IMG/VR virus record: IMGVR_UViG_3300023116_003818
Coordinates: 1-28,850 of that record
Reading direction: 5' to 3' (one strand)
Source: a virus
DNA length: 28,850 nt
Part shown: positions 1 through 28,850 of the stretch, one piece after another
How positions within the stretch are numbered: position 1 is the first letter of the stretch
Layout of the letters: the number at the start of each line of letters is the position of its first letter
Notes under the pieces: model-generated
Database searches by the model: none
The model's input: only the letters and a program-made list of their open reading frames with translations
What the model was told of the DNA's origin: nothing
Position numbers and translations under genes: made by a program

Positions 1-23
1 TTCAAGCAGGAGAGTACTAGATT

Positions 24-1514
24 ATGAGTGATGTGGTGAATGTTGAGGAAGGAAATGCGGTACACCTGAAGGTGACGGCCGATCCCGGCACTCGCCAAGA
101 AATCGCTGAATACTTTTCTTTCAAGCCGTCCGGCTATCAGTTCTCTCCAGCATATAAAAATAGAGTGTGGGACGGGACAATTCGTTTGTATCAACCTATG
201 CGCCCAGTACTTTATGTTGGTTTGTTTCCAAGACTGAAAAAGTTTTGCGAAGATCGTGGTTATGAGTTAAATGCACCAGCACATCTAATGCATGGAGAGG
301 AGATTCCTGATGACTACGGTTATGAATTGGCTAAAGAGATTGGTTGTAAGTTTGAACCACGCGATTACCAAAACCAATACGTTGTTGATGCAATCCGGGA
401 TTCAAGATCACTCTCCTTGTCTCCTACTAGTTCTGGCAAATCGTTAATCATCTATCTGATACAACAACACTATTGGAGAGTTTATGAGCACAGAACACTT
501 ATCATCGTCCCAACAATCTCACTGGTTCATCAGATGGCTGGAGACTTTAGGGACTATGGATGCGAAGACGACATATACACGATTCAGGGCGGTGTAGATA
601 AGAATACAGATGCTTCAATCGTTATCTCAACTTGGCAGTCACTCATCAAACAACCAAAGGATTGGTTCTCTCAGTTTGGTGTCGTACTTGGCGACGAAGC
701 TCATTTGTTCCAGGCCAAAAGCCTTCAAAAAATTATGGAAGGTTTAGATCAGTGTTACTATCGACATGGCTTTACTGGTACTTTAAAATCAGAAGAAAGC
801 AAGACACATCGGCTGGTACTAGAAGGTTGCTTTGGCGGCGTAAGAAGGCACGTGACGACTAAAGACTTGATGGATTCAGGTACTGTTGCAGACTTTAACG
901 TTAAAGCAATCGTATTGTCACATCAACAGGATGTAAGAAAAAGCTTTAAGAAAGCGATTGGTCAGATACAGGTAGCAAGTAAAAAGTATCCTGCTGAAAG
1001 AGAATTCATTGTCAACAATCACAAGCGAAACATTTTTATTAGAAATTTGCTTTGGTCTCTCAAAGATCAGAACAATTTGGTTTTGTTTGATTTGGTTGAA
1101 AAGCATGGCAAGATCCTAGAGCCGATGCTAAAGAAAGATGATCGCCAACTCCATTTTATATATGGTGCTACAAAAGGCGACGAGAGAGAACGTATCAGAC
1201 ATCTCGTTGAGAATGATCCCATCAAACAACATGATATCCTTGCATCATATGGTGTTTTCTCAACGGGTGTAAATTTAAAAAAACTTGATAACGTAATCTT
1301 CGCTTCTGGTTCTAAATCTGAAATCAAAGTATTGCAATCAATTGGTCGTGCCCTTCGAAAGGGCAACGACGCCGATAAGGCGACTCTGTATGATATTGCT
1401 GACGATCTTTCGGTGGGTACTTACCAGAACTATACTCTCCAGCATTTCCGGAAACGGATTGAGATCTACGGTCAGGAACAGTTTGCTGTCAAGATATACA
1501 CAGTAGAAATCTAA
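24..1514 (+). CDS. uvsW: UvsW-type recombination DNA/RNA helicase
   Basis: This is a superfamily 2 helicase of 496 aa, close to the about 500 aa of T4 UvsW. In T4 that protein unwinds R-loops and branched DNA and moves replication from origin-dependent to recombination-dependent initiation. The Walker A motif PTSSGKS lies at residues 134-140, the DEAH-type Walker B (GDEAH) at 223-227, a TGT motif III follows (FTGTLKS), and motif VI QSIGRALRKG lies near 438-447. The N-terminal 100 residues match the small UvsW substrate-binding domain in position. An AGGAGA ribosome site precedes the ATG. Adjacent gene 55 and the 47/46 pair support the assignment. Confidence 0.93.
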   Translation: MSDVVNVEEGNAVHLKVTADPGTRQEIAEYFSFKPSGYQFSPAYKNRVWDGTIRLYQPMRPVLYVGLFPRLKKFCEDRGYELNAPAHLMHGEEIPDDYGYELAKEIGCKFEPRDYQNQYVVDAIRDSRSLSLSPTSSGKSLIIYLIQQHYWRVYEHRTLIIVPTISLVHQMAGDFRDYGCEDDIYTIQGGVDKNTDASIVISTWQSLIKQPKDWFSQFGVVLGDEAHLFQAKSLQKIMEGLDQCYYRHGFTGTLKSEESKTHRLVLEGCFGGVRRHVTTKDLMDSGTVADFNVKAIVLSHQQDVRKSFKKAIGQIQVASKKYPAEREFIVNNHKRNIFIRNLLWSLKDQNNLVLFDLVEKHGKILEPMLKKDDRQLHFIYGATKGDERERIRHLVENDPIKQHDILASYGVFSTGVNLKKLDNVIFASGSKSEIKVLQSIGRALRKGNDADKATLYDIADDLSVGTYQNYTLQHFRKRIEIYGQEQFAVKIYTVEI

Positions 1515-1601
1515 TATTGGTTTGTAACTGATAAATCAGATTATACCAGGCTTTGATAGTGATGTCAACAGTTTTTTTCACAATATAGTAACTTTTTACA
1601 G

Positions 1602-1630
1602 TTGACATTTCAGTCAATATGTACTATATT
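1602..1630 (+). promoter_or_regulatory. Sigma70-type promoter for gene 55/47/46
   Basis: TTGACA at 1602-1607 and TATATT at 1625-1630 are separated by 17 bp in the gap between uvsW and gene 55. The AGTACTATATTA-like -10 region recurs almost unchanged in the promoter at 9751. It should be read by the unmodified host polymerase, placing this recombination and late-sigma operon in early expression. Confidence 0.75.
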
Positions 1631-1646
1631 ATATCTAAGCAACATT

Positions 1647-1697
1647 AGGAGGCGCAAAGAAATGCTATGGCTAAAAGAGCAACCCGCAATTACGTAA
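1647..1697 (+). promoter_or_regulatory. Strong SD with an overlapping 11-codon leader ORF
   Basis: A perfect AGGAGG lies at 1647-1652. The first ATG after it (1662) is at near-ideal spacing and opens a reading frame of 11 codons (MLWLKEQPAIT, stop at 1695-1697). This frame overlaps the gene 55 start at 1667 in another frame. The gene 55 ATG sits about 14 nt from the SD, which is long. The sequence shows the overlap directly; translational control of the late sigma factor by it is inference. Confidence 0.4.
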
Positions 1698-2173
1698 ACA
1701 ACAAAGATCTTCTTGAAGCACTCATCAAGTACAAAGAAGAGTGTAGAGAAGCAGAGGATGCAGGAGATCCGTTGCCACGAGTGCCAGACTACATTGGAAA
1801 GTGTATCTATCAGATCGCTACTCGGCTTGCAACAAAACCAAACTTCTCTGGATATTCTTATAAAGAAGATATGATTTCAGATGGAATTGAGAACTGCCTA
1901 CTTTATATCGGTAACTTCAATCCTGAGAAATCTCAGAATCCATTCGCTTACTTCACTCAAATTATTTGGTACGCGTTCCTGCGTCGTATTCAAAAAGAAA
2001 AGAAGCAGATGTACATTCGATTTAAGTCATCTCAGAACATGTTAGCAACAGGTGATACTTATTCTGGAGGTGAAGAGGTTAATTTGAATCTTACAACAAG
2101 TGCAGATTATATGAATACATTTATTGAAGATTTTGAAGATAAGCTGAAGAAAGATAAGGAAAAGAAAAAGTGA
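1667..2173 (+). CDS. 55: Late-transcription sigma factor gp55
   Basis: This 168 aa protein is a divergent sigma factor that recognises the single late promoter element TATAAATA together with host RNA polymerase and, in T4, the gp33 coactivator and gp45 clamp. T4 gp55 is 185 aa. The N-terminal YVNNKDLLEAL pattern and the core NFSGYSYKEDMISDGIENC, followed by NPFAYFTQIIWYAFLRRIQKEKK, correspond to the sigma region 2-like segment of gp55. The C-terminus is very lysine-rich. The start was chosen from family N-termini and overlaps a short out-of-frame ORF. Gene 47 starts on its last codons. Exact TATAAATA sites elsewhere in the window are its expected targets. Confidence 0.93.
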   Translation: MAKRATRNYVNNKDLLEALIKYKEECREAEDAGDPLPRVPDYIGKCIYQIATRLATKPNFSGYSYKEDMISDGIENCLLYIGNFNPEKSQNPFAYFTQIIWYAFLRRIQKEKKQMYIRFKSSQNMLATGDTYSGGEEVNLNLTTSADYMNTFIEDFEDKLKKDKEKKK

Positions 2174-3234
2174 AGATAGCAATCGTAACAGATATGCATA
2201 TCGGAGTCCGTGGTGATTCCAAAGTTTTTGCAGATCATCAAGAGAAGTTCTTCTTAGAATGTTTCTTTCCATATCTTGACGAGCATGGGATTGATACTGT
2301 ATTTGATCTAGGCGATACATTCGATCGTCGTAAGTTCATCAACTATGTATCACTTAAGCGTGGTAAAGAGTTCTTCTTTGATCAGCTTGCAAAACGAAAC
2401 ATTGAGTATCATGCTCTGGTTGGAAATCATACGACATACTACACTAATACGAATGAAGTGAATAGTATGGATCTTCTTCTAAAAGAGTATGACAACTTTC
2501 ACATCTATCAGCACGAAACAAAAGAGTTGACATTTGGATCAACTAAGTTTATAATGGTACCGTGGATTACAAAAGACAATAATCAGCATTGCTTTGATAG
2601 CATCAAGAACTCAGATGCTCATGTCCTTGCTGGTCACCTCGAGCTTAAAGGCTTTGAGATGATGAAAGGTCAAGTTTGTACTCACGGTATGGATAAAGAT
2701 CTGTTCAGTCATTACGAGCAGGTTTGGTCTGGTCACTTCCATCATCCTTCTAAGTATGGTAACATCGAGTACCTTGGTGCACCCTACGAGATGACTTGGT
2801 CAGACTATCAGGGAAAGCGTGGCTTCCATGTTTTTGATACAGAAACAAGAGAGCTTACTCGAATTGATAATCCATTCCAGATATTCCACAAAATTGAATA
2901 CGATGATAGTGATATGACAATTGAAGATATTGCTCATCTTGATACCACAAACATCAAAGATGCGTATATCAAAGTGATTGTAAAGAACAGAACAAATCCT
3001 TACATTCACGATTTGTTTATCAACAAACTTGCAGACGCTGGTGCCACTGATGTTAAATCAATCGAAGACACCTTGAATATTGAAAGTGAGGGAATGGATG
3101 AAATCCTTGATGAAACCCAAGATACGAAGGACATACTTCATGCCTTTATCGATTCTATGGAAACAAAGGTAGATAAAGTGAGTGTAAAGAGAGTTATTGA
3201 TGATTTATATATTGAGGCACAAAGTATTGCATGA
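2170..3234 (+). CDS. 47: gp47, Mre11-like recombination nuclease subunit
   Basis: This 354 aa calcineurin-like metallophosphoesterase is the nuclease subunit of the gp46-gp47 (Rad50-Mre11) complex, which resects DNA ends for recombination-dependent replication. Visible metal-binding motifs are DMHIG near residue 8, DLGDTFDRR, VGNHTTY (the GNH motif), AGHLE and SGHFHHP (the GHxH motif), in the canonical order. The start is GTG at 2170, overlapping the gene 55 stop, and puts the first metal motif at the expected distance from the N-terminus. The last codons overlap the gene 46 start by ATGA, which suggests coupled synthesis of the two subunits. Confidence 0.94.
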   Translation: MKIAIVTDMHIGVRGDSKVFADHQEKFFLECFFPYLDEHGIDTVFDLGDTFDRRKFINYVSLKRGKEFFFDQLAKRNIEYHALVGNHTTYYTNTNEVNSMDLLLKEYDNFHIYQHETKELTFGSTKFIMVPWITKDNNQHCFDSIKNSDAHVLAGHLELKGFEMMKGQVCTHGMDKDLFSHYEQVWSGHFHHPSKYGNIEYLGAPYEMTWSDYQGKRGFHVFDTETRELTRIDNPFQIFHKIEYDDSDMTIEDIAHLDTTNIKDAYIKVIVKNRTNPYIHDLFINKLADAGATDVKSIEDTLNIESEGMDEILDETQDTKDILHAFIDSMETKVDKVSVKRVIDDLYIEAQSIA

Positions 3235-4943
3235 AGATATTATTTAAGGAATTGCGTTATAAGAATATTCTATCTACGGGAAATTCTTTTACAACAATTC
3301 ATTTAAACAAACAGACAAACACTCTAGTGAGTGGTACGAATGGCGCAGGCAAATCTACAATGCTTGACGCCATTGTATTTTCTTTATATGGTAAACCTTT
3401 CCGTAAGATTAATAAGCCACAGCTTATCAACTCTATCAATCAAAAAGAATTACTTGTTGAGATTGATTTTGTAATTGGCCAAGCTCAGTATATGGTACGC
3501 CGCGGTATCAGACCAAACTTGTTTGAAATCTTTAAGAATGGTGAGCTTATCAATCAAGATGCGGCAGCTCGTGACTATCAAACATATCTTGAGAAAAACA
3601 TTTTAAGATTAAATTATAAGTCATTTACTCAGATCGTTGTACTTGGTAGCGCTACATATGTACCATTTATGGAATTGCCAGCACATGGCAGACGAGAAGT
3701 TATTGAAGATCTTCTTGATATTCAAGTCTTTAGTACAATGAATACTCTTCTCAAAGAACGTTTGATCGAGAACAAAGAACAGATCTCTGAAAACAACTAT
3801 CAAAAAGATTTGACAAAATCTAAGATTGAATCTGCTGAAGCTCATAATGCTTCTATTCGCCAGATTCGCCAAGATGAAGTTGACAAAATCAAGGAAAAAA
3901 TGAATGAGCACATATCTAAGATTGAGGCAGAGAAAGCAGAAATTGAAAGCACTCAAGAAGCTATTGAAGAACTCATCAAAACAATCTCAGATAAATCAGA
4001 CGTCAAGTCAAAAATCGACAAAGCTCGAAACCTAAATCAAGAACTTAATTCTAATCTTCGTAATTATATGAAAGAGCTTGCTTTCTATCATGATAACGAT
4101 AGTTGTCCTACATGTAAACAAGGTATTGCTCATGAATTCAAACAAGAACAAATTATTACCAAAGATCAAAAAGTAGCAGAGCTTGAGAAAGGTATCGAAG
4201 AGTTAGCAGCAAAGGTTACTACATATGAAAACCGCATCAATGAAATATCTTCGATTGAGGATAAAACTGCATCTCTTAACGTGCAAATTAGTGAGCATCG
4301 AGCAACGATTAAAATCTCAAAAAATGCACTTGTATCTTATAAAAAAGAGCTTGACAAAGCTGAAGAAGAAGTCGAAGCGGTAGATCAAACTCAACTCAAT
4401 CTTTTACGAGAAACAATGCAGTCTATCGAGACTCAACAAACCGATCTCTTTAATCATAAAGAAGTCTTGTCTGTGGTGTCAACTATGCTTAAAGATGGAG
4501 GCATCAAATCAAAAATCATTCGTCAGTATATCCCAGTGATGAACAAACTCATCAATAAATACTTGAGTGCTTTTGATTTGTTCGTTGACTTTCAACTTGA
4601 CGAGAACTTCAATGAGGTGATTAAGTCTCGTTTCAGAGATGCTTTCTCATACTCTTCATTCTCAGAAGGCGAGAAGCTTCGCATCACTCTATCAATTATG
4701 CTATCATGGAGAACCGTAGCAAAGCTTCGTAACTCAGTATCAACAAACTTATTGGTACTTGACGAAACTCTTGATGGCGCAATGGATGGTGTAGGTGTTG
4801 AAAACTTGATTGAAACTCTACAAAATCTAAATGCAGAAGATAACATCTTCGTTATTAGCCACCGTGGCGACCAGTTTGGTGACAAGTTTGAAGGCCATAT
4901 TAAATTTCAAAAGGTTAAAAACTTCAGTGAAATAGCGGCTTAG
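3231..4943 (+). CDS. 46: gp46, Rad50-like ATPase of the recombination nuclease
   Basis: This 570 aa SMC/Rad50-type ATPase (T4 gp46 is 560 aa) drives DNA resection with gp47. Walker A GTNGAGKST is at residues 35-43. A long charged coiled coil follows, broken by a zinc-hook CPTC motif at 292-295. The ABC signature FSEGEKLR begins near 477 and Walker B LLVLDE ends in Asp511/Glu512, with a final HRGD segment. All catalytic motifs are intact. It overlaps gene 47 by 4 nt. Confidence 0.95.
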   Translation: MKILFKELRYKNILSTGNSFTTIHLNKQTNTLVSGTNGAGKSTMLDAIVFSLYGKPFRKINKPQLINSINQKELLVEIDFVIGQAQYMVRRGIRPNLFEIFKNGELINQDAAARDYQTYLEKNILRLNYKSFTQIVVLGSATYVPFMELPAHGRREVIEDLLDIQVFSTMNTLLKERLIENKEQISENNYQKDLTKSKIESAEAHNASIRQIRQDEVDKIKEKMNEHISKIEAEKAEIESTQEAIEELIKTISDKSDVKSKIDKARNLNQELNSNLRNYMKELAFYHDNDSCPTCKQGIAHEFKQEQIITKDQKVAELEKGIEELAAKVTTYENRINEISSIEDKTASLNVQISEHRATIKISKNALVSYKKELDKAEEEVEAVDQTQLNLLRETMQSIETQQTDLFNHKEVLSVVSTMLKDGGIKSKIIRQYIPVMNKLINKYLSAFDLFVDFQLDENFNEVIKSRFRDAFSYSSFSEGEKLRITLSIMLSWRTVAKLRNSVSTNLLVLDETLDGAMDGVGVENLIETLQNLNAEDNIFVISHRGDQFGDKFEGHIKFQKVKNFSEIAA

Positions 4944-4954
4944 AAAGGATTACA

Positions 4955-5182
4955 ATGCAACACTCTATAGAAGATCTTATTAAAAGAATAAACGCTATGA
5001 AAGATAAAGCGATTCAAGTTCATCGACTTCGAAACGAATTTGCTGAAATTTCTGGTAAAGAATATGATAAGGAATCCTGTAAGAGGTTGATTGAAGATAT
5101 TCAAACACTGGCCTTGGGTATTGCTATGGACCGAGAAGGTGATGACATAATTACAGAGATGGATTCTTGGAAAGAAAAATGA
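4955..5182 (+). CDS. Small hypothetical protein downstream of gene 46
   Basis: This 75 aa acidic, mostly helical protein has no motif I recognise. It follows gene 46 after 11 nt, with an AAGGA ribosome site just upstream, and ends by ATGA overlap with the methyltransferase gene. Its place in the operon suggests co-expression with the recombination genes; no function can be assigned. Confidence 0.8.
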   Translation: MQHSIEDLIKRINAMKDKAIQVHRLRNEFAEISGKEYDKESCKRLIEDIQTLALGIAMDREGDDIITEMDSWKEK

Positions 5183-5874
5183 AGCTTCTTGATCCTAAAA
5201 GATACATTACAACTCACTTACATGACAGAGATACTTATGCTACTATGGTGCACGAGTTTTTCAATCTCGACACGTACGGTTGGTGGTATCAAGTAAAGCC
5301 AGGTGATATTGTAATGGATATTGGTTCTTGCATTGGAATGTTTACTTGTAAAGCACTCGAACAGGGTGCTAAACATGTTTATTCAGTAGAACCAAACATT
5401 AAACTTCTTCACACTACTATGGTCAATGCTATGCCTGCTATCTCAAGATCGGCAGAGCAAAGAGTAACTCCTATTAATGCCTTCATCGGCCACTCAGATC
5501 ACGGGTTTGGTGTTAAAGGAGATGAAGCACCACATAAATCATTTAAAGAGATTATAGAAGAATACGAAATAGATCATCTTGATTTCTTAAAAGTTGATTG
5601 TGAAGGTGGTGAGTATGATATCTTTATGAAAGAAAACTATGACTTCTTATTCAATAAGGTACATCATATTGCTATGGAAGTACATCTTGACGTATATCCC
5701 GAAGCGCCCGAACGATTTATCAAGATGAGAGATAAATTTATACGAAGATGGCCAGGCCATATTCGGTTTTTAAAGTTAGAACATAGAAAGAAAACATGGG
5801 ACGACAACTACATAAGAGGAGACTGGCCAATAGGCTGGGGAAGCTCTTGGATGATCTATCTAACACGCATTTAA
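5179..5874 (+). CDS. FkbM-family methyltransferase
   Basis: This is a 231 aa SAM-dependent methyltransferase. Motif I is VMDIGSCIGMFTCKALEQG with the acidic end of strand 2 in YSVEPN. The FkbM hallmark LDFLKVDCEGGEYDIF is clear, and a later AMEVHLDVYP segment fits the family. FkbM proteins O-methylate sugars or small molecules, but the substrate here cannot be read from sequence. The ATG at 5179 overlaps the previous stop (ATGA); an upstream in-frame TTG at 5167 is less likely. It sits between gene 46 and gene 43, an accessory insertion in the replication core. Confidence 0.85.
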   Translation: MKLLDPKRYITTHLHDRDTYATMVHEFFNLDTYGWWYQVKPGDIVMDIGSCIGMFTCKALEQGAKHVYSVEPNIKLLHTTMVNAMPAISRSAEQRVTPINAFIGHSDHGFGVKGDEAPHKSFKEIIEEYEIDHLDFLKVDCEGGEYDIFMKENYDFLFNKVHHIAMEVHLDVYPEAPERFIKMRDKFIRRWPGHIRFLKLEHRKKTWDDNYIRGDWPIGWGSSWMIYLTRI

Positions 5875-5877
5875 TGG

Positions 5878-5906
5878 TTTACAAAATGAACATTATGTGT
5901 TATAAT
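5878..5906 (+). promoter_or_regulatory. Sigma70-type promoter for DNA polymerase
   Basis: TTTACA (5878-5883) and a perfect TATAAT (5901-5906) are spaced by 17 bp. They lie in the 60-nt gap just upstream of the polymerase gene. Confidence 0.75.
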
Positions 5907-5934
5907 GTAAAATATATGATACAAACAGGTGAAC

Positions 5935-8466
5935 ATGTCTAAATTCTATACATCAGTCGAACGCTTTATCAACGACATTCTAGTTCGTGGTTATGAAAAC
6001 GGCAGACCATTCCAACGCAAAGTCAAATTCAAGCCAACATTATATGTTCGTGCTCGTGATAACGCCACTCACAAATCATTGATTGGTGATGTGCCTCTCG
6101 GTGCTACTCGTTTCAATAGCATGATCGAAGCTCGTGATTTCATTACTCAATACAAAGATGTACATGGTTTCGATATCTGTGGCACTATGAATTACGTCAC
6201 TCAATTTATTCAAGAAGAATATCCTGGCGAGATCAATTTTGACATGTCTAAGATCAACATCTGTTCTTTTGACATCGAGGTTGATATCTCGAATGGATAT
6301 GCAGACATCAATACCGCTGACAAAGAAATCACTTCGATTGCATACAAATCTTCTAAGTCTAGTACATATCATCTTCTCGGTCGTAAAGATTTCGATAAGA
6401 CAAAAACAATTACAGGTATCAATCCAGACGATATATCGTTTATGAAGTTTGATACCGAGGTGGCACTGCTTGAAAGATTTATTCAGATCTGGCAGATGGA
6501 ATATCCCGAAGTTGTTACAGGTTGGAACGTCGAGTACTTCGACATCCAATATATTGTCACTCGAATCATTCGACTTATGGGTGAAGAAAAGGCTAAGAAG
6601 CTTTCGCCTTGGGGTCGTATCTCACCACACTCAATCACCAAATTTGGTAAAGAACAGAAATCATATATCATATCTGGCCTGACCATCATTGACTATATGG
6701 ATGCTTTCAAGAAGTTTGGTTACAAGTACGGTCCACAGGAATCTTATAAACTCGATCATATCGCCCATGTAGTACTCGGCGAGAAGAAATTGGACTACTC
6801 TGAATATGGAAATCTTAACGCACTTTATGAACAAAATCCTCAGTTATATCTTGATTATAACCTTAAGGATACTCAGCTCATTCAAAGAATGGAAGACGAA
6901 TCTGGACTTCTTTCGCTTGTACTTACTGTTGCTTATGGCGGTGGGGTTAACTTCAGCGATGCATTTGGTACAGTAGGAATTTGGGAAACAACAATATATC
7001 GCCGTTTGATGAAAGACAAAATTGTTCCACATCTTAAAGGTGGACCCGGCGAGCGAGCTGGTGAACTTGTCGGTGGTTATGTTAAAGATCCAAAAGTCGG
7101 CATGCATCCTTGGGTTGTATCGTTTGATTTGAACTCTCTGTATCCACACCTGATGCTACAATATAATCTATCTCCTGAAACTTATGTCGAAGGCGAACGT
7201 GAATATGTATCTCAAGAAATGGTACTCGACGGCTCATATCAAAACAAAACTGATTATGCAGTATGCGCAAACGGTGCATGTTTCCGTAAAGACAAACTCG
7301 GCATCATTCCTGAGATCATTGATGAATATTATAATCGTCGTTCTGGTATCAAGAAAGAAATGCTTGCAGTAGAACAAGCTATTGAGAATGAAACCGATCC
7401 TGCTAAGAAACGGCAACTTCAATCTCAACAAACACAGCTTCATAACAACCAGATGGCTATAAAAATTGCTATGAACTCTCTTTATGGCGCAACTGCTAAT
7501 ATCTACTTCCTCTACTATATTAACGATATGGCTGAAGCTATTACGACATCCGGTCAGCTTTCAATTCGTTATGCTCAAAAGTCCGTGAACGAGTATCTTA
7601 ACAAGATTCTCAAGACTGACGGTAAAGACTATATCATCTATATCGATACAGACAGTATCTATGTTGATTTTGGTCCTCTTGTTAAAGCTTCATTTGGTAC
7701 TGTTGACATCGATCGTAAGAAAGGTGAAGAATTCCTCGATAAGATCTGTAAGATGAAGATCGAGGAAGTAATCGAAAATGGTTATAAAGATCTTGCTTCG
7801 AAAATGGGTGCATATCGTCAAGCTATGGTAATGAAACGTGAAAAGATTACTGATAAGTCAGTATTCATTGCTAAGAAGCGTTACATCATGAATACTCTCA
7901 ACTCAGAAGGTGTTCATTATGAAACTCCAAAAATCTCTGTAACCGGCCTTGAATCTGTAAGATCATCAACACCGGAAGTCTGCCGTGATAAACTCAAAGA
8001 ATCGTTCAAGGTTATCATGAATGAAGGCGAAGAAGCAATCCAGCAATTCATTGCTCAATTCAAATCTGAGTTCTTTAATCTTCCACCAGAAGATGTTGGT
8101 CGTAACTCAGGTACTGATAACATCGAGAAGTATACAGTTCGTGGTACTTACAAGAAAGGTTGCCCAATGCATGTTCGTGGTTGCATCCTCTACAATAAGT
8201 ATCTCAAAGAAAATGGCCTGTCGAATCGTTATGAATCGATTACGTCAGGTGATAAGATTAAATTTGTATATCTCAAAGTACCGAATCCAATCAAAGAAAA
8301 TATCATATCGTTCCCAGCGGTTCTACCTAATGAATTCAATCTCAAACCGTATGTGGATTATGAAACTCAATTCAATAAAGTCTTCCTCAGTCCTCTTGAG
8401 TCTATTCTTGAAGCTCTCGGATGGTCTGCTGAGAAGACAAACACAATAGAGGATTTTTTCGCATGA
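5935..8466 (+). CDS. 43: Family B replicative DNA polymerase gp43
   Basis: This 843 aa B-family polymerase with 3'-5' exonuclease is slightly shorter than T4 gp43 (898 aa). The N-terminal [11 protein letters not shown] segment resembles T4. The exonuclease motifs are SFDIEVD (Asp113, Glu115), [13 protein letters not shown] and YNLKDTQLI. Polymerase motif A is SFDLNSLYP (Asp398), motif B is [10 protein letters not shown], and motif C is [10 protein letters not shown] (Asp571, Asp573). A KKRYIM motif follows. All catalytic carboxylates are present. The ATG at 5935 was preferred over a GTG two codons earlier because AGGTG lies at good distance. The next gene overlaps the stop by ATGA. Confidence 0.97.
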
Positions 8467-8645
8467 CTCAAAAAAGACTTGCCCAACTTGAAGCCGCATG
8501 GCGTTATCAAAACACAGTTGTAGAAGCCTTGGAAGCTGAACGAGCACCTGACAAATACGTTACTAAAGCTAAAAAAGAACGTCTGCGTATTAAAGATATG
8601 ATCGCACACTTAAAGGGAAATATAGAAAATGATGATAGCAAATAG
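8463..8645 (+). CDS. Small helical hypothetical protein
   Basis: This 60 aa protein is rich in Lys, Arg, Glu and Ala and is probably one or two amphipathic helices. It starts on the polymerase stop (ATGA) and overlaps the next gene by 17 nt, so it is likely coupled to polymerase translation. No domain is recognised. Confidence 0.75.
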
Positions 8646-8886
8646 GGAAAAACTTGAAGTACTTACCATTACAATGGAAGAGTGTGCAGAAGTAATTAAA
8701 GAATGCGCTAAAATACAGCGATATGGCATACAAGGGAATAAAGAAAAACTTGAAACAGAAATTGGAGATCTAGGATGTATGTTTGACATTCTAGCAAAAT
8801 ATGATATAATCGACTTGGATAAAGTTAAAGAAGCCGCTAAGAATAAACGTGAAAAACTTAAAAAATGGAGTGATTTAGATGTCTGA
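8629..8886 (+). CDS. MazG-like nucleotide pyrophosphohydrolase (short)
   Basis: This 85 aa all-alpha NTP pyrophosphohydrolase-like protein carries the two acidic helices that bind Mg2+: TMEECAEVIKECAKI (ExxE-type) and LETEIGDLGCMFDIL (ExxD-type). The family hydrolyses (d)NTPs to monophosphates, and phage members may clean nucleotide pools or alter alarmone levels. It lies directly downstream of the polymerase and next to a second, different member of the superfamily. Start choice between ATG codons 8629 and 8632 is uncertain. Confidence 0.75.
   Translation: MMIANREKLEVLTITMEECAEVIKECAKIQRYGIQGNKEKLETEIGDLGCMFDILAKYDIIDLDKVKEAAKNKREKLKKWSDLDV
8783..8810 (+). promoter_or_regulatory. Internal sigma70-type promoter
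   Basis: TTGACA (8783-8788), a 16 bp spacer and TATAAT (8805-8810) are both perfect hexamers. They sit inside the 3' half of the short MazG-like gene and point at the CDS starting at 8879. Confidence 0.65.
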
Positions 8887-9325
8887 TTGGGCAAATGATA
8901 TTTACATGATGCATAACAAATTTGGTGTGCGTGATTGGTTTGAAGCAAATAAAGATAACAAGGAACTAATGCGTAAGTATCTTATGTTCCGTGCTCTAAT
9001 GTGTCAGGAGGAATTGAGTGAAACATTGGCTGCAATCAATAATGGAGATGCTGAAGAAATCGTTGACGGTCTTATTGATCTTTGTGTTTTTGCTATTGGC
9101 ACTCTCGACGTATTTGGTGTTGATGCTAATGACGCTTGGGATCGTGTTTATAGTGCTAACATGGCAAAAAGTCCTGGAATTAAGCCGGGCCGCCCTAACC
9201 CGTTTGGGCTTCCAGATCTTTTAAAGCCAAGTGGATGGACACCACCAACTCATGATGGTAATCACGGCGAGTTTGAAAAAGCTCTAGATGTTTTACCTCA
9301 GCCAAAACCCGAAGGTGGCTGGTAA
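8879..9325 (+). CDS. MazG / phosphoribosyl-ATP pyrophosphohydrolase-like protein
   Basis: This 148 aa protein has the PRA-PH/MazG four-helix pattern. FRALMCQEELSETLAAIN supplies the first acidic helix, EEIVDGLIDLCVFAIGTLDVFG the second, and AWDRVYSANMAK the typical following segment. A proline-rich tail (SPGIKPGRPNPFGLPDLLKP) completes it. Related phage proteins are annotated as nucleotide pyrophosphohydrolases. It overlaps the preceding gene by 8 nt but also has its own promoter-like sequence upstream. Confidence 0.75.
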   Translation: MSDWANDIYMMHNKFGVRDWFEANKDNKELMRKYLMFRALMCQEELSETLAAINNGDAEEIVDGLIDLCVFAIGTLDVFGVDANDAWDRVYSANMAKSPGIKPGRPNPFGLPDLLKPSGWTPPTHDGNHGEFEKALDVLPQPKPEGGW

Positions 9326-9374
9326 CAAAATGTTTCATGTTACCGTTATCATTTTTTGTTAGCGGTAACATTTA
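9321..9374 (+). terminator. Alternating hairpins after the MazG-like gene
   Basis: GGTAACA (9321-9327), TGTTACC (9338-9344) and GGTAACA (9364-9370) alternate. The middle arm can pair with either flank. The downstream pairing, ATGTTACCGTTA with TAGCGGTAACAT, is about 12 bp including one G-T pair. The U-tract lies in the loop rather than after the stem, so this is either a weak terminator before the late promoter at 9386 or a regulatory RNA fold. Confidence 0.45.
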
Positions 9375-9385
9375 TCAACCTTCTG

Positions 9386-9393
9386 TATAAATA
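9386..9393 (+). promoter_or_regulatory. T4-type late promoter TATAAATA
   Basis: An exact match to the late promoter element bound by gp55, about 50 nt upstream of the ATG at 9437. Confidence 0.75.
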
Positions 9394-9436
9394 CGGTTAT
9401 ATTGTTATGCTGTACTTGCAAAAAGGAGGTCCCACC

Positions 9437-9679
9437 ATGTGCAGTTCATTTGTACGTAAAGAAGCCAACCGAATGAATTGGATCGTTAAAGGTAAACTTA
9501 TAGATCCATCCTGGTCCGACAGAGACGTCGAAGCTACCTATAATTCATACATGAAGCGATTATGGGGAAACAACGAAAACTATGTTCATGAAATTGGATT
9601 TGAACAAGCCTGGAAGGCTAGAGAAGCAGAACAATTATCAAAAGAGTTAGAATCAGTCGCTGTCCTAGGATACGATTGA
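9437..9679 (+). CDS. Hypothetical protein under a late promoter
   Basis: This 80 aa charged protein is not recognised. The start was placed at 9437 because AAAGGAGG precedes it at ideal distance and a late promoter lies just upstream; the frame is open further upstream only through the promoter. The C-terminal half is acidic and helical. Late expression suggests a role in virion assembly or lysis timing, but this is inference. Confidence 0.75.
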   Translation: MCSSFVRKEANRMNWIVKGKLIDPSWSDRDVEATYNSYMKRLWGNNENYVHEIGFEQAWKAREAEQLSKELESVAVLGYD

Positions 9680-9750
9680 TTTTTTTTTCAACTTTTTTAT
9701 AAGCCATTGATTTCATTACAAACGTTTTTTCATTTTATTTGAAAAAGGGG

Positions 9751-9779
9751 TTGACATTGCCCTGCAAAAGTACTATATT
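9751..9779 (+). promoter_or_regulatory. Sigma70-type promoter for the small-gene cluster
   Basis: TTGACA (9751-9756), 17 bp and TATATT (9774-9779). The -10 region is nearly the same string as in the 1602 promoter. The 70 nt before it (9680-9750) are T-rich and hold no gene. Confidence 0.75.
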
Positions 9780-9810
9780 ATTAATATAAGGAAAAACAAA
9801 GGAAATCAAA

Positions 9811-10080
9811 ATGCTACTACCAAACGGTTCAATGATCAAAAACGACGTAATCGAATGCTTTAACGCGGCGGTTGCAGACGAATTCAATACACGTCCTGGT
9901 GTTGGTACAACTGACTTCTGGAACTTTGTTGAGTCTGACATGTATCAAGGTCTTCGTATGTTCTACAACTCAGAATACATCGACGAGTGCTTCGAAGTAT
10001 TGGCTGACGAATTCGAAGGTAATCTAAACCTTGAGCGTATCGAAATCTTGAAAAAAGATTTTCTAGGTATGGAGGCGTAA
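9811..10080 (+). CDS. Hypothetical acidic protein
   Basis: This 89 aa acidic protein is rich in aromatic residues and has no recognised domain. It is preceded by a strong early-type promoter and an AAGGAA ribosome site. It is the first of four very small genes in a row, a typical place for early host-takeover functions, but nothing in the sequence proves that. Confidence 0.75.
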   Translation: MLLPNGSMIKNDVIECFNAAVADEFNTRPGVGTTDFWNFVESDMYQGLRMFYNSEYIDECFEVLADEFEGNLNLERIEILKKDFLGMEA

Positions 10081-10082
10081 TT

Positions 10083-10223
10083 ATGGAAAAGCTACTTACA
10101 GCTGAAGAATACGCCACATACGAAGATTACTGCAAGCCTCGGCGTGAACTTGGCTTGGGCGTCATTCCCCTCTCTCTTTTCAAAGCTTTAAAAGCAAATC
10201 CAATTCCAGCATCGGAGAAGTAA
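10083..10223 (+). CDS. Small hypothetical protein (46 aa)
   Basis: This ORF begins 3 nt after the previous stop, with a GGAGG near the end of that gene, and ends 1 nt before the next ATG. The product starts MEKLLTAEEYATYEDY and ends PIPASEK. The tight packing on both sides supports a real gene. Function is unknown. Confidence 0.6.
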   Translation: MEKLLTAEEYATYEDYCKPRRELGLGVIPLSLFKALKANPIPASEK

Positions 10224-10224
10224 T

Positions 10225-10431
10225 ATGAAATATGATGAAAGACATGGTGGTCCATTCGATCGTGGTTCTGCAGACAGCTACTATGGCCGTGGATTAAATC
10301 CTCACTATTATAAAGGTGCAACATACAGTTCTGAACGTGTTGAACGCGATCAAATGACTGCTGAAGAAATAGAAGCATATTATGCTGGTTATGATGAGAA
10401 CGAAGAATCCGGTAATAAAAAAGAGTGGTAG
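10225..10431 (+). CDS. Conserved small phage protein (RHGGPFDRGSADSYY family)
   Basis: This is a 68 aa protein with the conserved-looking core RHGGPFDRGSADSYYGR, then PHYYKGATYSSERVE and an acidic tail. I recall similar short proteins in many marine phages, with no assigned function. It overlaps the following small ORF. Confidence 0.75.
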   Translation: MKYDERHGGPFDRGSADSYYGRGLNPHYYKGATYSSERVERDQMTAEEIEAYYAGYDENEESGNKKEW

Positions 10432-10552
10432 AATTTACGTAATCAATGGGCGTAAATTTGACTGTGTTTTAGATGCAATTGAGTATCGGGATCATCTCGA
10501 TGCTCATTATATACGTGTAGAATGGCACGAATATGTTACAAAAGTGTCATAA
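10394..10552 (+). CDS. Small hypothetical protein (52 aa)
   Basis: An ATG at 10394 inside the previous gene opens a 52 aa frame containing GRIYVINGRKFDCVLDAIEY. It has the look of a compact beta/alpha fold and continues past the previous stop to 10552. There is no clear ribosome site, so it would depend on translational coupling. Composition is coding-like, but the start is uncertain. Confidence 0.45.
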   Translation: MRTKNPVIKKSGRIYVINGRKFDCVLDAIEYRDHLDAHYIRVEWHEYVTKVS

Positions 10553-10582
10553 AACTTTTACGTAGCATTCATAAATATTGTA

Positions 10583-10609
10583 GGCAGAGGGTAAAGCTCT
10601 GCCTTTTTT
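10583..10609 (+). terminator. Rho-independent terminator
   Basis: GGCAGAG pairs with CTCTGCC (7 bp, loop GGTAAAG) and is followed by six T residues. It closes the small-gene cluster upstream of the permease. Confidence 0.8.
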
Positions 10610-10654
10610 ATGTGAGCGACGGGGTAAATCCGTCAAACAAGAAGGAGAAGTTTA

Positions 10655-11620
10655 ATGGAACTACTCACATTGTGGAGCCTTGTCGGCTTCCTGCTTGCTG
10701 CATATGCGGTTATAGCGAACGATTCAGTGCAAACTCTCGGCACGTGGATGGCATCTAACAATGAGAGATTTAACTATAAAGTACTATGGGCAGCGGCTTC
10801 TGCTGTTCTTCTAGCAACACTCTGGTACGGTTGGAGTGTTAATGGTGGCGACATTAGTTATGGTCGTTTGAATAAGATCCCGTGGCAAGAAGTACAATGG
10901 TACCACGCCGCAGCACCAGCTATTCTTGTTGCTTTAACACGAATTGGTGTACCAGTTTCAACATCATTCTTAGTTCTATCAGTATTTGCTTCAACCTTTG
11001 TGTTGGAAAAAATGTTGATGAAATCTATTATGGGTTATGGCGTAGCAGCCTTATTTGCTTACGCAGTATGGTTTGCCATTAATAAGTTTGCTCATAAATG
11101 GTTTGATGAAACTCAACCAGTAAGTGAAGGCAATAAACGTTTTTGGCGGATTGCTCAGTGGGTTGCTACTGGCGGATTGTGGTGGACTTGGTTGTCACAT
11201 GACATGGCAAACATTGCGGTATTCCTCCCGCGTCAAGTACCTGTAGATCTTATGATTTTGATCTCATTTGTATTTGTCGGTGGTTTGTTCTTTATGTTTA
11301 GAGAACGTGGTGGTAAGATCCAACAAATCGTTTTGGAAAAACATAACACAAGATATGTTCGTTCAGCTACGTTGATTGACTTATTCTATTGGTTGTGTTT
11401 ATACTTCTTTAAAGAGCTAAACGATATTCCTATGAGTACAACTTGGGTATTCGTTGGTTTGCTAGCAGGTCGTGAACTTGCGATGGCTACATACTTTGGT
11501 AAGAAGAAAACAAAATCTGTATTTCCTCTTGTAGCGAAAGACTTTGGAAAGATGATGGTAGGACTTGGAGCTTCAGTTGCTCTTGTACTAATGGTACATT
11601 ACATTATCAATCCAGTGTGA
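10655..11620 (+). CDS. PiT-type inorganic phosphate permease-like membrane protein
   Basis: This 321 aa polytopic membrane protein shows the inverted duplication typical of PiT/PHO4 transporters. Each half has an Asn/His-Asp signature: ANDSVQTLGT at 21-30 and SHDMAN at 181-186. Each also has a Pro-x-Ser-Thr re-entrant signature: GVPVSTS at 98-104 and DIPMSTT at 257-263. About eight to ten hydrophobic segments are visible. PiT proteins import phosphate with Na+ or H+. The second half departs from the usual NDxxNA sequence. A good AAGGAG ribosome site precedes the ATG, and a second short hairpin (10618-10634) lies in the leader. Use during infection to support phosphate supply is inference. Confidence 0.7.
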   Translation: MELLTLWSLVGFLLAAYAVIANDSVQTLGTWMASNNERFNYKVLWAAASAVLLATLWYGWSVNGGDISYGRLNKIPWQEVQWYHAAAPAILVALTRIGVPVSTSFLVLSVFASTFVLEKMLMKSIMGYGVAALFAYAVWFAINKFAHKWFDETQPVSEGNKRFWRIAQWVATGGLWWTWLSHDMANIAVFLPRQVPVDLMILISFVFVGGLFFMFRERGGKIQQIVLEKHNTRYVRSATLIDLFYWLCLYFFKELNDIPMSTTWVFVGLLAGRELAMATYFGKKKTKSVFPLVAKDFGKMMVGLGASVALVLMVHYIINPV

Positions 11621-11655
11621 CATTTTTGTCAAGTAAAAAAATTTTACAGAAGGGG

Positions 11656-11684
11656 TTGACATTTAACTCCTTTTGTGTTATATA
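11656..11684 (+). promoter_or_regulatory. Sigma70-type promoter for the tmRNA gene
   Basis: TTGACA (11656-11661), 17 bp and TATATA (11679-11684). The predicted transcription start near 11691 coincides with the first part of the tmRNA acceptor piece. Confidence 0.8.
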
Positions 11685-11690
11685 TAAGAA

Positions 11691-11752
11691 GTGGACGTTG
11701 AAACAAAATAAAAACGGATCGGACCGCGGGGCAGTACCGCGCACCTCCACCA
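11691..11752 (+). ncRNA. ssrA: tmRNA acceptor piece (3' half, circularly permuted gene)
   Basis: This segment ends CACCTCC-A-CCA (11742-11752). CACCTCC pairs along all 7 bp with GGGGGTG at 11920-11926, with a G-U pair at the third position, the alanyl-tRNA synthetase identity element. Directly before it is a 5-bp T-stem, CGCGG/CCGCG (11725-11729 with 11737-11741), closing a 7-nt loop GGCAGTA that differs from the usual TTCRANY. The 3' half lies upstream of the 5' half, so the gene is circularly permuted as in alphaproteobacterial two-piece tmRNA. The 5' end is estimated from the promoter. Confidence 0.88.
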
Positions 11753-11770
11753 TAAACACATGAGGATATA

Positions 11771-11902
11771 ATGAATTGGGATTGGCACTGGATTAGTTGG
11801 TTTAAAGGAACACCTTTTCAATGGGGTGATTTTAGATTCAATAGTGGCAAGCCATATAAAAGTTATAGACTTGGACCATTACTTATTCGTGTGTTTATGT
11901 AA
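11771..11902 (+). CDS. 43-aa ORF in the tmRNA intervening segment
   Basis: An ATG with a GAGG ribosome site 5-6 nt upstream opens 43 codons within the spacer that joins the two tmRNA halves. The product begins MNWDWHWISWFKGTPFQWGD and is rich in Trp, Phe and Tyr, with a basic C-terminal half. If translated, the ORF would be read from the tmRNA precursor before processing. Small size makes chance possible, but the ribosome site and lack of stops argue for a gene. Confidence 0.5.
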   Translation: MNWDWHWISWFKGTPFQWGDFRFNSGKPYKSYRLGPLLIRVFM

Positions 11903-11919
11903 GCACATGTGTTTATGAT

Positions 11920-12090
11920 GGGGGTGAACAAGGATCGACGGACGGAATAGTTGAGTGGAGTTCACCGTGTTGACCTACGTTATTCGGTCAAACAAACTAA
12001 ATGCAAACGATAACTTTGCACCATCTGGTTACGCACTAGCTGCATAACACAGGGGGCTGGCCACTTGCCTAGCAACAGAAAAGTGGCACA
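11920..12090 (+). ncRNA. ssrA: tmRNA coding piece with proteolysis tag
   Basis: It starts GGGGGTG (acceptor-stem strand) and continues with GGATCGACGG, close to the conserved GGATTCGACGG of tmRNA. A 6-bp TTGACC/GGTCAA helix (11970-11975 with 11986-11991) fits the region of pseudoknot 1. The resume codon GCA is at 12003, and the tag frame runs to TAA at 12045-12047, giving ANDNFAPSGYALAA. The ALAA end is the classical ClpXP/ClpAP signal. Downstream, GCCACTT/AAGTGGC (12060-12066 with 12081-12087) forms a 3' helix. The RNA rescues stalled ribosomes and tags their products. The 3' end is approximate, and I could not resolve the helix joining the two pieces by eye. Confidence 0.9.
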
Positions 12091-12126
12091 TAACACATTT
12101 AATAAAAGTAATAAGAAAGGGACAGG

Positions 12127-12906
12127 ATGTTTAATAAACTACTAATTACAACAGCATTGGTCTGCGCAGCAGGCTCAGCAATGGCCGCAGACGTTGGCGG
12201 TGAAATTACAACTGAGATTGCAGAAAACGCAGCAGGCAACTGGGGTGCAACAACATCCTTCGACCTAGGTATCGCATCAATGGGTACAGCAGTACCTGCA
12301 TTTGCTGCTATTGATTTGGACATGAACACAGACGGTGATATTACCCTTGATGAATGGCAAATTGGTACAGTAGTAAATGGAGATGCAATGATCTCATTCG
12401 GAGATCAAGGTAATGTTTGGATCGATTCAGAAGACGGTTCAACATTGGCAGATCCAGCCATGAAAGAATCTATTGCAGTTAAAGCCCTTGGAGCAAAAAT
12501 GGGTATTAGCTGGAAAGATATCGAAGCGGATGTAACAGAAATCGAAACAGTAGCCGGTATGTACGAAATGAATCTTGGTCTTGTTAATCTACAAGCCGCA
12601 GGTTCATACAACATGGTTACTGAAAACTTTGCGATTGGTTCTCGCAGTGATTATCTGTTGAACGACAATATTGGTCTTGGTGCTGCAATCACTTATGATT
12701 CAGGATCAGAAGATATTGGTTTTGAAGTAGATGCTGGCGCTTACGGTGCTACAGTATTCGTAAACGGCGATCAGGATGAAATGCTTCAAAACGTAGGTGG
12801 TTCTTACACTTACGGCTTCATCGGGCTTGAGCTCGAAGCAGGAGCGTCATACAACCTAGACAGCGAAGAATTGACACCTACTGCATCTGTTTCGTTCAGC
12901 TTCTAA
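12127..12906 (+). CDS. Exported outer-membrane beta-barrel (porin-like) protein
   Basis: This 259 aa protein has a clear signal peptide (MFNKLLITTALVCAAGSAMA, predicted cleavage after residue 20). The mature part alternates polar and hydrophobic residues in many short strands and ends in ASVSFSF; a C-terminal Phe is the outer-membrane insertion signal. It resembles small alphaproteobacterial porin-like barrels. Residues 65-76 match the EF-hand loop pattern (DMNTDGDITLDE) and may bind Ca2+. It follows the tmRNA without an obvious promoter of its own and ends at a strong hairpin. Possible roles are surface change, superinfection exclusion or nutrient entry; none is shown. Confidence 0.75.
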   Translation: MFNKLLITTALVCAAGSAMAADVGGEITTEIAENAAGNWGATTSFDLGIASMGTAVPAFAAIDLDMNTDGDITLDEWQIGTVVNGDAMISFGDQGNVWIDSEDGSTLADPAMKESIAVKALGAKMGISWKDIEADVTEIETVAGMYEMNLGLVNLQAAGSYNMVTENFAIGSRSDYLLNDNIGLGAAITYDSGSEDIGFEVDAGAYGATVFVNGDQDEMLQNVGGSYTYGFIGLELEAGASYNLDSEELTPTASVSFSF

Positions 12907-12937
12907 GCTGAGATAAACTTGCAGAAAAAACTTAGTA

Positions 12938-12960
12938 GAGGGGCCTTTCGGGGCCCCTTT
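12938..12960 (+). terminator. Terminator hairpin after the barrel gene
   Basis: AGGGGCC pairs with GGCCCCT around a 6-nt loop, followed by only a short T run. The stem is very GC-rich for this genome, and a late promoter follows at once. Confidence 0.65.
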
Positions 12961-12966
12961 GGTCAT

Positions 12967-12974
12967 TATAAATA
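12967..12974 (+). promoter_or_regulatory. T4-type late promoter for heme oxygenase
   Basis: Exact TATAAATA, 33 nt before the heme oxygenase start and just after the terminator. Confidence 0.75.
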
Positions 12975-13006
12975 AAAATGAAAACTTTCATCAGCGGAGG
13001 CTTATA

Positions 13007-13558
13007 ATGTCACTAAAATTGAAAGAGCTTACATGGGCTCACCACCAATCTGCTGAACGGCGTAAGTTCGCTAAACATCTTATTAGCGGCAAAATTGAGC
13101 CTAAACTCTATCACAAATTTTTATGTTGCCAGTACTTAAACTATGAAGCACTGGAATCTAAAGTAATCATTCCCCCAAATTTACAACCAATTAAAAGGTC
13201 CAATCGCATTTGGACTGATATTCGTGAGCTTGAAAACGAATATGGATTAGAGCCAGATGGTAACTATCCGCCTTCTGTAGAGAAGTACACCAATCATATA
13301 CATGCACTTGCGGAGTGGGATGCTAACGACAGACTGTTGGCTCATATGTACGTAAGACATTTTGGTGAACTACATGGCGGGCAGATCATCAAAAAGAAAG
13401 TGCCTGGCTCAGGCAAGATGTATGAGTTTGAAGGAGATACTAAGATCCTTATTGAGGAATTCCGCAAACTCTTGCATGATGATATGGCAGATGAAGCTAA
13501 GATCTGTTTTGACTTTGCATCAGAGTTATTTGATGAGTTGTCTGAAGAAATTAGTTGA
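13007..13558 (+). CDS. ho1: Heme oxygenase (HO-1 family)
   Basis: This 183 aa all-helical protein should cleave heme to biliverdin IXalpha, CO and Fe2+ using reduced ferredoxin or another reductant. The proximal heme ligand is expected at His13 in HHQSAE (family pattern HxxAE). The distal helix motif is GELHGGQ at 120-126, against GDLSGGQ in HO-1, so the catalytic Asp is replaced by Glu121. A GGAGG ribosome site sets the start at 13007, and a late promoter lies upstream. It is shorter than typical HO (about 230 aa). Together with the bilin reductase at 13936 it forms a heme-to-bilin pathway. Confidence 0.9.
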   Translation: MSLKLKELTWAHHQSAERRKFAKHLISGKIEPKLYHKFLCCQYLNYEALESKVIIPPNLQPIKRSNRIWTDIRELENEYGLEPDGNYPPSVEKYTNHIHALAEWDANDRLLAHMYVRHFGELHGGQIIKKKVPGSGKMYEFEGDTKILIEEFRKLLHDDMADEAKICFDFASELFDELSEEIS

Positions 13559-13582
13559 CATTTACCCATATCTTGATATAAT
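13555..13582 (+). promoter_or_regulatory. Sigma70-type promoter for the bilin reductase operon
   Basis: TTGACA (13555-13560) overlaps the heme oxygenase stop codon. A perfect TATAAT (13577-13582) follows after 16 bp. It would give the downstream operon early expression apart from heme oxygenase. Confidence 0.75.
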
Positions 13583-13617
13583 ATAATTGTTAATAGCCAA
13601 ACGTAGGAGGTATCCTT

Positions 13618-13788
13618 ATGCATAAAGAAGTTGCATTCGAAGAAGTAGCCACTAAACCACTTACACGTCAATTTCGAATGGGTAAGAGTGAATCTGCTAG
13701 AAAGCGACGAAGATCCTTGAAAGAGGTTCGTGAAACTAGGCTAATGAATACTTTTGCAAAAGCACGTAGAGCAAGAAAGCGTAAATAA
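13618..13788 (+). CDS. Small basic protein (56 aa)
   Basis: GTAGGAGG precedes the ATG at ideal distance, and a strong promoter lies 35 nt upstream. The product has an acidic N-terminus and an Arg/Lys-rich second half (ARKRRRSLKEVRE and KARRARKRK), consistent with nucleic-acid binding. Its TAATG overlap couples it to the AbrB-like gene. Family not recognised. Confidence 0.7.
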   Translation: MHKEVAFEEVATKPLTRQFRMGKSESARKRRRSLKEVRETRLMNTFAKARRARKRK

Positions 13789-13964
13789 TGGAAACTTTAA
13801 CTGTTCACGAAGATCCCCAATCCGGGGATCTTTACTTACAATTCACAGACGATCTTCTAGAAAAATTAGGATGGGAACCAGGTGACAGCCTTGCTTGGAT
13901 TGATAACGAGGACGGAACTTGGACACTAACAAAGCATGACACATCCACTATGGAAGAGACTTAA
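13788..13964 (+). CDS. AbrB/MazE-like small protein
   Basis: This 58 aa protein has a swapped-hairpin pattern: YLQFTDDLLEKLGWEPGD, then a turn and WIDNEDGTWTLTK. That resembles the C-terminal part of SpoVT/AbrB or MazE-type domains (L-x-x-L-G-W-x-x-G-D). Such proteins are usually DNA-binding dimers. It overlaps the bilin reductase start by 29 nt. Assignment rests on this short pattern only. Confidence 0.6.
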   Translation: METLTVHEDPQSGDLYLQFTDDLLEKLGWEPGDSLAWIDNEDGTWTLTKHDTSTMEET

Positions 13965-14622
13965 TCAGTACTCTGATTTTATATTTAATCAATTTGATGA
14001 GCACTTCGAGCGCTGGGACAATCCTAGTTACACCGAAGATATGCACTTCAAAGGTTGGACCGATACCTTTTGGCATTCCGATGAAGTGTATAAAGCTCAT
14101 CTAAAAACAATCATTCCTGAAGATGGCAAGGGCCTCTGGTTGATGCACGTTAACGTGTTCCCAGAGAGATACATTGAACTGCCTATCTTAGGATTTGATA
14201 TTGTAGCGGGGCCAAGAAAGATCACCGGATCTTTTATGGACTATAGTCCTTTACATGGAGTTCCGCACCCTTACTTAGATTTTATGGCTCGAACAGTAGA
14301 AGGATTGGAGTGGAACAAACAAAGAGAACTTCCACCTTGGGCGCAAGAAATATTTTCAGAAAACATGATCGCCGTTGGTAACATAAACACCGACGAAGAA
14401 TTAGATCAGTTTATAGATGTAACTTCACAACTTCTAGAACACTATTTAGAAAACTTAGAAGCTAACGCGTTTGCGTCACATCGAGATACTTTACCAGCAC
14501 TAAACAAATACTGCAAGAACCAAAAAATGAATCCTCACTTGCACAGATCTATCGAAGCTATGGGCATATCAAAAGCCGATAAAAATCGATACGTCGACAA
14601 TGTTTTATTTGAGGAAAGATAA
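13936..14622 (+). CDS. pcyX: Ferredoxin-dependent bilin reductase (PcyA/PcyX-like)
   Basis: This 228 aa protein has the core of the ferredoxin-dependent bilin reductase family. The segment LPILGFDIVAG followed by ITGSFMDYSPL matches the PcyA core. His71 and Asp88 are spaced by 17 residues, exactly like the catalytic His88 and Asp105 of Synechocystis PcyA. The position of PcyA Glu76 (HLE), needed for D-ring vinyl reduction, reads HLK here. The ELPPWAQEIFS segment is also family-like. The product is therefore likely not phycocyanobilin. A phage enzyme of this kind, PcyX, has been described from marine metagenomes as making phycoerythrobilin; the symbol is given by analogy. No ferredoxin gene is visible in the window. 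Confidence 0.85.
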   Translation: MTHPLWKRLNQYSDFIFNQFDEHFERWDNPSYTEDMHFKGWTDTFWHSDEVYKAHLKTIIPEDGKGLWLMHVNVFPERYIELPILGFDIVAGPRKITGSFMDYSPLHGVPHPYLDFMARTVEGLEWNKQRELPPWAQEIFSENMIAVGNINTDEELDQFIDVTSQLLEHYLENLEANAFASHRDTLPALNKYCKNQKMNPHLHRSIEAMGISKADKNRYVDNVLFEER

Positions 14623-14978
14623 TGGATTTATTCTTTGGACTGTTACTTAGTGCACACGTTGGTTTGGAAAATGAATACAATTGGATCCATCCTCATGTAG
14701 GAGCTTACTTAAATGAAGATCGTACTATAAGTGTCGGTACATACTTCAATAGTGAAAAGAAAATGAGTACATATGCTGCTTACACGTATGATTTTGGACC
14801 GCGGTTCTTTATGGAAGTTGGAGCAGTTACTGGATATACGGGTGCAGATGTAAAGCCAATGGTGAAGTTAAACTATAACAATTATTTCATTGCGCCCACC
14901 GTTGAAACGTTTCTACGAAACGGAGATATCGATAGACAAAACGCTGGGCTCATATTCGGATTAGAATGGAGACAATAA
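14622..14978 (+). CDS. Small beta-barrel-like conserved phage protein
   Basis: This 118 aa protein starts on the reductase stop (TAATG). It has a short hydrophobic N-terminus (MDLFFGLLLSAHVGL), then HPHVGAYLNEDRTISVGTYF, YAAYTYDFG and other aromatic strands ending in FGLEWRQ. The pattern looks like an eight-strand barrel or a small beta-rich protein, and short proteins of similar look occur in other phages. Function unknown. Confidence 0.7.
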   Translation: MDLFFGLLLSAHVGLENEYNWIHPHVGAYLNEDRTISVGTYFNSEKKMSTYAAYTYDFGPRFFMEVGAVTGYTGADVKPMVKLNYNNYFIAPTVETFLRNGDIDRQNAGLIFGLEWRQ

Positions 14979-15623
14979 ATGGCTTTCTTAGTTCACCCTT
15001 TGCCACCTGTTAATGTTTATGTACGAAAAGAATACTTGTATGATTTAGAGAAGGGGCACGGTGAATATACTCCAGGAATCTGGATTAGTGTTAAAAGCAC
15101 AATGCACAAAGCTCTTTATTTCGAAACACTCTTAACTGATTATGGAGCGCTATATGACAAACTTCCTATATCGGCATTTGTTTGGAAAATACCGCACGGC
15201 GAGATTCTTCCGCTTGATGTGCTACAGCTTTGGGATTGTTTTGATTACGACATTACCGTTGTCCAAAAACCCATCTTGTCTAGATGTGAATTTTTTGGAA
15301 AGGACAAACGTATGCATGCCGGTGAGTATGAGTTCACCATCGATAATTGTCACCGCGATTCTTCCATCATCGACACAAATTTCAGTGAACACGACCCCGA
15401 ACACAAGTCTTTCAACGTTATACGACTTGACAACGGTCAATTCGCTGCTCAGCCTAACAATCGGGTTATCTGGCGTGATAGCTCCTTAACTCCTGATAAA
15501 CTATTACGTCCTGACTTTAAAGTATGCACTCAAAACTATGCGGTTGAAACAGAACCTAAATGGTCTGTTGGCCACACTGATGAATGGCAATATAAAACTA
15601 AGGAAGAAAGCGAAATGGAATGA
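14979..15623 (+). CDS. Conserved hypothetical marine phage protein
   Basis: This 214 aa protein starts MAFLVHPLPPVNVYVRKEYL, a beginning I associate with conserved hypothetical proteins of T4-like cyanophages. It contains several short strands and a WKIPHGEILPLDVLQLWDCF segment. No catalytic motif is recognised. It overlaps the IscA-like gene by ATGA. Confidence 0.75.
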   Translation: MAFLVHPLPPVNVYVRKEYLYDLEKGHGEYTPGIWISVKSTMHKALYFETLLTDYGALYDKLPISAFVWKIPHGEILPLDVLQLWDCFDYDITVVQKPILSRCEFFGKDKRMHAGEYEFTIDNCHRDSSIIDTNFSEHDPEHKSFNVIRLDNGQFAAQPNNRVIWRDSSLTPDKLLRPDFKVCTQNYAVETEPKWSVGHTDEWQYKTKEESEME

Positions 15624-15904
15624 TATTAACTATTACGGAAAATGCTAAAGCTTATCTAAAAAAGGTTGGCAAACCTAACGTATCACTTACGGTAAAAGGT
15701 GGAGGCTGTTCTGGTTTTCAATATGAGTGGGGAACCACGGAAGAAAGTCCAACTATTGAAAATTTATGGTTAGATCCAATGGCTGAAATGTTTGTTTTTG
15801 GCTGCACAATAGATTATGTGGAAGAGCTTGGTGGTTCTTATTTAAAAGTAATTAACCCTAATGCCACTGCTTCATGTGGCTGCGGAGAAAGTTTTGCTGT
15901 CTAG
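15620..15904 (+). CDS. IscA/SufA-type Fe-S cluster carrier
   Basis: This 94 aa A-type carrier has the three conserved cysteines in GGGCSGF (Cys30) and SCGCGESF (Cys86, Cys88). Such proteins bind Fe-S clusters and deliver them to apo-proteins. It is a little shorter than bacterial IscA (about 107 aa). It sits downstream of heme oxygenase and the bilin reductase; both pathways touch iron and ferredoxin, so a shared role is possible but not shown. Confidence 0.9.
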   Translation: MILTITENAKAYLKKVGKPNVSLTVKGGGCSGFQYEWGTTEESPTIENLWLDPMAEMFVFGCTIDYVEELGGSYLKVINPNATASCGCGESFAV

Positions 15905-15915
15905 GGAGATTTCAA

Positions 15916-16077
15916 ATGGACATAAAACCTCACTATTACATAGAAGACCAAGAATGGAAACATTTTCAAGAAGTACAACGACTGCAATATATCACAAAAA
16001 TTAAAGAACATGAGGCGAACAGAACTAGCACAGACGATCGTAACAAATATTGGAAGGAGAACAAGTATGGAAAATAA
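15916..16077 (+). CDS. Small hypothetical protein (53 aa)
   Basis: GGGAGA precedes the ATG. The product is charged and aromatic (MDIKPHYYIEDQEWKHFQEV at its start) and likely one long helix. It overlaps the next gene by 11 nt. No family recognised. Confidence 0.65.
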   Translation: MDIKPHYYIEDQEWKHFQEVQRLQYITKIKEHEANRTSTDDRNKYWKENKYGK

Positions 16078-16270
16078 ACCGTTGACAATAAATGGTTGTT
16101 GTGATAATATTAATATAACAAGTGGAAGTACATACGTTATGTTCGGTAAGCATAAGTACATGGTTTACGTTTCCTTTTGTAAAAACTGTGGATCTCATAA
16201 GGCCACGTCTAATATTCAACATGTGAGGGAGAATAGAGATGAGCACGTTCGTCAATCAGTTTCTCGGTGA
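16067..16270 (+). CDS. Small putative zinc-ribbon protein (67 aa)
   Basis: The start at 16067 follows AAGGAG closely. Cysteine pairs GCC and FCKNCGSH resemble a zinc ribbon with about 32 residues between them. The C-terminus is rich in Arg and Glu. It overlaps the previous and next small genes. Zinc binding is inferred from spacing only. Confidence 0.65.
   Translation: MENKPLTINGCCDNINITSGSTYVMFGKHKYMVYVSFCKNCGSHKATSNIQHVRENRDEHVRQSVSR
16082..16110 (+). promoter_or_regulatory. Possible internal promoter
   Basis: TTGACA (16082-16087) and TAATAT (16105-16110) with a 17 bp spacer lie inside the zinc-ribbon gene. They could drive the gene 33/59 group. Confidence 0.4.
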
Positions 16271-16445
16271 GCGAGAAGGGAATCAGCTTCGAGCAGAGAT
16301 TTATGAAGCAGATCAAGGTTACACAATTCGTTATCATATTAACGGTAATTTCGTTAAAGAAGAAACTATTAAGGGCCATAGCATTCATTATATTGAAGAT
16401 GCTGCAACCAACTGGTTGGATGGTATTAAGGTACTAAACGGCTAA
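16239..16445 (+). CDS. Small conserved hypothetical protein (68 aa)
   Basis: This 68 aa protein has a GYTIRYHINGNFVKEETIKG strand pattern followed by a helix (IHYIEDAATNWLDGIKVL). A GAGGGAG ribosome site lies inside the previous gene, which it overlaps by 32 nt. It ends one base before overlap with gene 33. Similar short proteins occur in marine T4-like phages; function unknown. Confidence 0.75.
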   Translation: MSTFVNQFLGEREGNQLRAEIYEADQGYTIRYHINGNFVKEETIKGHSIHYIEDAATNWLDGIKVLNG

Positions 16446-16678
16446 TGATTACACCAAGAACTCCTGAAAAAGTGCATCATGATATATCAGAGATGCTAGC
16501 GCGCGGTGTTAACTATATTGACGCTTTAGTAGAATACGCGCGTCAAAATGAATTAGAAATTGAAACAGTCGCAGATATTGTAAAGAAGTCTTCTATTCTA
16601 AAAGAGAAGGTTCGCAGTGAAGCGATTGGCTTGAGAATGGTTAAACAAGATGATCAAACACTCGACGAGTTTTGCTAA
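16445..16678 (+). CDS. 33: gp33-like late-transcription coactivator
   Basis: This 77 aa helical protein has the pattern YIDALVEYARQNELEIETVADIV, then LKEKVRSEAIGLRMV. The pattern is shared with the short late-transcription coactivators of marine T4-like phages. T4 gp33 (112 aa) bridges RNA polymerase and the gp45 clamp at late promoters. Position before gene 59 and gene 32 agrees with T4 gene order. It overlaps gene 59 by 29 nt. Confidence 0.8.
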   Translation: MITPRTPEKVHHDISEMLARGVNYIDALVEYARQNELEIETVADIVKKSSILKEKVRSEAIGLRMVKQDDQTLDEFC

Positions 16679-17249
16679 CGAAGAGTCGTTTAAGTATTAT
16701 GTGATGTTCTTGGCAATGAAGAAACACTTCGGCAGCCAATACGACTATCACAAATATCATGGGAAAATCAAGGCTTCTTTTGACAAGTTTCGTACTAGTC
16801 AGTATGCATACTTCTTTGAGAAGCTTTCCCATAAAGAAGATCCTGAGAATCTCATACTTGCAAACATGATTGTAAAGCCTGACGTTTGGATACGTGAGAT
16901 TCTGGATGATGAAGGTGAGGAACGTTATTTGCAATGGAAGATTAAGATGAATTCTATGAGCCGTCTTTTCAAAGCAGATCTAGAAAAACTAGATGATAAC
17001 TACCAAGCCAACTTTGCTGTACATAACGGTCAACATCCTTATGTAATGACTCTGTACAGCCAAAAGCAGATATCACTTGAAACTTTTACTATACTTACTC
17101 ACATGGCTAATATTTTTGGCTATTGGGAGCAAAATATAGTTGACAAAATCATAGCAAGTGATATAATAAAACTATCAAAGAAGTACAAACCTTTTTTGAA
17201 TCTCAACGAAAAAAAGTTGAAAGACCTTGTCAGAAATCGGTTTTTCTGA
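16650..17249 (+). CDS. 59: gp59 helicase loader
   Basis: This 199 aa protein (T4 gp59 is 217 aa) loads the gp41 helicase onto gp32-coated forks. It shows the gp59 pattern KYYVMFLAMKKHFGSQYDYHKY near the N-terminus, then AYFFEKLSHK and ILANMIVKPDVWI, and a helical C-terminal domain ending in a basic tail. The start at 16650 (MIKHSTSF) lies within the end of gene 33. A promoter and a late promoter for gene 32 are embedded at its end. Confidence 0.88.
   Translation: MIKHSTSFANEESFKYYVMFLAMKKHFGSQYDYHKYHGKIKASFDKFRTSQYAYFFEKLSHKEDPENLILANMIVKPDVWIREILDDEGEERYLQWKIKMNSMSRLFKADLEKLDDNYQANFAVHNGQHPYVMTLYSQKQISLETFTILTHMANIFGYWEQNIVDKIIASDIIKLSKKYKPFLNLNEKKLKDLVRNRFF
17140..17167 (+). promoter_or_regulatory. 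Sigma70-type promoter for gene 32
   Basis: Perfect TTGACA (17140-17145) and TATAAT (17162-17167) with a 16 bp spacer lie inside the end of gene 59, upstream of gene 32. Confidence 0.7.
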
Positions 17250-17257
17250 TATAAATA
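17250..17257 (+). promoter_or_regulatory. T4-type late promoter for gene 32
   Basis: Exact TATAAATA immediately after the gene 59 stop codon. Together with the sigma70 promoter it would keep gene 32 expressed throughout infection, as in T4. Confidence 0.75.
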
Positions 17258-17280
17258 TATGGTCGGTCCGCCGATACATA
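17258..17280 (+). promoter_or_regulatory. Hairpin in gene 32 leader, possible autoregulatory site
   Basis: TATG-g-TCGG-tccg-CCGA-ta-CATA folds into a broken stem, followed by about 30 nt of unstructured A-rich leader before the AAGGAG site. T4 gene 32 mRNA uses a structured element upstream of an unstructured stretch for gp32 self-repression; this leader has the same layout. Confidence 0.4.
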
Positions 17281-17324
17281 TTTCGCAATACAAACATACA
17301 ACGCAATATTAAGGAGATACGCAT

Positions 17325-18248
17325 ATGTCATTTGATGCACTCAAAAAAAATCGTTCAAGCTCACTTCAGAAATTGAACGCCCAGCTCGAAAAAGTATCAC
17401 AGAAGAGCTACTCAGATCCCAACGAAGGTAAATTTTGGAAACCAACCCGCGATCAAGCTGGTAATGGTTTTGCTATTATTCGCTTCTTGCCTGCTCCAGC
17501 CGGCGAGGAAATGCCATTCGTTCGTATCTGGGATCACGGTTTCCAAGGTCCAACAGGCTTATGGTATATTGAGAACTCTCTAACTACCATTAATCAAGAT
17601 GATCCAGTATCAGAATACAACTCAAAGTTGTGGAATTCTGGTCTTGATTCAGATAAAGAAATTGCTCGTAAGCAGAAGCGCCGTCTAAAGTACGTTGCAA
17701 ATATCATGGTCATTAAAGACTCTGGTAATCCTGCTAACGAAGGTAAAGTCTTCATGTATCAATTTGGTAAGAAGATCTTCGACAAACTAAACGATCTAAT
17801 GAATCCACAGTTTGAAGATGAGGATCCAGTAAACCCATTTGATCTATGGGAAGGTGCTAACTTCCGTCTGAAGATTCGTCAGTTTGAAGGCTATCCAAAC
17901 TATGATAAGTCTGAGTTTGATGCTCCTTCAGCATTGTCTACAGATGATGCAGAACTGGAACGTATCTATAACCAAGAGCATTCTTTGCAAGAATTGATTG
18001 ATCCTAAGAACTTCAAGTCTTATGCAGAGTTGAAAGCAAAACTTTATCGTGTACTTGCTCTCGATGAAGAGCCTTCCACGCCAACTACTGCTGAAGATGA
18101 TGATGAGTTTGATCTAAGCAGCATGGGTAATACCCAACAAGCTGCGCCCCAGCCAACTATGCCAGCTGCGGCACCAGAACCAGCGTCTAATCTATCTATG
18201 GATGATGACGACGATCTATCAATCTTTAAGGAACTAGCGAATGGCTAA
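17325..18248 (+). CDS. 32: gp32 single-stranded DNA-binding protein
   Basis: This 307 aa protein (T4 gp32 is 301 aa) coats single-stranded DNA and organises the replisome. The basic N-terminal region (FDALKKNRSSSLQKLNAQLE) resembles the T4 cooperativity domain. The OB core begins at FWKPTRDQAGNGFAIIRFLP, and the C-terminus is an acidic tail (MDDDDDLSIFKELANG) that recruits partners. The protein contains no cysteine, and where T4 has zinc ligands in CPVC it reads DPVS (93-96). A good SD precedes it. Confidence 0.95.
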   Translation: MSFDALKKNRSSSLQKLNAQLEKVSQKSYSDPNEGKFWKPTRDQAGNGFAIIRFLPAPAGEEMPFVRIWDHGFQGPTGLWYIENSLTTINQDDPVSEYNSKLWNSGLDSDKEIARKQKRRLKYVANIMVIKDSGNPANEGKVFMYQFGKKIFDKLNDLMNPQFEDEDPVNPFDLWEGANFRLKIRQFEGYPNYDKSEFDAPSALSTDDAELERIYNQEHSLQELIDPKNFKSYAELKAKLYRVLALDEEPSTPTTAEDDDEFDLSSMGNTQQAAPQPTMPAAAPEPASNLSMDDDDDLSIFKELANG

Positions 18249-18567
18249 TAAAACCTACGAAGAGGTTTTAGATTTCGACTTCGGCTTCAGCTTCATTGAT
18301 GAAGAGCTTCAAGAAAAAGAAGCTGCGGCCGAAGAAACTATTCAGAACATCAGCTCTGAAAAGCAATCACTGGAGGACCAACTCACAGATGCTAAAGTCA
18401 AAGCTGATGATCTGGAGTATCGACTCGAACTCCTCTATAAATCAATTACTCCGTTCTTAACAAACCTTTGTAAGAATCCGGATAAATCAACAATCTATTG
18501 GCCTGATCGAGTTGGAAAGATCGAGGCCTATAAGGCTAAATTGCTTACAATCGTGGAAGGTACATAA
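18241..18567 (+). CDS. Coiled-coil protein between gp32 and UvsX
   Basis: This 108 aa acidic protein has a central coiled coil (about residues 20-65, EELQEKEAAAEETIQNISSE onward). It overlaps gene 32 by 8 nt and uvsX by 1 nt. A protein of this type occupies the same place in marine T4-like phages. Function unknown; an accessory role with gp32 or UvsX is inferred from position. Confidence 0.75.
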   Translation: MANKTYEEVLDFDFGFSFIDEELQEKEAAAEETIQNISSEKQSLEDQLTDAKVKADDLEYRLELLYKSITPFLTNLCKNPDKSTIYWPDRVGKIEAYKAKLLTIVEGT

Positions 18568-19643
18568 TGAGTCTACTAGACAAACTTGTAAAAAATAGTA
18601 CCATCAAGATGACTGCACCGATTACTGATTCTAAAGTATTCGGTAAGAAAGAAATGGCACCGACACCAGTTCCTATGGTAAACGTTGCACTATCTGGTAG
18701 CATCGATGGAGGATTAACGCCAGGTCTCCTTGTCCTGGCTGGTCCGTCAAAACACTTCAAATCTGCTTTTGCTCTACTTATGGCAGCAGCATATTTGAAA
18801 AAGAACCCTGATGCGGTTCTTCTATTCTATGACTCAGAGTTTGGTACTCCTACCTCATACTTTGAGTCTTTCGGCATTGATATGGATCGTACTGTACACA
18901 CCCCGATTACCAATGTTGAAGAACTAAAATTTGATATTGTTCAGCAAATGGATAATATTGACAAGGGCGACAAGGTTGTTGTCGTTATTGATTCGGTAGG
19001 TAACCTCGCATCTAAGAAAGAAGTGGAAGACGCACTCGATGGTAAGTCTGTTGCTGATATGTCTCGTGCGAAAGCTCTTAAATCTTTGTTCCGGATTGTT
19101 ACGCCACATCTTAACCTTAAAGACATTCCTCTTATCGCTGTTAACCACACCTACAAAGAGATTGGTCTATTCCCTAAAGATGTTGTGTCTGGTGGTACTG
19201 GCATTTATTATAGTGCTGATTCTATTTGGATTATTGGTCGTCAACAAGATAAGGTTGGCACTGAGATTCAAGGCTACCACTTCGTAATCAATATCGAGAA
19301 ATCTCGTCATGTAAAAGAAAAATCTAAGATTCCAATTAGTGTTTCTTGGGACGGCGGTATCGTCAAGTGGTCAGGCTTGATGGAGATCGCTGAAAAAGGT
19401 GGGTACATAACCAAACCCAAAGTAGGCTGGTATGAAGCCATCGATCCAGCCACGGGTGAAGTTTTATCAGAAAAACTGCTTCGAGCAAAAGAAATTGTTG
19501 ACAATTCTCAGTTTTGGGATATGATATTTAATAAGACAGACTTTGCAAATTATGTGAAGAATGCTTTCTCTGTCGGAGGCAGTATTATTATTCCAGATGA
19601 AGACAACAATGAAGTGCTAGAAGAAGTGGTTGAGAATGATTGA
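18567..19643 (+). CDS. uvsX: UvsX RecA-like recombinase
   Basis: This 358 aa strand-exchange protein (T4 UvsX is 391 aa) catalyses homologous pairing. Walker A is GPSKHFKS at 59-66, the T4-type variant. The acidic switch LLFYDSEFGTP, Walker B VVVIDSVGNLAS and loop 2 region AVNHTYKEIGLF are present in order. The start overlaps the preceding stop by one base. It works with gp32 and with gp46/47 products. Confidence 0.95.
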   Translation: MSLLDKLVKNSTIKMTAPITDSKVFGKKEMAPTPVPMVNVALSGSIDGGLTPGLLVLAGPSKHFKSAFALLMAAAYLKKNPDAVLLFYDSEFGTPTSYFESFGIDMDRTVHTPITNVEELKFDIVQQMDNIDKGDKVVVVIDSVGNLASKKEVEDALDGKSVADMSRAKALKSLFRIVTPHLNLKDIPLIAVNHTYKEIGLFPKDVVSGGTGIYYSADSIWIIGRQQDKVGTEIQGYHFVINIEKSRHVKEKSKIPISVSWDGGIVKWSGLMEIAEKGGYITKPKVGWYEAIDPATGEVLSEKLLRAKEIVDNSQFWDMIFNKTDFANYVKNAFSVGGSIIIPDEDNNEVLEEVVEND

Positions 19644-21057
19644 AAAGACGGTACTATCACACCTAATATTTAATGAAGACTATTATCGCAGAGTGTTCCC
19701 CTACATCAAAGGGGAATACTTTGATGATAACAACTTGAAAAAGATATTTGCAACATATTCAGATTATGTAGCAGATTACAAAGAGCCTCCTTCTATCGAG
19801 GCTCTTAAAATTACTTTAGATAAACGTAAAGATCTCAATGAAGATTCATATAAACAGGTGATGTCTACTGTTGATGATTTATCCGTTGACAAAGCAACTG
19901 ATATCGATTGGCTTGTATCTGAAACCGAAAAGTTCTGTCAGGATAAGGATCTATTCAACTCGATTCGTAAAGCCATCTTAGTTATTGATGGCGAAGATAA
20001 AGAAATGGATAAGGGTGCGTTGCCAGAACTCTTATCGAATTCTTTGTCTATCAGTTTCGATACATCGATCGGCCACGACTTCCTTGATGATGCAGATTCT
20101 CGTTATGACTTCTATCATCGTAAAGAAGAACGTCTGCCGTTTGATATCGAACTTCTAAACAAAGTTACCAAGGGTGGCTTACCCCGCAAATCTATGTCTG
20201 TTCTCCTTGCTACTACCGGCGGTGGTAAGTCACTCGTTAAATGTCATATGGCAGCAAACTATCTTACACAGGGTAAGAATGTCGTTTATATCACTATGGA
20301 AATGGCTGAAGAACGCATCTCAGAACGCATCGATGCTAACCTGATGGATGTAACTCTTGACGATCTCAAGATCATGCCACGAGATGTTTATCAAAAGCGT
20401 ATTGAACGTATTACATCTAAATCGCCCGGCAAACTTATCGTTAAAGAATATCCAACAGGCTCGGCTCATGCCGGACACTTCAGACATCTACTCAATGAAC
20501 TCAAAATGAAACGAGGATTTGTTCCTGATGTTGTCTTTATCGATTACCTTAACATTTGTGCTTCAGCTCGCGTTAAAGGTGCTGCTGCAGCAAATAGTTA
20601 CACATTAGTAAAATCAATCGCGGAGGAAATACGTGGACTGGCTATGGAGTTTAATTGTGCAATTGTTACTAGCTCTCAGTTTAATCGTGATGGTTACGGT
20701 AATTCTGATGTTGATCTTACAAATACCTCCGAATCAATGGGTATCACTCATACTGCAGACTGTATTCTTGGATTGATATCATCAGAAGAACTAGATAATC
20801 TTGGCCAACTTATGATTAAGCAGCTTAAGAATCGCTGGGGCGATCTTGGTTATTATCGTCGATTCGTTGTAGGTATTGATCGTGCTAAAATGCAAATCTA
20901 TGATCTAGAACCTGGAGCTCAGCAAACTATAAGTAGGGATACAGCTCAAGTTGCTAATTCATCGCCAAGAAGTGTACTTGATCTGAAACCAGATGATGAT
21001 ATGCCAGTATTCGATAAAGGTAAGAAGAAACTTTTTGCAGCAGGAGATTTCACATGA
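19636..21057 (+). CDS. 41: gp41 replicative helicase
   Basis: This 473 aa DnaB-family helicase (T4 gp41 is 475 aa) unwinds the fork and works with primase. The N-terminus, MIEKTVLSHLIFNEDYYRRV, matches T4 (ILSHLIF). Walker A is TTGGGKS at 193-199, then YITMEMAEERISERIDANLM, Walker B VVFIDYLNIC and SSQFNRDGYGN. The ATG at 19636 overlaps the uvsX end by 8 nt; an upstream TTG at 19630 is less likely. Confidence 0.95.
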   Translation: MIEKTVLSHLIFNEDYYRRVFPYIKGEYFDDNNLKKIFATYSDYVADYKEPPSIEALKITLDKRKDLNEDSYKQVMSTVDDLSVDKATDIDWLVSETEKFCQDKDLFNSIRKAILVIDGEDKEMDKGALPELLSNSLSISFDTSIGHDFLDDADSRYDFYHRKEERLPFDIELLNKVTKGGLPRKSMSVLLATTGGGKSLVKCHMAANYLTQGKNVVYITMEMAEERISERIDANLMDVTLDDLKIMPRDVYQKRIERITSKSPGKLIVKEYPTGSAHAGHFRHLLNELKMKRGFVPDVVFIDYLNICASARVKGAAAANSYTLVKSIAEEIRGLAMEFNCAIVTSSQFNRDGYGNSDVDLTNTSESMGITHTADCILGLISSEELDNLGQLMIKQLKNRWGDLGYYRRFVVGIDRAKMQIYDLEPGAQQTISRDTAQVANSSPRSVLDLKPDDDMPVFDKGKKKLFAAGDFT

Positions 21058-21245
21058 GTTACATTGTAAAACAATACGCAGAGAGATCTTATAGAATCTA
21101 CGACACATCAAAGGATGAGTACATCAACATAGATCTGTCTCGCCATCGAGCAAATCAAATTGCAAGAAAAATGAATCTAGGTTCAGGGTTCGACGGGTTT
21201 ATTCCAGACTTCTTCAATAAGGAATACGTCATTCCTTATAAATAA
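21054..21245 (+). CDS. Small hypothetical protein after gene 41
   Basis: This 63 aa basic protein (starts MSYIVKQYAERSYRIYD) overlaps the helicase stop by ATGA. Its last codons TAT-AAA-TAA also form a late promoter. No recognised domain. Confidence 0.7.
   Translation: MSYIVKQYAERSYRIYDTSKDEYINIDLSRHRANQIARKMNLGSGFDGFIPDFFNKEYVIPYK
21237..21244 (+). promoter_or_regulatory. Late promoter built into a Tyr-Lys-stop end
   Basis: Exact TATAAATA formed by the last sense codons and stop of the previous gene, 28 nt before the next ATG. Confidence 0.75.
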
Positions 21246-21272
21246 CAATAAAACAATTACCGGAAAAAGACA

Positions 21273-22061
21273 ATGAAATCCTTTAAGAGTTTTATTGGTG
21301 AAGAGCTGGAGCTATTGCTTATGTCTGCAAGATCTGATAAATACGAAGCCGATGTAGCAGACTATATTAATAGCATGAACGGTGTCACCGCATCTCGTCC
21401 TAAAGTTAGCACAAAATATGCAGACGTAAAAACAGAATTCAATCGTAAGAAAACATGGATTGAAGTCAAGATGAATCATACAGACAATCTTGGCAATACT
21501 CGTGTTTCTTATATTGATGGTAAGTGGACTGCAGCAGCACCACTTGATCCTGTTAAACAGTTTGCTATAGAGTATCTTTCTAAAGATCGCCAGACGCAAC
21601 AATTCCTTAAAGACGTTGCAGAATTTGCCGGTGTTAAGAACTGGAAAGATATGACCGTTCCTTCTACTCAAGGTCCTTTGAAAAATAAGAATGCTGTTTC
21701 ATATGAAAAGATGAAAGAGTATATGAGTAAAAGAACACAGTATATTCTTGACGTTAAGAATGTAGATCTAGGTGAGCTTGTTACTCGTCACTATCTAGAA
21801 GGTAAAGCAGAGCCTGCACACTATATGCAAGCGGGTGATGACTTCTATATGATCGGTAAAAAGAATCCTCTTGGCCTACCAGTTGATATTCCGGAGCTAG
21901 GTAGAAAAGGTCAGTGCATGGGTTCATTTAGAATGCGTATTGGTATTCGTGGTAGCAAACCTTATTACGAAATTCAACCTGAAATAAAAATCAATAATAT
22001 GCCAACATCGGCGTATTCAATCAAACCAGGAACTCGTAAGAAGAATCCATTCGCGGTGTAA
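21273..22061 (+). CDS. PD-(D/E)XK nuclease-like protein with capsid-targeting N-terminus
   Basis: This 262 aa protein begins MKSFKSFIGE, close to the T4 capsid-targeting sequence MKTYQEFIAE, which the gp21 protease removes after Glu. A nuclease-like pattern follows: Glu25 in YEADVADYIN, Asp51 in YADVKTEF and IEVK (Glu64, Lys66), fitting a D-x(12)-E-x-K core. The rest has no motif I recognise. A late promoter lies just upstream. The reading is a late-made enzyme packed with the DNA and injected; this is inference, and the nuclease call rests on a short motif. Confidence 0.6.
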   Translation: MKSFKSFIGEELELLLMSARSDKYEADVADYINSMNGVTASRPKVSTKYADVKTEFNRKKTWIEVKMNHTDNLGNTRVSYIDGKWTAAAPLDPVKQFAIEYLSKDRQTQQFLKDVAEFAGVKNWKDMTVPSTQGPLKNKNAVSYEKMKEYMSKRTQYILDVKNVDLGELVTRHYLEGKAEPAHYMQAGDDFYMIGKKNPLGLPVDIPELGRKGQCMGSFRMRIGIRGSKPYYEIQPEIKINNMPTSAYSIKPGTRKKNPFAV

Positions 22062-22062
22062 T

Positions 22063-23292
22063 ATGCTTAGATTTAAACAATATCTTTCCGAATCAAAAAA
22101 CGTCCACATGGAACACCTCGAAGATTCTATCTTGAATCTCGGTGTTGATGGTACTCGTACTGCTATTAACTTTCTAAGAGCATTGAGAGATATGCTCGAT
22201 GGTACATCAGCAAAGGCTGTTAATGTAACAGTAAAGTGGGATGGTGCTCCTGCTGTATTTGCCGGTAAAGATCCAAGCGATGGTAAATTCTTCGTCGCTA
22301 AGAAAGGTATTTTTAATAAGAATCCAAAGGTCTATAAGACCAATGCTGATATTGACGCCGATACAAAAGGCGACTTAAATGTGAAGTTGAAACTGGCCCT
22401 TGCTGAACTACCAAAGCTCGGTATAGAGGGTGTAGTACAGGGTGATTTTCTATATGCGAAAGAAGATATTAAAGAAACTACAATTGATGGAGAGCCGTAT
22501 ATTACTTTTCATCCTAACACGATTGTTTACGCGGTACCTAAAAACTCGGACCTCGCAAAACAGATTCTCGGATCCAAGATCGGAGTGGTCTGGCATACTA
22601 CATACCGAGGATCAAGCTTTGAAGAAATGTCTGCAAGTTTTGGAGAGGAGATTGCATCTGGCCTCAATCAAACAAAATCGGTCTGGTCGGTAGATGCAGT
22701 CTATAAAGATGTTTCCGGTACTGCAACATTTACCAAGAAAGAAAGTGCAGAAGTAACTAAACTACTATCTGCTGCTGGTAAGAAATTCAATACAATTAAA
22801 GCGCCAACACTTAATGGTATCGCTAAGAATGAAGATACCTTAATTAAAATCAAAACCTTTGTCAATAGTAAAGTAAGAGCCGGTGAAAGAATCAGAGATC
22901 CAAAAAGATTTGCTAAGGATCTGGTTCAATACATCGATGACTATTACGAGAAGCAGGCTGCGGGTCGTAAGACTGAAAAAGGTAAAGCCGGACAAAGAGC
23001 CAAGAAAGACGCAACACTAGAGTACTTTAATAGAACGCCAGAGTCTCAGATTGTTGCAGTATTCGAATTATATAATCTACTTATCGACGCAAAACATTTA
23101 ATCATTCGTAAACTAGATAAAGCAAAGCGTATCGGTACATTTTTGAAAACTGCTGATGGATATGAAGTAACAGAGCAAGAAGGTTTTGTTGCAATCGATC
23201 ATACGGGTAAAAACTCTGTTAAGCTTGTTGATCGTCTTGAGTTTAGTAATGCTAACTTCTCAGACAAATATATCAAAGGGTGGCAGAAATAA
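22063..23292 (+). CDS. Ligase-like nucleotidyltransferase with capsid-targeting N-terminus (DUF6267-like)
   Basis: This 409 aa protein begins MLRFKQYLSE, again like a capsid-targeting sequence. The covalent nucleotidyltransferase motifs of DNA/RNA ligases can be traced: motif I KWDG (Lys58-Gly61), a motif III-like QGDF near 126, motif IV EGFVA at 373-377 and a motif V-like VKLVDR near 386. The insert between III and IV is long. I associate this arrangement with the phage family DUF6267. It begins 1 nt after the nuclease-like stop and overlaps the next gene by TAATG. Nucleic-acid ligation is the likely chemistry; the substrate is not known. Confidence 0.65.
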   Translation: MLRFKQYLSESKNVHMEHLEDSILNLGVDGTRTAINFLRALRDMLDGTSAKAVNVTVKWDGAPAVFAGKDPSDGKFFVAKKGIFNKNPKVYKTNADIDADTKGDLNVKLKLALAELPKLGIEGVVQGDFLYAKEDIKETTIDGEPYITFHPNTIVYAVPKNSDLAKQILGSKIGVVWHTTYRGSSFEEMSASFGEEIASGLNQTKSVWSVDAVYKDVSGTATFTKKESAEVTKLLSAAGKKFNTIKAPTLNGIAKNEDTLIKIKTFVNSKVRAGERIRDPKRFAKDLVQYIDDYYEKQAAGRKTEKGKAGQRAKKDATLEYFNRTPESQIVAVFELYNLLIDAKHLIIRKLDKAKRIGTFLKTADGYEVTEQEGFVAIDHTGKNSVKLVDRLEFSNANFSDKYIKGWQK

Positions 23293-23672
23293 TGGCAAAT
23301 ATTCATTATCTTAAAAGAGCAGCAGGTGAAGCTGTAGTTAAAATTTACACCACAGAGTCTGCGGGAGAAACCATTGACTTAGACATAGCAAACCTAGCAG
23401 CTGCTGACGAAACATTTGATGCTAATACGGCTCACGTTGCATTTCGCGAAATATTTTGGGGTGCTAAGAAAGATAAGCAAATAGATATTTCTCGTAAACA
23501 GCGCGGAGGATCTGACGTTCATGGTCATTATTATTTCACAGATTCAGGTTCGTATGACTACACTGGATTTGTAGATGATGTCTATCCAGATTGGGATGTT
23601 CGAGTAGTGTTAGATGGTCCAGGCCACGTTATTCTTAAACTTATTAAGAAAGAAGGCTACACTACAAGCTAG
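23292..23672 (+). CDS. Beta-rich hypothetical protein
   Basis: This 126 aa protein starts on the previous stop (TAATG). The C-terminal half is aromatic and beta-rich (YYFTDSGSYDYTGFVDDVYP, then DVRVVLDGPGHVILKLI). It could be a small virion protein, judging only by its late operon. Not recognised. Confidence 0.65.
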   Translation: MANIHYLKRAAGEAVVKIYTTESAGETIDLDIANLAAADETFDANTAHVAFREIFWGAKKDKQIDISRKQRGGSDVHGHYYFTDSGSYDYTGFVDDVYPDWDVRVVLDGPGHVILKLIKKEGYTTS

Positions 23673-23688
23673 TCACTTTCTGCATAGC

Positions 23689-23710
23689 GGGTTTACCAAA
23701 TTGGTAACCC
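23689..23710 (+). terminator. Hairpin terminator candidate
   Basis: GGGTT-t-ACC pairs with GGT-AACCC with one bulged T and a 5-nt loop. The T tract after it is poor. Confidence 0.5.
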
Positions 23711-23728
23711 TTATTTACCAATTTTCCT

Positions 23729-23736
23729 AATAAATA
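23729..23736 (+). promoter_or_regulatory. Near-consensus late promoter AATAAATA
   Basis: Seven of eight bases match TATAAATA, about 75 nt upstream of the DUF1127 gene. Confidence 0.4.
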
Positions 23737-23811
23737 TATTTGTAAAAGGGCTAAAGCTAAGCGGTCGCTTAGAGCCGGATCACATACATACATATACATT
23801 AGGAGAATCAA

Positions 23812-24054
23812 ATGACACAAGCTATCTTGGCAGCAAGTCATGCGCTCCACATAGACGCACTATTCGATTGGGTTCGTGATCTAAGTAGAGCATATGTCAG
23901 GCAGAGAAATATTCAAATCACTAAGAAAGAACTGGGTGCTCTTACCGACAGAGAGTTGTGGGATATTGGAATTAGCCGCGGCGAAATTCACGATATCGCT
24001 GTATCATCTTTTCCGAAAGCAAAATCAAACGACAATTTGAAGGGATGGGTCTAA
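23812..24054 (+). CDS. DUF1127-domain small protein
   Basis: This 80 aa protein carries the DUF1127 signature LTDRELWDIGISRGEIHDIA in its C-terminal half. DUF1127 proteins are abundant in alphaproteobacteria, where small members affect RNA turnover and phosphate or stress responses. An AGGAG site precedes the ATG. The N-terminal half is an amphipathic helix with Arg/Lys. The gene was probably acquired from the host. Confidence 0.8.
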   Translation: MTQAILAASHALHIDALFDWVRDLSRAYVRQRNIQITKKELGALTDRELWDIGISRGEIHDIAVSSFPKAKSNDNLKGWV

Positions 24055-24230
24055 TGACAGCAGCAGTAATGAAATACACTTTCGCGCCACTACAAGGATT
24101 TTGGACAGGCTTTAGTAATTTCTGCGAAGTAGCAGGATATTCAAGAGCAGCAGCACACCTTGCTTCACTAGGTTATTACGACGAAGCAAAGAATTGCATG
24201 ATGCAAATTGAGAAGATTAAGAACAGATAA
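24054..24230 (+). CDS. Small helical protein paired with DUF1127
   Basis: This 58 aa protein starts on the DUF1127 stop (TAATG), with AAGGGA upstream; an in-frame ATG at 24045 is an alternative. It has a helical core (SRAAAHLASLGYYDEAKNCM) of the sort seen in small proteins next to DUF1127 genes, but I cannot name a family. Confidence 0.65.
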   Translation: MTAAVMKYTFAPLQGFWTGFSNFCEVAGYSRAAAHLASLGYYDEAKNCMMQIEKIKNR

Positions 24231-24252
24231 GTTCTATAAAAGTTGAATAAAT

Positions 24253-24275
24253 AAAGGGGCTGCGGCCCCTTTTTT
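24253..24275 (+). terminator. Rho-independent terminator
   Basis: AAAGGGGC and GCCCCTTT pair around TGCG and are followed by a T run. It closes the DUF1127 pair. Confidence 0.85.
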
Positions 24276-24294
24276 AATATGATGAGGCTATATA

Positions 24295-24942
24295 ATGTAC
24301 ATACCTAAATTTAATTCTTATTTCATTCATATACCTAAGTGTGGTGGTTCTTCTATAGAGCAATACTTCTTTAATCTAGATGGACTATATCCTAATATGG
24401 AAAACGTATTTGGATCTCTTGGTAGGGAAGTAGGAAGTAAGTATCATTTTGGTAATTATGTACGTGGACTTCAACATTCAGAAACTCAGCATCTGAGTGT
24501 ATGGGATTGCAGAAGATATCAAGTAAACGATTTTTTAAACTCAAATTATAAGTTTGCTTTTGTAAGAAATCCTTGGCATCGATTTGTATCCGAGGTTCAT
24601 TGGAAAAGAAAGCATTTGCGCATGACAAATCACTCATTCCAGGATCAAATAGAAATGCAAAAGCGTTTCGCCGATAATAACCTAAGCAACAATCTTAGGC
24701 CTCACAACACTCCCCAATGGAAATTTGTATTCAATGAAGAAGGTAAGCTTGCCGTTGATGACGTATTCAAATTAGAAGAAATAGATAAAGCTGAAAAGAG
24801 ACTATCAGAGGTATTCGGGGTAGAAGTAAAATTTCCGCATGTAAATAAAACAGAAAAGAAAAATTACGAAATCGATCAAGGAATAAAAAATCAACTTCTT
24901 CCTTTGATCAAAACAGATTTGGAGGTATTCGGATATGAATAA
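24295..24942 (+). CDS. Sulfotransferase-family protein
   Basis: This 215 aa protein has the two PAPS-binding signatures: the 5'-phosphosulfate loop FIHIPKCGGSS at 10-20 and the 3'-phosphate segment FVRNPWHRFVSEV starting at Phe89. Such enzymes move sulfate from PAPS to sugars or other acceptors. It is the first gene of a three-gene block with two glycosyltransferases (8 nt overlap), suggesting modification of a glycan. The target, host surface or virion, is unknown. Confidence 0.85.
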   Translation: MYIPKFNSYFIHIPKCGGSSIEQYFFNLDGLYPNMENVFGSLGREVGSKYHFGNYVRGLQHSETQHLSVWDCRRYQVNDFLNSNYKFAFVRNPWHRFVSEVHWKRKHLRMTNHSFQDQIEMQKRFADNNLSNNLRPHNTPQWKFVFNEEGKLAVDDVFKLEEIDKAEKRLSEVFGVEVKFPHVNKTEKKNYEIDQGIKNQLLPLIKTDLEVFGYE

Positions 24943-25636
24943 AACTATCTGGATGTACTGGCACGACGGGTTTGAAAACTCACCAGCAATTACTCAAGAA
25001 TGTTTAAAGAGTTGGAAGAAATGGAATCCTGATTATGAAGTGGTTGAATTGAATAATGAAAATTTAAAAGATTATATTGATTATCCAATTGCTCAGCCAA
25101 AATCGCTAGCAGCAAGATCTGATATTATAAGAATTAATTTACTTAAAGAGCACGGTGGTATCTGGTCAGATGCTACCGTTTTATGTAATAGGCCGTTGAA
25201 GGAATGGGTGCATATGTATGATAAACAAGGATTCTGGGCCTTCTCAGATCCTACACCAGCCAATATGATATGCAGTTGGTTTCTCGTAGGTGATAAAGAT
25301 AACCATATAGTTAAAACCTTCTGTGATGAAGTCAATAAATATTGGGACAACGGTAGACAAAAGCCAGATGTGTATCTTTGGTTTCATGGTATATTCGATC
25401 ATCTATTTCATGTTGATCCGATATTTAAAGATCAATGGGTACTAGCTTCTAAGTATAAAGCTAACTGGCAGCCAATGGCAAAGGATGGAACAAATCCACA
25501 TTACTTTGCACCTTATATAAAGGAAAGATTAGATCAACTACCATTTAAAGACATGACGGCTCCTCTTTACAAATTAACAAGAGGCCAGTCTAATATGTTA
25601 ATGAACAACAAACTGATAAAGGGATTATTGATATGA
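24935..25636 (+). CDS. Capsular-polysaccharide-type glycosyltransferase
   Basis: This 233 aa protein begins with an IWMYWHDGFENSP segment. The catalytic region is ARSDIIRINLLKEHGGIWSDAT (Gly74 onward, Asp79), the capsular polysaccharide synthesis/GT32-like pattern in which the WSDAT acidic residue binds metal-nucleotide sugar. It overlaps both neighbours by a few bases. Substrate unknown. Confidence 0.8.
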   Translation: MNKTIWMYWHDGFENSPAITQECLKSWKKWNPDYEVVELNNENLKDYIDYPIAQPKSLAARSDIIRINLLKEHGGIWSDATVLCNRPLKEWVHMYDKQGFWAFSDPTPANMICSWFLVGDKDNHIVKTFCDEVNKYWDNGRQKPDVYLWFHGIFDHLFHVDPIFKDQWVLASKYKANWQPMAKDGTNPHYFAPYIKERLDQLPFKDMTAPLYKLTRGQSNMLMNNKLIKGLLI

Positions 25637-26355
25637 AGGTTGAAAAGACCTATATTGTGAGAATTGACACCGAGATGTCAAAACGTTACGCAGCAGATAC
25701 TGCAAAGTCGTGTGACAATCTCGGTATTGAATGGGAATATTATGATGGCTATAACGTAAGAACTGGCCAGCAAGAAATCTATCAATGGCAAAACTTTGCA
25801 GAGACTGCAGGAGTTAGAGTTGAAAAAGTAAAACGCATGCAGCCAGGCGCTGCCGGTTGCACTATGAGCCATCTTGCTTTGTGGAAAAAGATTGCTGATA
25901 ATCATGAATGTGCTGTAATCTTAGAACATGATGCTATAATGCTTCATCCATTGACATTGGATATTCCAGATGGTAAGATTATCCATATGGGTTATAAGTA
26001 TCCAGACTATGAAAAATATAATGCGAAGGTAGCTGGTCCTCCCAAACGTATTGTTGATATGGCGTTTGCTCCTGGTTCTCATGCCTATGCACTTACTTGG
26101 AGAACTGCTCAGAAACTCGTACAAGATTGTGAGAGGGAAGGTATTACAGAAGCAATTGATAATCGACACTTTATGCATACAAGAGCAAACTATACAAAGG
26201 TTCCTATTGCTATGACTGATCCAATTTGTGCTATGGGATGGTTAAGAGATTCTACTATCTGGGGTAGAAGTGCAATTCATAACAACACTGGTCAAATGTT
26301 AGAATCATTCAAGACCAACTTTGCGGCATCGGTAATGCCTCATGATTATAAATAG
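25633..26355 (+). CDS. Glycosyltransferase family 25-like protein
   Basis: This 240 aa protein has the GT25/LPS-type signatures GCTMSHLALWKKI (from Gly75) and AVILEHDA (Glu98-Asp100), then PGSHAYALTWRTAQKLV. GT25 enzymes transfer galactose or related sugars in LPS and glycan synthesis. The last codons TAT-AAA-TAG form a late promoter for the next gene. Confidence 0.82.
   Translation: MKVEKTYIVRIDTEMSKRYAADTAKSCDNLGIEWEYYDGYNVRTGQQEIYQWQNFAETAGVRVEKVKRMQPGAAGCTMSHLALWKKIADNHECAVILEHDAIMLHPLTLDIPDGKIIHMGYKYPDYEKYNAKVAGPPKRIVDMAFAPGSHAYALTWRTAQKLVQDCEREGITEAIDNRHFMHTRANYTKVPIAMTDPICAMGWLRDSTIWGRSAIHNNTGQMLESFKTNFAASVMPHDYK
26347..26354 (+). promoter_or_regulatory. Late promoter built into the GT25 stop
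   Basis: Exact TATAAATA across the Tyr-Lys-stop codons, 34 nt upstream of the long final ORF. Confidence 0.75.
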
Positions 26356-26387
26356 AAAAAAGCTTTACATGAAAACAAGGTAGACTC

Positions 26388-28850
26388 ATGTCTGACAAGG
26401 CAAAAGATAAAAAGAAAAAGGTGAAAGGCTTTAAGGAATTTGATCCTGGCCAATACATCGACGTAGAACCAAGACTAGATGAAGCAAAGAAAGGCACTGC
26501 AGTATTTGCATGGGGTCGTATGAATCCTATGACTGCAGGTCACGAGAAACTGGTGCAGAAAGTAATCTCAGTTGCTCGTTCAGAAAAAGGCATGCCTCAT
26601 ATCTTTCTAACACATTCATTTGATAAAAAGAAGAATCCTCTTGCTTATGGCGACAAGATTAGATTTGCTCAGAAAGCATTCGGTCCTATTGTAAAAAAAT
26701 CAGATGCTAAAACAATCTTTCAACTTATGAAGCAACTTGAAAGAAACTTCAATAGAGTTGTATTGATTGCTGGATCAGATAGAGTAAAAGAGTTCGAGTC
26801 TGTCTTAAGCAAATACAACGGCAAAGAATATAATTTCGATGAGATTAAAGTAGTCTCAGCCGGCGCTAGAGATCCAGATGCAGACGACGTCTCAGGTATC
26901 TCAGGTACTAAAATGCGTGAATATGCGGCATCAGATATGAAAAAATTTCAATCCAATTTACCAGCTAAACTCAAAGGCGACGCAGAAGAGATTGCAAAAG
27001 CCGTTAGAAAAGGTATGAACATGTCAGAAGATAACGAATCATTTGAAGGCGAACAACTAGACGAAATCCTAAATCGTCAACAACGCCGTAAGCGTGCATT
27101 GCTCATGAAACGCATGAAACATAAAATCAAGCGTGGACAAGAGAAAGCAAAGCATAGAACTGCTACTATGGAGACTCTGAAGAAGAGAGCACGTAAACAA
27201 GCTATTATGAATCTAAAGCAAAGATTCTCAAAGAATAGAAGATTCGCTGAGTTATCAGCTGGCGAAAAAGAAGTAATCGAAAAGCGCATTTCAAAGATCT
27301 CAAAGAAAAGAATTGAGATGATGGCTCGTAAACTTCTACCTAAGGTAAAACAAAATGAAAGAGATCGTCGTAAGGCTATGGTTAAAAAAGAGGATGTCGA
27401 TCTAAACTCTCGTTTTGAAACATTCATGGAAGATTATTATAAAGGTGTTCCAAAGGATAAGAAAGACGACCGCGAAGCGCACTTTAAAAAGTATGCTGAG
27501 AAGCCAGGTGACAAAGGAGCGGACAAAGATTCTAACTATAAGGATGCACCGGGCGACATTGGTAAAGATGGCGAAAGAGTAAAAACAAAAGTTTCTAAGC
27601 ATACTAAAAAATATCAACAAATGTATGGTGAAGATCTAAACGAGTGGGTATGTGGTGTATGTCATGCCGAGCCATGCATGTGTGAAGGTGATGGCTCAGA
27701 GCCATTGCATGAAATGTGGGGATCATATGTAACTAAACGTCCTCATATGTTAATGGATAAGAATGGTAAAGTTAAGTTCGACAAACGCTTTAAGATGTAT
27801 AAACAAAAGCCAGACCTTACAGAAGAGTTGGTAAATCTAGTTGAATCTACAGAAGATTTTGCTCTTGAGCTTAATGAAGATCCTACAGCATCATTGAAGA
27901 AAAAAGCTGAGAAGACAGGAATGCCAATGGATGTTCTTCGTCAAGTTTACAACCGTGGTGTAGCAGCTTGGAAATCGGGCCATCGTCCTGGTACAACTCC
28001 AGAGCAATGGGGACATGCTCGTGTAAACTCATTTGTAACTAAGTCATCTGGTACATGGGGCAAGGCTGACTCTGACTTAGCAGCTAAGGTTCGTGGTTCT
28101 AAGAAAGAAGAAGTAGAACAAGTTGATGAAGTACTAGATACTCCAAAGGCAATGGATAGTTATAGAAATAAAGCAAAGGCCAGCAAAGATAGAGCAACTA
28201 ATTCTGCAGTTGCAAATATTCTACGCAAAGGCGATCATTCATCAGATCTAAAAACAATGTCTAAGCGTGAAAAAGGTTTGAAGATGGCTGATCGTAACGC
28301 TACTAAGAAAACATTTAAAGCTTTACGTGGTGCTAAGACAGAAGATTTTGATTCAGAACATGCTCATCATTCTCAAGGATTGAAAGATGCTCATGCAGAT
28401 ATGTCTCGTGCAAGAACACATGACGATATGATTAAAGCTATGAATAAGAAAGCTCGCCATGAAAGAGCTTTAAGCAAAATGAATCGCATGAAAGAAGAAG
28501 TAGAACTAGATGAAGCCGAAATGAGCCTATATGATAAAATAAAGGCAGCAAGAGCAAACCCATCACCAGACAAGCCTGCAAGAGGTCGTGGATCAAAAAA
28601 TCGTAATCCAAAAACTTATGACCCACGCAAAGCACTAGATAAAGAAGATGATCGTATTCAAGCTTTGGCGAAGAAAAAGTTGAGAAAAGAAGAAGTTGAA
28701 CTAGACGAATCAACTTCTGTAGAACAAATTGATGAGAAGGCACCAAAAATTGGTGTTGATAGCGTAGCACAACAACGTAAGATGGATGCTGCCCATGCAA
28801 AAGCTATGGGACGCTCAGTAAGAACGGGTCGTAAGCTTCCAAAGAAATCA
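26388..28850 (+). CDS. Nucleotidylyltransferase fused to long Lys-rich protein with repeated LxE sites (partial)
   Basis: The frame is open for 821 codons to the window edge, so the C-terminus is missing. After a basic leader with FKEF and PRLDE (Glu32) comes a HIGH-superfamily adenylyl/cytidylyltransferase-like domain: GRMNPMTAGH at 43-52 and ISGTKMR at 171-177. Then follows a very Lys/Arg-rich helical region. A CGVC...CMC zinc-binding-like cluster lies at 422-432, and several less basic modules come after it. Nine [LIV]-x-E sites lie at Glu32, 226, 419, 442, 497, 581, 709, 774 and 783, two within EEVELDE repeats. A late promoter drives it. It is probably a head-associated protein cut by the prohead protease; function of the modules is unknown. 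Confidence 0.8.
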   Translation, partial: MSDKAKDKKKKVKGFKEFDPGQYIDVEPRLDEAKKGTAVFAWGRMNPMTAGHEKLVQKVISVARSEKGMPHIFLTHSFDKKKNPLAYGDKIRFAQKAFGPIVKKSDAKTIFQLMKQLERNFNRVVLIAGSDRVKEFESVLSKYNGKEYNFDEIKVVSAGARDPDADDVSGISGTKMREYAASDMKKFQSNLPAKLKGDAEEIAKAVRKGMNMSEDNESFEGEQLDEILNRQQRRKRALLMKRMKHKIKRGQEKAKHRTATMETLKKRARKQAIMNLKQRFSKNRRFAELSAGEKEVIEKRISKISKKRIEMMARKLLPKVKQNERDRRKAMVKKEDVDLNSRFETFMEDYYKGVPKDKKDDREAHFKKYAEKPGDKGADKDSNYKDAPGDIGKDGERVKTKVSKHTKKYQQMYGEDLNEWVCGVCHAEPCMCEGDGSEPLHEMWGSYVTKRPHMLMDKNGKVKFDKRFKMYKQKPDLTEELVNLVESTEDFALELNEDPTASLKKKAEKTGMPMDVLRQVYNRGVAAWKSGHRPGTTPEQWGHARVNSFVTKSSGTWGKADSDLAAKVRGSKKEEVEQVDEVLDTPKAMDSYRNKAKASKDRATNSAVANILRKGDHSSDLKTMSKREKGLKMADRNATKKTFKALRGAKTEDFDSEHAHHSQGLKDAHADMSRARTHDDMIKAMNKKARHERALSKMNRMKEEVELDEAEMSLYDKIKAARANPSPDKPARGRGSKNRNPKTYDPRKALDKEDDRIQALAKKKLRKEEVELDESTSVEQIDEKAPKIGVDSVAQQRKMDAAHAKAMGRSVRTGRKLPKKS

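Follow-up and report, generated by a model that had tools for sequence, protein, structure and literature searches.

The spacers of permuted tmRNA genes, which separate the two halves of the gene, are usually treated as discarded RNA. We examined a tmRNA gene of this type in a stretch of viral DNA, together with the spacer between its halves. The stretch (hereafter the window) is an IMG/VR virus record of 28,850 bp, IMGVR_UViG_3300023116_003818. An earlier note on this DNA had recognized the tmRNA but overlooked a nested, mobile protein gene between its halves. We find that the locus is very probably a phage permuted tmRNA gene whose spacer was colonized by an unrelated small protein gene, the spacer being swapped between phages as a cassette.

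A permuted two-piece tmRNA gene in a T4-like phage

We compared the window with Rfam 15 using cmscan and found exactly two matches, both full length and on the plus strand: tmRNA_permuted (RF04321) at 11691-12047, with 117.6 bits against a gathering threshold of 47 (E 1.2e-22), and alpha_tmRNA (RF01849) at 11652-12090, with 105.7 bits against a threshold of 50 (E 3.6e-28). ARAGORN independently calls a tmRNA* at 11660-12138 with the tag ANDNFAPSGYALAA. The permuted two-piece tmRNA that had been proposed at 11691-12090 is thus borne out by the Rfam models, the alphaproteobacterial one included, and by ARAGORN. The halves lie in swapped order, with a T arm and CCA in the upstream half (Table 1), the exact mature 5' end of which is taken from the model. 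The 3' strand of the acceptor stem, CACCUCC (11742-11748), is followed by the discriminator base A (11749) and CCA (11750-11752) and pairs at seven of seven positions with the 5' strand GGGGGUG (11920-11926). Here, the third pair is G11922-U11746, and the perfect 7-bp stem with G3-U70 described in the earlier note can be read directly off the sequence. Pairing also holds in related phages, where it is kept by compensating changes (CGCCTCC/GGGGGCG, CGACTCC/GGGGTCG and CAGCTCC/GGGGCTG); among 35 relatives that carry the spacer gene orf43 described below, the stem has seven of seven pairs in 34 and six of seven in one. The residues of the tag are encoded at 12003-12044 and end in an ordinary, hydrophobic ALAA directly before the stop codon, and the tag and stop reported earlier agree with those of ARAGORN. 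Judged by their models, both halves are intact, and the gene appears to be a phage permuted tmRNA gene of the working type.

Table 1. Coordinates of the features discussed; window positions unless a locus is named
Feature	Position	Strand	Details and basis
Sigma70-like promoter of the tmRNA transcript	11656..11684	+	TTGACA 11656-11661, 17 nt, TATATA 11679-11684
Acceptor half	11691..11752	+	T arm, acceptor-stem 3' strand, CCA; RF04321 starts at 11691, RF01849 at 11652
Spacer between the halves, 167 nt	11753..11919	+	Predicted to be removed during processing; exchangeable cassette
Left arm of helix extending the acceptor stem in the precursor	11753..11761	+	MFE fold of 11691-12090
Shine-Dalgarno of orf43, GAGGA	11762..11766	+	Sequence; 4 nt before ATG
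orf43, 43 codons and TAA: MNWDWHWISWFKGTPFQWGDFRFNSGKPYKSYRLGPLLIRVFM	11771..11902	+	pN/pS; homologues inside and outside tmRNA genes
Right arm of extending helix, with the junction to the coding half (ATGTGTTTATGAT)	11907..11919	+	MFE fold
Coding half	11920..12090	+	5' acceptor strand 11920-11926, pseudoknot region, tag, 3' hairpin; ARAGORN and Rfam
Tag reading frame ANDNFAPSGYALAA and TAA	12003..12047	+	Stop TAA 12045-12047; sequence and ARAGORN
Hairpin with conserved loop	12060-12087		Within the coding half
Next gene, 259-aa protein	12127..12906	+	Outer-membrane-like by eye; no Pfam match
MKNPLVKK... family	L092, L113, L278, L282, L284, L285, L292, L293, L296, L297, L309/L079, L257/L286		
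DUF2061-like small membrane protein	L094 5735-6283; L105 about 6550-6780; L300 1327-1521; L042 564-758		

The gene has a promoter of its own, as had been claimed (TTGACA-N17-TATATA). It is missing from the list of a generic scanner because the scanner requires a T at position 6 of the -10 element. Of 103 distinct viral permuted tmRNAs, 75 are preceded by the pattern TTGAC-N15-19-TAWA, as opposed to 1.9 in shuffled sequences, and TATAAATA, which we take to be the T4 late -10 motif, is present in 59 of these 103 upstream regions (1.95 expected). The window has TATATAAG in its place. Neither element was found in any of 51 bacterial tmRNA upstream regions. The TTGAC-type promoter and TATAAATA may perhaps provide early plus late-type expression of viral tmRNAs. 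In the predicted minimum free energy fold of the window precursor (11691-12090; z -2.7) the two ends of the spacer form a helix. A spacer-end stem of at least 7 bp is predicted for 98% of 93 distinct viral spacers and for 28% when ends are swapped between loci; the corresponding values for 22 bacterial spacers are 32% and 11%. In the models, viral spacer ends pair together and lengthen the acceptor stem.

That the gene is phage-borne, as stated in the earlier note, is borne out by the virus record itself, which holds a T4-like replication module on the plus strand (helicase, sigma factor, gp46/47-like, DNA polymerase, RecA-like and DnaB-like proteins, as read from the ORF list). A 321-aa hydrophobic protein is encoded directly upstream of the tmRNA (10655-11617; no Pfam or PHROG match, transporter-like by eye), and no terminator-like site is listed between 12090 and 12127. 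The window also contains host-like genes for a heme oxygenase (13007-13555), an Fe-S assembly protein (15620-15901), an FkbM methyltransferase (5185-5871), and a sulfotransferase with two glycosyltransferases (24295-26352). A search for SmpB in the window and 11 related viral records, fragments included, yielded none, so that SmpB from the host would be needed. The tmRNA may replace host rescue or redirect tagged proteins, as the earlier note proposed.

The permuted gene order had been taken as a strong sign of an alphaproteobacterial host, a claim that finds no support in that form. According to the accessible text of PMC9004378, permuted tmRNA genes are found in Betaproteobacteria and Cyanobacteria too, and the phage Melnitz, which infects an OM43 methylotroph, carries an alpha-type tmRNA. 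Gene order is a weak basis for assigning the host. The exact tag is present in none of 55 bacterial tmRNA* calls. We also scanned contigs for ANDNFAP-(1 to 3 aa)-ALAA and obtained nine matches, all in alphaproteobacterial MAGs (mostly Hyphomicrobiales, one Micavibrio), and rejected this route as it revealed no obvious host.

A small protein gene between the tmRNA halves

The spacer contains an open reading frame of 43 codons, orf43, the Shine-Dalgarno sequence of which is unchanged in most of the close loci that we inspected. Across 20 distinct nucleotide versions, pN/pS is 0.17 in frame compared with 3.25 and 1.58 in the other frames, and the variable columns number 5, 8, and 22 at codon positions 1, 2, and 3, respectively. 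With in-frame purifying selection and with homologues in other contexts, orf43 evolves, on the sequence evidence, as a protein gene. The cassette leader and ends are also conserved, and part of the conservation may thus lie at the RNA or DNA level.

We retrieved 64 related viral loci with an orf43 profile, 43 of them close, and parsed all close ones except the truncated L365. In 35 of these 42 loci, from 34 IMG datasets, orf43 lies inside the spacer of a permuted tmRNA. It is free-standing, outside a tmRNA, in four loci (L339, L344, L349, and L355), and it is found beside tmRNA remnants or a second tmRNA in L359, L366, and L367. In the free-standing copies of L339 (two), L344, and L355, the common sequence starts exactly at the start codon and the 5' flanks differ, while L349 retains the cassette leader. 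In L344 and L355 the first bases of the tmRNA coding half are still fused to the reading frame, and these copies thus look like escapees from a tmRNA. The two copies of L339 (about 1690-1820 and 2501-2647) flank a thyX-like gene, and the second is followed by a purM-like gene, both named by eye. In L359, an acceptor half with orf43 is followed at a distance of about 540 nt by a complete tmRNA. In L366 (1-729), orf43 has a tRNA-like remnant beside it and immediately precedes a further tmRNA, whose tag, ANDNFKPELSFDFDGVLEAA, is odd.

Distant homologues in other phages share 45-54% identity and the common motif W..RFNSGNPYxSYRxGPLxIR, and in L302/L388 the homologue lies directly upstream of the tmRNA. 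The protein itself has no match in Pfam or PHROGs, and a profile search of the PDB sequence set gave antibody chains alone, at E about 0.6. In tblastn searches of 50,697 phage records nothing convincing was found with orf43 (best E 5), nor in the phage collection with two of its distant homologues and two other spacer ORFs; a weak cyanophage match falls in an unannotated gap. One marginal match of the orf43 profile among 385 alphaproteobacterial genomes was rejected because of an internal stop. The AlphaFold model of orf43 is of low confidence (pLDDT 63.8, pTM 0.31).

We next place orf43 among viral and bacterial spacers in general. Pattern scans of viral contigs for permuted tmRNAs covered at least 120 stretches in one scan and 99 in another; the patterns skipped 10 ARAGORN tmRNA* calls in one parse, and 8 of 165 could not be resolved in another. 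In the spacer-ORF census this applied to 1 of 129 viral and 0 of 55 bacterial calls. Among 104 distinct viral spacers, sampled without regard to spacer content, 19 contain an ATG-initiated ORF of at least 30 aa, compared with 3.2 expected from dinucleotide shuffling, a comparison that overstates the excess as 12 of the 19 belong to one family and the independent evidence amounts to six families. These are orf43, the MKNP/MKNR family, a DUF2061-like family, and single ORFs in L024, L035, and L045. Spacers with orf43 are a minority, 3 of the 104. The 12 spacers of the MKNP- or MKNR-starting family encode proteins of 38/44 aa with a pN/pS of 0.31, and the stop codon of the MKNPLVKK... family is located one base before the coding half. 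The DUF2061-like ORF has 68 aa and a TTG start, and its Pfam match (E 1.8e-4) falls just under the cut-off. L094 and L105 carry it within the spacer; in L300 and L042, homologues of about 60% identity are ordinary genes immediately upstream of the tmRNA. Two families, DUF2061-like and orf43, therefore occupy the same two positions, beside and inside a tmRNA. None of 52 distinct alphaproteobacterial spacers has an ATG ORF of at least 30 aa (0.17 expected), a weak contrast given that these spacers are short, with a median of 36 nt versus 78.5 nt in viruses. The bacterial set is also non-random and comprises the 30 best-scoring loci, 20 picked mostly for length and nine tag-pattern loci.

Exchange of the spacer between tmRNA genes

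The evidence on selection and mobility comes from metagenome contigs, and for mobility we compared the histories of spacers and flanks. The 35 spacer-borne loci contain 21 distinct pairs of halves. Compared pairwise, the spacers of these 21 average 95% identity, as opposed to 76% on the acceptor side (70 nt up to and including CCA) and 74% over the initial 130 nt of the coding half. This comparison excludes L359, L366, and L367, which have no intact coding half after the ORF, as well as L339, L344, L349, and L355, where orf43 is outside a tmRNA. The sister phages L208, L129, and L212 have halves resembling those of the window (79-98% identity for the acceptor and 91-95% for the coding half) and spacers unrelated to its own. 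The window and L208 are 98% identical up to 11760 and 96% identical from 11908, and the 92-nt spacer of L208 is unrelated and lacks orf43. L129 matches the window at 61 of 62 positions in the acceptor half and 162 of 171 in the coding half, and at 44 of 85 in the spacer. In both cases homology breaks at about 11760 and resumes at 11908. That near-identical sister phages lack orf43, with homology breaking at the spacer, argues that the spacer was exchanged as a cassette.

The reverse pattern is also found. The window and L329, which is on the same contig as L230, have spacers of 98% identity over 147 nt, while their coding halves are 62% identical. L230 aligns with the window at 95% over 11721-11907 and otherwise only over 91 nt in the tag region (11999-12089, 89%). 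As the tag regions are fairly alike, exchanges are apparently not always confined to the spacer. In L334/L124 an acceptor half of the window type is joined to another coding half and one acceptor pair is missing, the picture that a recombinant should give. As far as such comparisons tell, the spacer with orf43 moves independently of the halves from one tmRNA gene to another, among phages that have diverged.

It is conceivable that the window holds an ordinary phage permuted tmRNA with a chance ORF, and that the spacer owes its conservation solely to its role as RNA or to recent shared ancestry. Spacers indeed vary widely, 85 of the 104 distinct viral ones have no ATG ORF of 30 aa, a 43-aa ORF in the window spacer alone has a p of about 0.03 by shuffling, and pairing of the spacer ends lengthens the acceptor stem. 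This explanation is, however, strongly contradicted by the sequences at hand, and we consider it very improbable: orf43 is under in-frame purifying selection, copies standing free among other genes start right at the initiation codon, the protein is conserved at about 50% identity in phages with a homologue outside the tmRNA, and spacer and flank histories disagree. The cassette could instead be selfish, an intron-like or homing element with tmRNA spacers as its target, and its presence in many such spacers and a few other sites, with conserved termini, would fit. We regard this as improbable, since the Rfam scan of the window revealed no intron or other non-tmRNA RNA, orf43 has no endonuclease domain in Pfam or PHROGs, and removal of a permuted spacer needs no splicing. 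Moreover, unrelated ORFs hold the same position in other phages, which fits homologous recombination.

Our preferred explanation remains a permuted tmRNA with a colonized, exchangeable spacer. One promoter would produce a precursor consisting of acceptor half, spacer with orf43, and coding half. Host tRNA-processing enzymes would then free the two-piece tmRNA, with RNase P cutting at 11919/11920 and 3' processing at 11752/11753. Most likely, this tmRNA and host SmpB would tag stalled peptides for host proteolysis. orf43 would be translated from the precursor or from the excised spacer to yield a 43-residue protein. The cassette may move between co-infecting phages by recombination through conserved flanking tmRNA sequences, namely the T arm/CCA/UAAACAC on one side and GUGUUUAUGAUGGGGG on the other. 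The tmRNA could serve as landing site, promoter, and vehicle for orf43.

Stop codon geometry and relation to known systems

In 29 of the 35 spacer loci the first in-frame stop of orf43 lies inside the mature coding half, at a depth of 10 nt in 28 loci and 22 nt in one, so that 43 whole codons plus 2 nt precede the expected cut. Cutting out the tmRNA would consequently remove the stop codon. In the window and in six of the 35 loci (L325-L328, which are near-copies of the window, and L329 and L335), the stop instead follows codon 43 directly, within the spacer, and these seven copies point to a functional 43-residue protein in all loci. The geometry of the 29 loci suggests a tmRNA-dependent switch, which would add to our preferred explanation rather than replace it. 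Maturation of the tmRNA may strip orf43 of its stop, and the stalled product may be tagged by the same tmRNA and destroyed, a possibility that we put forward tentatively. Equally tentatively, orf43 may build up only where tmRNA maturation or trans-translation falls short. We take orf43 to be unlike ArfA in appearance. There is nonetheless a precedent in ArfA, which according to the available part of PMC8012679 is regulated through a nonstop mRNA and, as the 29 relatives may be, is a small protein with an mRNA that loses its stop by RNA processing. The likeness is drawn from stop geometry, not sequence, and differs for the window, where orf43 has its own stop. The arrangement is also not required, as the window and the six loci demonstrate, and the in-frame UAG lies in GCGAANUAGG, a conserved stretch of the tmRNA, and perhaps serves just because it is at hand. 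A further reading, which we find rather doubtful, is that the precursor doubles as the orf43 mRNA with coupled products: as the stop of orf43 is lost with the cut that yields the tmRNA, each transcript in most carriers would give either mature tmRNA or a stop-bearing message, never both, and orf43 would possibly be a rescue back-up or modulator destroyed by its own tmRNA.

We compared the locus to tmRNA systems for which descriptions exist. Phage permuted tmRNAs are already in print. The accessible text of PMC9004378 counts 133 unique phage tmRNAs, 53 of which have a two-piece structure; of these 53, 50 come from marine or aquatic phages. It also describes the permuted tmRNA of the methylophage Melnitz in detail; the database of PMC11915505 holds 79 phage tmRNAs, as stated in its available sections. 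When the window locus was compared with 50,697 phage records, only four Melnitz records matched (71.6% over 139 nt). Like the window, Melnitz is a marine T4-like phage with a permuted alpha-type tmRNA (PMC9004378, in part), but its 142-nt spacer has no ORF of at least 20 aa, and the accessible text of that paper reports a glutamine riboswitch and mentions no gene between the halves. Alphaproteobacterial permuted tmRNAs (RF01849, RF04321; PMC11915505, available sections) share the architecture, the acceptor stem, and the ALAA tag end, and differ in their shorter spacers without comparable ORFs. Intron-form tmRNAs with homing endonuclease genes likewise carry a protein gene within a tmRNA gene, but there it is located in a splicing group I intron (PMC11915505, available sections), whereas the window has a permuted spacer and neither intron nor endonuclease domain. 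In the open-licence PMC literature we found no report of a protein gene in a permuted-tmRNA spacer.

These findings together indicate that phage spacers hold several unrelated small protein genes, one of which moves between the tmRNA genes of diverged phages, and that a non-coding RNA gene can thus be a carrier and exchange point for protein genes. They reveal small phage proteins that annotation skips because the ORF sits inside an RNA gene, and they show how phage tmRNAs get shuffled. If the coupled reading were true, phage permuted tmRNAs would have in their spacer a mobile site that carries genes. Why phages carry tmRNA becomes testable, and part of the answer may be the cargo of the tmRNA gene.

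Follow-up and report, generated by a model that had tools for sequence, protein, structure and literature searches.

Why should phages of bacteria that are probably not photosynthetic carry genes for turning heme into a bilin, and which bilin would those genes make? The question is raised by IMG/VR virus record IMGVR_UViG_3300023116_003818, whose 28,850 bases (the window) encode a heme oxygenase (HO) and a ferredoxin-dependent bilin reductase (FDBR) within a T4-like replication region. The pair as such is already known from phages and is not new. In Pelagibacter phage Mosig EXVC030M, which was grown on SAR11, the HO gene overlaps a PcyX-type FDBR gene next to the neck genes (PMC7892664), and Wegner et al. 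(2024; PMC11480375) describe hemO/pcyA-X/alaS cassettes in marine and freshwater phages, the purpose of which is discussed as unknown. Both precede the window, which a preliminary description had presented as giving a phage PcyX gene its genomic setting.

Genomic setting of the HO and FDBR genes

Gene calls and Pfam searches place the window in the replication region of a T4-like phage. It includes UvsW (24-1514), gp43 (5929-8466) and gp47/gp46, the latter three named from sequence and gene order, as well as a gp55-like sigma factor, MazG-type proteins, a late-transcription coactivator and a DUF1127 protein (Pfam, E 2.2e-9). The genomic position of the HO/FDBR cassette is fixed by the replication core downstream of it on the plus strand (16650..21057), which consists of gp59 (from 16650), gp32 (17325), UvsX (18567) and gp41 (19630); these assignments are based on PHROG 269, the Pfam gp32 profile and synteny in relatives, with UvsX and gp41 named from sequence and order. 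Farther along, sulfotransferase-like, capsule-synthesis-like and LPS glycosyltransferase-like genes stand in a row (24295-26355) and are possibly concerned with surface modification.

The HO gene (13007..13558, plus strand) encodes 183 amino acids matching Pfam PF01126, Heme_oxygenase (E 2.4e-22, 80 bits), and the FDBR gene (13936..14622, plus strand) encodes 228 amino acids matching PF05996, Fe_bilin_red (E 8.4e-15, 55.5 bits vs. a cut-off of 31 bits). They are not adjacent. Two small plus-strand open reading frames lie between them, one for a small basic protein conserved in the lineage (13618..13788; in 70 of 94 loci) and one for a small MazE/AbrB-like protein (13788..13964; at this place in 45 of 94 loci), the end of which overlaps the FDBR start and which matches Pfam MazE weakly, below the cut-off (E 0.0055). 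Directly upstream of HO, an open reading frame on the same strand (12127..12906) encodes an outer-membrane-like protein with a signal peptide; profile searches of Pfam and PHROGs gave no family match for it, and homologues at 39-96% identity lie upstream of HO in many relatives. The block that holds HO and FDBR also encodes an A-type Fe-S carrier (IscA/HesB-like; 15620..15904, plus strand; Pfam Fe-S_biosyn, E 2e-11) and a protein that weakly matches a PagP-like PHROG.

One further gene (14979..15623, plus strand) encodes a conserved protein of marine T4-like phages (phrog_3704, E 2.4e-102); its cyanophage homologues, at up to ~80% identity, carry the labels hypothetical, PurM or ferredoxin. 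We rejected it as an electron donor for the reductase, given that it has neither a ferredoxin domain nor a Pfam match; the name "ferredoxin" in PHROGs looks wrong for this family.

A viral reductase clade with an invariant lysine

Profile and fold agree on the FDBR family. Among solved structures the best match by sequence is 5owg, a PcyX (E 1.5e-37), and an AlphaFold2 model (mean pLDDT 94.7) has the FDBR fold, with Foldseek matches to PcyA (E 5e-13), PcyX (E 7e-10), PebB, PebA and phytochromobilin synthase, the first three on top. The GFDIVAG motif, His71 and Asp88 are present as the preliminary description had read them. Its label "PcyA-like" is inexact, for Glu76 is missing as well. In the alignment, His55 corresponds to PcyA His74, Lys57 to PcyA Glu76 and PcyX Asp55, His71 to His88, Asp88 to Asp105, Asn199 to Asn219, and Tyr219 to Tyr238. 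All of these PcyA residues apart from Glu76 are kept in the Lys57 FDBRs (PcyX has Phe at the Tyr238 place), and the central catalytic aspartate, Asp88, is found in 47 of 47 clade sequences. The PcyA triad Glu76-His88-Asp105 thus reads Lys57-His71-Asp88 in the window. PcyA cannot do without any of the three, and the first proton is believed to come from Glu76 (PMC9800206). The acid at this position has been linked to D-ring/C15 chemistry and, in FDBRs of this lineage, tied to PCB (Glu) vs. PEB (Asp) production.

The lysine, which the preliminary description did not mention, is invariant. A scan for relatives of the window FDBR gave 147 contigs, the best 80 of which are 69-100% identical to it, and Lys57 occurs in all 47 distinct clade sequences, in an alignment made unambiguous by the flanking H55-L-x motif. 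At the same place, Mosig-type FDBRs have Asp (64 of 64 distinct sequences), and cyanobacterial and cyanophage PcyA have Glu in all compared. A third scan, of other viral FDBRs (80 contigs), yielded Asp in 75 and Glu in 5. Sampling that was independent of the reductase, by a UvsX-seeded search, again gave Lys, in 13 of 13 FDBRs including a deep member (L337) at 47% identity.

Two small groups of sequences deserve separate mention. The Glu-bearing viral FDBRs are a subgroup comprising five of the six sequences L313-L318 (L313, L314, L315, L316 and L318). According to Wegner et al. (2024; PMC11480375), the enzymes of phage CB_2 are active and its FDBR makes PCB, which is explained there by the absence of the PcyX-specific Asp55; by analogy, the Glu subgroup may make PCB as well. 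Among the 13 UvsX-seeded reductases, a Lys57-clade fragment at a contig edge (L349:2-574) has D88N along with other active-site changes and is perhaps decaying.

In trees, the lysine FDBRs form one branch (99/97; 96/83 with L337 included) that is sister to all PcyX-type sequences, and PcyA lies far outside. The window reductase therefore cannot be called a PcyX, as had been suggested: it falls outside that clade and, like all 47 members of its own, has Lys57 instead of the catalytic Asp55. It could still be a PcyX in all but one residue, with Lys57 taking over the proton-donor role and phycoerythrobilin remaining the product. After all, the clade has PcyX as its sister group, no solved structure is closer in sequence than that of PcyX, and the two have Trp68, Phe87 and most of the fold in common. 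We consider this unlikely, given the position of the clade outside PcyX and the fact that Lys57, Asn73, Met101 and Tyr219 are all invariant within it and differ from nearly every PcyX-type sequence compared (the exception within the clade is Met101, which is Phe in L337).

Some of the FDBRs were found in MAGs (Rhodobacteraceae Water_Bin34, Bacteroidetes UBA4009), and their ownership by the bacterial host was rejected because the contigs carry T4 core genes. A PcyX-type FDBR, together with HO and an amidase-like gene, also occurs among phage-like neighbors on a 335-kb contig that was assigned to a Neomarinimicrobiota MAG (L178) and is perhaps a very large phage. On the sequence evidence, the Lys57 branch would be a widespread, virus-only FDBR type of predicted function. 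This clade appears to be new, as does its lysine in place of a presumed product-steering acid, CB_2 having been compared by its description only; the clade may already stand, as "PcyX," in the supplementary tree of Wegner et al. (2024; PMC11480375).

Retention of the pair and a third gene in the lineage

HO and FDBR are a fixed possession of one phage lineage. Among UvsX-seeded contigs reaching at least 6 kb upstream, both genes occupy the same place in 9 of 9 with a UvsX identity of at least 80%, and in 0 of 16 with an identity of 75% or less. Divergence of the FDBR correlates with that of gp32 (rho 0.47) and not significantly with that of UvsX or gp59; as this result is mixed, we argue for vertical inheritance from the conserved position instead. 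Carriage on plasmids was rejected, as a search gave no match. Both genes are under purifying selection, with median dN/dS values in the lineage of 0.115 (HO) and 0.132 (FDBR), for which the phage's own UvsX, gp32 and gp43 provide a yardstick of 0.08-0.10.

The HO itself has the proximal histidine, in AHHQSAE, and the distal-helix glycine motif, GELHGGQ, both of which had been reported in the preliminary description, and it can be aligned to human HO-2 (E 3.4e-11). By profile and by these two motifs it is an HO of the HO-1 type, except that Glu stands where HO-1 has Asp140. Glu is found there in 74 of the 78 HOs of the lineage. This substitution counts against simply assuming that the enzyme is active, and HO activity is here a prediction. 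On two contigs the gene has been swapped for a distant HO (38% identity, motif GDLSGGQ) at the same locus, with the Lys57 FDBR kept (L336:4317-4856, L392:4689-5228). HO was thus replaced, not lost, and a biliverdin source was retained with the reductase, a pattern that would be expected of a functional pair. These replaced HOs and that of L337 have Asp at the Asp140 place, and since they combine it with Lys57, a coupling between the two substitutions was rejected.

Of 13 longer records, 5 contain a third gene of tetrapyrrole metabolism, for 5-aminolevulinate synthase (AlaS; TIGR01821, over the cut-off), which lies 25-30 kb downstream from the FDBR. The other eight stop less than 21 kb downstream, so that AlaS is present in 5 of 5 cases where the contig reaches. 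On four contigs (L163, L165, L166, L167) the immediate upstream gene resembles, by inspection, a ribonucleotide reductase subunit. The window ends 14 kb downstream of the FDBR, and AlaS is expected in its own phage from these relatives.

AlaS bears on another possible role of the pair, in iron release or in heme removal, with a reductase that merely disposes of biliverdin and a product that is irrelevant. Such a role would suit oligotrophic marine hosts, has been discussed in the literature as regards iron, and would agree with the Fe-S carrier gene nearby. However, the same phages carry a gene feeding heme synthesis, and the HO is replaced rather than lost while a specialized reductase stays, so we regard this role as improbable and flux to a reduced bilin, not only iron release, as the likelier purpose. 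Retention of HO, FDBR and AlaS through the lineage speaks against simple iron release and sharpens the question of why viruses of non-photosynthetic bacteria would make bilins. Far less probable for the FDBR is a role as a bilin-binding protein without catalytic activity; the catalytic acid is Lys in all members, but His71, Asp88, Asn199 and Tyr219 are all kept and dN/dS is ~0.13.

Host and missing partners

A phage-borne, permuted tmRNA of the alphaproteobacterial type (11652..12090, plus strand; ARAGORN; Rfam RF01849 alpha_tmRNA, 105.7 bits) encodes the tag ANDNFAPSGYALAA. It is kept at the same place in relatives with changing tags (ANDNFAPSGYALAA, ANDNYKPSGFALAA, ANENFAPSGLALAA), which indicates that tmRNA and phage evolve together. 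The window also encodes a transporter-like membrane protein (10655-11620; low-confidence structure model, pLDDT 40) that is 83-95% conserved in the lineage and missing from all cultured phages. It has no Pfam match, no homologue in 50,697 phage records, and homologues at 61-63% on large contigs of some alphaproteobacterial genomes. Several contigs of the lineage were binned with one Rhodobacteraceae MAG. None of these three lines is proof, yet each backs an alphaproteobacterial host, which is also what the preliminary description had read from the tmRNA and DUF1127, both confirmed here. No FDBR match was found in 382 of 385 alphaproteobacterial genomes. The hosts are probably non-photosynthetic marine bacteria.

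That the window comes from a cyanophage, with HO and FDBR serving phycobilisome pigments, was rejected as scarcely credible: its T4-like core genes, with ~45% identity to cyanophage DNA polymerase, and a neighboring gene up to ~80% identical to cyanophage proteins would allow it, but the tmRNA is alphaproteobacterial-type, the core genes lie outside the cyanophage cluster (UvsW is no closer to cyanophages than to Methylophilales and Sinorhizobium phages), and the FDBR falls outside the cyanophage PcyA clade. The phage is T4-like and its host probably non-cyanobacterial, as had been proposed.

Possible partners were surveyed in 13 fragmentary records of the lineage (about 698 kb), which contained no Fer2 ferredoxin, GAF domain, phycobiliprotein, psbA or other PSII reaction-centre gene, or ferrochelatase. 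This upholds the reported lack of photosynthesis genes, and the suggested search for bilin-binding GAF domains or ferredoxin came back empty in these records. With no Fer2 ferredoxin in these records, the electron donor is probably a host ferredoxin. No bilin acceptor protein was found in them either, which counts against the pathway proposed below.

Proposed pathway and product

On balance we lean slightly toward a functional route from heme to a phytobilin other than PCB, perhaps phytochromobilin. In this phage-encoded branch of tetrapyrrole metabolism, HO would cleave heme of the host, yielding biliverdin IXalpha, CO and iron, and the FDBR, with electrons from host ferredoxin, would reduce the A ring of biliverdin and leave the 18-vinyl group as it is; AlaS, encoded at another place in the same phages, would feed heme synthesis. 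Phytochromobilin would be the most likely product, PEB or a dihydrobiliverdin less likely and PCB unlikely. Pre-PcyA enzymes without Glu76 and His88 make phytochromobilin, and one also makes PEB (PMC10151467). As Glu76 is also considered the proton donor of the first PcyA step, PCB would not be expected from the Lys57 enzymes, and the first guess is phytochromobilin. A product call from one residue is weak, however, since pre-PcyA, unlike the window FDBR, also lacks His88. The buried lysine could itself be a proton donor, and the products of FDBRs are not reliably predictable (PMC13193486).

A more specific proposal, which we advance tentatively and would put somewhat below an even chance, is that the FDBRs with Lys57 are a type of their own, in which the lysine leads the reaction to another outcome; they might, for example, be viral phytochromobilin synthases. 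This type would be kept by an entire T4-like phage lineage that infects non-photosynthetic bacteria and encodes AlaS as well. If true, a virus would drive the conversion of glycine and succinyl-CoA into a plant-type bilin in hosts that make none themselves. As a large viral clade of natural origin in which the lysine is invariant, these FDBRs also offer a ready test of product choice in the family and may yield a new bilin enzyme.

Comparison with known systems

The closest counterparts are PcyX (5owg) and the Mosig FDBR, likewise viral, paired with HO in T4-like phages of alphaproteobacteria and of the same fold, at ~32% identity to the window FDBR with the central Asp and His kept. Compared with PcyX, the window enzyme has Lys57 for Asp55, Tyr219 for Phe, Asn73 for Cys and Met101 for His, and belongs to a separate clade. 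The gene arrangement also differs from that of Mosig, where HO and FDBR overlap and lie at the neck genes, whereas in the window two small genes separate them and the cassette sits at gp59-gp32-UvsX.

PcyA is the closest fold by Foldseek and shares the equivalents of His74, His88, Asp105, Asn219 and Tyr238, but the window FDBR is only ~25-30% identical to it, with Lys for Glu76 and Trp for Asp/Gln in the pocket strand. The pre-PcyA enzymes (PMC10151467) resemble it in lacking the Glu76 acid and in occurring outside phototrophs; they are bacterial, whereas the window FDBR is viral and keeps the His88 equivalent. The HO/PcyA-X/AlaS cassettes of Wegner et al. (2024; PMC11480375), including that of CB_2, likewise bring the three functions together in one phage genome, and the lineage of the window differs from them in that its AlaS gene lies 25-30 kb from the FDBR.

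Follow-up and report, generated by a model that had tools for sequence, protein, structure and literature searches.

In bacteriophage T4, the internal proteins IPI, IPII and IPIII and the head-packaged ADP-ribosyltransferase Alt carry a capsid targeting sequence that is cleaved by gp21. This protease cleaves after L/I-x-E, and in IPIII head targeting is conferred by the first ten residues, residues 4 and 7 serving targeting and residues 8 and 10 processing, according to the available text of PMC9026906. In phage SPN3US, 13 of 14 prohead-protease sites are described as sites of N-terminal propeptide removal only (accessible part of PMC10052503), and among cyanophages the product of T4-GC190 was detected by mass spectrometry in purified virions of S-SM1 (accessible part of PMC3037559).

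The window analysed here, 28,850 bases long, is an entire IMG/VR virus contig, in which the protein P0001 is encoded by the open reading frame 26388-28850 (plus strand). The initial annotation of this DNA had claimed at least 821 open codons, which was borne out: the frame is stop-free up to the window end, and its 3' end, beyond the window, is supplied by locus L002 (IMG/VR 3300017969_002044), which is identical across the overlap and yields a full-length protein of 913 aa (821 of 913 codons within the window). The versions in the relatives L004 and L005 comprise 843 aa (98%). P0001 was matched in PHROGs by phrog_3041 (cytidyltransferase, E 2.9e-82); the Pfam search at E 0.1 returned DUF5824 (PF19141, E 3.5e-16 at residues 500-556) and, weakly, CTP_transf_like as its only matches, with no polyvalent-type domain such as ART-PolyVal, and the NCBIfam search returned no family matching P0001. 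Relatives were found in 526 of 50,697 phage records, chiefly Synechococcus phages, none of the 526 at a query coverage of at least 80%. Neither residues 595 to 821 nor the basic module described below, each searched alone, gave a match among named phage records, and the module comparisons were therefore moved to IMG/VR loci (prefixed L). The phage encoding P0001 is a marine T4-like virus infecting bacteria. The window also holds a tmRNA gene (11652-12138, plus strand) matching the Rfam permuted and alphaproteobacterial tmRNA models, with the tag ANDNFAPSGYALAA; such a phage-borne permuted tmRNA hints at an alphaproteobacterial host.

P0001 is built of modules, all given here in plus-strand coordinates. 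A leader of residues 1-32, GFKEF...PRLDE↓A (26388-26483; the arrow marks the site boundary), resembles the T4 IPI leader and is followed by a HIGH-superfamily nucleotidylyltransferase with a PPAT/NMNAT fold (residues 33-226, 26484-27065, ending QLDE). The HIGH-type assignment had been made beforehand and was upheld by the sequences TAGH (residues 49-52) and ISGTKMR (171-177), which represent the superfamily motifs TxGH and ISxTxxR, and by the match of the model computed for P0001 with AlphaFold2 (mean pLDDT 69.6, 35 rows) to PPAT/NMNAT structures, the best being 3pxu (Z 13.8, 152 residues, rmsd 2.9). Next come a basic helical module (residues 227-342, 27066-27413) with 42 K+R and 12 D+E per 116 aa, which is a separate gene in L024, L035, L041 and L068; a linker or module (343-419, 27414-27644, ending DLNE) with a similar stretch in HTVC008M and L007; and a four-cysteine knuckle, CGVCHAEPCMC (420-442, 27645-27713, ending PLHE), whose counterpart CGQCNCDPCTC lies at a different place in the L157 protein. 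These are followed by a module ending ELNE (443-497, 27714-27878), the DUF5824 module (PF19141; 498-581, 27879-28130, ending QVDE), the boundary site of which is conserved, and two modules ending EEVELDE, one missing from HTVC008M (582-709, 28131-28514) and one mostly missing from L004/L005 (710-774, 28515-28709). The QIDE site (Glu783) and the start of a C-terminal module, running to residue 913 in L002, occupy 28710-28850. At the C-terminal end of the 913-aa L002 protein a motif GT[DE][KE]L..(x)Y.[KR].TP was observed, which also occurs in L018, L103, L110 and L009. Common to otherwise dissimilar cargo proteins, it was present in 26 of the 472 segments classed as cargo-like, compared with 3 of 5,096 others, lay at most 20 residues from the C-terminus in 18 of the 26, and might act as a further signal for targeting or assembly.

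Nine [LIV]xE sites had been counted in P0001. All nine glutamates are at the residues given for them, but 13 such sites are really present in the 821 aa, Glu135, 298, 479 and 486 having been omitted; the two sites placed in EEVELDE are as described, and a third lies in EEVEQVDE. Enrichment was measured against 4,000 shuffles. [LI]xE occurred 10 times at both lengths, against expectations of 5.5 for 821 aa (P=0.047) and 6.4 for 913 aa (P=0.10), [LIV]xE was not clearly enriched at either length (P=0.10 in 821 aa, P=0.08 in 913 aa), and the reversed E-x-[LIV] was itself enriched (23 versus 10.5 in 913 aa). An enrichment of plain [LI]xE thus did not clearly emerge, and that of the form [LIV][DN]E alone did: the 913 aa hold 8 copies where chance would give 1.24 (P at most 2.5e-4), and 0 of 1,000 shuffles in a separate run reached that number, the reverse of this form not being enriched (2 versus 1.25, P=0.36, 913 aa). 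When 45 proteins with a length of 150 aa or more (the sister contig's proteins, full-length P0001 and gene B of L004, described below) were ranked by this enrichment, P0001 headed the list, followed by gene B, and the protein in third place had P=0.17. Since the count of plain [LI]xE falls short of significance over the full 913 aa, the case was not rested on it. In the AlphaFold2 model, 6 of the 9 sites fall within stretches of pLDDT<50 and 8 of the 9 in or at most 3 residues from such a stretch (P=0.006 versus all Glu), with Glu709 inside a predicted helix. Two further readings, the sites as pure chance and EEVELDE as simple repeats devoid of boundary meaning, were considered and dropped.

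A strict leader motif, M..[FY]..[FYW][LIVF].E, was scanned for at the start codons of six sequences. It was matched twice in T4, by IPII and IPIII only, once in S-SM1, by the cytidyltransferase SSM1_190 (annotated T4-LIKE GC 190, T4-GC190), once in the relative G003, by a DUF6267 protein, and twice each in the window and the 58 kb sister contig G001, by a 262-aa protein and DUF6267; HTVC008M gave no match. The P0001 leader fails this motif (aromatic residues at 4 and 7, aliphatic at 8, Glu at 10) and is instead alike to that of T4 IPI, MKTFKEF...STITE↓A. A long IPI-type pattern (aromatic-x-x-aromatic, spacer, [LI]xE↓small residue), devised after both leaders were known, was matched only by P0001 in the window, only by IPI among 438 ORFs of T4, once in S-SM1 (589 ORFs) and not at all in HTVC008M (334). 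At the leader join, relatives carry TIDE↓A, TLNE↓M, TITE↓A and KLEE↓A, P3 and P1 being conserved in most and P2 variable; L103 is an exception with SLDD, but VKE↓A comes next. Across 70 relative loci, duplicates removed, a relaxed leader was present in 48 of 109 family proteins versus 29 of 710 other ORFs, some of the latter 29 being island neighbours. In a blind DNA scan for MKxFxxFLxEA, counted among the 80 loci listed, 49 matches belonged to the nucleotidyltransferase family, 8 were short or truncated starts matching that family, 1 was DUF6267 and 22 were other. Concerning the processing machinery, the gp23 proteins of S-SM1 and HTVC008M retain ILTE/FLGE near the T4 cut position, and G003 encodes a gp21-type protease (E 4.4e-82; 60% identity to that of HTVC008M). 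The sister contigs G001 and G002, both fragments, gave no match to a gp21-type protease, and no head genes were recognised in them.

The octamer TATAAATA, the T4 late-promoter consensus, lies at 26347-26354 (plus strand) and ends 33 nt before the P0001 start codon; it is present in L004 and L002 too. Its five occurrences in the window (9386, 12967, 17250, 21237 and 26347) are all on the plus strand, as are the 69 in relatives, with 0 on the other strand. The placement makes the earlier description of P0001 as a late protein plausible, but the octamer does not set cargo genes apart from others (11 of 126, compared with 34 of 605; P=0.22, six near-duplicate loci having been removed beforehand).

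Leader-type signals were also found in the genes just upstream and downstream of P0001, where they had been overlooked. The 262-aa gene (21273-22061, plus strand), with TATAAATA at 21237-21244, begins with the T4-type leader MKSFKSFIGE↓E, and its product matched no known family in Pfam, PHROGs or NCBIfam; a KTWIEVK stretch in this protein could be a nuclease motif. The DUF6267 gene (22063-23292, plus strand) begins with the leader MLRFKQYLSE↓S, which corresponds to the disordered residues 1-13 of an otherwise confident model (pLDDT 92). Its best 50 structural matches were all RNA/DNA ligases (top Z 8.9, 186 residues, rmsd 3.7), and residues of the ligase motifs KxDG and EGxV and the distal Lys are invariant in 27-29 sequences (K58, D60, E373-G374, V376 and K387); Foldseek returned nothing at E<=0.001. 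By the VIA-align matches and the invariant residues, DUF6267 is predicted to be an RNA/DNA-ligase-like nucleotidyltransferase of that superfamily. Between the cargo genes, the stretch 24295-26355 (plus strand) contains genes with Pfam matches to Sulfotransferase, Caps_synth and Glyco_transf_25, which probably form a surface-sugar accessory cassette. In L004, four genes follow the P0001 homologue (5672-8268, plus strand), three with a T4-type leader and the fourth (DUF6321) with a similar start. The last of the four, gene B, is leader-bearing and encodes 485 aa with four sites of the EEVELDE type: two copies of EEVELDE↓A, one of EEVELNE↓A and one of EEQLDE↓I. Leader-bearing genes of relatives gave weak Pfam matches to HAD_SAK_2 (RNA repair), ART-PolyVal and Peptidase_M78 (E 0.007), and the kinase module found in relatives matches Zeta_toxin. 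Two individual cases were noted: L009 5274-5822, with a weak ART-PolyVal match (E 0.045) that recalls T4 Alt, and L060 1544-2161, with a weak HAD-like match (E 0.015), both leader-bearing. On these sequence matches, the leader-bearing gene set suggests a putative injected kit for RNA/DNA repair or counter-defence.

A comparison of site positions in homologues, proposed with the original claim, found the module-edge sites conserved: [LI]xE is kept at the propeptide and module ends, some sites having Val at P3. The modules themselves occur elsewhere as separate genes, which had likewise been overlooked. Separate genes encode the nucleotidyltransferase, a DUF5824 protein and the basic module in L024, L035, L041, L068 and L069, and kinase, basic helical and DUF5824 modules elsewhere are separate genes with a T4-type capsid-targeting leader ending [LI]xE. 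For DUF5824 (80 loci, 64 distinct, one open-ended row set aside), an [LIV]xE ending 22-27 residues before a Tyr that is conserved was present in 36 of 40 fusions and in 20 of 23 proteins encoded separately, whereas windows of the same size at other places in the fused ORFs gave 7.8%; the sites before this module persist despite linker divergence (VELDE, SIDE, DLNE, VITE). The kinase module (68 distinct) has a boundary site at the same place in 40 of 47 fusions and in 20 of 21 proteins encoded separately, although the Glu-Gly ahead of it may be a structural rather than a cleavage feature. For the basic module, 13 of 13 fused proteins carry [LIV]xE at the join and so keep the hydrophobic P3, compared with 19 of the 34 whose N-terminus is short (P=0.004); Glu-Ala-Leu, perhaps the beginning of a helix, is retained by most of these 34. 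Gains and losses of sequence were also seen at sites. The HTVC008M protein terminates at VRGS, where P0001 continues into KKEEVEQVDE, most of the stretch between the two EEVELDE sites is missing from L004/L005, and in L003 EIEE replaces ELDE at Glu774, preserving [LI]xE. A stretch of L157 is 70% identical to residues 26-157 of gene B and includes a unit, flanked by IIE↓A and VELDE↓T, that matches the gene B unit between two VELDE↓A sites. In a comparison of BLAST HSP break points from 238 representatives, which are not independent of one another, 370 of 1,074 (0.345) lay at sites versus 0.227 at random and 899 of 2,499 (0.360) versus 0.213, an enrichment of about 1.5-1.7-fold.

We therefore favour the reading, on balance probable, that P0001 is head cargo whose leader is removed and whose modules are probably separated by a gp21-type prohead protease. 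The protein would be synthesised late, and its GFKEF...RLDE↓A leader, as a long-form T4 capsid targeting sequence, would bring it into the prohead core. The protease would trim the leader after Glu32 and would probably cut at [LIV]xE between modules, so freeing the nucleotidylyltransferase, the basic helical, the DUF5824 and other peptides, and the released parts would be ejected along with the DNA. P0001 would thus be one member of a cargo-gene island, preceded by the 262-aa and DUF6267 genes and, in sister contigs, followed by four others. As it carries T4-type loading and cutting signals, P0001 probably delivers several enzymes and DNA/RNA-handling parts to the host at the start of infection. 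Head targeting with removal of the leader is the likely part of this reading, and separation at the internal sites is only slightly favoured. The prohead-protease interpretation in the initial annotation is partly supported, its leader, enzyme, basic part and modules fitting the comparative evidence and its "nine sites" being statistically overstated; the observation behind it is, as a whole, partly confirmed.

The main rival reading, for which we would allow a clearly smaller share of the probability, is that only the leader is cut, that the internal [LIV]xE are relics of gene fusion (old leaders) or flexible linkers, and that the modules are ejected as a single chain. Some fusions indeed keep an entire former leader, including the Met in L108 (...MKSFSEYNETLDE↓D), and that of L143 retains ...VSFKSYINE↓N; the HSP break points are just about 1.5-1.7-fold enriched for sites, and separation of mature domains would be unusual, because nearly all SPN3US sites are N-terminal propeptide sites (accessible part of PMC10052503). 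This reading is opposed by sites that persist before DUF5824 while the linkers diverge, by the retention of the hydrophobic P3 of the basic module in every fused protein and its absence from many with a short N-terminus, and by the repetition of EEVELDE sites in both gene B and P0001. A cytoplasmic multidomain enzyme, in which EEVELDE would be a linker or binding motif and the likeness of the leader coincidental, is improbable: the near-chance frequency of plain [LI]xE, the failure of P0001 to match the strict leader motif and the replication genes adjoining its gene speak for it, but a homologue was found in virions of a different phage, S-SM1 (accessible part of PMC3037559), the leader motif is specific and recurs on neighbouring genes, and the sites are located at module edges. 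Very improbable, in our estimate, is an unprocessed polyvalent-type effector injected whole and acting as a single protein. P0001 is multidomain and probably virion-borne, the weak ART-PolyVal (E 0.045) and Peptidase_M78 (E 0.007) matches belong to leader-bearing genes of relatives, and packaged polyvalent proteins, some unprocessed, are described in the available text of PMC5512222; P0001 itself lacks a polyvalent-type Pfam domain, and its modules match separate leader-bearing genes of relatives.

Beyond P0001 as processed head cargo, we put forward a tentative proposal: that marine T4-like phages, including cyanophages, may load into their heads nucleic-acid end-processing enzymes, which would be injected before expression begins to repair RNA/DNA damage inflicted by host defences and would be encoded either by individual genes with a leader each or in fused form, the chains then being split by the protease. 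Equally speculative is the membership of this set, which might comprise the ligase-like DUF6267, the PPAT/NMNAT-fold nucleotidylyltransferase, the zeta-toxin-type P-loop kinase and the HAD-like and nuclease-like proteins. If the favoured reading is true, a cyanophage core gene known only as a "cytidyltransferase" would acquire a head-cargo role, being injected with the DNA, as would the DUF6267 and DUF5824 domains; the reach of the T4 capsid-targeting system would widen to include ocean viruses that are abundant, with the polyprotein format predicted here, and a ten-residue leader would make the injected cargo of marine T4-like phages predictable. Among the open papers searched, capsid-targeting sequences together with cyanophages led only to a T4 review in which cyanophages appear in a reference title, and DUF6267 and DUF5824 were not mentioned. 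Head cargo of this kind is already known; judged by those papers, what looks new is the island of cargo genes in marine phages, together with the predicted polyprotein format.

Close counterparts of P0001 include the T4 internal proteins. The aromatic residues at 4 and 7, the aliphatic residue at 8 and Glu at 10 recur in the neighbours and homologues of P0001, and the [LI]xE site and the T4-type late promoter octamer upstream are shared. In contrast, the enzymes and modules of P0001-type cargo are not among IPI, IPII, IPIII and Alt, several sites are predicted per marine protein, and the P0001 leader is IPI-like yet longer. SSM1_190, the cyanophage core cytidyltransferase T4-GC190, belongs to the same nucleotidyltransferase family as the P0001 enzyme and adjoins DUF6267, but has 387 aa and one leader, whereas P0001 has 913 aa with extra modules. 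The prohead-protease substrates of the giant phages phiKZ, SPN3US and 201phi2-1 are likewise ejected head proteins cut after Glu at a short motif, some at several sites; the motif in phiKZ and SPN3US is S/A-x-E or A-x-E rather than the [LIV]xE of P0001, and SPN3US cuts mostly trim propeptides, whereas the P0001 sites are predicted to separate modules. Polyvalent proteins, as presented in the available text of Iyer et al. 2017 (PMC5512222), are also multi-domain chains of mosaic architecture thought to be injected, but P0001 carries no such Pfam domain, and its modules exist as separate leader-bearing genes as well.
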